64,000 nucleotides of DNA from Paractinoplanes bogorensis (lineage in GTDB: Bacteria; Actinomycetota; Actinomycetes; Mycobacteriales; Micromonosporaceae): contig NZ_JAHKKG010000006.1 of assembly GCF_018829635.1 (NCBI RefSeq), positions 620,001 through 684,000 of the forward strand, in the 5' to 3' direction. The number at the start of each line of letters is the position of its first letter. The stretch's first letter is position 1. The position numbers and the translations under genes are program-made. The notes beneath the pieces are model-generated. The model saw nothing but the letters and a program-made list of their open reading frames with translations, made no database searches and was not told the DNA's origin. This document shows positions 1 through 64,000 of this stretch, piece after piece.

Positions 1-400
1 CTACGCACTCGGCGGCAGCGAACGCGCCTCGTTCCTGGCCGGCGTCCGGGTGCAACGTCTCAAGCTTCTGGCCTACGTCATCGCGGGTGTCACGGTCGGC
101 GTCGCCGGCATCACCCTGATGGCCCGGGCCGGGACCGGCTCGCCCACCATCGGGACGGGATACGAGCTTCAGGCACTGGCGGCCGCGGTCATCGGCGGCA
201 CCAGTTTCAGCGGCGGCCGCGGCACGGTCGCGGGCACTCTCATCGGCGTCGTCCTGCTGATCTCGATCGGCAGCCTGCTCGCCCTGATGAACGTGTCCGG
301 GTCCGTCACCAACGTCGTCACCGGGGCGATCGTGGTGGTTGCCGCGATCGTCGATCAAGTCCGCTCCGGAAAGTTGCGACTCGTCAACACCCTCGCCTGA
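1..400 (+). CDS. Ribose-type ABC transporter permease, C-terminal part
   Basis: The reading frame is open from the left edge (first full codon at base 2) to a TGA, so only the last ~132 residues are present. It begins with YALGGSERAS, matching the family's ALGGNxxAA loop, and continues with hydrophobic helices and the AAAVIGGTSFSGGRGT segment. These are hallmarks of BPD_transp_2 (RbsC-like) inner-membrane permeases. The gene would form the transport channel for the binding protein encoded 14 bases downstream. The sugar-like substrate is unknown. Family assignment is firm; the missing N-terminus lies outside the window. Confidence 0.92.
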   Translation, partial: YALGGSERASFLAGVRVQRLKLLAYVIAGVTVGVAGITLMARAGTGSPTIGTGYELQALAAAVIGGTSFSGGRGTVAGTLIGVVLLISIGSLLALMNVSGSVTNVVTGAIVVVAAIVDQVRSGKLRLVNTLA

Positions 401-414
401 ATCCGGGAGTTCCC

Positions 415-1398
415 ATGAAGAAATTCCTTTCCGTAGCCGCGATCGCGGCCCTCATGTTCAGCGTCGCGGCCTGCTCCTCCTCCTCTTCCTCCTCGTCGGA
501 AGAACCGGCCGCCGGAGCCTCGGCCAAGCCGCTCAAAGTCGCCCTGATCAACGGCGTGCTCACCGGCACCCAGTCGCAGTGCGCCTTCAGCGGCACCAAG
601 CAGGTCCTCGCGGCCGGCGGGCACACCTGGGCCGACAGCAGCAGCGCCTACAACGTCGAGAACGAGCTGCGCAACGTGCAGTCCGCGATCACCCAGGGCG
701 TCGACATGATCATGCTGTGGTCGGCGTTCCCGCAGTCGGCCCAGGCCGAGGTGCGCGCGGCCAAGGCGGCCGGCATCCCGATCTACCTGTTCTGGAACAA
801 CCCCGGCGCCGACGTCAGCGCCGACGACCTGCTGGGCAGCGCCTACTACGACTTCAAGGGCTCGGGCGTGGCCACCGGCAAGTGGATCGCCGACAACGTG
901 CCCAACGCCAAGGTGATGGAGCTGACCGGCTCGCTCGGCTCGGGCACGGCCGAGGACATCATGGCCGGCACCAAGGAGGGCATGGGCTCGTCCGGCGAGG
1001 TCGTGGTCAGCCAGGACGCGGCCTGGGACTCGGCCAAGGCGGCGTCGCTGGCGCAGAGCCTGCTGCCCAGCCACCCCGAGGTCAACGTGATCGTGACCCA
1101 CAACGACGACATGGCCCTGGCCGTGATCCGCGTCGTCAAGCAGCTCGGCCTGCAGGACAAGGTCAAGGTGATCACCGAGTCGGTCTCCGGCGACGCCGGT
1201 ATCGCCGCGACCAAGAGCGGGGACATCCCGTTCGCGGCGCTCGACCCGCTGGCCCAGTACGGCATCGACGCGATGACCGCCGCCCTGGCCCTCAAGACCG
1301 GCGGGACGGCCGAGAAGGCCATCCAGATCGGCCCGTCGCACTACGACACCGCGGCCAACCCGGACCTGGCCTTCTGCAACCAGGAGTACATGAAGTGA
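415..1398 (+). CDS. Substrate-binding lipoprotein of sugar-type ABC transporter
   Basis: This 327-residue protein starts with a lysine-containing signal peptide and a VAAC lipobox (Cys20), so it should be a membrane-anchored extracellular binding protein. Eight serines follow the Cys directly, then an acidic linker. The rest has the periplasmic-binding-protein type 1 (Peripla_BP_4) pattern: KVALINGVLTG start, a VDMIMLW strand, and the NVIVTHNDDMALAVIRVVKQLG hinge region. It delivers ligand to the permease just upstream and the ATPase downstream. The ATG is preceded by GGGAG. Sugar, polyol or nucleoside ligands are possible; none is predictable from sequence. Confidence 0.93.
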   Translation: MKKFLSVAAIAALMFSVAACSSSSSSSSEEPAAGASAKPLKVALINGVLTGTQSQCAFSGTKQVLAAGGHTWADSSSAYNVENELRNVQSAITQGVDMIMLWSAFPQSAQAEVRAAKAAGIPIYLFWNNPGADVSADDLLGSAYYDFKGSGVATGKWIADNVPNAKVMELTGSLGSGTAEDIMAGTKEGMGSSGEVVVSQDAAWDSAKAASLAQSLLPSHPEVNVIVTHNDDMALAVIRVVKQLGLQDKVKVITESVSGDAGIAATKSGDIPFAALDPLAQYGIDAMTAALALKTGGTAEKAIQIGPSHYDTAANPDLAFCNQEYMK

Positions 1399-2639
1399 CC
1401 AGCCTTCTGATTCGCGACACGTCGGTGATGACCTGCACCGACGAGAGCGTCCAGGAGCACGTCGACGTCGAGGTGGAGGCCGGCCGCATCGTCGGCCTCC
1501 GCCCGGCGGGGCGCGCGGTGCCGGCCGGCACGACCGTGATCGACGGTGCCGGCCACACCCTGCTCCCGGGCCTGCTCGACGCTCACGTGCACATGGCGCT
1601 CATCGGCCCGGCCGGCGACCACGGCGACGGCTCCTGGATCTCGCACGTGCTGCGGGTCAAGGGCGTCATCGAGGACACCCTGCTCGAGGGCTTCACCACG
1701 GTCCGGGACGCGGGCGGGCTCGACCCGGCGTTCGCCCGGGCCGTCGACGCCGGCCAGATCCGCGGACCCAAGATCTTCCCGTCCGGCTCGGTGATCTCGC
1801 AGATCGGCGGGCACGGCGACCTGCGCGAGGCGCACGAGGCGGTGCACCGGGGCGCGTCCATCCCCGGCCTGGTCGCCCGGCCCGAGGTGGTCAACGGCGC
1901 CGACGAGGTGCGCCGGGTGGCCCGCGAGCAGCTGCGCAAGGGCGCGACCCAGCTCAAGATGTTCACCTCGGGCGGCGTGCTGTCGCCGACCGACCACTGG
2001 ACGCACACCCAGTTCCAGTTCGACGAGGTGCGCGCGGCCGTCGAGGTGGCCGAGGCGTGGGGCACGTACGTGCTGGCCCACTGCCACTCGGCGTCGGCGC
2101 TGATGCAGGTGATCGAGGCCGGGGTGCGCTCGATCGAGCACGGCAGCCAGGTCGACGAGCGGATCGCCGACGAGATGCTGCGGCGCGACGTGTGGCTGGT
2201 GCCGACCCTGCAGATCCTGCAGATCATCGAGGCCGACCCGGCGCTCACGCCGGACCAGCGGGTGGACATCAACGCCATCATCGACGGCAGCCGCAACGCG
2301 GTGCGGATCGCCTCGGCCAAGGGCGTCGGGATCGGCTCGGGCAGCGACCTGGTCGGCCCCGACCAGACCGGCCGCGGGCTCGAGATCGTGCTCAAGGCCG
2401 AGCTGATGGGCGCGGCCAAGGCGATCCTGAGCGCGACCCGGGACAACGCGCGGCTGGTCCGGATGCAGGACACCATCGGCACCATCGAGGCGGGCAAGCA
2501 GGCCGACCTGGTGCTCGTCGCCGGCAACCCGCTCGACGACGTGAAGCTGCTGGCCAGTGGGACCAACATCCCCGTGGTGATCCGCGCCGGCGAGATCGTC
2601 AAGGACACGGCGGGGATGGCCCATGACAGCGATTCTTGA
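1395..2639 (+). CDS. Amidohydrolase superfamily protein (COG1228-type)
   Basis: Protein of 414 residues. The GTG start overlaps the TGA of the binding protein by four bases; a much longer open frame upstream is antisense-like noise. It has the metal-site order of amidohydrolases: PGLLDAHVHM (HxH), a Lys in TQLKMFTSGG that may be carbamylated, the histidines of LAHCHS and IEHGS, the metal Asp in GSGSDL, and the closing EAGKQADLVLV. This resembles imidazolonepropionase/Xaa-Pro dipeptidase-like members. It probably hydrolyses a cyclic or acyl amide brought in by the adjacent transporter. Substrate is unknown. Confidence 0.9.
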   Translation: MTSLLIRDTSVMTCTDESVQEHVDVEVEAGRIVGLRPAGRAVPAGTTVIDGAGHTLLPGLLDAHVHMALIGPAGDHGDGSWISHVLRVKGVIEDTLLEGFTTVRDAGGLDPAFARAVDAGQIRGPKIFPSGSVISQIGGHGDLREAHEAVHRGASIPGLVARPEVVNGADEVRRVAREQLRKGATQLKMFTSGGVLSPTDHWTHTQFQFDEVRAAVEVAEAWGTYVLAHCHSASALMQVIEAGVRSIEHGSQVDERIADEMLRRDVWLVPTLQILQIIEADPALTPDQRVDINAIIDGSRNAVRIASAKGVGIGSGSDLVGPDQTGRGLEIVLKAELMGAAKAILSATRDNARLVRMQDTIGTIEAGKQADLVLVAGNPLDDVKLLASGTNIPVVIRAGEIVKDTAGMAHDSDS

Positions 2640-3390
2640 GGTCGAGAACGTCACCAAGTCGTACGGGGCCACCCAGGCGCTCAAGGGGGTCAGCTTCAGC
2701 CTCTCGGCCGGGCGCACGCTGGCCGTGGTCGGCGACAACGGGGCCGGCAAGTCGACCCTGGTCAAGATCCTGACCGGGATGTTCCCGCCGACCACAGGCG
2801 GGCTGCGCCTCGACGGCGAGCCGGTCACCTTCAACAACCCGCGCGACGCGCACCGGGCCGGCATCGAGGCCGTCTTCCAGGACCTGGCCCTGGTGCCCAA
2901 CCTGGACGTGGCCGGCAACTTCTTCCTCCGCCGCGAGATCATCACGCCGTCCTGGCTGGGCCCGTTCGGTGTGGTGCGCAAACGCAAGATGGCCCGGGTC
3001 GCCAAGGAGTCCGTGTCCGAGCTGCACATCCGGATCCCGGGCATCGACGGCCAGGAGATCTCCAAGATGTCCGGCGGGCAGCGGCAGTGCGTGGCGATCG
3101 CGCGGGCCGCGTACTGGGCCGGACGGGTCCTGATCCTCGACGAGCCGACCGCCGCGCTCGGGGTCGAGGAGAGCGGCGAGGTGCTGCGGGTCCTCAACAC
3201 GATCAAGAAGGAACGCAACATCGGCCAGCTCGTCATCAGCCACAACATGGAACACGTGTGGGCGGTCGCCGACGACATCCTGGTGCTTCGCCAGGGTGCG
3301 CAGCAGGCCCTCCTCCGCACCGCCGACACCACCCCGTCCGAGGTGGTCGGCCTGATCACCGGCGCGCACCAGATCAAGGAGAAAGCATGA
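2623..3390 (+). CDS. Sugar-type ABC transporter ATP-binding protein (single domain)
   Basis: Protein of 255 residues starting inside the end of the amidohydrolase gene (17-base overlap), which suggests translational coupling. It has Walker A GDNGAGKST, a Q-loop (VFQDLAL), a signature variant MSGGQRQ and Walker B VLILDEPTAALG, followed by the H-loop ISHNM. Ribose transporters usually use a ~500-residue tandem ATPase (RbsA). This one has a single nucleotide-binding domain, as in FrcA-like ATPases, and would act as a homodimer. It energises the permease at the left edge. Family is clear; substrate is not. Confidence 0.93.
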   Translation: MTAILEVENVTKSYGATQALKGVSFSLSAGRTLAVVGDNGAGKSTLVKILTGMFPPTTGGLRLDGEPVTFNNPRDAHRAGIEAVFQDLALVPNLDVAGNFFLRREIITPSWLGPFGVVRKRKMARVAKESVSELHIRIPGIDGQEISKMSGGQRQCVAIARAAYWAGRVLILDEPTAALGVEESGEVLRVLNTIKKERNIGQLVISHNMEHVWAVADDILVLRQGAQQALLRTADTTPSEVVGLITGAHQIKEKA

Positions 3391-4139
3391 GACTGTCCGG
3401 CAAGATCGCCGTCGTAACCGGGGCGTCGCGGTCCATCGGCAAGGCCATCGCCCTCGGCTACGCCGCCGAAGGGGCGTCGGTGGTCGTCGGCTACCGGTCG
3501 GACTCCGCCGCGGCGGAATCGGTCGTCAAGCAGATCGAGGACGCGGGTGGGCAGGCCCTGGCCGTGCAGGGCGACACGTCCCGGTCGGCCGACGTCGAGC
3601 ACCTCATGGATGCCACCCTCGAACGTTTCGGGCAGATCGACATCCTGGTCAACAACGCCGCCGTGCTCAAGCGGACCCCGTTCCTCGAGATCACCGAGGA
3701 CGAGTGGGACGAGATCATGTCGGTCAACCTCAAGGGCTATTTCCTCTGTGCCCAGGCCGCGGCCAAGCGGATGGTCCCGCGCAAGTCGGGTGTCATCATC
3801 AACATGTCGTCAGCCAGTGAGCAGCTGGCCGGCATCAACCTGGCCCACTACTGCAGCGCCAAGGGCGGCGTCCGGCTGCTGACCCGCCAGCTCGCGCTGG
3901 AGCTGGCGCCGCACGGCATCCGGGCCAACTCGATCGCCCCCGGCCTGATCGAGACCGACCTCAACCGGCACGACATCGCCGACCCGGCGTTCCGCGAGTA
4001 CCGGCTCGGGATGATCCCCCTGCAGATCATCGGCGTGCCCGAGGACGTCGTCGGCGCGGCCGTCTTCCTGGCCTGCGATGAATCGCGTCTGGCGACAGGG
4101 AGCACACTGTTCCTCGACGCCGGGCAGACCATCGCCTGA
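3387..4139 (+). CDS. SDR-family oxidoreductase
   Basis: Protein of 250 residues; ATG overlaps the ATPase stop (ATGA). It is a classical short-chain dehydrogenase. The cofactor motif reads TGASRSIG instead of the usual TGxxxGIG, with Ser in the middle-glycine position. It has NNAA, the catalytic Ser in INMSSAS, and YxxxK (YCSAK). The C-terminus has the usual ATGSTLFLDAG. It likely oxidises or reduces the imported compound or the amidohydrolase product with NAD(P). The FabG-like fold is certain; the specific reaction is unknown. Confidence 0.92.
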   Translation: MRLSGKIAVVTGASRSIGKAIALGYAAEGASVVVGYRSDSAAAESVVKQIEDAGGQALAVQGDTSRSADVEHLMDATLERFGQIDILVNNAAVLKRTPFLEITEDEWDEIMSVNLKGYFLCAQAAAKRMVPRKSGVIINMSSASEQLAGINLAHYCSAKGGVRLLTRQLALELAPHGIRANSIAPGLIETDLNRHDIADPAFREYRLGMIPLQIIGVPEDVVGAAVFLACDESRLATGSTLFLDAGQTIA

Positions 4140-4161
4140 CCTTTCCTGCGAGGAGAGAGCT

Positions 4162-4839
4162 TTGCTCCCGACCGGGCACCCCCTGGGGCCGACCGAGTCC
4201 GACCGGGCCTACCGCCAGCTGCGCGACCTCATCCTGCGCGGGCAGCTGGCGGCCGGCACGTCGCTGGTCGAGGCCGACCTGATGGAGCGGCTGGCCGTGG
4301 GTCGCACGCCGCTGCGCGAGGCGATCCGCGGCCTGGCCGGCGACGGCCTGGTCGAGGTCATCGGCCGCCGGGGCACCTATGTGACGCACGTCGACGTGCG
4401 CAACTGCGCGCCGCTGCTCGACCTGCGGCTGGCGGTGGAACGGGCGGTGGCCGCCTCGGTGTCGGCCAACGCCCGGCCCGCCCACATCCGGGAACTGGGC
4501 GAGTTCCTCGACGACCCGTCGTCGCTGGACGACCTGGACTTCGACGCCGGCTTCCACGACCGGATCCTGCTGATGTGCGCCAACCCCTACATCACCCCGA
4601 TCTACTGGCGCCTGGTGGCCGAGAGCATGCGCCTGCTGGCCGCCGTGCAGGCGCCGCTGGAACCCGTGCGGGAGTTGCTGCCCGAGTTCCGGCGGGCCCA
4701 CCAGGCCCTGGTCGACCGGGACGCCGCCGCGCTGGAAGACGCCCTGATCACCCACGTGATGACGTTCCAGAGCCGGTTCAACGCCGCGCTGACCGGGCTG
4801 CCCGCGGCGATCCGTTCGGCCGCGATGTCGACACCGTGA
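4162..4839 (+). CDS. GntR-family transcriptional regulator (FadR/FCD subgroup)
   Basis: Protein of 225 residues. I chose the TTG at 4162 because AGGAG lies six bases upstream; an ATG further upstream would run through the SDR gene. N-terminal winged helix (YRQLRDLILRGQLAAG ... GRTPLREAIRGLAGDGLVE) is followed by an all-helical FCD ligand domain with the metal-ligand pattern D..R...E and a histidine near HDRILL. It is the last gene of the uptake/amidohydrolase/SDR operon and is the likely substrate-responsive repressor of it. Confidence 0.9.
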   Translation: MLPTGHPLGPTESDRAYRQLRDLILRGQLAAGTSLVEADLMERLAVGRTPLREAIRGLAGDGLVEVIGRRGTYVTHVDVRNCAPLLDLRLAVERAVAASVSANARPAHIRELGEFLDDPSSLDDLDFDAGFHDRILLMCANPYITPIYWRLVAESMRLLAAVQAPLEPVRELLPEFRRAHQALVDRDAAALEDALITHVMTFQSRFNAALTGLPAAIRSAAMSTP

Positions 4840-4929
4840 CCCGGGACCAATAGTTTCAGAATTCCCAGAGTCCACAGTGGTCGACAAGTTGCACTACCCT
4901 GACCGTCACTCGAACGGGAGGGGCAGACC

Positions 4930-5715
4930 ATGGCCACCGACGGCGCACCCCAGCTGGACACGAGCGTCCCGCACAGCGCCCGCGTCTGGAACTACTGGCT
5001 GGGCGGCAAGGACAACTACGCCGTCGACCGTGAAGTGGGCGACAGCGTCCTCGAGGTCTTCCCGGCCATCGCGGAGAATGCCCGGTCGTGCCGTGCCTTC
5101 CTGGCCCGTGTGGTCGGCTACCTGGCCGGTGACGCCGGGATCCGCCAGTTCCTCGACATCGGCACCGGCCTGCCCACGGCCAACAACACCCACGAGGTGG
5201 CCCAGCGGGTCGCCCCCGCGTCGCGCATCGTCTACGTCGACAACGACCCGCTGGTGCTGGTGCACGCCCGGGCCCTGCTCAGCAGCGGGCCCGACGGCGT
5301 CACCGACTACATCGACGCCGACCTGCGCGACACCGCGACGATCCGCGCCGAGGCGGGCCGCACGCTCGACTTCGAGCAGCCGATCGCGCTGATGCTGATG
5401 GGCATCCTGGGTCACATCGAGGACGACGACGAGGCCCTCGCCGTGGTCGGCCGGCTGGTCGACCTGCTACCCGCGGGGAGCTGTCTGGCCTTCTACGACG
5501 GCACCGACACCAGCGAAAAGATCGTCGAGGGGGCCAAGGTCTCCAGCGAGGGCGGCCACACCTACCACCTGCGCAGCCCCGCACGTATTGCGCGCTTCTT
5601 CGACGGGCTCGAGCTGGTGGAGCCGGGAGTGGTGTCGGTGTCCGAATGGCGCCCGGAGCCGGGTTCCGGCGAGGCGCACCAGGACTCGTACGGCGGAATC
5701 GGTCGGAAGGTTTAG
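4930..5715 (+). CDS. DUF574-type SAM-dependent methyltransferase
   Basis: Protein of 261 residues opening with SVPHSARVWNYWLGGKDNYAVDRE, the diagnostic start of the actinobacterial Methyltransf_19 (DUF574) family. SAM-binding loop is FLDIGTGLPTANNTHE, followed by VYVDNDPLVL. These methyltransferases are numerous in Streptomyces and relatives, and their substrates are mostly unknown. GGGAGGGG lies just upstream of the ATG. Its last bases overlap the stop of the convergent regulator gene. Confidence 0.92.
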   Translation: MATDGAPQLDTSVPHSARVWNYWLGGKDNYAVDREVGDSVLEVFPAIAENARSCRAFLARVVGYLAGDAGIRQFLDIGTGLPTANNTHEVAQRVAPASRIVYVDNDPLVLVHARALLSSGPDGVTDYIDADLRDTATIRAEAGRTLDFEQPIALMLMGILGHIEDDDEALAVVGRLVDLLPAGSCLAFYDGTDTSEKIVEGAKVSSEGGHTYHLRSPARIARFFDGLELVEPGVVSVSEWRPEPGSGEAHQDSYGGIGRKV

Positions 5716-6041
5716 GTTTTTTCCTCGACCCGGGCGATCAGCACCTTGAGGCGGCTGATCTCGGCGGCGAGGGCGGCGTCACCGGCCGGGGTCAGGGTGA
5801 CCCAGGTGCGGCCGCGCTTGCCCTCGTAGCCCTTCTCGATGTCGATCAGACCGGCCGCCTCGAGCACGCTCAGGTGCTTGGACAGGTTGCCGGCGGTCAG
5901 GTCGAGCTGGTCGCGCAGATAGCCGAACTCGACCCGCCGGGCCTCGTGCCCGATGGCCAGGATGCCCAGCCGCACCCGCTGGTGCACGACCTCGTCGAGG
6001 CCGATGACCGGGTGGTCGGACGTGTCGGGCGAGGCGGTCAC
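5712..6041 (-). CDS. Winged-helix transcriptional regulator (HTH_27/ArsR-like)
   Basis: Protein of 109 residues with GTG start overlapping the stop of the upstream membrane-protein gene (GTGA). The pattern VVHQRVRLGILAI...FGYLRDQLDLTAGNLSKHLSVLEAAGLI..KGYEGKRGRTWVTLTPAG is typical of the small MarR/PadR-like winged-helix proteins that are encoded beside a membrane protein. It probably represses its own two-gene operon. The effector is unknown. Confidence 0.88.
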   Translation of the reverse strand: MTASPDTSDHPVIGLDEVVHQRVRLGILAIGHEARRVEFGYLRDQLDLTAGNLSKHLSVLEAAGLIDIEKGYEGKRGRTWVTLTPAGDAALAAEISRLKVLIARVEEKT

Positions 6042-6730
6042 CGCTGCCCCGGACGGGCCCGGTGGAAGCCGATCGCGCCGGCCAGCAGGGCGGCGGCGAC
6101 GATGAGCTGCGGCAGCACCGTCGAGAGCCGCAGCTGCAGGGCCGGGTCGGTCACGAACGGCACGTGGATGCCCTCGTTCGTCGGTACGACCAGCAGCACC
6201 AGCACAAGATAGCCCACGGTGAACCAGAACAGCGCGAGGTGGCGTTCGAGCCGGGCCAGCACCAGCAGCGCGAGCCCGATCAGACCCCAGGGCAGGACCA
6301 GCCGGTCCAGCACGATCCACCAGTACGGCATCGGGCCGCCGTCGAAGGGCGGGTTGTCCGGGAACCAGGCGGCCGCGGCCAGGGACACGGCCGTGATCAC
6401 CACCGCGGTCACGGCGCCGGTGATCGCGTACGGCAGCACCCGCGTCCCCACCCCTCGGTCGCGGGCGGCCCGGATGTAGCTGACGGCGATCACCGCGTAC
6501 GCGATCAGCAGGGCCGCCGGCCAGTAGTAGAACAGGCCCTGGCGCCCGAACATGCAGCCGGTGTCGTCGCACCGCACCCACATGAAGAGCAGGTCGAACG
6601 GGATCGCCACGAGGGTGGCGGCGGCCAGCACGGACAGCGCGACCCAGGTCCGGCGCTGGTCGCGGCGCACCTGTCCGGTCAGGGCGCGCACGTCGGAGAG
6701 CATGCGGGCGGCATCAGTAGTCATGGCCAA
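6038..6730 (-). CDS. Integral membrane protein, partner of winged-helix regulator
   Basis: About 230 residues. Start is ATG 6730, or ATG 6724 two codons later. After a ~25-residue basic cytoplasmic N-terminus there are about six hydrophobic segments, with a short cysteine-containing loop (RCDDTGC) after the first two. This architecture (membrane protein then HTH_27 regulator, coupled by a GTGA overlap) is common in actinobacteria, but the biochemical role is unknown. No enzyme motif was found. Confidence 0.75.
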   Translation of the reverse strand: MAMTTDAARMLSDVRALTGQVRRDQRRTWVALSVLAAATLVAIPFDLLFMWVRCDDTGCMFGRQGLFYYWPAALLIAYAVIAVSYIRAARDRGVGTRVLPYAITGAVTAVVITAVSLAAAAWFPDNPPFDGGPMPYWWIVLDRLVLPWGLIGLALLVLARLERHLALFWFTVGYLVLVLLVVPTNEGIHVPFVTDPALQLRLSTVLPQLIVAAALLAGAIGFHRARPGQR

Positions 6731-6733
6731 TAG

Positions 6734-6748
6734 GTTTCCACTACAAAC
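6734..6748 (-). promoter_or_regulatory. Candidate operator upstream of the membrane protein/regulator operon
   Basis: GTTT and AAAC arms flank seven bases directly before the 6730 start. The inverted repeat is short and sits where an autorepressor would bind. Inference only. Confidence 0.3.
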
Positions 6749-6757
6749 TGATTTGCG

Positions 6758-7768
6758 CTACCCCCTCCATTTGATCGGTTCGCGGCCGGTGGGGCGGACG
6801 GCGCCCGCGGCGGCCAGGTGGTGCAGGTGGGCGACGGTCTCGGCCAGGGCCATCCGGCGCATCAGGCCGTGTAGCGCGTCCCAGCCGCGCGACCAGGTGA
6901 GGGCGGCGGCGATCTGCCACGACGTCGGATCGCCGTGCGTCGCGATCACGCCCATGATCTCGTCGCTGCGCTTGTCGTGGTGGCGGCGCAGGCCGGCGGC
7001 GCGGGTGCCGATGCCGCGGAACCGGTATTCGTGGGCGGGCAGGGCCTCGTCGCCGGTGAACTTCGCGGTGCGGTCGAGCGAGCCCAGATAGTCGGTGAGC
7101 GGGTCGCCGTCGTCACCCGGATGCACGGCGATGTTCGGGCTGATGCGGGGGAGCAGGTGATCGCCGGTCAGCAGCACCCCGGCCTCGGCGTCGTGCAGGC
7201 ACAGGTGACCCGGCGTGTGGCCCGGCGTCCAGACCGCGCGCACCTCACGGCCCGCCAGCGGCAGTCGGTCGCCGTCGTCGATCGCGCGGTCCGGTTCGGC
7301 CATCGCATAGAGGCTGTCCAGGCGATCCTGGGTGAGCCGCAGGTCTTCGGGGGCGCCGTGGCGGCGCAGCCAGCGCTCGCTGAAGCCGGGCGGCTGGTCG
7401 CGCCAGCGCCGTGCGGGAAGCCATGCGGCCTCGGCCGGATGCATGCCGATCCAGGCGCCGGAGCGCTCGCGCAACCATCCGCTGAGGCCGTGGTGGTCGG
7501 GGTGCACGTGGGTGAGCACAATGCCGGTGACCGGGCCCAGGTCGCGCAGGCCGGCGGTCAGGGCGGCCCGGCCCTCGGGGGAGTCCCAGCCCGGATCGAC
7601 CAGCAGTACGCCGTCGTCGCGGCTCTCGAAGGCGTAGGCCAGGGTGTAGCGGAGCGGGTTGTCGGGGATGGGCACCGGGATCGACCACAGGCCCGGGCGC
7701 ACGAGCTCGACCGGCGGCAGGACACGCTGCTGCCAGGCGTCGCGCTGGGCCGTGCCGGTGACGATCAC
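6758..7768 (-). CDS. Metallo-beta-lactamase fold hydrolase
   Basis: Protein of 336 residues; GTG start overlaps the stop of the TetR gene (GTGA). It has the metal-binding THVHPDHHG motif (H87, H89, D91, H92), a further His in WTPGHTPGHLC, Asp in LLTGDHLLP and the distal PAHEYRF. A C-terminal winged-helix-like extension (residues ~255-336) is common in the MBL group that acts on thioesters or lactones. Coupled to the TetR gene, it is probably the regulated enzyme. Substrate unknown. Confidence 0.9.
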   Translation of the reverse strand: MIVTGTAQRDAWQQRVLPPVELVRPGLWSIPVPIPDNPLRYTLAYAFESRDDGVLLVDPGWDSPEGRAALTAGLRDLGPVTGIVLTHVHPDHHGLSGWLRERSGAWIGMHPAEAAWLPARRWRDQPPGFSERWLRRHGAPEDLRLTQDRLDSLYAMAEPDRAIDDGDRLPLAGREVRAVWTPGHTPGHLCLHDAEAGVLLTGDHLLPRISPNIAVHPGDDGDPLTDYLGSLDRTAKFTGDEALPAHEYRFRGIGTRAAGLRRHHDKRSDEIMGVIATHGDPTSWQIAAALTWSRGWDALHGLMRRMALAETVAHLHHLAAAGAVRPTGREPIKWRG

Positions 7769-8343
7769 GATCGCGCGAGCAGGAAGTCGACGAGGCGGCG
7801 GGCCTGCGTGCCGGTGTCGGCGGCCAGGGCGGCCCGCTTGTCGGGCGGGGTGGTCAGCGCGTGCATCATGGCCCCGCCGATCACGGTGTTGAGCAGCAGC
7901 GTGACCGATGTCGTGCCGGGCAGTTCGCCCCGGGCGATGCCGCGCCGGACGATGCCCCGCGCGGCCTGGATCTGGGCCCGGCGGATCGAGTCGTAGTGTT
8001 CGGCGATGCCGGGGATGGTCGCCGCCTCGAGGGTCAGGCGCAGCGCGGCCCGGCTGATCGGGCCGGCGTAGACGTCGAGGATCTGGGTCGCCAGCTCGAC
8101 CAGGTCGCCGTGCAGGGTGCCGGTGTCGACGTCGCTGACGTGCGGCAGGCCGGCCGTGAGGGCGTCGGTGAGCAGCGCCTCCTTGCTGTTCCAGCGCAGA
8201 TAGAGCGACGCCTTGCCGACCCCGGCCCGCCGGGCCACCGTCTCCATCGCGAACCCGGCCCAGCCGGCGTCGCCGAACAGGTCGAGCGCGGCGCGGGCGA
8301 TCCGCCGGTCGACGTCGGGGTCGCGGGGTCGTCCTGTGCTCAC
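7765..8343 (-). CDS. TetR-family transcriptional regulator
   Basis: I chose the GTG at 8343 giving 192 residues (STGRPRDPDVDRRIARAALDLFG). Earlier ATGs at 8367 and 8394 would place coding sequence over the operator-like palindrome and have poorer ribosome sites; GAGGGG lies 12 bases before 8343. HTH is FAMETVARRAGVGKASLYLRWNSKEAL. The C-terminal domain carries the TetR_C-type RAALRLTLEA...RGIARGEL pattern. It likely represses itself and the coupled MBL hydrolase, and perhaps the divergent stress-protein gene. Confidence 0.9.
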   Translation of the reverse strand: MSTGRPRDPDVDRRIARAALDLFGDAGWAGFAMETVARRAGVGKASLYLRWNSKEALLTDALTAGLPHVSDVDTGTLHGDLVELATQILDVYAGPISRAALRLTLEAATIPGIAEHYDSIRRAQIQAARGIVRRGIARGELPGTTSVTLLLNTVIGGAMMHALTTPPDKRAALAADTGTQARRLVDFLLARS

Positions 8344-8369
8344 TGTGCCCGGCCACCCCTCGAACATTG

Positions 8370-8422
8370 CTGAACGGTTACCGTCACGATACACTTTGGA
8401 TAAGTAGACACCAACCGTTCAG
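8370..8422 (+). promoter_or_regulatory. TetR-type operator region between divergent genes
   Basis: CTGAACGGTT (8370-8379) recurs inverted as AACCGTTCAG (8413-8422). The left copy is itself part of a compact palindrome, ACGGT-T-ACCGT (8374-8384). Both lie in the 91-base space between the TetR gene and the universal stress gene, so one protein could control both directions. Confidence 0.6.
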
Positions 8423-8434
8423 TAAAGGGTCGAC

Positions 8435-8869
8435 ATGCGGGACGGGCCGGGCACCATTCTCGTGGGCATCGACGGTTCCACCTCCTCGTTGCGGGCGGCC
8501 GCCTACGCGGCGGGGCTCGCCCGGCGTCAAGGAAGCCGGCTGGTCGCGCTCTATGTGCGCACGCATCCGTCGGCCCTGCTGCCGCTGGCCGACACCGGCG
8601 GCGCGGTGGCCACCGTGATCGACACGCAGGACGCGGTCGAGAAGGAGCTGCGGGCCATGTTCGTCGACCGGCTGGCCGAGCTCGATCTCGACGCGCGCCT
8701 GCTGGTGCGGACGGGGGAGCCGTACGGGGAAATCATTGATGCCGCCGCCGAGCTGCACGCCGACGCGGTGATCGTCGGCCGCTCGACCCAGGCGCTGCAC
8801 CGGATCGCCGGGTCACTGGGCTCGAAGCTGGTGCGCTGCGGCCGCTGGCCGGTCACCGTGGTTCCGTAG
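8435..8869 (+). CDS. Universal stress protein (UspA family)
   Basis: Protein of 144 residues with the Usp start ILVGIDGSTSSLRAAAYAAGLARRQGSRLVALYV and the end ADAVIVGRSTQALHRIAGSLGSKLVRCGRWPVTVVP. The nucleotide-binding G-2x-G-9x-GS signature is degenerate in its first part (VGRSTQ) but LGS-KL is kept. It is a single-domain, soluble protein. Expression may respond to the adjacent TetR operator. Its last 57 bases overlap the convergent membrane-protein gene. Confidence 0.92.
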   Translation: MRDGPGTILVGIDGSTSSLRAAAYAAGLARRQGSRLVALYVRTHPSALLPLADTGGAVATVIDTQDAVEKELRAMFVDRLAELDLDARLLVRTGEPYGEIIDAAAELHADAVIVGRSTQALHRIAGSLGSKLVRCGRWPVTVVP

Positions 8870-9385
8870 GAGTGTCCACCCCATCGAGGCGAACCCCAGG
8901 TCCCGTACGCCCGCCGCACCGACCTGGGCCACGTCGGGCAGCGCCGGGCTGACCGCGTACAGGATCATGCCCGCGACCAGGAGCCAGCCGGTCCACGGGC
9001 TCGATGCGCCGGCCCGCGCCACGGCCACGCCGAAGGCGATCCCCGACACGATCATCAGTACCGAGTGCACGCCGACCCAGGCGCCGAGACGCTCGGACAG
9101 GGTCGGCCAGTCCGGCGTGTGGTCGACCAGCGCGTAGAGGACCGTGCCGGTGAAGAAGACGTACGTGTACGCGTACCCGACCGCCCCGGCCAGCCCGAGC
9201 GTGCCGATCGCGGGGCGTTGCACCGCGTACAGGCCGAGGACGAACAGGGGCAGGGCGGCCTCGGCGGCGTAGGTGAGCGCCAGCTGGAACGGCGAGAAAC
9301 CGCCCTGGGCCAGCTCGATCAGGTCGGAGAGCAGATAGACGGCGGAGAACAGGATCGCGCTGACCGCGACGAGACGTGAGTTCAT
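8813..9385 (-). CDS. Six-helix membrane protein of unknown function
   Basis: Protein of 190 residues from ATG 9385 (MNSRLVAVSAILFSAVYLLSDLIELAQGGFSPFQLALTYAAEAALPL). It has about six transmembrane helices and no catalytic motif. It follows the LAL regulator gene by 26 bases on the same strand and may be its co-transcribed partner. The C-terminal ~19 codons lie antisense to the end of the stress-protein gene, so a shorter natural end or sequence error is possible. Confidence 0.7.
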   Translation of the reverse strand: MNSRLVAVSAILFSAVYLLSDLIELAQGGFSPFQLALTYAAEAALPLFVLGLYAVQRPAIGTLGLAGAVGYAYTYVFFTGTVLYALVDHTPDWPTLSERLGAWVGVHSVLMIVSGIAFGVAVARAGASSPWTGWLLVAGMILYAVSPALPDVAQVGAAGVRDLGFASMGWTLLRNHGDRPAAAAHQLRAQ

Positions 9386-9411
9386 GCCGTCAGCGTCGGC
9401 GCGCCCGGCCG

Positions 9412-12018
9412 TCACGACATCGGGGCGGCACCCTGATCGAGCCGCTCGACGGCCCGGGCCACCTCGACCCGGGACGTGACCGACAACTTCTGGAAGACGT
9501 GCCGGATGTGGGTCTCGACCGTCTTCAGGCTCAGGAACAGCTCGGCCGCGATCTCGGCGTTGGTGCGGCGGTCGGTGATCAGCCGGGCGATCTGCAGCTC
9601 GCGCCCGGTCAGTCCGGCCAGGGCGCCGGGCTCGCTGCGCCGGTGCACCCGGTGGCCGAGCTTGCGCAGCAGCCGTTCCGCCTCGGCCCGCCGGCGGGGC
9701 GCGCCGCAGCGCTCGTAGATCTCGCAGACGAGCTGGAGCTGGTGGACGGCCGCCTCGACGTCTCCGGACGAGGCGAGCGCGCGGGCGGCCAGGAAACGGG
9801 CCGCGGCCTCCTCGAGCACGGTGCCCGACGCCGCCGCGGCCAGGGCCAGCTCGGCCGCCTCGCGCGGATGCCCCTGGGCGAGCCGGATCGCCGCGGTCGG
9901 TTCGGCCCCGGTCAGGTCGCCCCGCGCGATCCGGGCCTGCTCGACCAGGGCCCGCGCGGACGCTCGCAGGGGCGCCGGCAGCAGGTCGAGATCGATGCCG
10001 ATGGTCCGCTCGGCCGCCTCGAGCTCGCCCGAGGCGGCCAGCACCAGCCGCGACCACACTCCGGGCAGCGACCGCTCGGGCGCCTGGTGCGCCCGCACGC
10101 TCTCCTCGGCCAGCGCCCGCGCCGCAGCCCGGTCGCCGCAGTCCAGGGCCACCGACGACCGGGCCACCAGCGCCCAGCCGAGCAGCGAACCGTGCCCGGA
10201 CGAGCGGGCCACCTCGATCGCCTCGTCGAGCAGGGCGGCCGCCTCGGGCAGCCGGCCCAGCGCGGCCCGGACGAGGCCGGCCCAGAACATCACCGGCACG
10301 TGGTGGCGCACCACGGCCAGCGACCGCTCGGCGTGCCGTTCGGCGTCGGCCAGCCGGCCGCTGAGCAACTCGGCCGCGGCCAGCTGGGCCACGATCGGGT
10401 CGGGCGAGAGGCCGATCTCGGCGTCTGTCAGGGTGTCGAGCAGAGCCGCCGACTCGGCGCAGGCGGCCGCCGCGACCTCGCCGTCCCCGGCGAACGCGGC
10501 GCTGAACGCGAGCCGCATCGCCGAGTCCGCCATCGCCACCCGGTTCCCGGATCGCCCGGCCGCCTCCCGGGCCCGCCGCGCCCAGTGCACGGCCTGCTCG
10601 AACTCGAGCCGGAACTGGTGGTCCTGGGCGATCCCGGTCATCAGCGCGGCCGACTCGGCCGGGTGCTCGTCGCCCAGCGCGTCGAGGGCGGTGGTCAGGC
10701 GGCGGTGCGCGGCGTCGTGCCGGCCGAGCGTGTTCTCGATACCCGCGCAGGCCGCGACCACCGGCACGCGGGCCTCTGCGGTTCCGATCAGCTCGAGAGC
10801 GCGTACGAGGGAATGGTGTGCCTCCTCCAGATCACCGGCCGCGCCCTGGGCCGACCCGAGCGCGACCCAGAGCGCAGGATCGGACGGCTGCAGGTCGAGA
10901 GCGTGGCGGTACCAGCGGGCGGCCTCGCCGGGCGCCCGGGCCGCGGCGTCGTCCCCGACCGAGCGCAGCAACCGCACGGCCTCCGCGTCGCCGGGCCGGG
11001 CCGCCTGCACGACGTGATGCGCCCGTGCCGACGGCGACAGGCCGGGCTCCCGGGCCAGCCGCTCGTGCGCGCCGAGCCGCCACGCCCGCGGGGCCGCCTC
11101 GTAGACCGCCTTGCGCAGCAACGGATGCCGGAACCGGAACCGGCGCGGGGCCTCGGTCGGGCGCACCAGATCGCGCTCCAGCAGCACGTCGAGCGCCTCG
11201 GTGACCTCGCGTCCGGCGGCCACCGCGGCCAGATCGAGCAGGAACGGATCGCCGGCCACCGCGGCCGCCTCGAGCACCCGGCGTACGTCACGGTCGAGCC
11301 GGGCCAGCTCGTCCGCCCCGCCCGCACCCGCGCCGCGCACCAGCTGGGTCAGGAAATACGGGTTGCCGCCGCTCTCGGCGTGCAGCCCGGCCGCGTCCGC
11401 CTCCGGACCGACCATCTCCCGTACGTCGTGCAGGCCGAGCGGCACCAGATCGAGCCGGACGGTGCCGGTGCGATCCAGCGCCGTGGCCAGCCGTCCGGGC
11501 GCCTGCCGGGGTCGCATCGCCAGGCCGAGCAGCACCTTCGCCGCCGGCGGCCGCCGCAGCAGGGCGCAGATCAGCTCGATCGACCCTTCGTCGGCCCAGT
11601 GCAGGTCGTCGAGCAGCAGCACGACCGGGGTCTCCTGGGCCAGCACCTCCAGGACCTTGCGCACGGCCCGGTGAGCGCGGTACCGCGGGTCGCCGCTGCT
11701 GGCCGGGCCGGCCGTGGCCGGCCACGACGGCAGAAGAAGGGCCAGGTCGTCGTCCAGGCCGGCCGGCCGGGTCGCGCGCAGATATTCGTCGAGCGCGTCC
11801 ACGAACAGCCAGAACGGCAGGTCCTGCTCGAACTCGGACGCGCTGCCGTTGAGCACCAGCATCCCGCGCGCGTCGGCCCGCCGGCCCAGCTCGGCCAGCA
11901 GGTGACTCTTGCCAATGCCGGGCTCGCCCGCGACCACGACGACCGCCGGGCCGTCCAGCGCGTCGAGGCGGGCGTCGACGGCGGCCAGCTCGGGGTCGCG
12001 CCCGACGAGTGCCTTCAC
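9412..12018 (-). CDS. LAL-type LuxR-family ATP-dependent transcriptional regulator
   Basis: Protein of 868 residues. N-terminal AAA/STAND ATPase: VGRDPEL, Walker A GEPGIGKS (31-38), Walker B VVLLLDDLHWAD near 150. A long TPR-like helical region follows (residues ~350-780). A C-terminal LuxR HTH (LTGRELQIARLITDRRTNAEIAAELFLSLKTVETHIRHVFQKL) closes the protein. Such MalT-like activators respond to an inducer and commonly control catabolic or antibiotic clusters. The divergent monooxygenase gene set and the membrane gene downstream are plausible targets. Confidence 0.93.
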   Translation of the reverse strand: MKALVGRDPELAAVDARLDALDGPAVVVVAGEPGIGKSHLLAELGRRADARGMLVLNGSASEFEQDLPFWLFVDALDEYLRATRPAGLDDDLALLLPSWPATAGPASSGDPRYRAHRAVRKVLEVLAQETPVVLLLDDLHWADEGSIELICALLRRPPAAKVLLGLAMRPRQAPGRLATALDRTGTVRLDLVPLGLHDVREMVGPEADAAGLHAESGGNPYFLTQLVRGAGAGGADELARLDRDVRRVLEAAAVAGDPFLLDLAAVAAGREVTEALDVLLERDLVRPTEAPRRFRFRHPLLRKAVYEAAPRAWRLGAHERLAREPGLSPSARAHHVVQAARPGDAEAVRLLRSVGDDAAARAPGEAARWYRHALDLQPSDPALWVALGSAQGAAGDLEEAHHSLVRALELIGTAEARVPVVAACAGIENTLGRHDAAHRRLTTALDALGDEHPAESAALMTGIAQDHQFRLEFEQAVHWARRAREAAGRSGNRVAMADSAMRLAFSAAFAGDGEVAAAACAESAALLDTLTDAEIGLSPDPIVAQLAAAELLSGRLADAERHAERSLAVVRHHVPVMFWAGLVRAALGRLPEAAALLDEAIEVARSSGHGSLLGWALVARSSVALDCGDRAAARALAEESVRAHQAPERSLPGVWSRLVLAASGELEAAERTIGIDLDLLPAPLRASARALVEQARIARGDLTGAEPTAAIRLAQGHPREAAELALAAAASGTVLEEAAARFLAARALASSGDVEAAVHQLQLVCEIYERCGAPRRRAEAERLLRKLGHRVHRRSEPGALAGLTGRELQIARLITDRRTNAEIAAELFLSLKTVETHIRHVFQKLSVTSRVEVARAVERLDQGAAPMS

Positions 12019-12073
12019 GGGTTCAGGGTCGCACCCCGATGTCCGCCGGCGCGACGGCGGCGAGGCTCGATTC

Positions 12074-12316
12074 GTGCCGAGCTACCTCCTCCACAACCGC
12101 CACGCCGCCGATGACTGCGGGGTCGTGTTCGCCGCGTTCCGGGGTTTCCCGAGCCCGCTGCGGCACGCGACGGCCCTGTCCTCGTGCCGCACCGGCGGTC
12201 ACGAGATCTGGTGGCAGGCCACCGCACCCGACCCGCAGGCCGCGTTGCGCCAACTGCCGCGCTTCGTCGCCACCGCCACCACCGCGATCCGCATCGAGCG
12301 GCTCGACACCCCCTGA
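12074..12316 (+). CDS. Small conserved-looking protein of unknown function
   Basis: An 80-residue frame from GTG 12074, starting PSYLLHNRHAADDCGVVFAAF and ending IRIERLDTP. It ends 18 bases before the monooxygenase start and has normal codon bias. Alternation of strands, a CxTGGHExWW-like stretch and a terminal QLPRFVA helix suggest a small ferredoxin-like/dimeric alpha-beta fold. I recognise no family with certainty. Its position argues for a job linked to the FAD monooxygenase. Confidence 0.7.
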   Translation: MPSYLLHNRHAADDCGVVFAAFRGFPSPLRHATALSSCRTGGHEIWWQATAPDPQAALRQLPRFVATATTAIRIERLDTP

Positions 12317-12334
12317 TCCTTCTTGGAGATGACC

Positions 12335-13429
12335 ATGGACGTTGTGATCGTCGGAGCCGGTCCGACCGGCCTGACCCTGTCGGCCGCCCTGAAGGCGCGA
12401 GGCATCGACCACGTGCTGCTCGACGCGGCCGCCCAGGGCGCCAACACCTCGCGGGCGGCGGTCATCCACGCCCGTACCCTCGAGGTGCTGGACGACCTGG
12501 GCATCGCCGGCGAGCTGGTCCGCCGCGGCATCGTGGTGCCGCAGTTCACCGTGCGCGACCGCGATCGGGCGCTCATGCGGGTGCCGTTCGCCGGCCTGCC
12601 CACCAGGTTCCCGTTCACGCTGATGCTGCCGCAGAGCGAGACCGAGCAGATTCTTTCCGCGTACGCCGGTCAGGTGCGCTGGCAGTCTCCGGTGACCGCC
12701 GTCGAGGGCGGGGTCGTGACGCTCGCCGGTGGCGAACAGATCGAGGCCCGTTACGTGGTGGGCTGCGACGGCCTCAACAGCGTGGTCCGTCAGCAGTCCG
12801 GCATCGGCTTCACCGGCGGGCGCTACCCGGAGTCGTTCGTGCTGGCCGACGTGCACCTGAAGTGGCCGTTCCCGCGCGACGAGGTGCACCTGTTCTTCGC
12901 CCCGAGCGGCCTGGTCGTCGTGGCGCCGCTGCCCGGTGAGCGTTACCGCATCGTGGCCACGCTGGACGACGCGCCCGAGCAACCCTCCGCGGCCGACGTG
13001 CAGGCACTGCTCGACGCGCGCGGCCCCGAGGCCGAGCCGGCCGAGGTCACCGGTCTGGTGTGGAGCTCCCGGTTCCGGGTGCAGCACCGGCTGGCCGACC
13101 ACTACCGCCGGGGCCCGGTGTTCCTGGCCGGGGACGCCGCCCACGTGCACAGCCCGGCCGGCGGGCAGGGCATGAACACCGGCATCCAGGACGCGGTGAC
13201 CCTGGCGCGGGCCCTGGCCGGGGAGATCGACCTGGACGCGTACGAGACCCTCCGCCGTCCGGTCGCCACCCAGGTCGTCGCCACCACCCACCGCATGACG
13301 CGGGCCGCCACGCTGCGCAACCCGATGCTGCGGGCCGTCCGCAACAGCGTGCTCAGCCTGGCCGGCCGGTCACCCGCGGTGCAGCGGCGGCTGGCCCTGA
13401 GCCTGGCCGAGCTGACGGTGCCGAAATGA
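12335..13429 (+). CDS. FAD-dependent aromatic-type monooxygenase
   Basis: Protein of 364 residues; the ATG at 12335 has GGAG six bases upstream. Rossmann GxGxxG (VIVGAGPTGLTLSAAL), then YVVGCDGLNSVVR (the DG motif) and FLAGDAAHVHSPAGGQGMNTGIQDA (GD motif) identify a PHBH-type flavoprotein hydroxylase. It is shorter than antibiotic-type monooxygenases of ~500 residues because it lacks the thioredoxin-like C-terminal domain. It probably uses NAD(P)H and O2 on a small aromatic or polyketide-like substrate. Confidence 0.92.
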   Translation: MDVVIVGAGPTGLTLSAALKARGIDHVLLDAAAQGANTSRAAVIHARTLEVLDDLGIAGELVRRGIVVPQFTVRDRDRALMRVPFAGLPTRFPFTLMLPQSETEQILSAYAGQVRWQSPVTAVEGGVVTLAGGEQIEARYVVGCDGLNSVVRQQSGIGFTGGRYPESFVLADVHLKWPFPRDEVHLFFAPSGLVVVAPLPGERYRIVATLDDAPEQPSAADVQALLDARGPEAEPAEVTGLVWSSRFRVQHRLADHYRRGPVFLAGDAAHVHSPAGGQGMNTGIQDAVTLARALAGEIDLDAYETLRRPVATQVVATTHRMTRAATLRNPMLRAVRNSVLSLAGRSPAVQRRLALSLAELTVPK

Positions 13430-14118
13430 GCCGGCTCCGGTTCGGGCTCACGTTCCTGATCGCCTGGCTGGCCCTCGACCGGCTCGCCACGGCGCCACCC
13501 GCGCCGGGCCGGTCGTTGCTGGCGCTGGCCATCGCGGTTCTTGTCGTAGCCGACCTTCGTGGCCTGGCCCGGCCGCCGCTGCGTACGTGCCTCATCGCGC
13601 TGGTGGCCGGTGCCCTGGTGGTGACCGGCTATCTCGGTGGGGCCGCGCTGCTCGGGGTCTCGCTCCACCTGCGTCCGGACTGGCCGCTCGTGCTGGCCGG
13701 GGTGCTGATCTTTCACGGCCTGGCCGAGGAGTTCGTGTGGCGCGGCCTGGCGTTCCGGTGGCTGCGCGAAAGGCACTCGTTCGGGCGGGCGGTGGCGTGG
13801 TCGATGCCGCTGATCGCCGTCACCCACGTGCCGCTGCTGTTCGGCGCCCCCTGGTTCGTCGCCGTGCTGGGCATCGTCACCGCGGCGGTGACGTGCGTGC
13901 CGCTGGCCTGGCTGTGGGAGCACGGCAACCGGACGATCTGGGCACCCGCCATCGTGCACGCGGCGATCGGCATGTGGCAGCTGTGGGAGCGCGACTATCC
14001 ACCCACGTTCTCCCTGGTAGTCGTGGGGTCGTCGATCGTGCTGCCGCTGCTCGTGCTGCTCGTGCCCTTGTCGCCGACCGGCTCGGCCCGGGCCGCCCGG
14101 CCGGCTTCCCTACGCTGA
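13426..14118 (+). CDS. CPBP-family intramembrane metalloprotease
   Basis: Protein of 230 residues, ATG overlapping the monooxygenase stop (ATGA). Six or seven hydrophobic helices contain the CAAX-protease/CPBP signature: GLAEEFVWRGLAFRWL (EExxxR), a second His motif ITHVPLLFG and HAAIGMWQLW near the end. In bacteria these proteins are often linked to bacteriocin self-immunity or membrane protein processing. Coupling with the oxygenase may just reflect a shared operon. Confidence 0.88.
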   Translation: MSRLRFGLTFLIAWLALDRLATAPPAPGRSLLALAIAVLVVADLRGLARPPLRTCLIALVAGALVVTGYLGGAALLGVSLHLRPDWPLVLAGVLIFHGLAEEFVWRGLAFRWLRERHSFGRAVAWSMPLIAVTHVPLLFGAPWFVAVLGIVTAAVTCVPLAWLWEHGNRTIWAPAIVHAAIGMWQLWERDYPPTFSLVVVGSSIVLPLLVLLVPLSPTGSARAARPASLR

Positions 14119-14207
14119 GCCTGGACGGGTCTTCGTCACGCCGATCGATCCGTTACCCTTCCCTCGAATCGATTTCGATCGAACTAACACGGGGGAACAC
14201 CGACTTC

Positions 14208-16676
14208 ATGCTGCCCAAAAAAGCTCTGCCCAGGCTGCTGGGCGCCGGACTTGTCGCGACATTGGTCGTCCTGACGCCCGGTGCCGCGCAGGCCGTCCCG
14301 CGCATTGCCGTTGCTCAGGCACAGGCCGCGGTCGAGGCCAGTTACGACCAGAAGCTCGCCGTGGCGATCAAGTTCGGCCACGGCGACGACTTCGCGCTGA
14401 TCGAGCTGGCCGACCGCGACTTCGTCATCGCGCTCTGGAACATCGTCAAGAACAACGCCGACCATCTCGAGGTGCGGGCCGCGGCCGAGCTGGCCTTCTC
14501 CGACGACGTGGAGTCGTCGGCGGCCTACGACTTCATCGTCACCGGCGTGTTCGCCGCCTTCGACCGTGACGTCGAGCGCGAGCGCCAGGAGGCCGAGGCC
14601 AAGCGGGCCAGTGACGCCGCGCGGAGTGCCGCCGCGGCCAGCATCGACGTGGTCGCCGACGCCGCCCTTCTCAACGGGAGCGACGCCGACTTCGTACGGC
14701 TGATCTGGGAACGCACGTCCGACGACGTCAAGTGGCCCAAGGTGAAGGCGGCCGCCCGCGCCGCCCGGGACGGCAGCGACGCCGACCGCACGGCCTTCAT
14801 CACCGGCGGCATGGCCGCCGCGGCCGGGCAGGACGTCGACGACCGGATCGCCGCCGACGAGGCCAAGACCGAGGCCGAGAAGGCCGCCGAGCGGGCCCGT
14901 GCGGCCAAGAAGCTGGCCGCCAACCGGATCGGCATGACGGTCACCGACCAGCTGCTCAGCCTGCCCGACCGCGACTTCGTGATCGAGGTGTGGAACTTCG
15001 CCACCGAGGGCTCCGAGGTGCAGGCCGCGGCCATGGCGGCCAGCCGCAACCTCGACCCGGCGGCCTGGAAGACGTTCATCGACACCGGCGTCCACCAGGC
15101 CAAGGACCGCGACATCGAGATCGCGCTGGAGCGGGCCTACCAGGCCGACCGCGCCGCCGCCCTCGAGATCAGGAAGAACGCGACCGCGGCCGGCGACCTC
15201 AACCTCGCCTGGTACGCCACCCAGGCCCTGGCGGGCACGCCGGCCCAGCTCAACGACTTCGTCCGGGCCGGGCAGTTCGACCTCGACCTGACCACCGGGT
15301 TCGAGACGGCCGACGTGCAGCCGACGCTCCCGGCCACCGGCGGCGTCGCCAACGTCACCACCCCGGCCGTCGCCGTCGCCTCGGGCACGGCGCACACCGG
15401 CACGGCGGCGCTGGTCTACTCCGGCACCGACGTCAACACCCAGTCGTCGTACGCATACCTGAAGTCGATGCCGGTCAGCCGCATCTCGGTCAAGCCGTCG
15501 ACGACGCTGTCCTACTGGATCCGCCCGCAGAGCACGGCCACCCGCCCCGAGGCCAAGACCCGCAACAGCACCTGCGTGTCGGTCGACCTGCTGTTCAGCG
15601 ACGGCTCGACGCTGCGCGACTCCCAGCTGACCGACCAGAACGGCGTCCGCGTCCACCCGGCCTTCCAGTGCAGCAAGATCGTCGCCGACCGCTGGAACCA
15701 GGTCGTCGTGCCGCTCGGCCGCCTGGCCGACAAGCAGGTCACCACGGTCATGGTCGGCTACGACCAGCCGAAGAACGCGGGCGGCTTCCGCACTCTGATC
15801 GACGACCTCACCATCACCGACCAGCCGGTCGAGGTCACCGACCCCGGCCACGACCCGGTCGACTACCCGCTCGACGACTGGCGCAACGACTTCAACAGCG
15901 ACGGCAACGCCGACGTGATCGGCCGGAACTCGGCCGGCGAGCTCAAGCTCTACCGCGGCAACGGCAAGGGCAACTGGGTCGACCCGTCGACCAACCTGCA
16001 GGTCGGCACCGGCTTCAACAGCTTCAACCTCCTGTTCCCGGTCGCCGACTTCAGTGGCGACGGCAACCTCGACATGGCCGCCCGCAACGCGGCCGGTGAG
16101 CTCAAGCTCTACCGCAGCAACGGCAAGGGCGGCTGGCTCAACGGCGGGTCCCCCGAGACGATCGGCACCGGCTGGAACAACTGGACCTCGGTGTTCTCGC
16201 CGGGCGATTTCAACGGTGACGGCTTCACCGACGTGATCACCCGCAATTCGGGCGGCGAGCTGTTCCTCTACCGCGGCAACGGCAAGGGCGGCTGGATCGA
16301 CGGCTCGACCAACATCCGGATCGGCACGGGCTGGAACCAGTTCAACCTGATCTTCTCGCCGGGCGACTTCAACGGCGACGGCAACGCCGACGTGATCGGC
16401 CGGAACGCGGCCGGCGAGCTCAAGCTTTACCGAGGCAACGGCAAGGGCGGCTGGCTCAACGGCGGCTCACCCGACCTGATCGGCACGGGCTGGCAGAGTT
16501 GGACCGCCGTCTTCTCGCCGGGCGACTTCAACGGCGACGGCTTCACCGACGTGATCACCCGCAACTCGGGCGGCGAGCTGTTCCTCTACCGCGGCAACGG
16601 CCGCGGCGGCTGGGTCGACGGCTCGACCAACATCCGGATCGGCACCGGCTGGAACCAGTTCAACCTGCTCTTCTAG
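14208..16676 (+). CDS. Secreted ALF-repeat / FG-GAP (VCBS) repeat protein
   Basis: Protein of 822 residues. It has a Sec signal peptide ending near AQAV (~residue 32) and three or four ALF-type helical repeats (residues ~45-350; recurring DRDFVIxxWN, ITGGMAAA, FIDTGV elements), with Glu/Ala-rich coiled connectors. A beta-sandwich, possibly carbohydrate-binding, spans ~360-545. Five FG-GAP/VCBS repeats fill residues ~560-822, each with Ca-binding DFNGDG-like loops and an ELKLYRGNGKGGW blade strand. It is extracellular, probably adhesive or ligand-binding. ALF repeats also occur in large secreted toxins, but no toxin domain is present. Confidence 0.88.
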   Translation: MLPKKALPRLLGAGLVATLVVLTPGAAQAVPRIAVAQAQAAVEASYDQKLAVAIKFGHGDDFALIELADRDFVIALWNIVKNNADHLEVRAAAELAFSDDVESSAAYDFIVTGVFAAFDRDVERERQEAEAKRASDAARSAAAASIDVVADAALLNGSDADFVRLIWERTSDDVKWPKVKAAARAARDGSDADRTAFITGGMAAAAGQDVDDRIAADEAKTEAEKAAERARAAKKLAANRIGMTVTDQLLSLPDRDFVIEVWNFATEGSEVQAAAMAASRNLDPAAWKTFIDTGVHQAKDRDIEIALERAYQADRAAALEIRKNATAAGDLNLAWYATQALAGTPAQLNDFVRAGQFDLDLTTGFETADVQPTLPATGGVANVTTPAVAVASGTAHTGTAALVYSGTDVNTQSSYAYLKSMPVSRISVKPSTTLSYWIRPQSTATRPEAKTRNSTCVSVDLLFSDGSTLRDSQLTDQNGVRVHPAFQCSKIVADRWNQVVVPLGRLADKQVTTVMVGYDQPKNAGGFRTLIDDLTITDQPVEVTDPGHDPVDYPLDDWRNDFNSDGNADVIGRNSAGELKLYRGNGKGNWVDPSTNLQVGTGFNSFNLLFPVADFSGDGNLDMAARNAAGELKLYRSNGKGGWLNGGSPETIGTGWNNWTSVFSPGDFNGDGFTDVITRNSGGELFLYRGNGKGGWIDGSTNIRIGTGWNQFNLIFSPGDFNGDGNADVIGRNAAGELKLYRGNGKGGWLNGGSPDLIGTGWQSWTAVFSPGDFNGDGFTDVITRNSGGELFLYRGNGRGGWVDGSTNIRIGTGWNQFNLLF
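15890..16676 (+). repeat. Alternating FG-GAP coding repeats
   Basis: Five ~147-base units encode ~49-residue blades. Units alternate between an ADVIGRN..ELKLY type and a TDVITRN..ELFLY type, so the closest copies are two units (~294 bases) apart. Near-identity at DNA level suggests recent duplication or gene conversion. The last unit stops early with the stop codon. Confidence 0.85.
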
Positions 16677-16691
16677 CTCGTCTCGACAACC

Positions 16692-16729
16692 GAGAGACCC
16701 CTTTCCCCGTACGCGGGAAGGGGTCTCTC
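16692..16729 (+). terminator. Rho-independent-like hairpin after the FG-GAP gene
   Basis: GAGAGACCCCTT and AAGGGGTCTCTC form a 12-bp stem, extended by CCC/GGG after a one-base bulge, around a short GTACGC loop. It starts 16 bases after the stop. The T-tract is weak (TGTTCTTC), as usual in high-GC actinobacteria. Confidence 0.75.
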
Positions 16730-16743
16730 TGTTCTTCATCCGG

Positions 16744-16860
16744 CGCGATGCCCTCGACACCGCAGTGGGCGAGCATCTCGTCGTTGACCCGTCCGAAGTC
16801 GACGCCGTACCGGTTCTGCACCGCGACGACCGGCGCGAACCTCTGAGCCTGCCGCTGTAC
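16744..16860 (-). pseudogene. Aldo/keto reductase remnant
   Basis: On the minus strand about 39 codons read VQRQAQRFAPVVAVQNRY followed by GVDFGRVNDEMLAHCGVEGIA. This matches the conserved AKR strand-helix segment (xxAxxIAPVVAVQNRYNL...DEvLDaCexxGIAF). No start, no catalytic Tyr/Lys region and no C-terminus exist on either side: the frame runs into the terminator hairpin below and into the methyltransferase start above. I read it as a decayed fragment. The similarity is from memory of the family, not a search. Confidence 0.5.
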
Positions 16861-16909
16861 GGCCCCCGTGTCAGCACCCGGTTTCTCCGTTCGCGGGTAG
16901 GGTCGGTGG

Positions 16910-17617
16910 GTGTTCTCGCCCCAAGGTCCGAGCCTGCGCGAGCTGACCGTGCAGGCGCTGTCGTCGGTCGAGCGCGGCTACGACCTGCTGGCCCCGAAAT
17001 TCGATCACACCCCCTTCCGGACGCCGGTGAGCATCCTCGACGCGACCACGGCGGCGCTGGCGGCTCGCGGTCCGTTCGCGGCCGGGCTCGACGTGTGCTG
17101 CGGCACCGGGGCCGGGCTCGGCGTGCTCGAGTCGGTGGTCGACGGGCGGGTGGCCGGCGTCGACTTCAGCGCGGGCATGCTCGACCAGGCGCGCCGGGCG
17201 CATCCGGGGGCCGAGTTGCGGCGGGGTGACGTACGAAAGCTGGAATTCGACGCCGAGTTCGACCTGGCCGTCACCTTCGGCGCGCTGGGCCACTTTCTGC
17301 CCGCGGAACGTCCGGCCGTCTTCGCCGGCGTCTACCGCGCCCTACGTCCGGGCGGGTTGTTCGCCTTCCCGATCAACGAACCGCCGTCGGTGGCCTCGGT
17401 CGCGCACTGGGTCATGCTGGGCTTCGACACGGTGATGCGGGTGCGCAACTTCGTGTGGCGGCCGCCCTTCGTCATGTACTACCGGATCACCGGGGTGGCC
17501 GCGCTGACCGCCGACCTGGCCGCGGCCGGCTTCACCGTCGGCACCGAGCCGTTGCCCGCGCTGGGCAACCTGGCCAGCGGCGGCCCCCGTTTCCGCATGG
17601 TGCTGGCCCGCAAATGA
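16910..17617 (+). CDS. Class I SAM-dependent methyltransferase
   Basis: Protein of 235 residues from GTG 16910. After an ERGYDLLAPKFDHTPFRTP start it has motif I LDVCCGTGAGLGVLE, acidic VAGVDFSAGMLDQARRAHP (motif II), RGDVRKLEF and LAVTFGALGHF (post-motif), consistent with Methyltransf_11/25. Substrate unknown. It is the first of three translationally coupled genes. Confidence 0.9.
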   Translation: MFSPQGPSLRELTVQALSSVERGYDLLAPKFDHTPFRTPVSILDATTAALAARGPFAAGLDVCCGTGAGLGVLESVVDGRVAGVDFSAGMLDQARRAHPGAELRRGDVRKLEFDAEFDLAVTFGALGHFLPAERPAVFAGVYRALRPGGLFAFPINEPPSVASVAHWVMLGFDTVMRVRNFVWRPPFVMYYRITGVAALTADLAAAGFTVGTEPLPALGNLASGGPRFRMVLARK

Positions 17618-17853
17618 CCGTCAGCTTCCTCAACGCGACGGACTGGTACGACTCGGACCAGGCGGCGTTCGCGCTGGCGGTCGCCCTGGGTGCCATGCCG
17701 TCGGACAGCTTTGCCGTCAACAAGTGGATCTTCTGGACGGACAATCCCGTCGGCACCGGACTTCACCAGGCGCTGCTGGCCCTGGCCGCCGGCGGCCTGA
17801 TCGAACACGACGAGCAGGAGGACCGGTTCCGCCGGTCTACGATGAGCTCGTGA
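17614..17853 (+). CDS. Small unknown protein, 79 residues
   Basis: ATG overlaps the methyltransferase stop (ATGA), and its own TGA overlaps the next GTG. Sequence begins TVSFLNATDWYDSDQAAFALAVALGAMPSDSF and includes a mid-section NKWIFWTDNPVGTGLHQALLALAAGGLIEHDEQ. Soluble, mixed alpha-helical, no recognised family. Coupling on both sides is the main evidence that it is real. Confidence 0.65.
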   Translation: MTVSFLNATDWYDSDQAAFALAVALGAMPSDSFAVNKWIFWTDNPVGTGLHQALLALAAGGLIEHDEQEDRFRRSTMSS

Positions 17854-18074
17854 GCCCCCGGAGCACCAGAGTCCTGATCGGCGCCGCGTCGACCGTGGTG
17901 CTGACGGCGATCGGTCTGCGGGCGTTCGTGTTCGACGAGCGGCCGGGATGGGACATCGCGCTCTGGGCCGTGCAGGGCGTAGCTATGGCCACCGTGTTGC
18001 TGCTCTGGCGGCGCCTTGACGGCCCCCGCGAACGCCGCGGTGTCGACATGAAGGCCAAACGCCTGCACTGGTAG
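17850..18074 (+). CDS. Small two-helix membrane protein, 74 residues
   Basis: GTG start overlaps the preceding stop (GTGA). Two hydrophobic helices (VLIGAASTVVLTAIGLRAF and WDIALWAVQGVAMATVLLLW) and a basic C-terminus RERRGVDMKAKRLHW. No family recognised. It is probably the last gene of the methyltransferase operon. Confidence 0.6.
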   Translation: MSPRSTRVLIGAASTVVLTAIGLRAFVFDERPGWDIALWAVQGVAMATVLLLWRRLDGPRERRGVDMKAKRLHW

Positions 18075-18130
18075 CGCACGGCTTGCCGCGGCTCTGGGCG
18101 CGACTGGCCGGCCGGGTAATCTGCCGGATC

Positions 18131-18748
18131 ATGAACGGCCGGATCTGGTTTCCTGGTAACCCGTGGCCGGACGGTCATCGGGTCGACGAGTTCGAGTGGG
18201 CGGGACGGCTCGACGATCTCGGTCAGTTGTGGTTCGACCTGAGCCTCCGGACGGCCGACTACGACGAGGCGGGCGACCCGGGGCCGGACGACCGGCCCGA
18301 TTGGGAATCTCCGATCGTCTGGAACAACTACCACCGGTGCCGGATCTCGTCGACGTTCTGGGGAGAGGCGACCGGGGTGCTCGCCGCGACGCCGGGTCGC
18401 CCGTTCCGGATCGCCGACCCGCAGCCGCAGCGGCTGGCGGCCGACCCGCTGCCGATCGAAGACCTGGACGCCGATCCGGCCTTCCACGTCTATCTCCTCG
18501 GACATGACTCGGTCGCCGAGCACACGATCACCTTCACCGCGGACGCCGACGGCAGCCACCGCATCGACTGGACCGGTCGGGTCGCCCTGACCTACGCGGG
18601 CGACGAGACGTTCCGCTACGAGTTCCGGGCCGAGATCCACGGCGCCCGTCTGACGCAGGTGACGGCCTCCGCCGGGGCAGAGGGACAGCTGTCGCACCTC
18701 CTGGACGTGCCCGCGGAGCAGGCGGCGTCCCTCTTGGCGACCGTCTGA
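18131..18748 (+). CDS. Hypothetical soluble protein, 205 residues
   Basis: I start at ATG 18131 (NGRIWFPGNPWPDGHRVDEFEWAGRLDDLGQLWFDLSLRTADY); an in-frame start 16 codons earlier adds only basic residues. The composition (W, D and F rich, beta-strand pattern, ending in a helix EQAASLLATV) looks like a conserved actinobacterial cytosolic protein, but I cannot assign a family or function. Confidence 0.7.
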   Translation: MNGRIWFPGNPWPDGHRVDEFEWAGRLDDLGQLWFDLSLRTADYDEAGDPGPDDRPDWESPIVWNNYHRCRISSTFWGEATGVLAATPGRPFRIADPQPQRLAADPLPIEDLDADPAFHVYLLGHDSVAEHTITFTADADGSHRIDWTGRVALTYAGDETFRYEFRAEIHGARLTQVTASAGAEGQLSHLLDVPAEQAASLLATV

Positions 18749-18818
18749 GTTTGTGATTCCGTCCGGGCGCTGCGATGCCGTTGGCGTGACCGGGTCGGTG
18801 GTGCTGCGAACTCGCGCC

Positions 18819-18970
18819 CGGTCTGCTCTCCGGTCAGGGCGGGTCGTCAGGTGGGCGGGGCGACCCGCCCGGTCTGCTTTCCGGTCCGGGCGGGCGTCAG
18901 GCGTGCGGGACGACGGCGGGCCGTCAGGCGAGCGGGGCGACCCGCCGGTCTGCTCTCCGGTCCGGGCGGG
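18819..18970. repeat. GC-rich short direct repeats in intergenic region
   Basis: The phrase CGGTCTGCTyTCCGGTC occurs at about 18819, 18870 and 18946, each followed by mGGGCGGG and interspersed with GTCAGGCGwGCGGGrCGAC units. The block fills the 225-base space between a plus-strand hypothetical gene and the minus-strand SnoaL gene. No gene was seen in it. Confidence 0.6.
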
Positions 18971-18973
18971 CCG

Positions 18974-19324
18974 TCAGGCGAGCGGGACGACGTAGGAGTC
19001 GACGCGGGCGATGCGGCCGTCGCGGAAGGTGAACAGGTCGTTGAACGCGAACCGGAACGGCCCGTGCTCGACGCTCACGCCGCGGCCCTCGCCGGTCGTC
19101 ACCACGACCGGGCCGTCCTCGAACACGCGCTGCACGTCGAGGGCGGGGCTGCCGGTGAAGCCCGGGTTCTCGATCTCACCGTCGAACTCGGTCTTGCCCC
19201 GGGTGGTGCGGTGGCCGTGGATGACCCACTCGACGTCGTCGGTGAGGGTGGCCAGGATGCGCGGGTGGTCGCTGGTGCGGAAGCCGGCGAAGTATTCGAG
19301 TACGAGGTCGCGCTGAGTCATCAT
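18974..19324 (-). CDS. SnoaL-like / NTF2-like protein
   Basis: About 115 residues. Two ATGs in tandem (19324, 19321); the first overlaps the stop of the SRPBCC gene and GGAGAA precedes them. The sequence TQRDLVLEYFAGFRTSDHPRILATLTDDVEWVIHG...FRFAFNDLFTFRDGRIARVDSYV is a standard cone-shaped SnoaL-like fold (polyketide cyclase/ketosteroid isomerase relatives). It is the distal gene of the ArsR operon. Whether it is catalytic is unknown. Confidence 0.85.
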   Translation of the reverse strand: MMTQRDLVLEYFAGFRTSDHPRILATLTDDVEWVIHGHRTTRGKTEFDGEIENPGFTGSPALDVQRVFEDGPVVVTTGEGRGVSVEHGPFRFAFNDLFTFRDGRIARVDSYVVPLA

Positions 19325-19746
19325 TTCTCCAGGTAATCGGCGAGGGCGTCGAGAATGGACGCGAGTCCGTCGGCGGCCTGCGCGGTCTGCAGTTCGGGCG
19401 GGAGCTTGCGCTGATGCACGGTGAGATGTGTGCCGCTGGGGGAGCGGCGCAGCGAGACGGTCGTGCGCAGCCCGGTGACCGGTTCGTCGAAGACGAGCTC
19501 GCGCGGCGGATCGATGCCGACGTAGACGAAACGCAGCCGGCGGCCTCCCAGCGTGTCGAGCGCGAACGACCCACCCGGACGCAGGTCGACGGTCACCGAT
19601 TCCGGCGGCACGACGGCGTGCGAACCGCCCCAGAAGGCCGCGATGCCCGTCGCCGTGGTGAACGCGGTCCACACCCGCTCGGGTGTCGCGTCGAGGTGCC
19701 GCTCGGCGATGAGCTCGTCACCCCGGCGGCGCGAGCGGGCGGTCAC
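19321..19746 (-). CDS. SRPBCC / AHSA1-domain protein
   Basis: Protein of 141 residues, GTG start overlapping the stop of the small Pro/Ala-rich frame upstream. Pattern IAERHLDATPERVWTAFTTATGIAAFWGG...VDLRPGGSFALDT...GTHLTVHQRKLP...GLASILDALADYLEK is the activator-of-Hsp90 C-terminal/START-like fold commonly encoded next to ArsR repressors. Ligand unknown. Confidence 0.88.
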   Translation of the reverse strand: MTARSRRRGDELIAERHLDATPERVWTAFTTATGIAAFWGGSHAVVPPESVTVDLRPGGSFALDTLGGRRLRFVYVGIDPPRELVFDEPVTGLRTTVSLRRSPSGTHLTVHQRKLPPELQTAQAADGLASILDALADYLEK

Positions 19747-19943
19747 GGGCGATCCCCGAAGCGCGATCCGGCACCGACGGCGAGCGGTCCGTCCACGGCT
19801 GGTGCTGCTGGTAAGTGAGTACTCACTAATGGCAGGGCGGCGGGCGGTTCGTCTGCGGCTGGTGCTGCTGGTAAGTGAGTACTCACTAATGGCAGGGCGG
19901 CGGGCGGTCCGTCCGGTGAGTGAGCGCTTGCTGACGCCGTCAC
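19743..19943 (-). CDS. Repeat-containing Pro/Ala-rich small frame coupled on both sides
   Basis: 66 codons. The GTG start overlaps the ArsR stop and its TGA overlaps the SRPBCC start, each as GTGA, so the frame fits exactly between two genes. The product holds two copies of a 20-residue unit around PPAALPLVSTHLPAAPA, encoded by the 60-bp DNA duplication. Composition is low-complexity; no fold is expected. It may be a real linker-like peptide, a translational bridge, or just an open frame over a repeat insertion. Confidence 0.4.
   Translation of the reverse strand: MTASASAHSPDGPPAALPLVSTHLPAAPAADEPPAALPLVSTHLPAAPAVDGPLAVGAGSRFGDRP
19785..19917. repeat. 60-bp tandem duplication with internal palindrome
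   Basis: Bases 19801-19847 recur at 19861-19907 without change, and similarity extends to both sides (about 2.2 copies of a 60-bp unit). Each unit carries the perfect palindrome AGTGAGTACTCACT at 19814-19827 and 19874-19887. Confidence 0.85.
19814..19887. promoter_or_regulatory. Two identical 14-bp palindromes, operator-like
   Basis: AGTGAGTACTCACT is fully symmetric and of the size and composition of TetR-type operators. Its two copies are exactly 60 bp apart and sit inside the ArsR operon, ahead of the SRPBCC and SnoaL genes. They could allow separate control of these two genes. The binding protein is unknown. Confidence 0.4.
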
Positions 19944-20260
19944 GGCTCGTCCGACAAGTGCTGGGCCAGGGTGTCCAGGCGGTCGTCCCAGGCCCGGCGC
20001 TGCTCGTCGACCCAGCCGCCGAGCAGCGCCAGCTGGTCGACCCGCAGGCGGCAGTGCCGGCGGTTGCCGTCGCGTCGCTGCTCGACCAGGCCGCTGCGGC
20101 GCAGCACCCCGACGTGGTGCGAGATGGCCTGCTGGGTCAGCGCGAACGGCTCGGCCAGCTCGCTCACCGTGGCATCCCCGTGGGCGAGCCGGCCGACCAG
20201 GGAACGCCGCACCGGGTCGGCCAGTGCGGCGAACACCGCGTCGAGATCAGGCTGGGTCAC
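19940..20260 (-). CDS. ArsR-family transcriptional regulator
   Basis: Protein of 106 residues: FAALADPVRRSLVGRLAHGDATVSELAEPFALTQQAISHHVGVLRRSGLVEQRRDGNRRHCRL is a classic ArsR winged helix. No metal-binding Cys pair, so it belongs to the non-metal subgroup that is usually encoded with SRPBCC proteins. First gene of a four-frame operon and probably its autorepressor. Confidence 0.92.
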   Translation of the reverse strand: MTQPDLDAVFAALADPVRRSLVGRLAHGDATVSELAEPFALTQQAISHHVGVLRRSGLVEQRRDGNRRHCRLRVDQLALLGGWVDEQRRAWDDRLDTLAQHLSDEP

Positions 20261-20274
20261 GCGGCCACGCTAAC

Positions 20275-20290
20275 ACAAGCGAACGTTTGT
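20275..20290 (-). promoter_or_regulatory. Candidate ArsR operator
   Basis: An imperfect palindrome, ACAAGCGAACGTTTGT, lies 14 bases before the ArsR start in the short space to the sulfatase gene end. Its outer ACAA/TTGT arms are exact. Confidence 0.4.
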
Positions 20291-20299
20291 ATATAGAGG

Positions 20300-22243
20300 T
20301 CAGCGACGCCGTACGGCAAAACGCTCCAGAGTCACGTTCCCACCGTCGACGCGGGTGCCGAAGCCGTATCGGAACTGGGACAGCGCCGATGGCGGCAGCC
20401 AGCGCCCGAAGTCGACGGTGAACAGGTACTGCCAGGTGCCACCGGCGGCGATCGCATAGCCGGTCAGCTCGTCGCGGTGCAGCACGCAGGCGAGGCGCGC
20501 GTTCGGGCCGGGGTAGCTGATCTTCTGGTCCAGCTGGGTGATCCGCTGCGTCATCAGAACACCGTTTACCCGTACGTCGTACCCCGCGCGCCTGAGTTTG
20601 TGGTTGTAGACGGCCAGCAGGTAGTTCTGCGCGTCCTGAACCAGCCCGGCGAACAGCGCGCCGGATGTCGGGTGCGACCGCTGGGTCAGGATCACGGCCG
20701 CCGGCGAATCGGTGACCGGGGTGGTCGATCGGAACAGCGCGAAAGCCGGAGAGCCGCCCGCCGACACGGTGAGCAAGCCGTTGGAGGCCTGCACCGAACC
20801 GGGCCGGTTCTCCGGTGCGGGCGACAGGATCGACCAACTGCCCAGGCCGCCGCTGAACTCCTCCTCCAGCACCAGGCCCGGAAAATTGGCCGGAGTGGGT
20901 GCGGGCGGGATCAGGTCGACGTCGCGCAGGTGGGCGTCGAGCGCGGCGTTCAGCGACTGCACCTGGGCGGGCTGCTGCGCGGCCAGGTCGGTCGTCTCGC
21001 CCGGGTCGGCGACCAGGTCGAACAGTTCGGTCCGCCCGTCGTGCAGATAGCGCAGCAGCTTGTACCGGCCCCGGCGCACCGAAGCGGTCGGCGCCCCCGG
21101 GTTGTGCCAGTGCGGATAGAACCAGAACAGCGAGTCCCGGGCCGGCGCCGCCCCGCCGGTGAGCAGCCCGGCGAAGCTGGCCCCGTCGAGCTGCTGCGCG
21201 GGCGGGCGGGCGACCCCGGCCGTATCGAGAATCGTCGGCATGAAGTCGACGGTGCTGAACGGGGTGTCGACCACTCGGCCGCCGGCGCCCTGCGGGTGAT
21301 AGGCGATCATCGGGACACGTACGCCACCCTCGTACAGGGTCGCCTTGGCCCCTCGCAGTGGGGTGCTGGTCGCCACGCCGCTGTCCCCGCCGTTGTCGGA
21401 GAGCAGCAGGATCACGGTGTTGCCGGCGATGCCGAGCTCGGTCAGCTTGGCCCGGATCGCGCCGACACCGTCGTCGATCACCTCGAGCATGGCGGCGAGT
21501 TTCGGGTTGGTGCCGCCGGGTTTCGCCGCGTACTTGTCGATCAGCGCCTGAGGAGCGTCCAACGTGACGTGTGTGGCGTAGTGGGCCAGGTAGAGGAAGA
21601 ACGGCGTACCGGCCTGGTGGGCCCGGCTGATGAAGTCGACCGCCTCCAGGTTGAGCCGGTCGACCAGATACTCGTCCGGCTTGCGCTGCGGCAGATCGGG
21701 CAGCATGAAGTACGGCCACCAGTAGTCGCCGCCCGCGATGTACTTCTGCTCCGACGCGATGACCTCGTCGAACCCGTGCGACCAGGGGTTACCGGGCCGC
21801 GTCCGGACGTCCCCCGTGTACGTCTCGGTCAGGTGCCACTTGCCGATCAGCCCGGTGCGATAGCCCGCGCCCCGCAACGTCTCGGGCAGCGTCGTGTGAC
21901 TGGCCGGCAGAAAGTTGTCGCCGTCCGGTCCGAGATATTCGGTGATTCCCGTACGGGCCGGCCACTGCCCGGTCATGATGCTGGCCCGCGTCGGCGAGCA
22001 CACCGGCGCGGCCGTATACCCGTTGGTGAACCGGATCCCGTCCGCGGCGAGCCGATCCATGTGCGGCGTCTCGTTGAACGTGTTGCCGTAACAGCCCAGC
22101 TCCCGCCGGGCGAGATCATCAATGAGCACGACCACGACGTTCGGCTTGGCTGCTGCTTTGTGGCCTTGGAAGGCCAGCCCGGCTGCACCCACCGCACCCG
22201 CACCGCGCAGCAGCTGCCGCCGGTCGATCCGCAAACCTGTCAC
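20300..22243 (-). CDS. Tat-exported Cys-type sulfatase
   Basis: Protein of 647 residues from GTG. N-terminus IDRRQLLRGAG is a twin-arginine signal. The alkaline-phosphatase-like sulfatase domain shows VVVVLIDDL (metal Asp pair) and the formylglycine motif CSPTRAS (Cys82), with further GKWHL and NGGDSG-like metal loops. The domain ends near residue 445; a ~200-residue C-terminal beta-rich domain (concanavalin/LamG-like) follows, perhaps for substrate binding. It should cleave sulfate esters outside the cell once Cys82 is converted to formylglycine. No maturase gene (FGE or radical SAM) lies in the window. Confidence 0.92.
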   Translation of the reverse strand: MTGLRIDRRQLLRGAGAVGAAGLAFQGHKAAAKPNVVVVLIDDLARRELGCYGNTFNETPHMDRLAADGIRFTNGYTAAPVCSPTRASIMTGQWPARTGITEYLGPDGDNFLPASHTTLPETLRGAGYRTGLIGKWHLTETYTGDVRTRPGNPWSHGFDEVIASEQKYIAGGDYWWPYFMLPDLPQRKPDEYLVDRLNLEAVDFISRAHQAGTPFFLYLAHYATHVTLDAPQALIDKYAAKPGGTNPKLAAMLEVIDDGVGAIRAKLTELGIAGNTVILLLSDNGGDSGVATSTPLRGAKATLYEGGVRVPMIAYHPQGAGGRVVDTPFSTVDFMPTILDTAGVARPPAQQLDGASFAGLLTGGAAPARDSLFWFYPHWHNPGAPTASVRRGRYKLLRYLHDGRTELFDLVADPGETTDLAAQQPAQVQSLNAALDAHLRDVDLIPPAPTPANFPGLVLEEEFSGGLGSWSILSPAPENRPGSVQASNGLLTVSAGGSPAFALFRSTTPVTDSPAAVILTQRSHPTSGALFAGLVQDAQNYLLAVYNHKLRRAGYDVRVNGVLMTQRITQLDQKISYPGPNARLACVLHRDELTGYAIAAGGTWQYLFTVDFGRWLPPSALSQFRYGFGTRVDGGNVTLERFAVRRR

Positions 22244-22292
22244 GGCTCCGACGCTAGGCGCCGGAATTCTGTCCGTCGATACCCGTCAATAT

Positions 22293-22904
22293 TTAGTCGA
22301 CCAGGGCCACGTACAGCGGCGACCCGAGCAGCACCCGCTCGCCGTCCGGTCCGGGCTCGTCGAGCAGCCGTTTGGCCACGAATTCCATTGTCTGCTCAGG
22401 ACCGCGAAGAGCATCAGTCGTTTCCCGTACGGCCGCAGGCGCCTCGATGCCGTCGACCCGTGTGATGCCGTCGAGCAGGGACGGCAGCATGGACCGCCCG
22501 ATCGGAAGCGGCTGCGGTTCGGGGCCGGGTGGCGTCCCGAAGACGTGCGCGCGCGACCCGCCCAGCCCGAGCACGGTCTTGCCCGCGCGCCCGCCGAAGT
22601 AGACCATCGGGAACCCGTCGGCGCCCACGGTCGGCCCCCAGCGCAACGGCATCAGCCCACCGAAGAACTGCCCCGGCTCCTCGACGGTCCCGAGGTCGCC
22701 GTAGTCGTTCAGGTAGCGCACAACCTGATCGAGCCGGGCCGTGCGCTCGGCCCCGGCCAGCGTTTCGGCACCCCGCTTGGCGGTCAGGAACTTGAGCCCG
22801 AGCCCGACCTCCGAGGTGCGTTTGCGCAGAGCCTCGGGCTTGATCTGCTGCAGCAGCATCTCGACCTTGGCGTCACTGATGTAGACGAAATACCGGAACG
22901 ACAT
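22293..22904 (-). CDS. Conserved hypothetical protein (DUF7019-like)
   Basis: Protein of 203 residues; ATG 22904 has AAGGGG six bases upstream, better than an in-frame GTG farther up. Starts SFRYFVYISDAKVEMLLQQI and contains GRAGKTVLGLGGSRAHVFG and EQTMEFVAKRLLDEP...VLLGSPLYVALVD. I recall a similar actinobacterial family (DUF7019/SAVMC3_10250-type) with the same start and end, but its function is unknown. Soluble, no signal peptide. Confidence 0.75.
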   Translation of the reverse strand: MSFRYFVYISDAKVEMLLQQIKPEALRKRTSEVGLGLKFLTAKRGAETLAGAERTARLDQVVRYLNDYGDLGTVEEPGQFFGGLMPLRWGPTVGADGFPMVYFGGRAGKTVLGLGGSRAHVFGTPPGPEPQPLPIGRSMLPSLLDGITRVDGIEAPAAVRETTDALRGPEQTMEFVAKRLLDEPGPDGERVLLGSPLYVALVD

Positions 22905-23051
22905 GCATCCCCTTCCGCGGACCTCCATCGTCCCATCCGCGATCCAGTTTTTGTCCAGGGCCGGTCCAGGCTTCGGCCGCCCACCGAGCGCCCCGCCCGC
23001 GACGCCCGTACTGCCCGGTGTCGATCCATCACCCCCCGGTCGGAGGACCCC

Positions 23052-23423
23052 ATGCGCAGAACAGTGCTCGTAGCAGTCACGATCGCCGGCGTAGCCCTGC
23101 CCCTGGCGGCCGGCACCGCCCTGGCCACGGCCAAGGACTCCCGCACGTCATCCAACGGCTTCGAGATCGAGATCGACCCCGAGCTGGACGCGAAGTTCGG
23201 CCCCCGCCCGGTCAACGCCGTACGGGCGGCCGCCATCATCACCCAGCGCTTCCCCGGCGCGCGGGTGCTGGAGGCCGAGCTGGACGAGCGCAACGGCGGC
23301 CCGATCTGGGAGATGGAGTTCGCCCTGAACGGCCGCGAGCGAGAGGCCGACGTGGACGCGGTGACGGGCGCCATCCTCGGCAGCGGTTCCTCCTCGGACG
23401 AGGACGAGGACGACGACGACTGA
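23052..23423 (+). CDS. Secreted PepSY-domain protein with acidic tail
   Basis: Protein of 123 residues with GGAGG six bases before the ATG. Signal peptide (MRRTVLVAVTIAGVALPLAAGTALA) then a PepSY-like core: VRAAAIITQRFPGARVLEAELDERNGGPIWEMEFALNGREREADVDAVTGAILG. The last ~13 residues are almost all Asp, Glu and Ser. PepSY proteins are thought to modulate proteases or metal chemistry at the cell surface; the acidic tail could bind cations. Confidence 0.85.
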   Translation: MRRTVLVAVTIAGVALPLAAGTALATAKDSRTSSNGFEIEIDPELDAKFGPRPVNAVRAAAIITQRFPGARVLEAELDERNGGPIWEMEFALNGREREADVDAVTGAILGSGSSSDEDEDDDD

Positions 23424-23444
23424 GCTGCCGCAACGATGTGACGG

Positions 23445-23723
23445 TCACTCCCACTGCCGGCGTTGTTCGCGCTCCCTCGTGTACTGGCGGAAATACCTCT
23501 CGGCCATGCCCTTGCGGATCGCGCGGAACAACGCCGTCAGGATCAGCACACCGCCCGCGACGGCCAGCAGGATCCACAGTCCGGGAACGCCCCACAGATC
23601 GGGCCACCACAGCCAGGGCTGAGCCAGCACCACGCCGCCGACGGCCAGCCCGGCGATGACGCGCAGGCTGTATTCCATGGGAACGAAGATCTCGGCGAGC
23701 CGATCACCCTCCGGCCACGTCAT
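23445..23723 (-). CDS. Small two-helix membrane protein
   Basis: 92 residues from ATG 23723, preceded by GGAAGGGA. Two transmembrane helices (RVIAGLAVGGVVLAQPWLWW and WILLAVAGGVLILTALFRAI) and a basic C-terminal tail AERYFRQYTREREQRRQWE. No recognised family. An in-frame GTG 12 codons earlier is less likely. Confidence 0.6.
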   Translation of the reverse strand: MTWPEGDRLAEIFVPMEYSLRVIAGLAVGGVVLAQPWLWWPDLWGVPGLWILLAVAGGVLILTALFRAIRKGMAERYFRQYTREREQRRQWE

Positions 23724-23870
23724 GGCTGGTTCCCTTCCGGCGACTCGGTAGCCCGGCACACGCCTTCAGTGTCCTCCGTCGATGCCGGGACCGGCACCCC
23801 CTTCATGCGTGTCCGGACGGAGACCGTCTCTGAGGATTTCCGGTGGAGACAAGCGCCACCACGGAATCGG

Positions 23871-23899
23871 TTGCCGTGGGCGGCGGGCGTTGCGATGCT
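23871..23899 (+). promoter_or_regulatory. Candidate promoter of riboswitch-controlled exporter
   Basis: TTGCCG (23871-23876), 17 bases, then GATGCT (23894-23899). Transcription would start some 15-20 bases before the riboswitch core. A 6-bp hairpin GAGTCC/GGACTC lies at 23908-23923. Boxes are weak; assignment is by position. Confidence 0.35.
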
Positions 23900-23923
23900 G
23901 GTGGGGTGAGTCCGGACGGACTC

Positions 23924-23965
23924 CCGGACGAGCGGTGCCGTACCCGGTCAGCGACAAGACGGCGC
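23924..23965 (+). ncRNA. Guanidine-III (ykkC-III) riboswitch
   Basis: The segment CCGGACGAG...GTGCCGTACCCGGTCAG.GACAAGACGGCGC follows the conserved guanidine-III aptamer as I know it from Thermobifida fusca, with only an inserted base or two and the same two pairing halves (CCGG with CCGG; GCGCC/GGCGC-type helix forming the pseudoknot). It ends 15 bases before the ATG of a Gdx-type exporter, and the ribosome site AGGAG (23970-23974) directly follows, so ligand binding should expose translation. Confidence 0.88.
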
Positions 23966-23980
23966 TAACAGGAGACTGTC

Positions 23981-24295
23981 ATGTCCTGGCTTGTTCTTAT
24001 CGCGTCCGGTGTGCTCGAGGCCGTCTGGGCCACTGCCCTCGGCAAGTCTGAAGGGTTCACCCGGGTTCAGCCCACCGTCATCTTCGGGGTGGCCATCGTG
24101 GCCAGCATGGGTGGGCTCGCCTTCGCCATGCGTGATCTGCCCGTCGGCACCGCCTATGCCGTGTGGGTCGGTGTCGGTGCGGTGCTGACCGTGGCCTACG
24201 CCATGATCACCGGGGCCGAATCTGTTTCGGTGGTGAAGATTCTGCTGCTCACCGGCATCATCGGCTGTGTGGCCGGCCTCAAGTTCCTGCACTGA
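23981..24295 (+). CDS. gdx: SMR-family guanidinium exporter (Gdx/SugE type)
   Basis: Protein of 104 residues with four helices. The essential Glu is in SGVLEAVWATALGKSEGF (Glu13), and GTAYAVWVGVGAV matches the Gdx/SugE signature rather than EmrE-type multidrug pumps. It works as an antiparallel dimer exchanging guanidinium for protons in the cytoplasmic membrane. The guanidine-III riboswitch upstream strongly supports guanidinium as substrate. Ribosome site AGGAGA precedes the ATG by six bases. Confidence 0.93.
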   Translation: MSWLVLIASGVLEAVWATALGKSEGFTRVQPTVIFGVAIVASMGGLAFAMRDLPVGTAYAVWVGVGAVLTVAYAMITGAESVSVVKILLLTGIIGCVAGLKFLH

Positions 24296-24351
24296 GCTTG
24301 ACCTGATCGAGCAGAATGGGACGGATCCGGGCACCGGCGGAAGGGCGGCTC

Positions 24352-24804
24352 ATGATCGCGAGGCGGATCGCCACGGCTGTGGCCACGCTGTTGGCCCTGG
24401 CCGGTGCGGGTGCGTGCGGCAGCGCCCCGGCCCCGGCCGGCGACGCGCGCCGGCTGGAACCGGCCGCGATCGCGCCCGGCGCTCCCGCCGCCCGGCCGGT
24501 GGCGCGTGCGGTTGTGGCGGCGGCTCCGGGCGTACGGAACATGCCCGCGGCTCTCCGCCTGCCGCCGGGCAGTCAGGTGACCGGCCTGTCCGACCGTGAG
24601 TCGGGCGCCTCGTTCACGCTGACCGCGCCGGATTCCGCGGCCGTGCTCGCGTTCTTCCGCAGTGAGCTTCCGCGCGGCTTCACGATTGTGGCCGACCGCA
24701 CCGACCACGGCGCCACCAGCCTCTCGTTCCGCGACTCGGGCGCCTGGGCCGGCACGATCTTCGCCACCGCCCAGCGGGTCACCGTGGCCGTGCGGCGGGT
24801 CTAG
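24352..24804 (+). CDS. Putative lipoprotein, 150 residues
   Basis: Starts MIARRIATAVATLLALAGAGAC with an atypical lipobox ending at Cys22. An Ala/Pro-rich linker reaches residue ~60, then a compact domain LPPGSQVTGLSDRESGASFTLTAPDSAAVLAFFRSELPRGFTIVADR...GTIFATAQRVTVAV. No family recognised. An in-frame ATG 12 codons earlier is possible but would spoil the signal. It converges on the aldehyde dehydrogenase gene. Confidence 0.75.
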   Translation: MIARRIATAVATLLALAGAGACGSAPAPAGDARRLEPAAIAPGAPAARPVARAVVAAAPGVRNMPAALRLPPGSQVTGLSDRESGASFTLTAPDSAAVLAFFRSELPRGFTIVADRTDHGATSLSFRDSGAWAGTIFATAQRVTVAVRRV

Positions 24805-24810
24805 CAAGGG

Positions 24811-26277
24811 TCAGCCGAGTTTGAACGGATCTCTGAGTTCGCCGGTCAGTTCGACGTACACCGATTTGGTCTCCAGGTACTCCTCGACGGCGGCCAGGCC
24901 GTTCTCGCGGCCGATCCCGGACATCCCGTAGCCGCCGAACGGCATGTTGGGCGCCACCACCCGGTAGGCGTTGACCCAGACGGTGCCGGCCCTGAGCTGT
25001 GCCGCCACGCGATGCGCCCGGTGCACGTCCTTCGTCCACACGGCGCCGGCCAGCCCGTAGACGGTGTCGTTGGCCAGCCGCACACCCTCGCTCTCGTCGG
25101 CAAAGGGATAAACACTTAAAACCGGACCAAAGACCTCTTCCCGTACGATCGTCGAGCGCGCCGTCACCCCCGTGATCACGGTCGGCTTGACGAACAACCC
25201 GCCCAGCTCGCGCGCCGGCTCGCCACCCGCGGCGAAGGTGCCGCCCTCCTCGCGCGCCGTGCGCAGGTAGCCGAGCACCTTCTCGTACTGGGGAAGGTTG
25301 GCCACCGGTCCCATCTCGGTGTCCGGGTCCATCGGGTCGCCCAGTTTTATCGCGTCGGCGCGTTCGACGATCCGCGCGGTGAGTTCGTCGGCGACGTCGG
25401 AATGGACGACGAGCCGGGAGCCGGCCATGCACGTCTGCCCGGTCGCCGCGAACACCCCGGCCACCACGCCGTTGGCCGCGGCCGCGAGGTCGGCGTCGGG
25501 GAACACCAGCTGGCACGACTTGCCGCCCAGCTCGAGGGTGGCCCGGTTGACGTGGGCCAGCGCGGCCCGGCCCACGGCGATGCCGGTGGCGGTCGACCCG
25601 GTGAACGCGACCTTGTCGATGCCGGGGTGCCCGGCCAGTGCCTCGCCGGTCGAGCGGTCCCAGCCGGTGACCACGTTGACGACTCCGGGCGGCAGGCCGG
25701 CCTCGGTCAGGATCTCGGCGAAGGCGACCGTGGAGCACGGCGAGTGCTCGGACGGCTTGACCACGCACGTGTTGCCGGCCGCCAGCAGCGGGGCGAGCTT
25801 CCAGGTGAACAGCAGCAGCGGGCTGTTCCACGGGGTGATGCAGCCGACGACGCCGACCGGTTCCTTGCGGGTGTAGGCGAAGTAGTCCGGGTTGGCCAGC
25901 GGGACGGTCGCCCCCTCGAGTTTGTCGGCCAGGCCCGCGAACCAGTGGAACCAGGACGACAGCCCGGCCATCTGGCCGCTCATCTCGCGCAGCAGCTTGC
26001 CCGAGTCGCTGACCTCGAGCCGGGCCAGCCGGTCGGCGTTCGCGTCGAGGGCGTCGGCGCACTTCCGCATGATCGCGGCCCGCTGGAAGCCGGTCATCGC
26101 GCCCCACGGCCCGTCGAACGCCGCGCGGGCCGCCGCCACCGCCGCATCGACATCGGCCGCGCTGCCGTCGGCGACCCGGGCCCAGGCCTGGCCGGTGTAC
26201 GGGTTCAGCGACGCGAACGTCCGCCCGGTCACCGAGCCCACGGACTTGCCGTCGATGAAGAGAGAAAACTCGTCCAC
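24811..26277 (-). CDS. NAD(P)-dependent aldehyde dehydrogenase
   Basis: Protein of 488 residues from GTG 26277 (AAGGG upstream). Complete ALDH superfamily member: TPWNSPLLL, KPSEHSP (cofactor), FTGSTATG, general base Glu249 in LELGGK, nucleophile Cys283 in GQTCMAGSR, EEVFGPV, and NMPFGGYGMSGIGRENG near the end. Closest in style to betaine-aldehyde/medium-chain aldehyde dehydrogenases. It oxidises an aldehyde to an acid in the cytosol. No neighbouring pathway gene fixes the substrate. Confidence 0.95.
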   Translation of the reverse strand: MDEFSLFIDGKSVGSVTGRTFASLNPYTGQAWARVADGSAADVDAAVAAARAAFDGPWGAMTGFQRAAIMRKCADALDANADRLARLEVSDSGKLLREMSGQMAGLSSWFHWFAGLADKLEGATVPLANPDYFAYTRKEPVGVVGCITPWNSPLLLFTWKLAPLLAAGNTCVVKPSEHSPCSTVAFAEILTEAGLPPGVVNVVTGWDRSTGEALAGHPGIDKVAFTGSTATGIAVGRAALAHVNRATLELGGKSCQLVFPDADLAAAANGVVAGVFAATGQTCMAGSRLVVHSDVADELTARIVERADAIKLGDPMDPDTEMGPVANLPQYEKVLGYLRTAREEGGTFAAGGEPARELGGLFVKPTVITGVTARSTIVREEVFGPVLSVYPFADESEGVRLANDTVYGLAGAVWTKDVHRAHRVAAQLRAGTVWVNAYRVVAPNMPFGGYGMSGIGRENGLAAVEEYLETKSVYVELTGELRDPFKLG

Positions 26278-26314
26278 GTTGTCACCCTTGCGCGCGCGCA
26301 GAGTGACAGGCAAG

Positions 26315-27706
26315 TCAGGCCGGGGCGGAGGCCGGGGCGGCGCGGAAATGGACGATCCGGCCGCGCCCGGCCTCCTTGGCCTGATAGAGCGCGACGTCGG
26401 CGTCGTGGAACAGGGCACCGGCGGGCTGGGCCGGGTCGGCCGGGACGGCGATCCCGATCGAGGTGCCGATGGTGACCGTACGGCCGTCGATCTCGTACGG
26501 CTCACTCAGGCTCTTCAGGATGTGCCCGGCCACCGCGTCGACGTCGGCCGGCGACTCGAGGTCGCTGCACAGCACCAGGAACTCGTCCCCGCCGAAACGG
26601 CACACCAGGTCGTGCCCGCGGACCCCGGCCCGGAGCCGCTGCGCGACCTGCTTGAGCAGCGCGTCGCCGGTGCTGTGCCCGTACGTGTCGTTGACCGGTT
26701 TGAAACCGTCGAGGTCGAGGAAGAGCGCCGCGACCGACGTGCGCCCGCGGCGGCGCTGCTCGGCCAGCACCTCTTCGGCCTGTTGCATGAACAACGCCCG
26801 CCCGGGCAGTTCGGTGAGCGTGTCGTGCAGGCGGGCGTGGGCGAGCCGCGACGCGCCGGTCAGCACGACGGCGCCGACGAACAGGATGGTGATGATGGCG
26901 GCGGTGAAGGCGGCGAACAGCACCCAGCCGACGCGTGCGGTCGACCGGACGGACTGCAGCACCGTGGCCTTGGACGCGGTGGTCACGATGCGCCACGAGC
27001 TGCCGCTCACCGCGCGGGCCGCGACGTAGCGGTCGCCGGTCTCGACGGCCTTGTCGGCCCGCAGCACGCTCAGCAGCCCGGCGTCGGGCATGACCGTGCC
27101 GGCCGGGGTGGCGTCCGGCGCGACCAGCACCCGCTCGTTCGCATCGATCAGGTAGGCGGTGGTGCCGGTGGCCTTCAGCGCACCCGCGGCCACCGACGTC
27201 ACGTCGCGGACCCGGGTGGTGAGCACCAGCATCCGGGTGCCGCCGGGCGTCGCGAACGGCTGGAAGGCGTTGACCATCGGGTCGCTGCGGTCGGTCATGA
27301 TGTCGCCCCAGGCGAGCTTGCCGGTGCGCTTCGCGTCCTGGAAGCCGGGGTTGGACACCCACCCGGCGGCCCGGGCGGCGAACGACGCGGGCGTGCCGTA
27401 GAGGAGTTTGCCGTCGCCGGTGATGATCGCGTACTCGGGCACGTCGAACTGGGCCCGGTAGTCGGTCCTGGCCATCTCGGCCGCCGTGCCGGCGAACGCG
27501 GCCTCGCAGAACTCCCGCGTCTTGGCGTCGTTGGCGCCGAGCGCGCTGGCGATCACCGCCGCCGAGACCTCGGCCCGGGTGTCGAACTCCTGCAGTACCT
27601 CGGTCTGTGATCGCGCCACCGTGTCGGTCAGGAGCCAGCCCGCACCACCGACGAGCACCAGCCCCAGCAGGATCACGAGACACACCGCGAGACGCCGTGA
27701 CCTCAT
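26315..27706 (-). CDS. Membrane-bound diguanylate cyclase with extracytoplasmic sensor
   Basis: Protein of 463 residues. TM1 at ~8-28, an extracellular dCache-like domain to ~255 (DRYVAARAV..SGSSWRIVTT), TM2 ~265-288, then a GGDEF domain. The active loop is RFGGDEF (372-376) and the inhibitory site RxxD is intact five residues before it (RGHD LVCRF), so product inhibition is expected. It makes c-di-GMP in response to an outside ligand. No EAL domain. Confidence 0.93.
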   Translation of the reverse strand: MRSRRLAVCLVILLGLVLVGGAGWLLTDTVARSQTEVLQEFDTRAEVSAAVIASALGANDAKTREFCEAAFAGTAAEMARTDYRAQFDVPEYAIITGDGKLLYGTPASFAARAAGWVSNPGFQDAKRTGKLAWGDIMTDRSDPMVNAFQPFATPGGTRMLVLTTRVRDVTSVAAGALKATGTTAYLIDANERVLVAPDATPAGTVMPDAGLLSVLRADKAVETGDRYVAARAVSGSSWRIVTTASKATVLQSVRSTARVGWVLFAAFTAAIITILFVGAVVLTGASRLAHARLHDTLTELPGRALFMQQAEEVLAEQRRRGRTSVAALFLDLDGFKPVNDTYGHSTGDALLKQVAQRLRAGVRGHDLVCRFGGDEFLVLCSDLESPADVDAVAGHILKSLSEPYEIDGRTVTIGTSIGIAVPADPAQPAGALFHDADVALYQAKEAGRGRIVHFRAAPASAPA

Positions 27707-27725
27707 GACCCCCTGTTCGACCGGG

Positions 27726-28538
27726 TCACCCGGGAGTTGAGGTCACATGGTGGCGGCCCAGCGGCAGCATCAGCGGCTTGTCCGAGGTGGGGTCGGTGAT
27801 GACCCGGCTGTCCAGCCCGAACACCGCCCGGACGCAGTCCTCGGTCAGCACCTCGGCCGGCTCGCCCGCGGCGTAGAGCTTGCCGTCGGCCAGGGCGATC
27901 AGGTGGTCGGTGTAGCGGGCGGCCATGTTCAGGTCGTGCAGCACCATCACGATGGTCGTGCCGCGGGTCTGGTTGAGATCGGTCAGCAGGTCGAGCACCT
28001 CGACCTGGTGGCTGACGTCGAGGAACGTGGTCGGCTCGTCCAGCAGCAGCAGGTCGGTCTGCTGGGCCAGCGCCATCGCGATCCAGACCCGCTGGCGCTG
28101 GCCGCCGGAGAGCTCGTCGACCGAGCGGTCGGCCAGGTCGGCCGTGTGGGTGGCGTCGAGCGCGGCGGCCACGGCCTCGTCGTCGGCGTGACTCCAGCGG
28201 GACAGCAGGCGCTGGTGCGGGTTACGGCCGCGCCCGACCAGATCGGCGACGGTGATGCCCTCGGGCGCGATGGGGGACTGGGGGAGCAGTCCGAGCGTAC
28301 GGGCGAGCTCCTTGGCCGGCATCCTGTGCACCTCGCGGCCGTCCAGCAGCACGTGGCCGGCCCGCGGGGCGAGCAGCCGCGACATCGAGCGCAGCAGCGT
28401 CGACTTGCCGCAGGCGTTGGCGCCCACGATGGTCGTGATCCGGCCGGGCGGGACGAGCAGGTCGAGCGACTCGATGACCGTCCGGTCGCCGTAGCCGAGC
28501 TGCAGACTCTCCACGGACAGGGAATGGGTGGCGGTCAC
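27726..28538 (-). CDS. Iron-siderophore ABC transporter ATP-binding protein (FepC/FecE type)
   Basis: Protein of 270 residues; GTG overlaps the stop of the second permease gene. Walker A GANACGKST, Q-loop GLLPQSP, signature LSGGQRQR, Walker B DLLLLDEPTTFLD and H-loop VLHDLN. It drives import through the two FecCD permeases. Last gene of a four-gene operon coupled throughout by four-base overlaps. Confidence 0.95.
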   Translation of the reverse strand: MTATHSLSVESLQLGYGDRTVIESLDLLVPPGRITTIVGANACGKSTLLRSMSRLLAPRAGHVLLDGREVHRMPAKELARTLGLLPQSPIAPEGITVADLVGRGRNPHQRLLSRWSHADDEAVAAALDATHTADLADRSVDELSGGQRQRVWIAMALAQQTDLLLLDEPTTFLDVSHQVEVLDLLTDLNQTRGTTIVMVLHDLNMAARYTDHLIALADGKLYAAGEPAEVLTEDCVRAVFGLDSRVITDPTSDKPLMLPLGRHHVTSTPG

Positions 28539-29602
28539 AGCGAGCCTCCGGCGCGGTTCGTGCGGATGAGCAGGTAGACGAGGTAGGGCGCGCCGAGCAC
28601 GCCGGTGACGATGCCGACCGGGTAGCGGATGTCGAACGCGTTCTGGCCGATCAGGTCGGCCACCAGCACCAGCAGCGCGCCGACCAGTCCGGCCGGCACG
28701 AGCAGGGAACCGGCCCCGCCGATGATGCGGGCGGCGATCGGTCCGGACAGGAACGCCACGAAGGCGATCGGTCCGGTGGCCGCGGTGGCGAACGCGAGGA
28801 GTCCGACGGCGGCCACGATCACCAGGATCCGGGTGCGTTCCAGCCGTACGCCGAGGGCGGCCGCCGTGTCGTCGCCCAGCTGGAGCATGAACAGGTTGCG
28901 GGCCTGCGAGAGCAGCAGCGGCCCGAGGACGACCAGGGCCAGCGCCACCGGCCCGGTCTCGTCCCAGGTGGCGCCGTTGAGGCTGCCGGTGAGCCAGCGC
29001 TGGGCCTGCTGCAGGTCCCACTGGGCGGCCTGGCTGAGCACGTACGCGGTGGCGCTGTCGAGCATGGCGGCGATGCCGATGCCGATCAGGATGAGCCGGG
29101 TGCCGGCCACGCCGTCGCGGAAGGACAGCGTGTAGACGATCACCGCCACGCCCAGCCCGGCCCCGATCGCGAACACCGAGACGCCGGTCTCGCTCAGGCC
29201 GAGCACGACGATCGCGAACGCGGCGGCGGCACTCGCGCCCGAGGTGATGCCGATGACGTCGGGGCTCGCGAGGGGGTTGCGCAGCATGGTCTGGAAGGTG
29301 ACGCCGCCCAGCCCGAAGCAGAACCCGGCCAGGGCGGCCAGACTCGCCCGGGGCAGCCGCAGCTCACCCACGGTGAACGAGGCGCCGGGCACGGTCTCGC
29401 CCAGGATGACCCGCCCGATCTCGGACAGGGTGTAGAAGGTCTCGCCGACCATGAGATTTATCCCGTACGCCACCACGACCAGCGCGACGAGGATGCCGAT
29501 GACGAGCCCGCGGCGCCGCGATCGACGCACCCGGCTGCGGGTGACGGCGGCAAGGGTCGGCGTCTCTGCGGGGGACGACGCCGACGAAACCGAAAGGGTC
29601 AC
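28535..29602 (-). CDS. FecCD-family siderophore permease 2
   Basis: Protein of 355 residues with GTG overlapping the previous stop. About ten membrane helices with the family pattern ELRLPRASLAALAGFCFGLGGVTFQTMLRNPLASPDVIGITSGA and GPIAFVAFLSGPIAARI. A Ser/Thr-rich, basic N-terminal ~35 residues precedes TM1. It pairs with the other permease as a heterodimeric channel. Confidence 0.95.
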   Translation of the reverse strand: MTLSVSSASSPAETPTLAAVTRSRVRRSRRRGLVIGILVALVVVAYGINLMVGETFYTLSEIGRVILGETVPGASFTVGELRLPRASLAALAGFCFGLGGVTFQTMLRNPLASPDVIGITSGASAAAAFAIVVLGLSETGVSVFAIGAGLGVAVIVYTLSFRDGVAGTRLILIGIGIAAMLDSATAYVLSQAAQWDLQQAQRWLTGSLNGATWDETGPVALALVVLGPLLLSQARNLFMLQLGDDTAAALGVRLERTRILVIVAAVGLLAFATAATGPIAFVAFLSGPIAARIIGGAGSLLVPAGLVGALLVLVADLIGQNAFDIRYPVGIVTGVLGAPYLVYLLIRTNRAGGSL

Positions 29603-30645
29603 AGCTCGCGCACCTTCTGCCGGCGGACGATGTAGATGAAGAACGGGGCGCCGATCAGCGCGGTGATGATCCCGACGTCGATCTCCTGCGGGCGCGCGAC
29701 CAGCCGGCCCACCACGTCGGCGGCGGTCAGCAGCGCGGCCCCGATCAGGGCCGAGTACGGCAGCAGCCAGCGGTGGTCGAGCCCGACCAGCAGCCGGCAC
29801 AGGTGCGGCACGACCAGCCCGACGAAGGCGATCGGCCCGGCCACCGCGGTCGACGCGCCGCAGAGCAGCACCGCGCCCAGCGCCGCGATGCCCCGGGCCA
29901 GGGCCACCCTCTCGCCGAGCCCGGCCGCCAGCTCGTCGCCCAGGGCGAGCGAGTTGAGCGACTTGGCCGACAGGAACGAGATGACGAATCCGGCGGCGAG
30001 GAACGGCAGCGCCTGCCGGATGCTGTCGTAGCTCGCGCCGCCCACGCCGCCGATCTGCCACGACTGGAAGCCGGTGGCGATGTCGCTGCGCGGCAGCACG
30101 AACGCACCGATCAGCGAGGCCAGCGCGGCCGAGATCGCGGCGCCGGCCAGGGCCAGCTTGAGCGGGGTGGCACCGCCGCGGCCGAGCGAGCCGACGGCGT
30201 ACACGAAAACCGCCGTGACCGACGCACCCAGAATGGCCACCCACATGTAGCCGGCCGCGGAGGAGAGCCCGAACGACACGATGCCGGTGACCACCGCGAG
30301 GGAGGCGCCCATGTTGACGCCGAGGATGCCCGGGTCGGCCAGCGGGTTGCGGGTGACGCCCTGCATGACCGCGCCGGCCAGGCCGAGCGCGGCGCCGACG
30401 AGGACGGCCAGGAGCGTACGGGGAATGCGTTTCACCACCGCGGCCTGGCCGAGATTCTCGTCGTGGCCCTGCACGCCGGCCACGATGTCGGACCACGGCA
30501 CGATGCGTGAGCCGAACGCGACCGAGGCCACCATGAGCAGGGCCAGCACGGCCAGTCCGGCCAGGATCCAGAGGGTACGCACCCGGGCCGGGCGCCGCCG
30601 ATCGACGGCGGGACCCGGCCCGGGGCGGTCGTCGAGCTGCGTCAT
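29599..30645 (-). CDS. FecCD-family siderophore permease 1
   Basis: Protein of 348 residues; ATG overlaps the binding-protein stop (ATGA). Conserved elements: RIPRTLLAVLVGAALGLAGAVMQGVTRNPLADPGILGVNMGAS and GPIAFVGLVVPHLCRLLVG..HRWLLPYSALIGA. About ten membrane helices. Partner of the permease encoded just downstream. Confidence 0.95.
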   Translation of the reverse strand: MTQLDDRPGPGPAVDRRRPARVRTLWILAGLAVLALLMVASVAFGSRIVPWSDIVAGVQGHDENLGQAAVVKRIPRTLLAVLVGAALGLAGAVMQGVTRNPLADPGILGVNMGASLAVVTGIVSFGLSSAAGYMWVAILGASVTAVFVYAVGSLGRGGATPLKLALAGAAISAALASLIGAFVLPRSDIATGFQSWQIGGVGGASYDSIRQALPFLAAGFVISFLSAKSLNSLALGDELAAGLGERVALARGIAALGAVLLCGASTAVAGPIAFVGLVVPHLCRLLVGLDHRWLLPYSALIGAALLTAADVVGRLVARPQEIDVGIITALIGAPFFIYIVRRQKVREL

Positions 30646-31682
30646 GACACCTTGTCGGCGGCGGTGGCGAGCAGGTTGACGTAGTCGTTCAGCACGAACG
30701 GGATGGCCAGCACGGTCGGGTTGGCCGCGGTGGCCAGCGGGGTGCTGCCGACGAGCTGCACGACCGAGCCGCGCTTGACCGCCGGGATCTTCGACAGCAG
30801 CGGGTCGGCCTGCAGCTTGGCCAGCTGGTCCTCGCTGTCCGAGTACATGACGATCACGTCGACGTCGTCGAACGCCTGGATCTGCTCCGAGCTCTTGTTC
30901 AGCGTGAACGCGTCGGTGCCGGCCGAGTCCTTCTCCACCACGTCGGCGATCTTGAGGCCGAGGTCGCTGAAGAACTGCGTACGGGTGTCGTGCGAGGTGT
31001 AGTAACCGATCTTGCTGAGGTCGGTCGGGTCGATGTGCGTCACGAACATCGTCTGCTTGCCGGCCAGCTGCGGCTTGGTCGCGGCGGCGTCCTTCATGGC
31101 CTTCTCGGTGCTGGCGATCAGCGCGTCACCCTCGGCCTGCAGGCCCAGCGCCTGGCTGGAGAGCTTCACGATGTCGCGCCATGGGGTGGCCCAGGGCGCG
31201 TCCGGGTAGGCGATGACCGGCGCGATCTTGCTGAGCGTGTCGTAGTCCTGCTGGGTGATGCCCGAGTACGTGGCCAGGATGACGTCCGGCTTGGTGTTGG
31301 CGACCGCCTCGAACGCGATGCCGTCGGTCTCGTCGAACATGACCGGGGCCTGCCCGCCGAGCTCCTTGATCTTGTCGCCGACCCACGGCAGCATGCCGTC
31401 GCCGTCGTCGTCGCCGAAGTTGGCCTTGGCCATGCCGACCGGGACGATGCCCAGCGCCAGCGGCACCTCGTGGTTCTCCCACTGCACGGTGGCGACGCGT
31501 TCGGGCTTCTTCTCGATGGTGGTGGTGCCGAGCTTGTGGGTGATCGTGATCGGGAACTGGGCGGCGGCCGAGCTGCCGCCCGCCGGGGTCTCGTCGGATT
31601 CGTCGGAACCGTCACCGCAAGCGGTGAGGGCGAGGGCGGCGGCGGTGGCGACGGCGGCGGCCAGCAAACGAGGGGTTCGCAT
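30642..31682 (-). CDS. Iron-siderophore-binding lipoprotein
   Basis: Protein of 346 residues with signal peptide and lipobox LTAC (Cys22), then an acidic Gly/Ser linker. The core is the type III (FepB/FhuD-like) periplasmic-binding fold: TIEKKPERVATVQWENHEVPLALGIVPVG, KPDVILATYSGITQQDYDTLSKIAPVIAYP, and a long connecting helix. It captures a ferric siderophore outside the membrane. First gene of the operon, preceded by GGAG and an iron box. Confidence 0.94.
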   Translation of the reverse strand: MRTPRLLAAAVATAAALALTACGDGSDESDETPAGGSSAAAQFPITITHKLGTTTIEKKPERVATVQWENHEVPLALGIVPVGMAKANFGDDDGDGMLPWVGDKIKELGGQAPVMFDETDGIAFEAVANTKPDVILATYSGITQQDYDTLSKIAPVIAYPDAPWATPWRDIVKLSSQALGLQAEGDALIASTEKAMKDAAATKPQLAGKQTMFVTHIDPTDLSKIGYYTSHDTRTQFFSDLGLKIADVVEKDSAGTDAFTLNKSSEQIQAFDDVDVIVMYSDSEDQLAKLQADPLLSKIPAVKRGSVVQLVGSTPLATAANPTVLAIPFVLNDYVNLLATAADKVS

Positions 31683-31711
31683 ACGCGGACTCCAGTTCTA
31701 CAGATTTCAAA

Positions 31712-31730
31712 TTAGGTACGCCTAACCTAA
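31712..31730 (-). promoter_or_regulatory. IdeR/DmdR-type iron box
   Basis: TTAGGTACGCCTAACCTAA on the plus strand; read on the minus strand it matches the consensus TTAGGTTAGGCTAACCTAA at 17 of 19 positions. It lies 30 bases before the siderophore-binding protein start, so iron-dependent repression of the uptake operon is expected. Confidence 0.88.
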
Positions 31731-31770
31731 CAGCGACTCCTCGTGGGGTCAGGGGGGCGAAAGTGAAAAG

Positions 31771-31809
31771 GGCACAGGTCACGGCCCGTACGGGGCCTTG
31801 ACCTGTGCC
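31771..31809 (-). terminator. Terminator of the chemoreceptor gene
   Basis: GGCACAGGTCA and TGACCTGTGCC form a perfect 11-bp stem enclosing a second helix GGCCC/GGGCC. On the minus strand it is followed by CTTTTCACTTTC. It separates the chemoreceptor from the iron operon. Confidence 0.8.
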
Positions 31810-31839
31810 GCTTCCGATCTGATACCTGCGCGCGCCCTC

Positions 31840-33444
31840 TCAGACGAGCTTGTAGCTGGACACTGTGGCCTGGAGTTCGGCCGCGGTGCGGGCCAGGCCG
31901 GCCGCGGTCTGCTGGGTGTCCGACGCGCCCGAGGTGACGTGCGAGGCGGCCAGCGAGACGCCGGAGATGGTGTCGGCGATGCTCGACGAGCCGGTCGCCG
32001 CCTCGTGGACGCTGCGCGAGATCTCGGCCGTGGTGGCGGTCTGCTCCTCGACCGCGGCCGCGATCGTCGTCGTGTAGTCGTTGATGGTCGCGATGACCTC
32101 GCCGATCTGCTGGATCGCGATGACCGCGGCGCTGCTCTCGGCCTGGATCGCGCCGACCTGGGTGGTGATCTCCTGGGTGGCCCGGGCGGTCTCCTGGGCC
32201 AGGTCCTTGACCTCGCTGGCGACCACGGCGAAGCCCTTGCCGGCCTCCCCGGCGCGGGCGGCCTCGATGGTGGCGTTGAGCGCGAGCAGGTTGGTCTGCT
32301 CGGCGATCGAGGTGATCAGCGCGACCACCGAGCCGATCTGGGCCGACGCCTCGCCGAGCCGGGCCACGCTGGCGTTGGTGCTCTCGGCGGCGCGCTGCGC
32401 GTCCGCGGCCACGCCGGCCGCCTCGTTGGCGTTGTTCGAGATCTCGCGGATCGACACGCCCATCTCCTCGGCGCCCGCCGACACCGTGGTCACGCTGACC
32501 GAGACCATCGACGCCGCGTCGGACACCGTGGACACCTGGGCCGACGTCTCCTCGGCCGACGCCGACAGCTCGGACGACACCGCCGACAGTTCCTCCGAGG
32601 CCGAGGCCAGCATGGTCGAGCTGTCCTGGATGCGCCGCACCATCGCGCCCATCGCCTCGGCGGTCTCGTTGAGCGTGGCCGACATGTGGCCGACCTCGTC
32701 GTTGCTCTCCACCGCGACCCGGGCGGTGAGGTCGCCGTGGGCGATGCGCTCGAGGGCCTCGACGTTGCGGCCGAGCGGCTTCACGATCATCCGGCTGATC
32801 ACGTAGGCCAGGCCGAGACCGATCGCCAGGCCGCCGGCCAGCAGGCCGATGACCAGGACGCGGGTGGTCTCGTACCGGGACTGCGCGTCGGTGGCCTGCT
32901 GGGCGCTGGCCTGGACGGTGAGGTCGGACAGCGAGGTCAGATCGGTCCGGACGTCCTTCATCTCGGTGGCCAGCTGGTTGTCGCGCAGCTCCTCGACCTG
33001 GGCCTTCGCGTTCTGCTCGGACAGCGGCATGATCTGGTTCTCGAGCAGCGCGGTGTAGTCGGCCCAGTTCTTGTCGAAGTGGGCGGCCGCGGTCATGGCG
33101 GTGGAGTCGACCGGGAACGCCTGGAACTCCTTCGAGTACCGGGTGACCTCACTCTCGGCCTTGGCCACGGCGGCGCCGGCGGTGCGGCGCTCGGTCGCGT
33201 CGGTGGCGAGCAGGTAGTCGTCCATGGCCAGCCAGGTGCGGTTGACCGCCGCGCGCAGGTTGCCGATGCTGTTGAGCGCCTGGTTGTGCACGTACCCGGC
33301 CTTGACCTGGTCGTTGGTCGTGCTCAGGCTGCTCAGCGCGTACAGGCCGTTGCCCACCCCGAAGACGGCGACCACGCCGACCGAGGCCATGATTTTCGTG
33401 CCGACACGCCGGTCGGTCAGGAGTCGCTTCAATCCAGAGGTCAC
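31840..33444 (-). CDS. Methyl-accepting chemotaxis protein
   Basis: Protein of 534 residues from GTG 33444 (GGAAG upstream). TM1 ~17-37, a four-helix-bundle extracellular sensor (~38-190), TM2 ~193-213, HAMP (RMIVKPLGRNVEALERIAHGDLTARV), then a long coiled coil. The signalling tip is EQTNLLALNATIEAARAGEAGKGFAVVASEVKDLA, which binds CheA/CheW. Its presence implies a motile stage, such as the flagellated spores of Actinoplanes relatives. No che genes are in the window. Confidence 0.95.
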   Translation of the reverse strand: MTSGLKRLLTDRRVGTKIMASVGVVAVFGVGNGLYALSSLSTTNDQVKAGYVHNQALNSIGNLRAAVNRTWLAMDDYLLATDATERRTAGAAVAKAESEVTRYSKEFQAFPVDSTAMTAAAHFDKNWADYTALLENQIMPLSEQNAKAQVEELRDNQLATEMKDVRTDLTSLSDLTVQASAQQATDAQSRYETTRVLVIGLLAGGLAIGLGLAYVISRMIVKPLGRNVEALERIAHGDLTARVAVESNDEVGHMSATLNETAEAMGAMVRRIQDSSTMLASASEELSAVSSELSASAEETSAQVSTVSDAASMVSVSVTTVSAGAEEMGVSIREISNNANEAAGVAADAQRAAESTNASVARLGEASAQIGSVVALITSIAEQTNLLALNATIEAARAGEAGKGFAVVASEVKDLAQETARATQEITTQVGAIQAESSAAVIAIQQIGEVIATINDYTTTIAAAVEEQTATTAEISRSVHEAATGSSSIADTISGVSLAASHVTSGASDTQQTAAGLARTAAELQATVSSYKLV

Positions 33445-33523
33445 GTGACGTCGCTTCCGGTGAGAGGGGGCTACGACCGCTTGATCGGTTCCGCCCCGGC
33501 CGCGCGGCAGGAACCGCACGGGT

Positions 33524-33537
33524 GCGAAAGCGTTGCG
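33524..33537. promoter_or_regulatory. LacI-type half-palindrome before the LacI gene
   Basis: GCGAAAGCGTTGCG ends three bases before the LacI start and shares the CGAAAG core with the sites upstream of the GH120 gene. It fits autoregulation. Confidence 0.4.
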
Positions 33538-33540
33538 ATA

Positions 33541-34560
33541 ATGGGCGGCGTGACCCGTGATCCGCAGCGCGCGACGCTGGCCGTCGTCGCACGGGAGGCC
33601 GGCGTGTCCGTGCCGACCGTGTCCAAGGTGGTGAACGGGCGGAGCGACGTGTCACCCGAGACCCGGGCCCGGATCGAGACCCTGCTGCTGCGCCACGGCT
33701 ACGTCGCGCGTGGCCTCGGCGGGGCACAACCTGGTTCCCGTACGGTGGAAATGGTCTTCGATGCGATGAAGACCCCCAACAATCTCGACATCCTGCACGG
33801 CGCGCTCGAGGCGGCCACGGCCGAGGGCGTCGACGTGGTGGTCGGCACCGTCCCCGAAGATCCGCTGGGCGCGGCCTGGGCCCGGCGCATGACGGCGGCC
33901 CACCGCGAGGGCCTGATCCTGGTCACGTCCGAGATCAACAGCCAGCAGTGGCGGCAGTTCGCCGAGCAGAACATCCCCGTGGTCACGATCGACCCGATCA
34001 ACCTGCCCGGCCCCGACGTGCCCAGCGTCGGCGCCACCAACTTCAACGGCGGCATGGCGGCCACCACGCACCTGCTCGAGCTCGGTCACCGGCGGATCGG
34101 ATTCGTCGAGGGCCCGCCGGGCGCGATGGTGGCCATCGCCCGGCTGCACGGCTATCACGCCGCCCTGTCGCAACACGGCCTGACCGGCGATCCCGGGCTG
34201 ATGACGGCCGGACCGTTCTCGTTCGAGACCGGCTTCTCGGCCGGGCTCGAGCTGCTCGGCCGGAAGGAGCGGCCGACCGCCCTGTTCGCCTCGAGCGACG
34301 GCCAGGCGCTGGGCGTGATCGAGGCGGCGCGCACGCTGGGCCTGCGCGTGCCCGAGGACGTGAGCGTGGTCGGCTTCGACGACATCAACGCGGCCCGGTG
34401 GTCGGCACCGCCGCTGACCACCGTCCGCCAGCCGTTCGCCGAGATGGGCCGGGTCGCCATGCGCCGGCTGCTGCGGCTGATCGCGGGGGAGACGCTGGCC
34501 TCGCCGCGGATCGAGCTGGCGACTGAACTGATCATCCGGAAATCGACCGCCGCGGCCTGA
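33541..34560 (+). CDS. LacI-family transcriptional regulator
   Basis: Protein of 339 residues (ATG 33541; GTG 33550 is an alternative). HTH: LAVVAREAGVSVPTVSKVVNGRSDVSPETRARIETLLLRHGYVAR. Ligand domain of type 1 periplasmic fold with FASSDGQALGVIEAARTLGLRVPEDVSVVGFDDINAARWSAPPLTTVRQPFAEMG. It is followed directly by a GH120-type xylosidase gene whose promoter carries CGAAAG palindromes. It is therefore probably a xylooligosaccharide-responsive repressor. Sugar identity is inference. Confidence 0.93.
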   Translation: MGGVTRDPQRATLAVVAREAGVSVPTVSKVVNGRSDVSPETRARIETLLLRHGYVARGLGGAQPGSRTVEMVFDAMKTPNNLDILHGALEAATAEGVDVVVGTVPEDPLGAAWARRMTAAHREGLILVTSEINSQQWRQFAEQNIPVVTIDPINLPGPDVPSVGATNFNGGMAATTHLLELGHRRIGFVEGPPGAMVAIARLHGYHAALSQHGLTGDPGLMTAGPFSFETGFSAGLELLGRKERPTALFASSDGQALGVIEAARTLGLRVPEDVSVVGFDDINAARWSAPPLTTVRQPFAEMGRVAMRRLLRLIAGETLASPRIELATELIIRKSTAAA

Positions 34561-34571
34561 TCGCCGTCATG

Positions 34572-34644
34572 CTCGAAAGGCTCGACCGTGACCCGGTTCG
34601 AAAGTTTTCGACGCCTTGACATGATCTTTTCGAAATCTTACCGT
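34572..34644 (+). promoter_or_regulatory. Promoter with LacI-type operators before the GH120 gene
   Basis: TTGACA (34616-34621) and TACCGT (34639-34644) are spaced by 17 bases. The near-perfect palindrome TTCGAAAGTTTTCGA (34597-34611) touches the -35 box, TTTTCGAAAT (34627-34636) lies between the boxes, and CTCGAAAGG (34572) is a further half site. The arrangement suits repression by the adjacent LacI protein. Confidence 0.65.
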
Positions 34645-34678
34645 TACGCGGGCTCCAGCGACGAAGGTGCGTGACCAG

Positions 34679-36646
34679 ATGACTTCTGAATTCCACGTGG
34701 CGACAACCGGTTCGGATTCGGCCTCCGGCACCGCGGACGAGCCGTTCCGGACGATCAACCGCGCGGCCGCCCTGGCCCAGGCCGGCGACACCGTGACCGT
34801 GCACGCCGGCGAGTACCGCGAATGGGTCAAGCCCCGCCGCGGCGGGCTCAGCGACGCCCGCCGCATCACCTACCGCGCCGCCGAGGGCGAGCACGTGGTC
34901 ATCAAGGGCTCCGAGCGGGTCACCGGCTGGGTTCAGGAATCCGGGACGGTGTGGCGCGCCGACGTTCCGAATGCTTTGTTCGGCGACTTCAACCCGTACG
35001 GGGAAGAGGTTTCCGGTGATTGGATCGTCTATCCGGAGGGCGCCGCGCACAAGCACCTCGGGGACGTCTATCTCAACGGGCTGAGCTTCTACGAGGTCGA
35101 CTCGGCCGACGCTGTCGCCGCACCCGTCGCCCGCACGGAAATCGTCGACAACTGGACGGCGACGACGTCGCCCATTCTGAATGCCGACCAGACCACGCTG
35201 GTGTGGCACGCGTCCGTCGGCGAGGAGTCGACGACGATCCGGGCCAATTTCCAGGGTGCGGATCCGAACACCGAGCTGGTCGAGATCAACGTACGGCGAT
35301 CGGTGTTCTTCCCGGTTGTTCCGCATCTCGACTACATCACCGTGCGTGGCTTCGAGCTGGCCCAGGCGGCCACGCCGTGGACCCCGCCGACCGCCGACCA
35401 GCCCGGGCTCATCGGGCCGAACTGGTCGAAGGGCTGGATCATCGAGGACAACGTCATCCACGACGCCAAGACCTCGGCCGTTTCGATCGGTAAGGAAGCG
35501 TCGACCGGCCACAACTACGCCACCGAGCGCGGCGACAAGCCCGGTTATCAATACCAGCTCGAGTCGGTCTTCTCCGCGCAGCAGATCGGGTGGGACAAGG
35601 AGCACATCGGCTCCCACGTGATTCGCCGCAACACCATTTACGACTGCGGGCAGAACGGCATCGTCGGCCATCTCGGATGCGTGTTCTCGACCATCGAGGA
35701 CAACCACATCTACAACATCGCCCTCAAGCGCGAGTACTACGGCTACGAGATCGGCGGCATCAAACTGCACGCCGCGATCGACGTGGAGATCCGGCACAAC
35801 CGCATCCACGACTGCTCGCTCGGCACCTGGCTCGACTGGCAGACGCAGGGCACGCGCATCTCGCGCAACGTGTTCCACAACAACAGCCGCGACATCTTCA
35901 TCGAGGTCAGCCACGGCCCGTACATCGTCGAGCACAACGTCTTCGCCTCCCCGGCGTCGATCGAGCTGTTCAGCCAGGGCGGCGCGTTCATCAGCAACCT
36001 GATCCTGGGCACGGTGCGCGTCGAGGCGGTCATGGATCGGGCCACGCCCTACCACCGGCCGCACAGCACGCAGGTGGCCGGCTACGCGTACATCCGGGCC
36101 GGGGACGACCGCTGGTTCGGCAATCTCTTCGTGGGGGGAGACGCTTCCCTCGCGTACGGGGTGGGGGCCGAGGGCAAGGAGCCGGCGTTGACCGGCACCT
36201 CGGCGTACGACGGCTACCCGGCCTCGTTCGCGGACTACATCGAGCGGATCCAGTCGCAGCCGCCGGGCGACCACCAGCGCTACCTCGACGTGGTGCAGGC
36301 GGTCTACACGGGCGGCAACGTCTATGCGGCGGGCGCCCGCCCCTTCGACGGCGAGACCAACCCGCTGGTCCTCCCGTCCGGCACGGCCGCTGTCCTGGAG
36401 GACGGCGACGGCGTGTACCTGGTGGCCACGCTGCCGGGCGAGTTCGACGGTGCCCGCTCGGCACCGGTGTCGGGCCGCGACCTCGAGCGGGTCCGCTTCG
36501 CCGACGCCGAGTTCGAGGAGCGCGACGGCACACCCGCCGTGATGGACGTCGACCTGGTCGGAACCGTCAAGGCCGCCGACGGCCGTTTCGCCGCTGGGCC
36601 GCTGGCCACGCTGGCCTCGGGGGAGTCCCGCACCCGCATCTGGTGA
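34679..36646 (+). CDS. GH120-type beta-xylosidase (right-handed beta-helix)
   Basis: Protein of 655 residues without a signal peptide, so cytoplasmic. It starts TSEFHVATTGSDSASGTADEPFRTINRAAALAQAGDTVTVHAGEYREWV, the usual opening of GH120 enzymes such as Thermoanaerobacterium XylC. A right-handed parallel beta-helix fills the middle (repeated HNRIHD, RNVFHNN turns). Asp386 in TWLDWQTQG and Glu409 in IFIEVSHGP are 23 residues apart, as are nucleophile Asp382 and acid/base Glu405 of XylC. Expected to release xylose from xylobiose-type oligomers inside the cell. The preceding LacI regulator supports a sugar role. Confidence 0.87.
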   Translation: MTSEFHVATTGSDSASGTADEPFRTINRAAALAQAGDTVTVHAGEYREWVKPRRGGLSDARRITYRAAEGEHVVIKGSERVTGWVQESGTVWRADVPNALFGDFNPYGEEVSGDWIVYPEGAAHKHLGDVYLNGLSFYEVDSADAVAAPVARTEIVDNWTATTSPILNADQTTLVWHASVGEESTTIRANFQGADPNTELVEINVRRSVFFPVVPHLDYITVRGFELAQAATPWTPPTADQPGLIGPNWSKGWIIEDNVIHDAKTSAVSIGKEASTGHNYATERGDKPGYQYQLESVFSAQQIGWDKEHIGSHVIRRNTIYDCGQNGIVGHLGCVFSTIEDNHIYNIALKREYYGYEIGGIKLHAAIDVEIRHNRIHDCSLGTWLDWQTQGTRISRNVFHNNSRDIFIEVSHGPYIVEHNVFASPASIELFSQGGAFISNLILGTVRVEAVMDRATPYHRPHSTQVAGYAYIRAGDDRWFGNLFVGGDASLAYGVGAEGKEPALTGTSAYDGYPASFADYIERIQSQPPGDHQRYLDVVQAVYTGGNVYAAGARPFDGETNPLVLPSGTAAVLEDGDGVYLVATLPGEFDGARSAPVSGRDLERVRFADAEFEERDGTPAVMDVDLVGTVKAADGRFAAGPLATLASGESRTRIW

Positions 36647-36735
36647 GCCTCGGCCGCGCCCCTCGACACGTCCGGTCGTCGAGGCCTGAATCACCCCGCG
36701 GAACAACCTCGTCGTGTTCAGCGCTGAACCCAGGC

Positions 36736-37725
36736 GTGATCAACTCGCGGCTCTCGCTGCTGGACCGCTCGCGCACCCGGGCCGGCGAGGCCTCTCCGAT
36801 CGCGCTTCACGAGACGGTGGCGCGCGCGGTCCGGGCCGAGTGGCTCGGTTACGACCGTGTGTGGGTGGCCGAGCACCACAGCGTTCCCGGCATCGCGGGA
36901 TCGGCGCCCGCGGTGCTGCTGACCGCGATAGCCGGCGCCACCACGACCATCCGGATCGGGTCGGCCGGCGTGATGCTGCCCCACCACCAGCCGCTCGTGG
37001 TGGCCGAGCAGTTCGCCACCCTGGCCGCCTTCGCGCCCGGCCGGGTCGACCTGGGGCTGGGCCGGTCGCCCGGGTTCACCCCGCCCGTACGCCGGGCGCT
37101 GCGCCAGACCGACCACGACTTCGCCGCCGACGTGACCGAGTTGCGCGGCTACCTCACCGGCCGGTCCGAGGTCAGCCTGCACCCGCGACCCGACGGTCCG
37201 ATTCCCCTGTACGTGCTGGCCACCGGCGCCGGGCTGCAGGTCGCGGCCGCGCTCGGTCTACCGGTGATCGTCGGCGGCCCGCTGCTGTGGTCCGACGGCG
37301 GGGCGCTGGCCGAATACCGGCGTGCCTTCCGGCCGTCGCCGCAACAGCCCGAACCGTGGGTGGCGGTCAGCCTCGACGTGCTGATCACCGACGACCCCGA
37401 CCTCATCCTCCCCGAGGCGTGGGCGATGGCCCGCAGCCGTACGGAGGGGGAGTTCCCGCCCCTCGAGCCGGTAGCCGTGGTGCGGGCCGCCACCAAGACT
37501 TCTCGGCAGCAGCAGTATCTCGAGCAGACCGTGGCCGCGGCCATCACCGGCCCGCGAGCTCGGGTCGAGAGCCGCCTGGCCGAGCTGCTCGAGCGCACCG
37601 GAGCAGCCGAGTTGGTGGCCGCGGGCAGCACGTACGACCGGGCCGCTCTGGCCGCCTCGGACGCGGCGCTGGCCGCTCTCTTCGACCGCGGACACCCGAC
37701 GAACGGTTCGCTGAGCCGGCCCTGA
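36736..37725 (+). CDS. LLM-class (luciferase-like) flavin-dependent oxidoreductase
   Basis: Protein of 329 residues from GTG 36736. Start INSRLSLLDRSRTRAGEASPIALHETVARAVRAEWLGYDRVWVAEHHSVPGIAGSAPAVLL and RIGSAGVMLPHHQPLVVAEQFATLAAFAPGRVDLGLGRSPG are typical of the MsnO8-like group of bacterial-luciferase relatives (TIM barrel, FMN-dependent). Substrate unknown. It lies between the xylosidase and a PLP enzyme on the same strand, 154 bases from the latter, so not clearly in one operon. Confidence 0.92.
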   Translation: MINSRLSLLDRSRTRAGEASPIALHETVARAVRAEWLGYDRVWVAEHHSVPGIAGSAPAVLLTAIAGATTTIRIGSAGVMLPHHQPLVVAEQFATLAAFAPGRVDLGLGRSPGFTPPVRRALRQTDHDFAADVTELRGYLTGRSEVSLHPRPDGPIPLYVLATGAGLQVAAALGLPVIVGGPLLWSDGGALAEYRRAFRPSPQQPEPWVAVSLDVLITDDPDLILPEAWAMARSRTEGEFPPLEPVAVVRAATKTSRQQQYLEQTVAAAITGPRARVESRLAELLERTGAAELVAAGSTYDRAALAASDAALAALFDRGHPTNGSLSRP

Positions 37726-37879
37726 CGACATACGACGGCCGACGAACCGTCTGTCCGGTCGAGCCGAGTGCGGGCGAGTCCGGACGAAAAAGCCCGTTAT
37801 CCGGTGTTCGTCATCTCTCGTTGGATGGTTCGGTGCCGCCTGGCACGTTGATACCTGAACCAACGGAGTGTTTGCCGCA

Positions 37880-39202
37880 ATGGTCAACCGCGACGCCATC
37901 CGTGGCTACGCCGCGAACCCGTTCACCGGCTTCCCGGCCGGTCACCGCTACGCCGACGACGTCACAGACGGCGGTCTGCTCGACATCATGGCCGCGCGGA
38001 CGTGGTTCGATCGCATCGACGCCAGCCGCGACGCGAACGCGTACACGTTCGGCCTGCCGCTCGACACCCGGGCCGCGGCCACGAGCGGGTTCGCCGGGCA
38101 GGAGCTGACGGTCTTCTCGACGTACGGCTATCTCGGGCTCAACGGTCACCCGCGGATCACCGCGGCCGCGGCCGAGGCGGTGGAGCGGTGGGGCACCTCG
38201 ACCGGCGGTGTGCGCCTGCTGACCGGCACCATTCAGCTGCACCTGGACACCGAACGCGATCTGGCCGCCTACCTCGGCACCCAGGCGAGCGCGCTGTTTG
38301 CGAACGGGTACGACGCCAACGTCGCCGCCATCTCGGGTGTCGTCGGTCGCCGGGACGTCGCGATCCTGGACGAGAAGGCGCACCGCAGCGTCTTCGACGG
38401 GTGTCGTCTGGCCGGCTGCCGGGTGGTGAAGTTCCGGCACAACGACATGACCCATCTCGACAGCTTGCTGGCCGAGCACACCGGGGGCGCCGGTCGGGTG
38501 CTCGTCGCGGTCGACGGCGTCTATTCGATGGACGGCGACCTCGCTCCGCTCGAGGACCTGGTGCGGCTCAAGCACCGTTACGGCGCCTTCCTGCTGCTCG
38601 ACGAGTCGCACGCGATCGGCGTGATCGGCAAGGACGGCCGGGGTACGGCCTCGCACGCGGGGGTCATGCCGGCCGAGGTCGACATCATGACCGGCTCGCT
38701 GGGCAAGGCGTTCCCGTCCGGCGGCGGCTTCGTCGCCGGATCCCGCGGTCTGATCATGTATCTCCAGCACGGCACCGCGCCGTACATGTTCTCGTCGGCG
38801 CTGACCCCGGCCAACACCGCCGCCATCCGGGAGGCCATCCGGGTTGTCGTCGAGGAGCCCGAACACCGCGAGCGGATGGACGTGAACACGGCGCGGCTCC
38901 GCGCGATCGTCGCCGGCGCCGGGCTCGACCACGGCCCCACGGCGACTCCGATCGTGCCGGTGATTCTGGGGGACACCTTGCGTACGTACGCGTGGGCCCG
39001 TCGGCTGCTGGACTTCGGCATCTACACCTCCGCCGTACCCGCCCCGGCCGTGCCGGAAGGCCAGTCACGGCTGCGACTGTGTGCCACGGCCGGCCACACG
39101 GCCGACGACCTCGACCGTCTGGAGCAGGCCCTCCGGACGATCCGGGCGGGCGAAGCGGCTCAGGCCAGGTCGCGCAGCCGGGACAGGGCCGACGACCAGT
39201 AG
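37880..39202 (+). CDS. AONS-fold PLP-dependent acyltransferase/aminotransferase
   Basis: Protein of 440 residues; ATG 37880 with GGAG upstream. Alpha-oxoamine synthase pattern: GxSTGGVRLLTGTIQLH, SALFANGYDANVAAISGVVGRRDVAILDEKAHRSVFDGCRLAG, VDGVYSMDGDLAPL, LLLDESHAIGVIG, and PLP-lysine in MTGSLGKAFPSGGGF. Resembles 8-amino-7-oxononanoate synthase and serine-palmitoyltransferase-type enzymes that join an amino acid to an acyl-CoA/ACP. No biotin or sphingolipid genes are near. The 3' end overlaps the convergent ArsR gene by 43 bases. Confidence 0.88.
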   Translation: MVNRDAIRGYAANPFTGFPAGHRYADDVTDGGLLDIMAARTWFDRIDASRDANAYTFGLPLDTRAAATSGFAGQELTVFSTYGYLGLNGHPRITAAAAEAVERWGTSTGGVRLLTGTIQLHLDTERDLAAYLGTQASALFANGYDANVAAISGVVGRRDVAILDEKAHRSVFDGCRLAGCRVVKFRHNDMTHLDSLLAEHTGGAGRVLVAVDGVYSMDGDLAPLEDLVRLKHRYGAFLLLDESHAIGVIGKDGRGTASHAGVMPAEVDIMTGSLGKAFPSGGGFVAGSRGLIMYLQHGTAPYMFSSALTPANTAAIREAIRVVVEEPEHRERMDVNTARLRAIVAGAGLDHGPTATPIVPVILGDTLRTYAWARRLLDFGIYTSAVPAPAVPEGQSRLRLCATAGHTADDLDRLEQALRTIRAGEAAQARSRSRDRADDQ

Positions 39203-39471
39203 GACTCGTACTTGGCCAGCCACGGGGCCAACGCCCTGGACATCGCGTCCGCGTTCAGGGCGTAGCGCTGGTGGCGGCCCTCGCGCGTGGCCGTCACCAG
39301 GTCGGCCGCCCGCAACGCCATCAGGTGTTTGGAGATGCCCGAGGCGACCAGCTCCGGGAAGTGGCCGGCCAGGTCGCCGACGGTCTGTGGGCCCAGTTCG
39401 GCCAGCAGGTCGAGGATGCGACGGCGGGTCGGGTCGGCCAGGGCCCGGAACAGGTCGTCCTGCTCAGACAC
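39160..39471 (-). CDS. ArsR-family transcriptional regulator
   Basis: Protein of 103 residues: DDLFRALADPTRRRILDLLAELGPQTVGDLAGHFPELVASGISKHLMALRAADLVTATREGRHQRYAL is an ArsR winged helix of the non-metal type. Its start overlaps the end of the SRPBCC gene by eight bases. Probably binds the palindromes upstream of that gene. Confidence 0.92.
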   Translation of the reverse strand: MSEQDDLFRALADPTRRRILDLLAELGPQTVGDLAGHFPELVASGISKHLMALRAADLVTATREGRHQRYALNADAMSRALAPWLAKYESYWSSALSRLRDLA

Positions 39472-39877
39472 CGGCCGCGGCCACGGCGTCGGCGAGGCGG
39501 GCGAGGATCTGGTGCTGGTCGGCGCCCCGCTCGTACGCCTCCCTGGTCGCCTCCCAGCCGGGCTTGCCGATGCCGGCGAAACCGTCGTGGACCAGCGCGA
39601 CCCGGGTGCCGGTGGCGGCCGGGTCGAGGGTGATGACCAGGCGGCCGGGGTGGACCCAGCCCGCGTCCTCCTCGAGCCACGACAGCACGAGCCGGCCCTC
39701 GGGGACCATCTCGAGGACCACGCCGCTGATCCCGGGCATGCGCCAGGCTCCGCCCACCTGGGCGTCGATCTCGATGTCGGGGGACATCCAGCGGCGCAGG
39801 CCCTCCTGCGTCGACAGCCAGCGCCAGACGACGCTGGGCGGGGCGGGGATGTCGATCGTTCGCGTCACCTCGGGCAC
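39464..39877 (-). CDS. SRPBCC / AHSA1-domain protein
   Basis: Protein of 137 residues (GTG): VTRTIDIPAPPSVVWRWLSTQEGLRRWMSPDIEIDAQVGGAWRMPG...GRLVLSWLEEDAGW..GRLVITLDPAATGTRVALVHDGF is an AHSA1-like START fold. First gene of a two-gene operon with ArsR, the reverse order of the module at 19-20 kb. Confidence 0.9.
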   Translation of the reverse strand: MPEVTRTIDIPAPPSVVWRWLSTQEGLRRWMSPDIEIDAQVGGAWRMPGISGVVLEMVPEGRLVLSWLEEDAGWVHPGRLVITLDPAATGTRVALVHDGFAGIGKPGWEATREAYERGADQHQILARLADAVAAAGV

Positions 39878-39904
39878 GGTGGCCTCCTCAACGTCTTACC
39901 GCTT

Positions 39905-39927
39905 GGTAATGCATTACCGTACGGTAA
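39905..39927. promoter_or_regulatory. Two interlocked 14-bp palindromes, ArsR operator
   Basis: GGTAATGCATTACC (39905-39918) and TTACCGTACGGTAA (39914-39927) are each perfectly symmetric and share five bases. They lie between the divergent SRPBCC/ArsR operon (start 39877) and the hydrolase gene (start 39962), so both directions could be controlled. Confidence 0.7.
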
Positions 39928-39961
39928 GACATCGCGACCGTCAAAAGGTAGGGTCAGGGGC

Positions 39962-40759
39962 ATGGCGACCTTCAGAACCAGTGACGGAGTACGCCTGAAC
40001 TACGCCGACGAGGGCACGGGTACGCCGGTGGTGCTGATCGCCGGGTTCTGCGCCCCGCTGGAGAGCTGGGAACTGCAACGCGCGGCCCTGGCCGGCGCCG
40101 GCTATCGGGTCGTCGGGTTCGATCGGCGCTCGCACGGCGGGTCGGAGTCACCCGCGTACGGGCAAAGACTCTCGCGCCACGGCAAGGATCTGCGGGAACT
40201 GCTCGTGGAGCTCGCGCTCGACGACGCCGTGCTCGTCGGCGGGTCGATGGGGGCGAGCACGATCTGGGCCTACTACGACCTGTTCGGCGCCGAGCGGGTG
40301 CGGGCCGTGGTCACCATCGACCAGACGCCCAAGCTGGTCAACGACGAATCGTGGGGCCACGGGTTCTACGGGCTCAACCGTGACAACGTGGGCACCTTCT
40401 TCGACCACGGCATCCCCGACACCGGGCGCGGTCTGCGCGGGCAGCGGCTCGAGGGGATCAACCGGGTGGTCGAGGCGCTGGGTCGCGCGCCCGAGTTCGC
40501 CGACGGGCGTACGCCGGAACGCCGTGCCCTGCTGCAGAACCACACCGAGGCCGACTGGCGCGACGTGATCGCCCGGATGAGCGTGCCCAGCCTGTTCATC
40601 GCCGGGCGGCAGAGCCAGCTCTGGCCGTGCGAGCACGCCGAGGCCGCGGCGGCCACCAACCGGCTGGCCTCCGTGGTCACGCTCGACGACTGCGGGCACG
40701 CGGCCAACCTCGACCAGCCCGAGCTGACCAACGCGGCGATCCTGGAGTTCCTGAAATGA
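39962..40759 (+). CDS. Alpha/beta hydrolase
   Basis: Protein of 265 residues. Canonical fold: VVLIAGFCAPLESWELQ (oxyanion strand), VVGFDRRSHGGS, nucleophile Ser95 in VGGSMGAS and the C-terminal catalytic His in DDCGHAANLDQPELTNAAILEFL. Related to haloperoxidase/esterase-like enzymes. Coupled by ATGA to an FAD-linked oxidase gene. Confidence 0.92.
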   Translation: MATFRTSDGVRLNYADEGTGTPVVLIAGFCAPLESWELQRAALAGAGYRVVGFDRRSHGGSESPAYGQRLSRHGKDLRELLVELALDDAVLVGGSMGASTIWAYYDLFGAERVRAVVTIDQTPKLVNDESWGHGFYGLNRDNVGTFFDHGIPDTGRGLRGQRLEGINRVVEALGRAPEFADGRTPERRALLQNHTEADWRDVIARMSVPSLFIAGRQSQLWPCEHAEAAAATNRLASVVTLDDCGHAANLDQPELTNAAILEFLK

Positions 40760-42126
40760 TCCGTGAGCTCGAAGGCCTCGATCTTATCGACGACGCCGAC
40801 GTCCTCGAGAGCCTCAGTCATGACGATGCCGAGTGGGCCCCGTACGGGAAAGCCTTTGCCGCCGTACGCCCGCGGAGCACCGACGACGTCCGGCGGGTCG
40901 TCGCGGCCTGCGCCAAGCGCAACATCCCGATCGTGACCCGCGGGGCCGGCACCGGGCTGTCCGGCGGGGCCAACGCGGTCGACGGCGCGATGATCATCGA
41001 CCTGTCCAGGATGAACGCGATCGTCGAGATCGACGCCGACAATATGACCGCCACCGTGCAGCCCGGCGTGATCAACGACGACCTCAAGAAGGCGGTCGCC
41101 GAGCACGGGCTCTGGTATCCGCCCGACCCGGCCAGCGCGCCCTGGTCGACGATCGGCGGCAACGTGTCGACCAACGCCGGCGGTCTGTGCTGCCTCAAGT
41201 ACGGGGTGACCCGCGACTACGTGCTCGGGCTGGAGGCGGTCGTGGGCGGGCCGGCCGGCGACTACGGCACCGTCGTGCGGCTCGGACGGCGTACGACGAA
41301 AGGGGTCAGCGGTTATGACCTGGCCGGGCTCTTCACCGGATCCGAGGGCACGTTCGGGGTGATAACCGAGGTCACCGTACGACTTCGTCCCGCGCGCCGG
41401 GAAGCGCCCCGAACCGTGGTCGGCGCGTTCGGCAGCGTGGTGGCCGCCGGTGAAGCAGTAGCCGCGATCACCCGGGCCGGACTGCTGCCCGCCGCCCTCG
41501 AACTGCTCGACCGCACGTGCCTGCGGGCCGTCGAAGACTGGAAACACCTGGGCCTCGAGGCCGACGCCGCCGCCCTGCTGCTGGCCCAGCTCGACTCACC
41601 CGGCCGGGCCGGCGACGACGAGGCCACCGCGGTCGCCGAGGTGTTCCGGGCGGCCGGCGCGATGTGGGCCGAACAGTCGACCGACGAGGTCGAGGCCGAG
41701 GCGCTGTTCGCCGCCCGCCGGCTCGCCTACCCGGCCCTGGAACGGCTCGGCCCGGTGCTCACCGAAGACGTCTGCGTCCCCCGCTCGCAGGTGCCGCACA
41801 TGCTGGCCGCGATCGAAGAGATCGCGACACGGCACGGCACCACGATCGCCACCATCGCGCACGCCGGCGACGGCAACCTGCACCCGCTGATCCTGGCCCC
41901 GGCCGGCGACGAGGACGCGAAGCGTGCGGCCCAGGCGGCGTTCGACGAGATGCTGAGCGCGGCCATCGCGGTCGGCGGCACGGTCACCGGCGAACACGGC
42001 GTGGGCCTGCTCAAGCGGGCGGGCATGCGGCAGGAACTGTCGCCCGCGGTGCTCGCCATGCAGCTCGCGGTGAAGCAGACACTCGACCCGCTGAATCTCT
42101 TCAACCCCACCAAGGTGGTCGGGTAG
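40756..42126 (+). CDS. FAD-binding oxidase, GlcD/D-lactate dehydrogenase type
   Basis: Protein of 456 residues, ATG overlapping the hydrolase stop. VAO/PCMH FAD domain: VTRGAGTGLSGGANAV, PWSTIGGNVSTNAGGLCCLKYG, GLFTGSEGTFGVITEVTVRL. C-terminal FAD-oxidase domain: TIAHAGDGNLHPLIL and GTVTGEHGVGLLKR. Expected to oxidise a 2-hydroxyacid (glycolate or D-lactate type) and pass electrons to a quinone or other acceptor. No FeS subunit (GlcF) is nearby. Confidence 0.93.
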   Translation: MIRELEGLDLIDDADVLESLSHDDAEWAPYGKAFAAVRPRSTDDVRRVVAACAKRNIPIVTRGAGTGLSGGANAVDGAMIIDLSRMNAIVEIDADNMTATVQPGVINDDLKKAVAEHGLWYPPDPASAPWSTIGGNVSTNAGGLCCLKYGVTRDYVLGLEAVVGGPAGDYGTVVRLGRRTTKGVSGYDLAGLFTGSEGTFGVITEVTVRLRPARREAPRTVVGAFGSVVAAGEAVAAITRAGLLPAALELLDRTCLRAVEDWKHLGLEADAAALLLAQLDSPGRAGDDEATAVAEVFRAAGAMWAEQSTDEVEAEALFAARRLAYPALERLGPVLTEDVCVPRSQVPHMLAAIEEIATRHGTTIATIAHAGDGNLHPLILAPAGDEDAKRAAQAAFDEMLSAAIAVGGTVTGEHGVGLLKRAGMRQELSPAVLAMQLAVKQTLDPLNLFNPTKVVG

Positions 42127-42139
42127 TAGCGTCCCGGCC

Positions 42140-43696
42140 GTGCTCAGTCTGCTGCTCGCGGTCGCGGTCGGGGTCGCGGTCCTGGTCTGCACGAGCGTGG
42201 CTCGGCAGTTCCGGATCGCCCCGCCCGCGCTGCTGCTCCTCGCCGGTGTGCTGCTCGGGTTCGTCCCGGCGCTGCGCTCGGCCCACCTGCCGCCCGAGGC
42301 CGTCCTGCTGGTCTTCCTGCCCGTGCTGCTCTACTGGGAGAGCTTCACGTCGTCGTTGCGCGAGATCCGCACCAACCTGCGCGCGATCGTCCTGCTGAGC
42401 ACCGTGCTGGTCGCCGCGACAGCCGCGGTGGTCGCCGTCGCCGCCCACCTGCTCGGTCTGCCCTGGGGTCCGGCCTGGGTGCTCGGCGCCGCGGTCGCGC
42501 CGACCGACGCCACCGCCGTCGGGGTGCTGGGCCGGTCGCTGCCCCGGCGCCTGGCCACCACGCTGCGGGCCGAGAGCCTGGTCAACGACGGCACCGCGCT
42601 GGTCATCTACGCGCTCGCGGTCGGTGTCACGCTGGGCGAGGAACACGTCGGGTTCGCCACCGTCTCCGGCCGGTTCGCGCTGGCCTACCTGGGCGGCATC
42701 GCGATCGGCGTGATCCTGGCCGGGCTGAGCATCCAGGTGCGCCGGCGCCTGGACGACCCGTTCCAGCACAACATCATCGCCCTGCTCACGCCGCTGGCCG
42801 CCTACCTGCTGGCCGAAGAGGTCGAGGCCTCCGGCGTGCTGGCCGTGGTGGCGAGCGGGCTGCTGGTCAGCCGGGCCGCGCCGCGACTGTTCACGGCCGA
42901 TTCCCGCCAGTACGTGCAGACCGTGATGGCCTTCCTGACCGCCCTGGCCAACGCCGCGCTGTTCGTGCTGGTCGGTCTCGAGGTGCAGTCGGCCGTACGG
43001 GAATTGAGCACCGTCGGCGTCGCGAAGGCCCTGACCGCCGTGATGGTCGTCTCGGCGGTGGTCATCGGGGTGCGGTTCGCGTGGTTGTTCACCAGCCCGT
43101 ACGTGATCCGCGTCCTCGACCGCAGGCCCCGGCAACGCGAGCTGCGAGTGGGAGCCCGTCCCCGTGTGGTGATGGCGTCGGCCGGATTCCGGGGCGCGGT
43201 CTCGCTGGCCGCCGCGTTGGCCGTGCCGTCGTCGTTCCCCGACCGCGACCTGATCGTCTTCGTGACCGCCGGCGTCATCGCGGTGACGCTGGTCGTGCAG
43301 GCGCCGCTGCTGCCCCGGATCGTGCGCTGGGCCCGGGTCGCCGACGACGGCTCGGCCGAGCGGGAACGCCGGAAGGCCGAGATCACGGTGGGCTCGTCGG
43401 CGCGCGACTCGCTGCCCGAGCTGGCCGACCGGGCGGGCGTCGGTCGCGAGATCGCCGACGCCCTGGGCGCGGAGTTCGACCGGCGGCTGAGCATCCTGCG
43501 CGACTCCGACGACAGCGCGCGCGACTCCGAGGACCAGGACCGGCGGCTGCGGCTGGCGGCTATCGCCCACAAGCACGACACCCTGGTGCGGCTGCGGGAC
43601 GAGGGCGTCATCGACGACGAGGTGCTGCAGCGGATCCAGACCACGTTGGACTTCGAGGAGGTCCAGCTGCGGCACCACAATTTCGGGGCTTCCTGA
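42140..43696 (+). CDS. CPA1-family Na+/H+ antiporter
   Basis: Protein of 518 residues (GTG start, 13 bases after the oxidase). About twelve membrane helices with the cation site AAVAPTDATAVGVLGRSLPRRLATTLRAESLVNDGTALVIYALAVG (Asp and ND motif) and FRGAVSLAAALAVP. A ~120-residue cytoplasmic C-terminus contains charged helices (RERRKAEITVG, RRLRLAAIAHKHDTLVRLRDEGVIDDEVLQRIQTTLDFEE). Similar to NhaP/YjcE-type exchangers that maintain pH and sodium balance. Confidence 0.94.
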   Translation: MLSLLLAVAVGVAVLVCTSVARQFRIAPPALLLLAGVLLGFVPALRSAHLPPEAVLLVFLPVLLYWESFTSSLREIRTNLRAIVLLSTVLVAATAAVVAVAAHLLGLPWGPAWVLGAAVAPTDATAVGVLGRSLPRRLATTLRAESLVNDGTALVIYALAVGVTLGEEHVGFATVSGRFALAYLGGIAIGVILAGLSIQVRRRLDDPFQHNIIALLTPLAAYLLAEEVEASGVLAVVASGLLVSRAAPRLFTADSRQYVQTVMAFLTALANAALFVLVGLEVQSAVRELSTVGVAKALTAVMVVSAVVIGVRFAWLFTSPYVIRVLDRRPRQRELRVGARPRVVMASAGFRGAVSLAAALAVPSSFPDRDLIVFVTAGVIAVTLVVQAPLLPRIVRWARVADDGSAERERRKAEITVGSSARDSLPELADRAGVGREIADALGAEFDRRLSILRDSDDSARDSEDQDRRLRLAAIAHKHDTLVRLRDEGVIDDEVLQRIQTTLDFEEVQLRHHNFGAS

Positions 43697-43749
43697 TTCC
43701 GTACGCGGTGGGCGCTCGTCAGCGTTGCGTTGTGGTTAGGGTCGCGGGC

Positions 43750-44217
43750 GTGGATCTCGATGCGGCAGTCAACGGCGTCGACTGGTCGTCGTTCGCTTCG
43801 CCACCCTGGCACAGCCCGGCGGCGGTGCGTACCGCGTTGGCAGGCATTACCTCGGGCAGGGAGGAGTGGAATGTCGCCTGGGCCGTGGCGATGTTGGAGG
43901 ACGCCGTCGCGCATGGCCATTCCGGCTCGTTGTCGCCGGCGGCCGGGCCCGCGGTGGATGTCCTGCTGGCCGTCGCGGTCCGATGGCGGGCCGAGGCGCG
44001 TGCGCAGGCGCTGAGCAGCTTGTCGTCGTTGCTGAGCTACGAGGCAGTGCCGCCCTGGGCCGTCTACGAGCGCGACGGCATCAGGGTCGACGTCGAGGAC
44101 GACGTCCGCGCCCGCATCCGGGCCGGACTGCCGCTGCTGGAGTCGTTGGCGGCCGAGGCGCAGCCGTGGCGATCCAACCGCGGGCTGGCCCGGCAACTGA
44201 TCGACGAGGCGGGCTGA
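43750..44217 (+). CDS. Hypothetical helical protein, 155 residues
   Basis: From GTG 43750 (GTG 43732 also possible): DLDAAVNGVDWSSFASPPWHSPAAVRTALAGITSGREEWNVAWAVAMLEDAVAHGHSGSLSPAAGPAVDVLLAVAV. Several amphipathic helices in pairs suggest a HEAT/armadillo-like fold, as in some immunity proteins, but no family is recognised and no toxin gene is adjacent. Confidence 0.65.
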   Translation: MDLDAAVNGVDWSSFASPPWHSPAAVRTALAGITSGREEWNVAWAVAMLEDAVAHGHSGSLSPAAGPAVDVLLAVAVRWRAEARAQALSSLSSLLSYEAVPPWAVYERDGIRVDVEDDVRARIRAGLPLLESLAAEAQPWRSNRGLARQLIDEAG

Positions 44218-44258
44218 GAGGGGAGCTCGCCGTTTGCGGGCGGCAGTATTTTGGCCGG

Positions 44259-45008
44259 ATGACAAGCATGCCGGTGTTCGGCACACGCCTTGCACGTCTG
44301 CTCGAGCATCGAGCGACGTCCGCGGCCGACCTCGCACAGAGTGCGGGGATTCCCGCGGAGCGGCTCGACGCCGTCCTTGGCGGAGCCGACCCGGACGAGC
44401 CGCTGCTGCGCCACCTCGCGCCGGCACTGGGTCTGCACACCTCTGACCTGTTCCTGTTCGCGGCCCGCGCCGTCCCCGATGATCTGGCTCCGGCGGAGCT
44501 CCACGGTCCCTGGCACGTCGGCACTCTCGTGATCTGGGACGCTTACGGCCTGGACGCGCAGCGTCGTGAGCGGCTGCGCCACTTCGTCGACGGATTGCCG
44601 CGCCGGGAAACGGTGCGTACTCAACCGTTCCTGTCCGACTGGAACGAAGCAACGCCCGGCGTGATCCTGCGGCGGCTGCTGACCAACCGCAACCTTCTCC
44701 TCGATGCGAGGCTTCTGAGGGCGCTCGGTGGTGGCCCTTATGTGTCGACCTCGACGTACGCCATCGACTTCAGGAGGCGGCCGGAGCCGCGCGCTGAGTT
44801 CGTGAACGCCGTTGCCCGCACTGTTGGCATCCCCATCGGTGACCTGGCCGCGCTGCTCGGCCTCGAGGTCGCGGAGGTTCCGTGGAGCCTGAAACACGAG
44901 TGGCCGTCGGATCTGGTCGAACTCGCGTGGGCGGCCCGCCGGCTGGACGACGAGCAGCACCGGGCAGCGATGGACTACGCCGAGGCGCTCGAGCGAGGCG
45001 CGGCATAG
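44259..45008 (+). CDS. XRE-like helix-turn-helix protein with large C-terminal domain
   Basis: Protein of 249 residues. N-terminus FGTRLARLLEHRATSAADLAQSAGIPAERLDAVLGGADPDEPLLRHLAPALGLHTSDLFLFA is XRE-like. The middle (WNEATPGVILRRLLTNRNLLLDARLLRALGGGPYVSTSTY) is unrecognised. A second domain with AEFVNAVARTVGIPIGDLAALLGLE looks like another HTH half. Probably a DNA-binding regulator; target unknown. Ends seven bases from the convergent YibE/F gene. Confidence 0.7.
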   Translation: MTSMPVFGTRLARLLEHRATSAADLAQSAGIPAERLDAVLGGADPDEPLLRHLAPALGLHTSDLFLFAARAVPDDLAPAELHGPWHVGTLVIWDAYGLDAQRRERLRHFVDGLPRRETVRTQPFLSDWNEATPGVILRRLLTNRNLLLDARLLRALGGGPYVSTSTYAIDFRRRPEPRAEFVNAVARTVGIPIGDLAALLGLEVAEVPWSLKHEWPSDLVELAWAARRLDDEQHRAAMDYAEALERGAA

Positions 45009-45015
45009 CGGGGCG

Positions 45016-46257
45016 TCAGCGCTCCTTGGCCGGTTCGTCGTCGATGAACGCCATCCACGGCGACTCATCCGGTGGGGCTGATCGTTCGGCCGGCGGGGTG
45101 GCGGCTCGGACGGAGAGCCAGGCGGCCAGGGCCGTCGTGATGGGGACGGCGGCGATCAGGCCCAGGGTTCCGACGCCGGCGCGGACCAGTTCCTCGGCGA
45201 TCGGCTGGCCGGTCAGCAGGCGGGAGACCGGGGTGTCGCCGACCGCGAACAGCAGCATCAGCGGGAGCGAGGCACCGGCGTACGCGAGAACGATGGTGTT
45301 GACGACCGAGGCGATGTGCGCCCGGCCGACGCGGGTGGCGGCGCGGTAGAGCTCGCGGAAACCGTAGCGGGGATTGGCCACGGCCAGCTCGCGGACGGTC
45401 TCGGCCTGGGTCACGGTGACGTCGTCGAGGACGCCGAGTGCGCCGATCACGATGCCGGCCAGCAGCAGGCCCCGCATGTTGACGTCGCCCTGGCTGATGC
45501 TCAGGAAGCTGGTCGCCTCGTCGGCCACCCCGTTCAGGTGGATGTAGCCGGTGAACAGGGCCGACAGCACCGCGGTGATGGTCAGGGCGATCAGCGTCCC
45601 GGCCACCGCGACCGTGGTCGGCAGGGTGAAGCCGTGGGTCAGGTAGAGCACCGTCAGCATGATCGCGGCGGCCCCGACGACCGCGACCAGCAGGGGTTGC
45701 CGGCCGTCGAGGATCGCGGGGACGACGAAGATCAGCAGGACGGCGAACGTGACCGCCAGCCCGGCCAGTGCCCGCAGGCCGCGCCACCGGCCGAAGGCGA
45801 TCACGGCCAGCGCCACCGCCGCGCCGAGCACCCACAGTTCGAAGCCACGCTGGTGGTCGCCGATCGTGTATTCGCGACCGCTGAAGCTCTCTTCCAGGTG
45901 CAGCAGCACGATGTCGTCGCCGGGCTCGACCGTGATCGCGCCGGGACCGGCCGGGATGTCGGTCTCCACCGTGTCGCCGGACCGGTCGCCCTCGGTGAGG
46001 CGGACGCTGACCGTGCCGCACTCGGTGGGCGCGGCGGAGGTCTCGCCCTGCGGCAGCTCGACCTCGGGGCAGGCGGCCGGGGTCACCGCCACGACCTGCC
46101 CGGTCACCTCGATCGCGCCGCCGCCGTCGCCGGGACGGTCGGTGCCGTGCGGCCAGAGCAGCAGCATCCCGAGGGCGGTCAGCACCACGGCGGGAATCAG
46201 CACCGACAGCACGAGACGTCGCATGCGCGGCGTCATGGGCTCGTGGTCGTGCGGCAT
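45016..46257 (-). CDS. YibE/F-family membrane protein
   Basis: Protein of 413 residues. One N-terminal helix, an extracytoplasmic beta-rich domain (~45-130; Cys-containing CPEVELPQGETSAAPTECGTVSV), then about seven helices. GRWRGLRALAGLAVTFAVLLIFVVPAIL, ISQGDVNMRGLLLAGIVIGALGVLDDVTVTQAETVREL and the C-terminal IAEELVRAGVGTLGLIAAVPITTALAAWL are signatures of YibE/F. Proposed as a transporter or membrane-integrity protein; mechanism not established. Confidence 0.93.
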   Translation of the reverse strand: MPHDHEPMTPRMRRLVLSVLIPAVVLTALGMLLLWPHGTDRPGDGGGAIEVTGQVVAVTPAACPEVELPQGETSAAPTECGTVSVRLTEGDRSGDTVETDIPAGPGAITVEPGDDIVLLHLEESFSGREYTIGDHQRGFELWVLGAAVALAVIAFGRWRGLRALAGLAVTFAVLLIFVVPAILDGRQPLLVAVVGAAAIMLTVLYLTHGFTLPTTVAVAGTLIALTITAVLSALFTGYIHLNGVADEATSFLSISQGDVNMRGLLLAGIVIGALGVLDDVTVTQAETVRELAVANPRYGFRELYRAATRVGRAHIASVVNTIVLAYAGASLPLMLLFAVGDTPVSRLLTGQPIAEELVRAGVGTLGLIAAVPITTALAAWLSVRAATPPAERSAPPDESPWMAFIDDEPAKER

Positions 46258-46343
46258 CTATCCTCCGGTGTCGGGCGGCGTCGAGCACGGCAAGCGTACG
46301 GGCGGCCCTGTCACAGATCCGGGTGGTTACGCGTCCATGTGGC

Positions 46344-46772
46344 ATGACCCTCGAATCCGCCCGCCGATGGCTGCGGGCCGGCCTGTACACGCTGGCCGCC
46401 CTGCAGACGTTCGTCTCGGCCTGGCAGTACTTCCGGCCCCGCTCGTTCTACGACGATTTCCCGACCGTCCGGCTCGACCCGCCGTACAACGAACATCTGG
46501 TCACCGACGTCGGCGGGCTCGGCCTGGCGCTGGCGGCGACGCTCCTGATCGCCGCCGTTCTGAACGACGAGAAGGTCGCGCTGGCCTCATTGACCGGCTA
46601 CCTGATCTACGCCGGTACGCATTTTGTCTTCCACGTCACGCACTTCGGCAACTTCTCGCTGGGGGAGGCGCTCGGCGTCGGCACCGGACTGGGCATCGAG
46701 GTCGTCCTGGCGCTGCTGCTGCTCTACACGGCCCGGCTGCTGCACCGGGCGGCCGTCCCGGCGCAGAGGTGA
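46344..46772 (+). CDS. Four-helix membrane protein, 142 residues
   Basis: From ATG 46344: TLESARRWLRAGLYTLAALQTFVSAWQYFRPRSFYDDFPTVRLDPPYNEHLVTDVGGLGLALAATLLIAAV...SLTGYLIYAGTHFVFHVTHFGNFSLGEALGVG. Four helices with a conserved-looking His cluster (HFVFHVTHF), which could bind heme or metal, but no family is certain. Ends over the start of an antisense open frame. Confidence 0.75.
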   Translation: MTLESARRWLRAGLYTLAALQTFVSAWQYFRPRSFYDDFPTVRLDPPYNEHLVTDVGGLGLALAATLLIAAVLNDEKVALASLTGYLIYAGTHFVFHVTHFGNFSLGEALGVGTGLGIEVVLALLLLYTARLLHRAAVPAQR

Positions 46773-47495
46773 CGGGAGCACGGCGGCCACGGCGAGACAG
46801 GCCATCAGCCCGTACGCGACGGCGGCGGGCCCGGCCAGCGGCGCGGTGAGCCCGAAGGTGAGCCCGAAAGCGAGATAGCAGGGCAGGCTGCGCACCAGCC
46901 CGATCAGGGTGTGCACCCCGGCCGCCCGTCCGTCGCAGGTGACCGCCACCACCGTCAGCATCGTGCACATCGTCGGGAACGCCGCCACCGCACCGGCCGG
47001 AGCCGGACCGGCCCACCGGCTGCACAGCACCGCCGCGGCGACGATCAGGGCCGCCCCGGCGCAGGTCAGCACGATGCTCGACCGGGAGCGGGCCGACGGC
47101 GTACGCAATAAGGCAGTCGGCATCACCCGCGGTGCCGCCCACAGCACGATGACCGCGGCGAGCACGGCCACCGCGGCCGGGAGGCGCTCGACCAGAAGAG
47201 CCACGGCGACGTAGGCCAGCGCGCCCCCGGCCGCGCCGCGGAGCAGGCCGTGGCGGTGGAGCACGTGCGCGAAGACCACACCCAGAGCCACCTGCGCGGG
47301 AACGTGAACGGCGGCGCTGAGCGCCATGGCCGCGGCCGCGTCCGGTCCGGAGTCGGTCGCGACGACGAGCACGGCCACCGCCATGGCCACGGGCAGAGCG
47401 CCGACCCAGCCGGCTGCGGACGGTCCGAGACGACGTTCGGCGAGGGCGGCCCCGGCCATCACCACCGGGGCCAGAAGTATCGAGATCAGAACCAT
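46587..47495 (-). CDS. Polytopic membrane protein of unknown function
   Basis: About 302 residues from ATG 47495 (ATG 47522 also in frame). Two homologous-looking halves of four helices each: AGWVGALPVAMAVAVLVVATDSGPDAAAAMALSAAVHVPAQVALGVVFA and AGAVAAFPTMCTMLTVVAVTCDGRAAGVHTLIGLVRSLPCYLAFGLTFGLT, which suggests an internal repeat. The final ~62 codons lie antisense to the preceding gene and have low-complexity, Gln/Arg-rich content, so the true end may be near 46770. Divergent from a LysR gene, which probably controls it. Confidence 0.65.
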   Translation of the reverse strand: MVLISILLAPVVMAGAALAERRLGPSAAGWVGALPVAMAVAVLVVATDSGPDAAAAMALSAAVHVPAQVALGVVFAHVLHRHGLLRGAAGGALAYVAVALLVERLPAAVAVLAAVIVLWAAPRVMPTALLRTPSARSRSSIVLTCAGAALIVAAAVLCSRWAGPAPAGAVAAFPTMCTMLTVVAVTCDGRAAGVHTLIGLVRSLPCYLAFGLTFGLTAPLAGPAAVAYGLMACLAVAAVLPSPLRRDGRPVQQPGRVEQQQRQDDLDAQSGADAERLPQREVAEVRDVEDKMRTGVDQVAGQ

Positions 47496-47521
47496 GCTTT
47501 CCAGGCTGTCCGACCAGACCA

Positions 47522-47569
47522 TTCGGATCCAGTTCCGATTTCAGGGCTCAATTCGTGGGAGAATCCGAA
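47522..47569. promoter_or_regulatory. Inverted repeat in LysR/membrane-protein divergon
   Basis: TTCGGAT (47522-47528) and ATCCGAA (47563-47569) form a 7-bp inverted repeat 34 bases apart, immediately before the LysR start. Suitable as a regulator-binding region. Confidence 0.45.
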
Positions 47570-47571
47570 CG

Positions 47572-48471
47572 GTGGAGCTCCGACGGTTACGCCTTCTCGA
47601 CGCCCTGTCCCGGCTCGGCACCGTCGCGGCGGTCGCCGAGGCCCTCTCGTTCAGCCCGTCCAGCGTCTCGGTGCAACTGGCGCAGCTCGAGACCGAGGCC
47701 GGGGTCCGGCTGCTGCGCCGGGTCGGGCGCAGCGTCGAGCTGACCCCGGCCGGTCTGCGGCTGGCCGGCTACGCCGCCGAGGCGCTGGCCGCCGACGAGG
47801 CCATGCGGGCCGAACTGGCGAGCGCCGGCGACGCTCCGGGCGGCCGGCTGCGCCTGACGATCGTGCAGACCCCGGCGCTGGCCCTGCTCCCGGCGACGCT
47901 GGAGCGACTGGCCACCACGGCCCCCGATCTGCGGGTCGAGGTCTATCAGCGCGAGACCGCACCCGCCCTCGACGAGCTCCGCGCCCGCACCGTCGATCTG
48001 GTCGTGGGCATCGAATACGACCCGGTCCCGGTCGCCCGGCAACCCGGCATCGACCGTCGTGACCTGATCCGCGAGGACGTGCTGCTGGCCGTACGGCCGG
48101 GGTTGCCCTACCGGTCGCTCGCCGACTGCGCCGATCTGGAGTGGGCCACCGGCCATCGCGGCGGCACCGGGCTGGACGCGGTGCTCCGCAACGTCTGCAA
48201 CCGCCTGGCCGGCTACGAGCCCCTGGTCCGGCACCGCAGCGACGACGGGGTCGTCCTCGGTGCGCTGGTCGCCTCCGGCCGGGCCGTGGCCCTGCTTCCC
48301 GCTTTCCTGACCGCGACGCTGCCGCAGATCGCCGCCTACCCGGTCGCCGAGGAGCGCCTGCAGCGAACCGTCTTCACCGCCACCCGCGTCTCCGCCGCCG
48401 GCAGCCCCGGCGTCGTCGCCGTGCGCGAGGCGTTGCATGCGGCTGCCGCCTCGATCGCCCAGAGGTCATAA
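47572..48471 (+). CDS. LysR-family transcriptional regulator
   Basis: Protein of 299 residues from GTG. HTH: VELRRLRLLDALSRLGTVAAVAEALSFSPSSVSVQLAQLETEAGVRLLRRVGRSVELTPAGLRLAGYA, followed by a LysR substrate domain (GGRLRLTIVQTPALALLPATLERLATTAPDLRVEVYQRETAPALDELRARTVDLVVGIEYD). Divergent from the membrane protein, a common arrangement in which the regulator controls a transporter. Confidence 0.93.
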   Translation: MELRRLRLLDALSRLGTVAAVAEALSFSPSSVSVQLAQLETEAGVRLLRRVGRSVELTPAGLRLAGYAAEALAADEAMRAELASAGDAPGGRLRLTIVQTPALALLPATLERLATTAPDLRVEVYQRETAPALDELRARTVDLVVGIEYDPVPVARQPGIDRRDLIREDVLLAVRPGLPYRSLADCADLEWATGHRGGTGLDAVLRNVCNRLAGYEPLVRHRSDDGVVLGALVASGRAVALLPAFLTATLPQIAAYPVAEERLQRTVFTATRVSAAGSPGVVAVREALHAAAASIAQRS

Positions 48472-48480
48472 TTCACGACT

Positions 48481-49068
48481 GTGACCATCGTCTTCGCGGA
48501 TCGCGGCCTGCACCTCGGCGTCCTGGGCGCCCTTCTCGACGCGGGGGCGGTCGGCGCCGCCGAGCTCACGGCGATCGTCGAGTCGACCGGCCCGGACGGC
48601 CCCGACGACGGCTATCCCGGCCCCGGCCCGCGCCTGGCGGCGTCGCTCGACCTGCTGCACGCGCTCCCGCTCCCGGCCGCCGGCACGGTCGAGCGCCTCG
48701 GCTTCGACGGCGGCAACGAGATCTACATGCTGGTCGAGCAGACCCTCGACGTCGACACCGGCGGCGAGTCGGACGACTACAACGTGACGTCGCTGGAGGG
48801 CATCGACCGGCTGACGAGTCTGCGGTCGCTCGATCTCGACGGGCACGGCTACCACCCCGAGCCCCTGGACCTGACCCCGCTCGCCGGTCACCCGGTGCTG
48901 GCCGAGCTGCTTCTCACCGGCGCCTGCACCGCGGCCGGAGCGCTGGAGCAGCTGCCCGCTCTGCGGGAACTGGATGTCCGGCTGGCCCGCCTCGACGACC
49001 CCGGCGTCCTGACCCGGCTGGAGGCGCGCGGGGTGACGATCAAACAGCGCCCGCCAGTTGGCGGGTAA
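48481..49068 (+). CDS. Leucine-rich-repeat-like hypothetical protein
   Basis: Protein of 195 residues, nine bases after LysR. N-terminal half TIVFADRGLHLGVLGALLDAGAVGAAELTAIVES; C-terminal half shows LRR-like periodicity (LEGIDRLTSLRSLDLDGHG, LTPLAGHPVLAELLLTGACTAAGALEQLPALRELDVRLARL). Soluble, possibly a protein-binding partner. Function unknown. Confidence 0.75.
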   Translation: MTIVFADRGLHLGVLGALLDAGAVGAAELTAIVESTGPDGPDDGYPGPGPRLAASLDLLHALPLPAAGTVERLGFDGGNEIYMLVEQTLDVDTGGESDDYNVTSLEGIDRLTSLRSLDLDGHGYHPEPLDLTPLAGHPVLAELLLTGACTAAGALEQLPALRELDVRLARLDDPGVLTRLEARGVTIKQRPPVGG

Positions 49069-49157
49069 CTTCCGCCGTCCGGCGCTCGTCGGGGGAGCGA
49101 CCTGCGTCACAGAATGAGGTCACACCGCCGAAACGTTGCCGTAACAAGGGAGTTCCC

Positions 49158-50147
49158 GTGACGATCGAGACCACCCAGCCAGTCGGCCCGCCTCCACCGT
49201 TCGACCCCGAGCTGGCCGCCGCCCTCGAGGTCATCGGCGAGCAGCTGCCCTCGGCGCTGACCGCCGAGATGATCCCGGCCATGCGCGAGGGCAACGCCAT
49301 CGCCGACCTCTCCGACGAGGACCTGGCCCGCGACGGCGCGTTCACCGTGACCCGCCGCAACGTACCCGGACCGGCCGGCGACCCCGACGTCGAGCTGCTG
49401 ATCCTGACCCCGGCCGGCGCGTCGACGCCGCTGCCCGCGATCTATCACACGCACGGCGGTGGCATGATCATCGGCAACAACCGCACCGGTCTCGGCGTGC
49501 TGCAGGACTGGGCGGTCGAGGTGCCGTCGGTGATCGTGTCGGTCGAGTACCGGCTCGCCCCCGAGCACCCGCACCCGGCTCCGGTCGAGGACTGCTACGC
49601 CGGCCTGGTCTGGACCGCCGCCAACGCCGCCGAGCTGGGCATCGACCCCGAGCGGATTGTTATTGCCGGGGCCAGCGCCGGTGGCGGACTGGCCGCGGGC
49701 ACGGCCCTGATCGCCCGCGACCGGGGCGGCCCGGCCCTGTTCGGCCAGATGCTGCTCTGCCCGATGATCGACGACCGCAACGACACCGCTTCGGCGGTGC
49801 AGATGGCCGGGCGGGGCGTCTGGGACCGTACGGCGAACTACACCGGCTGGACGGCCCTGCTCGGCGACGCGCGGGGCGGGCCGGACGTGTCGCCGTACGC
49901 GGCCCCGGCCCGGGAGACGAACCTGGCCGGCCTGCCACCGGCGTTCATCGACGTCGGCTCGGCCGAGACGTTCCGGGACGAGGACGTGGCCTACGCGAGT
50001 GCGATCTGGCGGGCCGGTGGCCGGGCCGAGCTGCACGTGTGGCCGGGCGGCTTCCACGGCTTCGACCTGATGGCACCGCAGGCCGCCGTCTCCCAGGACG
50101 CCAGTGCCGCCCGCGTGCACTGGCTGAAGAGGCTATTGGGCGCCTGA
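49158..50147 (+). CDS. Hormone-sensitive-lipase-type alpha/beta hydrolase
   Basis: Protein of 329 residues (GTG 49158, AAGGGAG upstream). HSL signature HTHGGGMI (HGGG 99-102) for the oxyanion hole, SVEYRLAPEHPHPAPVEDCYAGL, nucleophile Ser173 in GASAGGGLAAG, catalytic Asp in PPAFIDVGSAETFRDED and His in WPGGFHGFD. A short-chain carboxylesterase family IV enzyme. The PucR-type regulator 25 bases downstream is its likely partner. Confidence 0.95.
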   Translation: MTIETTQPVGPPPPFDPELAAALEVIGEQLPSALTAEMIPAMREGNAIADLSDEDLARDGAFTVTRRNVPGPAGDPDVELLILTPAGASTPLPAIYHTHGGGMIIGNNRTGLGVLQDWAVEVPSVIVSVEYRLAPEHPHPAPVEDCYAGLVWTAANAAELGIDPERIVIAGASAGGGLAAGTALIARDRGGPALFGQMLLCPMIDDRNDTASAVQMAGRGVWDRTANYTGWTALLGDARGGPDVSPYAAPARETNLAGLPPAFIDVGSAETFRDEDVAYASAIWRAGGRAELHVWPGGFHGFDLMAPQAAVSQDASAARVHWLKRLLGA

Positions 50148-50171
50148 GCTCAGGAGAGCGAGGATGGGACG

Positions 50172-51161
50172 GTGAAGGACCTCGCCGTCCGCCTCGCTGC
50201 CCTCGACCCCGACGCCGGGGCCGCCCTGCGGGTGATCGCCTATTTCGACCGGCTGGCCGAGTCCCGGGCCGGTCTGCAGACGATCGTGCGCGGGGCGGCG
50301 ATCCTCTCCGGGTGCGCCGCGCGGCTGGCCGACCGTGACCGCCGCATCCAGATCCGCGTCCAGCCCGACGGCACGTCCGGGCCCGGCGCGGCAGGCCGGG
50401 CCGAGCTGGAGGCCGCGACCGGCGAGCCCGACCCGCTCTGGATGTCCGCGCCCGCGGGCGACGCCACCCTGTGGCTGGAGCGGCCCGGTCCGCCCGGTCC
50501 GGTCGACGCGATGGTGCTCGAACGGGCCGGTGCCGCGGCCCGTTCGGTGCTCGACCGCACGCGAGGTCACGCCGCGCATCCCGATCCGGCCTTGGTCGAG
50601 CTGGTGGTCGATGCCGCCGCACCCGAACCGGTGCGGCTGCAGGCGGCGGCCCGTCTGGGCTTCAACCCTTCCGATTCCGTACGGGCGATAGCGCTCGAAG
50701 GCGGCGCCGTGCGCCTGCTCCACGGGGCCGGACCGGACATCACCGGCCGCGCCGGAGTCGGCCCGGCCGGCCCGCCCGCCGACCTCCCGGATTCGTGGGC
50801 GGCGGCCCGCATCGCGCTCCGCTTCACGGCCGAGAGCACCGACCAGGATCCCGGCCCGCGCATCGTCCACGCCGACGAACTCGGCGGCCTGGCCCTGCTC
50901 GCGACCACTCACACCGAGCCGATCCCCGACGAGCGCGCCCTCGACCGGGCCGCCGCGACCGCCCCGTGGATGCTGACCACGCTCGACGCGGTCGCCGAGA
51001 CGGCCAGCCTGCGCGCCGCCGCGACCGTCCTGCGCCTGCACCACTCCACCCTGCAGGACAGGCTGGCCCACACCCTGCCCGTGCTCGGCTGGGACGTCCG
51101 CGAGCCTCGGGGCCGCCTGCGCCTCCAGCTGGCCCTGGCCCTGCGCCGCCTGCATCGCTGA
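50172..51161 (+). CDS. PucR-type transcriptional regulator
   Basis: Protein of 329 residues from GTG. The C-terminus has the PucR HTH_30 pattern: LTTLDAVAETASLRAAATVLRLHHSTLQDRLAHTLPVLGWDVREPRGRLRLQLALALRRLHR. The N-terminal two thirds is a GAF-like sensor region with no clear ligand motif. It likely regulates the adjacent esterase gene. Confidence 0.88.
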   Translation: MKDLAVRLAALDPDAGAALRVIAYFDRLAESRAGLQTIVRGAAILSGCAARLADRDRRIQIRVQPDGTSGPGAAGRAELEAATGEPDPLWMSAPAGDATLWLERPGPPGPVDAMVLERAGAAARSVLDRTRGHAAHPDPALVELVVDAAAPEPVRLQAAARLGFNPSDSVRAIALEGGAVRLLHGAGPDITGRAGVGPAGPPADLPDSWAAARIALRFTAESTDQDPGPRIVHADELGGLALLATTHTEPIPDERALDRAAATAPWMLTTLDAVAETASLRAAATVLRLHHSTLQDRLAHTLPVLGWDVREPRGRLRLQLALALRRLHR

Positions 51162-51242
51162 GGCCTGCTTCTCGCTGAGCCGGGGTCTGGCCCTGCGCCG
51201 GCTGCACCGTTAAGTCGCTCTTAGGTCACCCGAAGGCGCTCC

Positions 51243-51257
51243 CCGACACGGTGTCGG
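51243..51257. promoter_or_regulatory. Perfect inverted repeat before the hemerythrin gene
   Basis: CCGACAC-G-GTGTCGG sits directly upstream of the ATG at 51259, overlapping the expected ribosome-binding position. It could be a protein-binding site or an RNA hairpin that hinders translation. Confidence 0.4.
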
Positions 51258-51258
51258 C

Positions 51259-51915
51259 ATGAACAACGAACCCACCGGACTCCTGCTCGCCCACCGCGCC
51301 ATGCTGCGCGACCTCGACCGCTGCGCCGAGCTCACGGCCGGCCTGGCCCGCAACAGCCCCCGGCTCGATCGCAAGCGGGCGGCCGCGATCGCCGGCTACC
51401 TGAGCGACTTCTGCGACAGCATCCACCACCATCACAGCGCCGAGGACGAGGTGCTGTGGCCAGTTCTCGAACGCGCGGCCGGCGCCCACGTCGACCTGAC
51501 CGAGCTGACCGACGACCACGCCGTGCTCGACCCCAAGCTGGCCCGCATCCGCTCGGGCGCGGCCGCGCTCAAGGCCGGTCACATCGTCTCGGCCGAGCTG
51601 GCCGCCGACCTGGCCGATCTGCGCGACACCCTGCACGAGCACATCGCCGACGAGGAGCGCACGATCGTCCCGCTCATCAAGCAGTACGTCTCCGACGACG
51701 ACTGGAACCGCGTCGAGGCGTCGATCCGCAAGCGCGGCGCGGCGATGAGCTTCGAGGTGCCCCGGGTCCTGGCCGTCTGCACCGAGGCCGAGCTGGCCGA
51801 GATCCGTCAGGAGGGCGGCTTCCCGGTCGCCATCATGATCAAGCTGCTGCCGCTCCCGTTCAAGCGCCGCGAGGCCCTGGTCTTTGGCGCGGCCGCTGAG
51901 CGCAATCAGCACTGA
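51259..51915 (+). CDS. Hemerythrin-domain protein
   Basis: Protein of 218 residues. Helix-bundle with diiron ligands: HRAMLRDLDR, SIHHHHSAEDEVLWPVLE (H..HxxxE), DDHAVLDPKL and LHEHIADEERTIVPLIKQY. Single hemerythrin domain, cytosolic. The C-terminal ~60 residues are typical of the longer actinobacterial group. Probably senses or binds O2, NO or peroxide, or stores iron. Confidence 0.92.
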   Translation: MNNEPTGLLLAHRAMLRDLDRCAELTAGLARNSPRLDRKRAAAIAGYLSDFCDSIHHHHSAEDEVLWPVLERAAGAHVDLTELTDDHAVLDPKLARIRSGAAALKAGHIVSAELAADLADLRDTLHEHIADEERTIVPLIKQYVSDDDWNRVEASIRKRGAAMSFEVPRVLAVCTEAELAEIRQEGGFPVAIMIKLLPLPFKRREALVFGAAAERNQH

Positions 51916-51987
51916 GTGCGAACGAGATTGAGAGCGAAAAGCAATGAATGCCTCAGCGCCCGAGACCGGCTGGCGCTGCGAGCGGTC

Positions 51988-52203
51988 GGCACTGAGAGTG
52001 GCCGGCACTGAGAGTGGCCGGCACTGAGAGCGGCCGGCACTCAGAGCGGCCGGCACTCAGAGCGGCCGGCACTCAGAGCGGGCGGCACTCAGAGCGGGCG
52101 GCACTCAGAGCGGGCGGCACTCAGAGCGGGCGGCACTCAGAGCGGGCGGCACTCAGAGCGGGCGGCACTCAGAGCAGGCGGCACTCAGAGCAGGCGGCAC
52201 TAA
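51988..52203. repeat. 16-bp tandem repeat array
   Basis: Thirteen full copies and a partial of GGCACTCAGAGCGGCC-like units. Variants are ordered: GAGAGT in copies 1-2, GAGAGC in 3, CAGAGC thereafter, GGCC changing to GGGC then AGGC. It fills the space between the convergent hemerythrin and BTAD-regulator genes, and the BTAD stop codon lies in the last partial unit. No gene in the gap. Confidence 0.95.
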
Positions 52204-55200
52204 GTGAGGGTGAGGCGGGCGGTCAGGGCGGCGGCCGACTTCGCGTATGCGGGGTCGCCGGTCAGGGCGTGCAGGGCGGCGTCGACCGGGCCGGCATAGA
52301 GCGTGCCCGAGTCGAGGCCGGCGACCCGCCCGGCGAACGGGAGCAGGTCGGCCAGCACCTGCTCGCCGGCCTCGCGGTCGCCCAGCCGGGCCGCCGTGTG
52401 GGCGCGGATCGCGGTGTAGCCGAGCCAGTAGTAGTTGCGGTCGATCGGCATCCGGGTGGCCCAGACGCGGCGGGCCTCCTCCGCAGAACCCGACTCGAGC
52501 AGGGCCAGCACGAGCGGATCGGTGACGCGGCCCGGGTACGCCGCCTCGATCGCGCGTAGCTCGGACAGCAGCGGCGCCCACGAGTCGCGGGCCACGGCGG
52601 CGCTGATCCGGCCGACCGTGCCCATGGCGGCGCCGCTCACGTCACCGTGTTCGGCCAGGCGGCGGCTCACCTCCTCGTACTGGGCCAGCGCCTCGTCGAC
52701 CCGCCCGGCCAGCAGGTCGAGCAGCGCGGTGAAGATGCCGACCACGGCGAGCAGGCTGCCCAGCTGACCGGTGGTCGAGCGGGCCACGGCCAGCCCCATC
52801 TCGGCCCGCGCCCGGTCCAGGTCGGTGCGGGCGGCCGAGTCGAGGAAGAGCAGCCAGTGCGCGACCGCCTCGTGGTCGATCTCGCCCGCCTCGGTCGCGC
52901 GGGCCAGGTACTCCTCGGCGATCGGGCGGCGCTCCTCGCGCAGGTCCGGACCGAGAGCCGCGTACGCTCGTACGTTCAACGCCGCGCACAGCAGACGCGC
53001 GTCACCGGCCCGGCGGGCGAGTTCGAGGGCCTCGGCGCTGACCCGATGGGCCTCGGCCTCGTCGAAGCCCTCCAGCTCACGGAAAAGGGCGAGTTGCAGG
53101 CGTACGCGGGAAGGGTCTTGAAGTTTGCTCTCGAGCCTCGACCGCAGGGCCGTGACCGCGCGGGCCGACGGATCGCGGCCGGCCCGTGTCGTCCAGATCA
53201 GCGGCGCGTCCCAGGCGACCAGGATCTCGGTGTCGTCGCTGGTCTCGAGCGCGCCCAGATAGATCGACCGCGCCCGCCGCACGTCACCGGCCCGGGCGTG
53301 CGCGGTCACGGCCGGCGCGAGCAGTTCGGTCGCCGAGCCGGTGGCCCGGGTCCCGGCGAGCTCGCGCAGGTGCAGCGCCTGCCGCCACTCGGCCGCGGCC
53401 TCCCGCCACGACCCGGCCCGTTCGGCCGCGCGGGCGGCGGCCACCGCGTACGGAATCGCGTCCTGCGCCGTCGCCGGACCCGCCGCGGCCGCCGCGTGCC
53501 GGGCCAGAGTGGCGGCGTCCGCGTGCCCGCCGAGGACCCGGAGCGCGCGGGTGTGCAGCCGGGCGCGCCGCAGCAGGGGAGTGTCCTCGTAAAGCGTGTC
53601 GCGGACGAGCGCGTGGGTGAACCGCACCTGCCCCGGAGCCGGTTCGTCGAGGAGCCCGGCCAGCACCGCCGTCTCGAGCGTGTCGAGCAGGTCGTCGGGG
53701 TCACGGCCGGCCACCTCGGCCAGGACGTCCAGGTCGGCCTCCCGCCCGAGCACGGCGACCTGCCGCAACGTGGTGGCCACGGTGTCGGGCAGCCGGGCGA
53801 CGCGGCGGCGCAACACTTCCCGTACGCCGGCGGGCACCCCCGACCCCGCCGCGTGCTCGCCCTCGGCCGCGATCAGGCGGGCGAGTTCCCGGACGAACAG
53901 CGGGTTGCCGCCGGTCCGCTCGGCGACCATGGCGAGCAGTTCGGGACCGGCCTCGGCCAGCCCGTGCCGCCGGGCCAGCGCGGACACCGCGGCCGGCGGG
54001 AGCCCGCGCAGCTGAAGGTGCGCGGCGGTCGCGCCGAGCAGGGCGCCGATCGTCGCTTCGAGCTCGTCGCCGCGCTCGGTGGTGCGATAGGTGACGAGCA
54101 CGAGCAGCGGCCGTCCGGCCTGCTGCGCGACGACGTGCCGCAGCAGCTGGAGCGTGAGGTCGTCGGCCCGGTGCACGTCCTCGAGCACCACGACGGTGGG
54201 GCCGCCGTCGAGCCCCGCCGCGATCGCGCGTCCCAGCTCAAACGGATTCGGCGGGTGCAGGCCCCCGAGCGCTGTCGCGTCGGCCTGTCGTGGGTCGGGT
54301 GCGTGCGGGTCGCCGGGTGTTGTCGTGTCGGCCCGTCGCTGGTCGAGTGGGTTGGGTGCGTTCGTGCCACCGAGGAGGGCCGGGCCGAGGGCCTCCGACC
54401 AGGGCCAGCCGGGTGGGGCGCCGTCGACCTCGGGGCAGCGTCCGCGCCGGCCGTGCCAGCCCTGCTCGACGAGGGTGGTCAGGGCGGCGTCGACCAGGGT
54501 GGTTTTGCCCGCGCCGGCCTCCCCGCCGATCAGCACTACGCGGGCGCCCTCGCGAGCCACCTCATCGGCGGCTGCGGCGATGGTGGCGAGTTCCGTTTCC
54601 CGGCCCCAGGTTTCGGCCTGCTTGGATTGCGGCCGGCCCTGGGTTCCCGCCTGCGAAGCGGCCGACGATGCGGCCGACGATGTGTAGGCATGCGAGTCCG
54701 ATGGCGGTGCATAGGCATGTGCATCGGTTGTCTGTGCCTGAACCTGGGACTGAGCCTGAGCCTGAACCTGGGACTGGACCTGGGACTGAGCCTGAGCCTG
54801 GACCTGGGACTGTGCCTGGATCTGGGACTGTGCCTGGACCTGGGATGGCGGCAGGTCCAGGGTGACGGACTGGGCCAGGATGTCGGCTTCGAGGGTTCGC
54901 AACGCCGGGCCGGGGTCTACGCCCAGTTCGTCGGCCAGGTGCGAACGAGTCCGGCGAAGGGTTGCCAACGCGTCACCCTGGCGGCCGCTGCGATAGAGGG
55001 CCAGTGCGAGCAGACGCACGGCCTCCTCACGCCCGGGGTTGTCGTGCAGGTGGCGTTCCAATGCGGCGACCACGAGCGCGGCCTGGCCCAGAGCCAACTG
55101 GGCCTCGGCGCGGGACTCGACGGCGAGCAGACGGAGCGAGTTGAGCCGGGCCACCTCGGGCACCGCCCACGATTCGCCCGCCACCTCGGCGTATGCGTCG

Positions 55201-55625
55201 CCCTTCCAGCAGCTCAGGGCCTCGGTGAGCAACTCGACCTGCGTGGCGTGCTCTCCCTGTGTGGCGAGCTCGACCGAAGCGGCTCGGCGGATCAACTCCT
55301 CGAAATGCCACGCGTCGACCTCGGCCGACGGCAGCCGCAGGGCGTATCCGGGCGGGGCGCTGACCAGCACGGTGGCCGGGGTGCGCGGGGCCCGATCGGG
55401 CTCCAGGGCGCGGCGCAGGTGCGAGACGTGCACCTGCAGGGTGGCCAGCGCCTTGGCCGGCACGACGTCGCCGCCCCACAGGTCGTCGACAAGCCGGTCG
55501 GCCGACACCACCTCGCCCCCGGCGATGGCCAGGCGGGCGAGCACGGCGCGCTGCCGCGGACCACCCAGGTCGGCCGTGACGCCCCGCACCGTGGCGTGCA
55601 ACGGGCCGAGGACGCTCAGGAACAA
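52200..55625 (-). CDS. BTAD/AAA giant regulator (AfsR/SARP-like)
   Basis: Protein of 1141 residues from TTG 55625. OmpR-like winged helix (LSVLGPLHATVRGVTADLGGPRQRAVLARLA...) and BTAD helices (to ~255). A Gln/Ser/Val linker (261-298) encoded by short repeats and a Ser/Ala stretch (~310-335) follow. STAND ATPase: Walker A GGEAGAGKTT (368-376), Walker B TVVVLEDVHRADD. Then long TPR-like helices. Such regulators switch on secondary metabolism or stress genes. A repeat-rich insert PNPLDQRRAD..PDPRQAD..PNPFE lies between Walker A and B. Upstream is the kinase gene, a possible phosphorylation partner. Confidence 0.92.
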   Translation of the reverse strand: MFLSVLGPLHATVRGVTADLGGPRQRAVLARLAIAGGEVVSADRLVDDLWGGDVVPAKALATLQVHVSHLRRALEPDRAPRTPATVLVSAPPGYALRLPSAEVDAWHFEELIRRAASVELATQGEHATQVELLTEALSCWKGDAYAEVAGESWAVPEVARLNSLRLLAVESRAEAQLALGQAALVVAALERHLHDNPGREEAVRLLALALYRSGRQGDALATLRRTRSHLADELGVDPGPALRTLEADILAQSVTLDLPPSQVQAQSQIQAQSQVQAQAQSQVQSQVQAQAQSQVQAQTTDAHAYAPPSDSHAYTSSAASSAASQAGTQGRPQSKQAETWGRETELATIAAAADEVAREGARVVLIGGEAGAGKTTLVDAALTTLVEQGWHGRRGRCPEVDGAPPGWPWSEALGPALLGGTNAPNPLDQRRADTTTPGDPHAPDPRQADATALGGLHPPNPFELGRAIAAGLDGGPTVVVLEDVHRADDLTLQLLRHVVAQQAGRPLLVLVTYRTTERGDELEATIGALLGATAAHLQLRGLPPAAVSALARRHGLAEAGPELLAMVAERTGGNPLFVRELARLIAAEGEHAAGSGVPAGVREVLRRRVARLPDTVATTLRQVAVLGREADLDVLAEVAGRDPDDLLDTLETAVLAGLLDEPAPGQVRFTHALVRDTLYEDTPLLRRARLHTRALRVLGGHADAATLARHAAAAAGPATAQDAIPYAVAAARAAERAGSWREAAAEWRQALHLRELAGTRATGSATELLAPAVTAHARAGDVRRARSIYLGALETSDDTEILVAWDAPLIWTTRAGRDPSARAVTALRSRLESKLQDPSRVRLQLALFRELEGFDEAEAHRVSAEALELARRAGDARLLCAALNVRAYAALGPDLREERRPIAEEYLARATEAGEIDHEAVAHWLLFLDSAARTDLDRARAEMGLAVARSTTGQLGSLLAVVGIFTALLDLLAGRVDEALAQYEEVSRRLAEHGDVSGAAMGTVGRISAAVARDSWAPLLSELRAIEAAYPGRVTDPLVLALLESGSAEEARRVWATRMPIDRNYYWLGYTAIRAHTAARLGDREAGEQVLADLLPFAGRVAGLDSGTLYAGPVDAALHALTGDPAYAKSAAALTARLTLT
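54240..54366. repeat. Decayed repeat inside BTAD-regulator ATPase domain
   Basis: Two to three imperfect copies of a ~50-60-base unit encoding (P)NPxxxRxAD(T/A)T.xGdpH. They form an insert between Walker A and Walker B that most STAND ATPases lack. Confidence 0.5.
54732..54845. repeat. Hexanucleotide-based minisatellite coding a Q-linker
   Basis: CCTGAG/CCTGGGACTG-type six-base words recur across 114 bases and encode SQVQAQ-like hexapeptides (residues 261-298) of the BTAD regulator. Repeats are multiples of three bases, so copy-number change keeps the frame. Confidence 0.8.
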
Positions 55626-55710
55626 CGCGACTCTTTCTGCCGGTCGGTGCGCACGCGGGACGGGTGGTCAGCCGAACTTACCGGCTACCGCGCCGCAGGC
55701 CACCCCACCG

Positions 55711-55928
55711 AACGGCGGATGCACCCCGAGGCGGGAGTCCCCGGCCGCCACGGGTAAGCAGCGGATGTACCCCGAGGCGCCGGGCCCGGCGGAAGGCGAA
55801 GGGCCGACGCGCCCCGCGAACGCCGGCCGCTACGGGTGGGTAGCGGGTGCACCGCAAGGCGCCGGGCCCGGCGGAAGGCGAAGGGCCGACGCGCCCCGCG
55901 AACGCCGGCCGCCACGGGTGGGCAGCGA
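55711..55928. repeat. 82-bp direct repeats between regulator and kinase genes
   Basis: A ~70-base stretch starting AGGCGCCGGGCCCGGCGG at 55775 recurs at 55857 with two changes. A shorter related unit (GCGGATGCACCCCGAGGCG...GCCACGGGTAAGCAGCG) begins at 55711. The 307-base gap between the two minus-strand genes is filled by these units; no gene was seen. Confidence 0.85.
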
Positions 55929-55932
55929 GCGC

Positions 55933-57465
55933 TCAGGGCGTACGGCTGATGCGGGCCCAACTGTCGGTCGAGGCGTCCTCGTTGCCGTAGATGGTCAGGC
56001 GGGTGTCGGAGCAGAGGTATTCGAGGGGATCGCTGGTCGGCGCGCCCTGGGTGAAGCTGACCGACCGGCCGTTGCGGGTGATCGTCTGGGAGCGTTTGCT
56101 CACCGACTCGCTCGTGTAGACGCGGCCGTTGCGGGTCGCGGTCCGGTAGGTCACGCTGCCGCGTAGCGTCTGGACGTACTTCGCGCCCTTGACCGTAGCC
56201 GTCAGCGGGGCCGATCCGGCGAAGTCGCTGGAGCCGCGGCCGTCCGGCCACACCTTCATGATGGCGCCCGACCCGCCGGAGAACTGTTTGTCGACGCCCT
56301 CGAAGTGGTTCACCACCTGGATCGATGTCGACTTCCAGCGGCCGACCAGGCACGAGTCGAGCAGCGGGTTGACCGGGGCGGACGGCGACGACGGCCGGGA
56401 CGCCACTACCGCGAGTGCGGACGCGGACGGCTTGACCGCGGGCGGGGAAGTGCGTCCGGCGGCCCAGGCGATGCCGCCACCCAGCAGCAGTGCGGCGACG
56501 ACCGCGCCGGTGACCGCCCACATCGTGCGGACGCGGCGGCCGCCCGAACCGGGGATCAGCACCGTGTGGGCGGTGACGGTCGGGCCGTCGGCCGACTGCG
56601 CCGCGGTCGGCGCCGCGATGGTGGGTGACGGCGCGACCGCGGTCGAGGAATCGCGGCGCGGACGACGCGGCGGGTCGGCGGCGGGCAGCTCGGCCACGAC
56701 CGACTCCAGCAGCGGCACGGCCGCCTCGGCGGTGAGTCGTGTGGCCGGATCCTTGTCCAGCAGCCCCTTGATGACCGGCCACAGCTTTCCGGCGCCGGCC
56801 GGGGGTGCGGGCGCGAAGGTGAGGACGGCGGCGAACGTGGCCTGCGTGTCCTCGCGCTGGAAGGGCGACGTGCCGGTCACCGCCGCGTAGAGCGTGACGC
56901 CGAGCGCCCACAGGTCGGCGGCCGCGGTGGCCGCCTTGCCGTTGATGCGCTCGGGCGCGAGATAGGACGGCGAGCCGATCAGCTGACCGGTGGCGGTCAG
57001 GGCGGTGGCGTCGTCGATGGCGGCGATGCCGAAGTCGGTCAGGACGACCCGGTCGCCGTCGAGCAGGATGTTGGCCGGCTTCACGTCGCGGTGCAGGATG
57101 CCCTCGCGGTGGGCCGCGCGCAGCGCGTCGAGCACGTGCCGGCCGATCTCGGCGGTGCGCCGCTCGGTGAGGAACTGGTGCTCGGCGATCGCGGCGGCCA
57201 GCGACCGGCCGCCGACGAGCTCCATGACGATCCATGGCCGGTCGTCGTCGGTGACGATGTCGTGCACGGTGACGATGCCCGGATGGCGCAGCCGGGCCGC
57301 CGCCCGGGCCTCGCGCAGCGCCCGCTGGGTGTCGGGCAGCAGGATCTCTTTGACCGCCACGTCGCGGCCCAGCAATTCGTCGTGGGCCCGCCAGACGGCG
57401 CCCATGCCGCCACGGCCGATCCGCTCGTCGAGACGGTAGCGGCCGGCGACGATCCCCTCGGTCAC
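55933..57465 (-). CDS. Receptor-type Ser/Thr protein kinase
   Basis: Protein of 510 residues from GTG. Hanks-type kinase domain (1-265): IGRGGMGAVWRAHD (Gly loop), catalytic Lys in DVAVKEI, HRDVKPANILL, DFGIAAI and SYLAPERI. Pro/Ala-rich juxtamembrane region, one TM helix (~316-337) and a ~170-residue extracellular domain with no PASTA repeats (CLVGRWKSTSIQVVNHFEGV...). The extracellular domain resembles no family I know and is the likely ligand sensor. Confidence 0.94.
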   Translation of the reverse strand: MTEGIVAGRYRLDERIGRGGMGAVWRAHDELLGRDVAVKEILLPDTQRALREARAAARLRHPGIVTVHDIVTDDDRPWIVMELVGGRSLAAAIAEHQFLTERRTAEIGRHVLDALRAAHREGILHRDVKPANILLDGDRVVLTDFGIAAIDDATALTATGQLIGSPSYLAPERINGKAATAAADLWALGVTLYAAVTGTSPFQREDTQATFAAVLTFAPAPPAGAGKLWPVIKGLLDKDPATRLTAEAAVPLLESVVAELPAADPPRRPRRDSSTAVAPSPTIAAPTAAQSADGPTVTAHTVLIPGSGGRRVRTMWAVTGAVVAALLLGGGIAWAAGRTSPPAVKPSASALAVVASRPSSPSAPVNPLLDSCLVGRWKSTSIQVVNHFEGVDKQFSGGSGAIMKVWPDGRGSSDFAGSAPLTATVKGAKYVQTLRGSVTYRTATRNGRVYTSESVSKRSQTITRNGRSVSFTQGAPTSDPLEYLCSDTRLTIYGNEDASTDSWARISRTP

Positions 57466-57474
57466 ACGGGCAAT

Positions 57475-59301
57475 TTATCGGACCCGCGCGAGCGGCGATT
57501 CCCGCCGGAGGGCCTTTCGCCGGTACATCGCCGCGTCGGCGTCGCGGAGCAGGCGGGCGCCCTCCCCGGGCGCGCCGGTGGCCACGCCGATGCTGGCTCC
57601 GACCCGCACCTGCTGGCCGTCCGGCAGCCGGATCGGCTCGGCCACGGCGAGCGCGATGTGTTCGGCCCGGTCGGCCGCGTCGGTGGCACCCGTGCCGGGC
57701 AGCAGGACCGCGAACTCGTCGCCGCCGAGGCGTACGGCCAGACCGCTCTCCGCCGTCCAGGTCTCGAGGCGCTCGGCCACCGCGACCAGAACCCGGTCGC
57801 CCGCGTGGTGCCCGTGCCGGTCGTTGACCGGCTTGAACCCGTCGAGGTCGATCAGCAGCACGCTGACCTGATCGGCGGTGGCCGCCGAGAGCCGCTGCTC
57901 GAGCAGGCTGCGGTTGGCCAGCCCGGTCAGCGCGTCGTGGGTGGCCTGGTGGCGCAGTTCGTCGTGCAGAGCCCGGGCCTCGGTGACGTCGTGGGCGTTG
58001 AAGACGATCGCGTTGACGCTGGGATTCCCGGTCAGGTCGACGCCGACGACCTGCAGCCACCGGTACGAGCCGTCGGTGTGCTGCACCCGCACCTCGGCGT
58101 CGCCCTCGGTGCCGGGCCGCCCGGCCAGCCGCTGCATGAGCTCGCGCAGCGCCGGCCGGTCGTCGGGGTGGATGCGGTCGGCCAGCGTGGTGCCGTCCAG
58201 GTCGCCGGCGTCGATGCCGAGCACCTTCTGCACGGCCGGGGTGGCGAAGTCGACCCGGCCGCCGGCGCCGACCACCAGCGTGACGTCGGACGAGTGCTGC
58301 ACGAGGGACCGGAACCATTCGCGGCTGCGGTCGATCTCGGTCAGCAGGCGCTCGTTGTCGGTGAAGGCGGCGCTCTGCCGGCTCAGCACCAGCGCGGTGA
58401 TCGCCACCGCGCCGATCGCGACACCCCAGATCTGCAGGTCGCTGCCGTGGTCGACCAGGGCCGCGACGAGCAGCAGCTGCACGGCGGCGACGGCCACGTA
58501 GGGGAGGCGGCTGGCCCGGCGCCGCTCGGTGGGGCCGGTCACGGCGGCCCGGCGGCGCATCTGCAGTTCCTGGTAGCGCATGCCGACCGGCATCAGCAGG
58601 CACGGCACGAGCTGGGAGACGTAGATGACGCCGGGGTCGTCGGTGCCGGTCAGCAGGGTCACGGTGGAGGCGGCGATCGCCGTGCCGGCCACGCCGATGC
58701 TGGCCACGATGCCGGGACCACGGCCGAACGGCGCGGTGCCGCTCAGCAGCAGCTTGAGCAGGCCGACGGTGATCAGCAGCATGACCGCCGAGGTGGCCAC
58801 GGCGCCGACCAGATCGGTCCGGTTGCCCCTGGTCACGACCTCGGCCAGCACGAAGTACCAGAGGAAGACGATGACCGCGGCCAGCACGGTGGCGGCGTCC
58901 AGCCACAGCCGCAGGCGCTGCCGGCCCGTCCCGCCGAGCGGGTGGAACAGCATCGTGATCATCGCGGTGAGCATGCCGAGCACCACGAACCCGGTCTGGA
59001 TCGGGCTCGGCTGGTGGCCCGACCGGCCCAGCACCGCCAGGACGGTCTCGTAGCCGTCGCCGATCGCGCACAGCAGGCCGGTGATGAACACCGCGCGCCA
59101 GAACCGGCGGGCGTGCCGATGGCCGGCGGAGGCCCGCGCGAGGCGCCACGAGAACGCGGCGATCAGCAGGTCGAGGCAGGTCTGCACGGCCCACGACGTG
59201 GTCGCGCCGCCCGGGCCGGCCAGGAACCACACGACGATCGCGGCGCTGAACGCGGCCAGCGCGCCCAGCACGGGATCGAGCCTGCGTACGAGATCTCTCA
59301 T
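57475..59301 (-). CDS. Membrane PAS-GGDEF diguanylate cyclase
   Basis: Protein of 608 residues. Eight to ten N-terminal helices (to ~310) form a multi-pass sensor, then PAS (~325-440: FRSLVQHSSDVTLVVGAGGRVDFATPAVQKVLG) and GGDEF. The active loop RLGGDEF (526-530) is intact. The inhibitory RxxD site is lost (SGLA at the expected place), so feedback control should be weak. Divergent from the GGDEF-EAL gene. Confidence 0.93.
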   Translation of the reverse strand: MRDLVRRLDPVLGALAAFSAAIVVWFLAGPGGATTSWAVQTCLDLLIAAFSWRLARASAGHRHARRFWRAVFITGLLCAIGDGYETVLAVLGRSGHQPSPIQTGFVVLGMLTAMITMLFHPLGGTGRQRLRLWLDAATVLAAVIVFLWYFVLAEVVTRGNRTDLVGAVATSAVMLLITVGLLKLLLSGTAPFGRGPGIVASIGVAGTAIAASTVTLLTGTDDPGVIYVSQLVPCLLMPVGMRYQELQMRRRAAVTGPTERRRASRLPYVAVAAVQLLLVAALVDHGSDLQIWGVAIGAVAITALVLSRQSAAFTDNERLLTEIDRSREWFRSLVQHSSDVTLVVGAGGRVDFATPAVQKVLGIDAGDLDGTTLADRIHPDDRPALRELMQRLAGRPGTEGDAEVRVQHTDGSYRWLQVVGVDLTGNPSVNAIVFNAHDVTEARALHDELRHQATHDALTGLANRSLLEQRLSAATADQVSVLLIDLDGFKPVNDRHGHHAGDRVLVAVAERLETWTAESGLAVRLGGDEFAVLLPGTGATDAADRAEHIALAVAEPIRLPDGQQVRVGASIGVATGAPGEGARLLRDADAAMYRRKALRRESPLARVR

Positions 59302-59479
59302 GCAGGCTCCGTTCCGCGGCCGTCCATGGCCCTGCACATCGGCAGCCTCCCCGCGTACGTGAGGAAACGCCGAGGCTACCGGGAAAGCCGGATCTTTCAA
59401 GGAACTTCGCTTGAGATCGGGACGGGCGGGCCGATGAGGCCACCCGATCGGTCGGCACGGCACAGCGGAGGACACCATC

Positions 59480-61777
59480 TTGGCGTACGGGAAGCGGCAT
59501 GCCCTGGCCCTGAGCGGCGGGCTGCTCCTGCTGGTCAACGCCGCTTGGCTGCTGATCGGGTTGCACCACGAGTGGTCCTACCCGATCCTCGGCTGGCTGC
59601 CTCTCCCGGCGAGTGCGGCCCTGGGGGCGTACGCGAGCTGGAAGGTCTCCCGCTCGCCGGGGCTGGACCGGGGGACCCGGCGGTTCTGGTGGCATCTGAC
59701 CCTGGCCAGCGGCCTGTACGTCGTCGGCACGATCTCGAACACGGTGGACGCGGTCGCCGGGGAACCCACCCAGCGGATCGGTCTGATCACGACGCTCTGG
59801 TACCTCGCCACCATGGGCGTGGTGATCTGGGCGCTCCTGCGGTTGCCGTCCTGGCAGCGCACCCGGGGCGACTGGGTGCGCTTCCTGCTCGACTCGTGCG
59901 TCGTGCTGGTGGCCGGCGGCGCGTTCGTCTGGCAGTTCTCGATCCGGGGTCACCAGACGTGGATCACCGAGTCCGGTTCGGCCGGTGCCGTGCTCACCAT
60001 GGTCTCGATCGGGTTCGTTGCCGTGGTCACGTTCGTCAAGGTCGCGTTCGCCGGGGCCGGGCAGCTCGACCGGCGCGCCCTGCACATCCTGTCGGCCGGC
60101 AGTGCGATCAGTGCCGCCTTCGGTGGCCTCACCCCGTTCCTGGCCGAGCACCCCACCCTCTCCAGCAGCTTCGTGGCGGTGCCGGTGGGGGCGCTCGGCG
60201 TGGTGCTGGCCGCCGGACGCCAGCTGCGCAGCGGCGGCCGGGCCCCCGCTCCGCGCCGGTCCCGGCGGATCAGCGTGGTGCCCTACGTGGCCGTGGTCGC
60301 CATGGACGCGCTGCTGCTGTCGTCCGGCGACAGCACCGGCGTACGGATCAGCACGGCCCTGCTCACCGTGCTGGTCATGCTGCGCCAGGTGTACGCGCTG
60401 CGCGAGAACCGGCGCCTGCTGAGCACTGTGGACACCAGCCTGACCCGGCTCCGCGAGACCCAGGACCAGCTGACCCACCAGGCCACCCACGACTCGCTCA
60501 CCGGTGTCGGCAACCGCGCGCTGTTCGAGGAGACCGTCGACGTGCTGCTCGGTAACCGGACGCCGTTCCACGTGGCCCTGCTCGACATGGACGACTTCAA
60601 AAGCGTCAACGACCGGCTCGGCCACCACACCGGCGACTCCCTGCTGGTCGTGGTCAGCCGGCGCCTGCGGGCCGCGGTCGGCAGCGAGGGCATGGTGGCC
60701 CGGCTCGGCGGCGACGAATTCACCATCGTGCTGCGCGACGTCTCCGCCGTACGGGTGGAGGAGATCCTCGACCGGGTGCTGACCGAGCTGCGCGAACCGC
60801 CCCGGCTGGGCGCCGCCGTCCGCAGCGTGGCCAGCATCGGCGTGACCACCGCCCGCCCCGGGGACGCCGGCTCCGACCTGCTGCGCCGGGCCGACGTCGC
60901 CATGTACGAGGCCAAGGCCCGCGGCGGCGACCGGCGGCACTGGTTCGACGCCGCGATGGACGAGCAGGCCCAGCGGACCGCCCGGCTCAGCGCCGACCTG
61001 CTCACCGCCCTCGACCGCGACGAGCTGTTCCTGCTCTACCAGCCCATCGTCGAACTGCCCAGCGGCCGTGCCACCGGCGTCGAGGTGCTGCTGCGCTGGC
61101 AGCACCCCACGCTGGGCCTGGTCTCGCCGGACGTCTTCATCCCCCTCGCGGAGCGCAACGGCCGCATCGTCGAGATCGGCCGCTGGGTGCTCGAGAACGC
61201 CTGCCGTCAGGCCGCCGCCTGGCATCGGCGCTTCGGCCCGCACGCCCCGTCCAAGATCAGCATCAACGTGTCCGCGCGCCAGTTGGCCGAGCCCGGCTTC
61301 GTGGGCGAGGTCGAAGACATTGTTTCCCGTACGGGCGTGGACCGCGCCTCGCTCCTCCTCGAGGTGACGGAGACCGCCGTTCTGGAAGCGGGCGCCCCGC
61401 TGGAGGCCGTCCGGGAACTGCGCGAGCGGGGTCTGCGGGTGGCCCTGGACGACTTCGGCACCGGCCAGTCGTCGCTGAGCCTGCTGCTCACCGTCCCGGT
61501 CGACGTCCTCAAGGTCGACAAGTCGTTCGTCAGCGGCGACGCGGCCGACCACGCGGGCGCGGTCATCGTCGAGCACCTGATCGGTTTCACCAACGGCCTG
61601 CGCATCGAGGCGGTGGCCGAGGGCGTCGAGACCGAGGACCAGGCGCACCGCCTGCACGCGGCCGGGTACTCGCTGGCCCAGGGCTACCTGTTCGGTCACC
61701 CGGCACCGGCCGCCGACATCGAGGCCGGCCTGCTCCCGGTGCCGCTCGCTCAGGCGGTGGCGGACCGGACCGCCTGA
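59480..61777 (+). CDS. Membrane GGDEF-EAL c-di-GMP protein
   Basis: Protein of 765 residues; TTG 59480 with GGAGG nine bases upstream. Eight or nine helices (to ~300), GGDEF (loop RLGGDEF 410-414) and EAL domain (~495-750). The EAL motif is EVL (535-537); INVSARQL, EVTETAVLE, LDDFGTGQSSL and KVDKSFV are present, so the phosphodiesterase site looks largely complete. It may make or break c-di-GMP. Its N-terminal membrane block resembles that of the divergent cyclase. Confidence 0.93.
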   Translation: MAYGKRHALALSGGLLLLVNAAWLLIGLHHEWSYPILGWLPLPASAALGAYASWKVSRSPGLDRGTRRFWWHLTLASGLYVVGTISNTVDAVAGEPTQRIGLITTLWYLATMGVVIWALLRLPSWQRTRGDWVRFLLDSCVVLVAGGAFVWQFSIRGHQTWITESGSAGAVLTMVSIGFVAVVTFVKVAFAGAGQLDRRALHILSAGSAISAAFGGLTPFLAEHPTLSSSFVAVPVGALGVVLAAGRQLRSGGRAPAPRRSRRISVVPYVAVVAMDALLLSSGDSTGVRISTALLTVLVMLRQVYALRENRRLLSTVDTSLTRLRETQDQLTHQATHDSLTGVGNRALFEETVDVLLGNRTPFHVALLDMDDFKSVNDRLGHHTGDSLLVVVSRRLRAAVGSEGMVARLGGDEFTIVLRDVSAVRVEEILDRVLTELREPPRLGAAVRSVASIGVTTARPGDAGSDLLRRADVAMYEAKARGGDRRHWFDAAMDEQAQRTARLSADLLTALDRDELFLLYQPIVELPSGRATGVEVLLRWQHPTLGLVSPDVFIPLAERNGRIVEIGRWVLENACRQAAAWHRRFGPHAPSKISINVSARQLAEPGFVGEVEDIVSRTGVDRASLLLEVTETAVLEAGAPLEAVRELRERGLRVALDDFGTGQSSLSLLLTVPVDVLKVDKSFVSGDAADHAGAVIVEHLIGFTNGLRIEAVAEGVETEDQAHRLHAAGYSLAQGYLFGHPAPAADIEAGLLPVPLAQAVADRTA

Positions 61778-62274
61778 CGTCGCCGGGCCCACCGCTTGCG
61801 GTACTTCAGCCACAGCCCGTACCCGTACGCCACCAGGACCCCGAACCCCACCCACAACAGCAGCCGGAGAGTGAGTTTGTCCGCGGCGACGTCACACGCC
61901 GTACGGAAACCCACCAGGTCGGCGCCGGGTGGGCGATGCGGGAACAGAAGCGTCCCGCAGTCGCTGAAATCCCAGCCGACGGCCAGATACGTTCTCGTCA
62001 GCACCATCGCGGCCGGGGTCAGCAGCAGGGCACCGGCCATCGACCGGTGGATCCACTGGCGGAACGAGTCCCGGCGGCCGGAGGCGATGCGCACCACCGT
62101 GCCGAGCGCCAGGCCCCCGATCAGCACCACCAGCGTGACCATCAGGGCCGTCGGGGACTGCGTCTTGTTGGAGTAGGGCGCCGAGAAGTTCCGGGTGGAC
62201 AGGAAGACGACCGCGGCCACCCCCACCACCAGGCCGCCGTCCAGCGCGATTCGGCGTCGTCGTTCCGGTGACAT
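61750..62274 (-). CDS. Four-helix membrane protein of unknown function
   Basis: Protein of 174 residues from ATG 62274. Helices at GLVVGVAAVVFLS, ALMVTLVVLIGGLALGTVV, SMAGALLLTPAAMVLTRTYLAV and LLLWVGFGVLVAYGYGLWL, with an extracytoplasmic two-Cys loop (SDCGTLLFP...FRTACDVAADK) that may form a disulfide. Overlaps the end of the GGDEF-EAL gene by 28 bases in convergent orientation. Confidence 0.78.
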   Translation of the reverse strand: MSPERRRRIALDGGLVVGVAAVVFLSTRNFSAPYSNKTQSPTALMVTLVVLIGGLALGTVVRIASGRRDSFRQWIHRSMAGALLLTPAAMVLTRTYLAVGWDFSDCGTLLFPHRPPGADLVGFRTACDVAADKLTLRLLLWVGFGVLVAYGYGLWLKYRKRWARRRQAVRSATA

Positions 62275-62369
62275 GAGCGCGCTCCCGCCGTGAGTCCGGT
62301 GCGCCCTGAGCGTAGGCCGGAGCCGATCACCGCGACTCGAAGATCGAGCCATCTGTACGTCGTACCGGC

Positions 62370-63192
62370 TCAGAAACCCCAGCGGGCACGCACCACACCG
62401 TCCGGGTCCGGCAGCACGGCGGCCATCAGCGGAGGACTCTCGCCGGCGTCCGCTTCGCCGACCTCGTCGAGCATGCGACTGGTGAGCCCACCGGTGCGGT
62501 CGAGCCCGACGAGTTCGGTGACCGCGTCACCCGGCAGCGACCCGAGCACGGCCGCCACGTCCGGGTCGAGGTCGGGCCAGACCAGAAGCCGGGCGCGCGG
62601 GGCCAATCGCGCCCGGACCGGCTCGACCGACTCAGCGGTCAGCCGGTGCCATCGTGCGGCGTTCTGCACGTGACATTCCTCGAGAAGCACCGCTCCCCGC
62701 TGCTCGATCAGGCGGCCCAGCTCGGCCCAGAACGCGGCGTCGGCCGGGCGCGGTGGCTTCCGGGCAGTCCCGGTGACTCCCGACGTACATGTACTGGTCC
62801 CAGCCGACGTGCACCAGGAAGTCGGCGCCCGCTTCGAGCCGGCACCAGCCACCGTCGCCCCGAAGCATCGAACGTACGAGTTCCAAGGCGGTTTCCAAGC
62901 CGACCGGCGCGCCGTCGTGGTAGCCGTCCAGGTCGCCGCCGAACAGCTCGGCCAGACCGTCGAGACGCCCCGGATCGAGGCCGACGACCGACGGCACCGA
63001 CGGTTCCCGGACCTGCAGCACGTCAACGCCGGACTCCGCGGCGAAGGCAGCCACCGTGGCCAGGTAGGCCGCCTCGATCGGCCCGTGATCGCTGTCGCTG
63101 TCCTCATCGCCGATGTAGCGACCCTGCGCGTCCCGGTCGGCCGGGTCGTACTTGGTCACCCGCCAGGCGTACGGCGGCCGCGTTCCGTCCAC
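62370..63192 (-). pseudogene. Frameshifted gene of an actinobacterial 'RNA-binding protein'-labelled family
   Basis: The first ~143 codons read in one frame (YAWRVTKYDPADRDAQGRYIGDEDSDSDHGPIEAAYL ... LVHVGWDQYMYVGSHRDCPE) and the rest in another (PADAAFWAELGRLIEQRGAVLLEECHVQNAARWHRLTAESVEPVRARLAPRARLLVWPDL...DPDGVVRARWGF). The switch lies around 62745-62775. Together they form a normal member of a family common in Streptomyces. Either a genuine single-base loss or a sequencing error. Confidence 0.8.
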
Positions 63193-63220
63193 GCCGCGAG
63201 GCTACCGCCCGGGGCTCCCG

Positions 63221-63757
63221 TCAGAAGACCGGCTCGTTCATCGCCTGGCCGTCGCGCGGGTCGCTCGGCTCGTCGCTGCTCATCTCGCGCATGACCTGCT
63301 CTCCGTAGCGGTCCTCAGCGCGGAGAACGAGCGACGTGGTCGCAGCGGCCGGCCACACCTCGATCCGGTACGTCTCGACGAGCGGAGAGGTGCCGTCGAT
63401 GTCGGTGTCCCGGCCGGCCGCGTACGCCCGGACGCGGTAGCTGCCACGTCCGGCGGTGCTGAGGGTGGTGCCTTCCGGGTCGTCGTCATAGGAGCGAACC
63501 CGCAGCTTCCCACGCCGGCTGCTCACACTGACTTCGACAATGCTCTCCCAGCCGTGCCCGGCATCCACCGGAGGCGCCGCGTCAAAGGCGCCCGTCCGCA
63601 CAACAATCCGTCCACTGTGAATGCCGGTCGAGACGAACGCACCGCCCCGGAACGGGTGGATGAGCCCGTTGCCCGACGGCGGCGGATCCAGGGGCCAGTC
63701 GAGATCGTCGTCGATGATGCCGAAGGCGTGGTAGCTGACGTGAAGCTCGGTGTCCAT
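63221..63757 (-). CDS. Hypothetical protein, 178 residues
   Basis: From ATG 63757 (DTELHVSYHAFGIIDDDLDWPLDPPPSGNGLIHPFRGGAFVSTGIHSGRIVVRTGAFDAAPPVDAGHGWESIVEVSVSS), beta-strand-rich, ending EDRYGEQVMREMSSDEPSDPRDGQAMNEPVF. Similar two-strand-sandwich hypotheticals are common in actinobacteria. Function unknown. An earlier in-frame start adds 36 unlikely residues. Confidence 0.72.
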   Translation of the reverse strand: MDTELHVSYHAFGIIDDDLDWPLDPPPSGNGLIHPFRGGAFVSTGIHSGRIVVRTGAFDAAPPVDAGHGWESIVEVSVSSRRGKLRVRSYDDDPEGTTLSTAGRGSYRVRAYAAGRDTDIDGTSPLVETYRIEVWPAAATTSLVLRAEDRYGEQVMREMSSDEPSDPRDGQAMNEPVF

Positions 63758-63842
63758 GCGATCCCTGAGACGAGAGGTGGCCGCTGAGGCCCGCACAGCA
63801 TAGGCAAAACCAAGCTCCGGAGATGCCCCGCCGAGGCCGTAC

Positions 63843-64000
63843 TCACGGGCGGCGGGAAGTACCACGCTCGTCGGTCGGGTGGTGGATCAGGCACTGGTGG
63901 AGTCGGCACAGCAGGACCAGGTTATTTACGCTGGTTGGTGCAGTCGGTAGAGCGATGACGTGGCATGCGCCGGTCAAGCAGCCGGGGGTGAACGGTCTCG
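63843..64000 (-). CDS. HNH-endonuclease C-terminal end, partial and degenerate
   Basis: Open from the right edge to a TGA at 63843, 52 codons: TGACHVIALPTAPTSVNNLVLLCRLHQCLIHHPTDERG. The NNLVLLCRxHxxxIH segment matches the end of DUF222-type HNH nucleases (xDNLVLLCRRHHRLVH). The usual HH dipeptide is HQ and the first His motif is CHVI, so it may be inactive. The upstream part is outside the window. Confidence 0.5.
   Translation of the reverse strand, partial: RPFTPGCLTGACHVIALPTAPTSVNNLVLLCRLHQCLIHHPTDERGTSRRP

Follow-up and report, generated by a model that had tools for sequence, protein, structure and literature searches.

The window, a 64,000-nucleotide stretch of the Paractinoplanes bogorensis genome, carries on its plus strand a Guanidine-III (ykkC-III) riboswitch aptamer at 23905-23968 and, starting 12 nt after the aptamer ends, gdx (23981-24295), a gene for a 104-amino-acid protein assigned to the guanidinium exporters of the small multidrug resistance (SMR) family. 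A Shine-Dalgarno motif, AGGAG, is read from the sequence at 23970-23974, 6 nt 5' of the start codon. The next open reading frame on the same strand (24316-24804) begins 20 nt 3' of gdx, encodes a lipoprotein-like product of 162 amino acids that has no Pfam or NCBIfam match, and might be co-transcribed with gdx. On the minus strand, 22293-22928 encodes an uncharacterised protein of the DUF7019 / SAVMC3_10250 family.

The aptamer was identified by running cmscan with Rfam 15 over the whole window, which gave a full-length match to RF01763 (model positions 1-67; 67 bits, E 1.2e-11, cut-off 36 bits), with core positions agreeing with the consensus, and returned nothing else above threshold. Across the 40 contigs (10.19 Mb) of the complete genome no second guanidine-III copy exceeded the cut-off, the runner-up scoring 25.1 bits, and no guanidine-I riboswitch above the cut-off was found there. 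The pseudoknot is formed by two CCGG strands, at 23924-23927 and 23944-23947, and stem P2 by GUGCCGU at 23935-23941 with ACGGCGC at 23959-23965. The conserved core strand GACAAGAC lies at 23953-23960. The aptamer core placed by the earlier note at 23924-23965 corresponds exactly to pseudoknot plus P2, and its proposal of a ykkC-III aptamer, placed just 5' of a ribosome site, was borne out by the Rfam covariance scan it had called for. The original validation of guanidine-III is said to be the work of Sherlock and Breaker in 2017.

The pairing of these elements was followed in a set of 59 leaders, made up of 58 from other Actinomycetota and that of the window. All four pseudoknot pairs form in 59/59 leaders, as CCGG/CCGG, GCGG/CCGC, TCGG/CCGA or CCCG/CGGG, with compensatory changes from CG to GC, CG to TA and GC to CG. 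As expected of a family member, the pseudoknot joins a strand 5' of ACGAG with a strand 3' of GUAC, with covariation. Among 28 distinct combinations the pseudoknot was paired in 112 of 112 cells, a value reached by none of 2000 shuffles, and P2 in 175 of 196 cells compared with a shuffle maximum of 155 (2000 shuffles). A second set, drawn from named genomes and overlapping the first in part (L113/G477, L131/G183), had all four pairs in 64 of 67 leaders, including the further form CCTG/CAGG. A covariance score below threshold and loss of the pseudoknot in homologous leaders had been named beforehand as findings that would speak against the aptamer; the score was well above, and since the pseudoknot pairs throughout the first set with compensatory changes, no such loss was seen.

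The hairpin at 23908-23923 is P1, a standard part of the guanidine-III family. It consists of GAGUCC (23908-23913) and GGACUC (23918-23923) around a GGAC loop and occupies Rfam model positions 6-20. Of 121 distinct relatives, 77 % have a stem of 5 bp or longer at this place, compared with 16 % of shuffles. The small hairpin that the earlier note set upstream of the aptamer therefore exists, but it is not an extra element. No unusual structure was detected 5' of the aptamer in 23871-23904 (fold z-score +0.66), and 23840-23905 folded no better than shuffled sequence. Compared with the RF01763 family, the window has the same sequence, P1, P2 and pseudoknot, the same site just 5' of the ribosome site, an SMR target and an Actinobacterial host; no difference was found, its P1 of 6 bp with a 4-nt loop being within the range of relatives.

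The product of 23981-24295 matched the Pfam Small Multidrug Resistance family (PF00893) at 71.9 bits against a cut-off of 23.7. Its best NCBIfam model was the SugE equivalog NF008512, with 92.5 bits against a cut-off of 126, and for this reason the equivalog label is not claimed and the protein is assigned only to the Gdx subtype of SMR. The SMR subtypes are similar in sequence and NCBIfam titles the SugE model quaternary ammonium efflux, so an exporter of quaternary ammonium compounds (Qac) rather than of guanidinium was considered. That assignment is highly unlikely, however, given that 6wk5 is the top PDB match (E 1.7e-18), ahead of EmrE at 5e-8 or weaker, and that the gene sits under a guanidine aptamer. 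The entry 6wk5 is the guanidinium exporter Gdx-Clo, and for Gdx the residues E13, W16, S42, W62, a Tyr switch and a GXG fulcrum have been named (PMC9574504). All are present in the translation, as the central glutamate E13, the hydrogen-bond stack W16/S42/W62, the Tyr switch Y59 and G64-V65-G66, and this complete Gdx binding site also argues against a Qac exporter. The protein shares with Gdx-Clo (PDB 6wk5, 6wk8, 6wk9) its length, E13/W16/S42/Y59/W62, the GXG fulcrum and the N-terminal sequence, but Gdx-Clo comes from another phylum (Clostridiales) and the similarity is moderate. The SugE/Gdx identification made in the earlier note thus holds at the level of family, closest structural relative and key residues. 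Three further SMR genes above the cut-off occur in the genome, one single and one adjacent pair, and none of these three lies close to a guanidine-III match above the cut-off.

The arrangement is widespread among relatives. Guanidine-III was found above the cut-off in 140 of 201 sampled Micromonosporaceae genomes and in 42 of 396 genomes sampled from the phylum. Among the 80 nearest Gdx orthologues retrieved from GTDB species genomes, 70 have guanidine-III 5' of the gene, and in 68 of those 70 the aptamer ends 7-21 nt before the start codon. The window differs from other guanidine-III/gdx loci of Actinomycetota, such as that of Actinoplanes sp. TFC3 (L131), by ordinary sequence drift only; the aptamer and the gene are the same and the spacing is near-identical, within the same 7-21 nt. 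Guanidine-III occurs mainly in Actinobacteria, where its partners are efflux proteins and metabolic enzymes and where guanidine-dependent control of SMR genes is a function of the class (PMC12186494).

Other genes follow the aptamer in some relatives. In three leaders from other genera of Micromonosporaceae, a membrane protein of the CBU_0592 family (83-85 amino acids) is encoded directly 3' of guanidine-III, replacing Gdx (L018:1582-1830, L020:1573-1827 and L029:1583-1834), with NF047864 scores of 55.2, 40.6 and 43.5 bits, respectively, against a cut-off of 25; the same type of arrangement was recognised by eye in L019 and L025. No mention of this family was found in the literature searched, and its members are candidates for an uncharacterised guanidine-linked gene. 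In L037, from a neighbouring family of Actinomycetota, guanidine-III is followed by a gene for an arginase/agmatinase-family enzyme (1577-2725; Pfam Arginase, 256 bits) that is plausibly a guanidinase, and L048 and L049 appeared similar by eye. The first gene after the aptamer encodes an Sm_multidrug_ex-like protein, scoring below the cut-off, in L060, and in L021 a product of about 292 amino acids whose first 81 residues have no Pfam match. About 340 nt separate the aptamer from the matched downstream Gdx gene in L162 and L169, an interval that probably holds a further gene, perhaps that of a paired SMR protein.

The locus is a canonical guanidine-III riboswitch switching on a Gdx guanidinium exporter (probability about 0.95, applying to the identification of these two elements). 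Guanidinium binding by the aptamer and guanidinium transport by Gdx are carried over from the known families. By analogy with these, accumulating guanidinium would stabilise the leader in its P2/pseudoknot fold, translation of the exporter gene would start once the aptamer is folded, and a dual-topology Gdx dimer would export guanidinium against protons. Exporters of the Gdx type are antiporters that exchange two protons for one guanidinium. Specificity variants are known for ykkC-type classes, and a variant of guanidine-IV has been reported (PMC9788692). No evidence for an aptamer variant with altered ligand specificity was seen at this locus, where the core positions fit the consensus and the downstream gene is gdx, and such a variant is very improbable here.

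How the folded aptamer of this canonical riboswitch may act on the gene was approached with folding programs that ignore the pseudoknot. In the resulting minimum-energy fold of the window leader, the 3' strand of the aptamer pairs with the gene start. Apart from one mismatch, the core strand GACAAGAC is the complement of GUC-AUG-UC at 23978-23985, so that it is proposed as an anti-start strand and the start region as its putative masked site. The duplex between the aptamer 3' segment and the start region was calculated at -15.8 kcal/mol; 77 gene starts of the same genome, sampled as controls from the window and a further 400 kb of its contig, averaged -9.1. With P2 enforced and the core left open, the start region of the window went from a predicted unpaired probability of 0.20 to one of 0.79, and across 30 near leaders the median rose from 0.24 to 0.54, with control starts on the same aptamers at 0.52; about a third of these leaders lacked a clear pairing advantage. 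Among 88 distinct short leaders, 47 have GUC at positions -3 to -1, compared with 4 of the 77 control genes (Fisher p 2.4e-12), a pattern that was spotted in the first leader set and then counted, among leaders related by descent and with few riboswitch-free Gdx genes among the controls. No other position from -15 onwards showed enrichment of GUC, and the named set taken by itself has it immediately 5' of the start codon in 33 of 68 leaders.

We infer translational control at this locus, as is also predicted for the class (PMC12186494). The scan for promoters and terminators around the locus returned nothing, sigma-70 consensus scans being weak in this GC-rich group, and as no terminator was found there is no sign of transcriptional control. 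For the class as a whole, regulation is predicted to act through a more accessible Shine-Dalgarno sequence, and guanidine-III also shields the mRNA from RNase E (PMC12186494). It is quite possible, though short of an even chance, that the same riboswitch works here mainly by one of these routes and not through the start codon. The window fold agrees with this to the extent that its minimum-energy structure also pairs a few bases of AGGAG. Against it, when the aptamer was folded the predicted accessibility of the Shine-Dalgarno sequence showed no increase (mean 0.49 before, 0.40 after), whereas that of the start codon went up (0.35 to 0.53). This folding gave no support to masking of the Shine-Dalgarno sequence, and the start codon is the more likely masked element in these models. 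The ribosome-site exposure design of the earlier note thus agrees with the published class prediction in its translational nature, but folding does not support the Shine-Dalgarno sequence as the site that is masked.

Masking of the start codon is put forward tentatively, as a mechanism that may apply to short-leader guanidine-III members in general, in which the conserved GACAAGAC would double as an anti-start strand against a conserved GUC-AUG-UC and block the start codon when guanidine is absent. At this locus, GACAAGAC would pair with GUC-AUG-UC and hide the start codon without ligand; once ligand is bound, P2 would hold part of the GACAAGAC strand and leave the start codon free. The proposal is held at this strength because of the post hoc pattern, the shared ancestry of the leaders, the small number of controls and the third of leaders without an advantage.

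The combination of riboswitch and Gdx is of an already known kind. The riboswitch class, its distribution in Actinobacteria and its association with SMR genes are already in the literature, and most relatives have the aptamer, so that the locus is real but ordinary, one more clean example of a well-documented system of guanidine detoxification. What is mildly new is the testable proposal that short-leader members of the family may shut off translation by masking the start codon.
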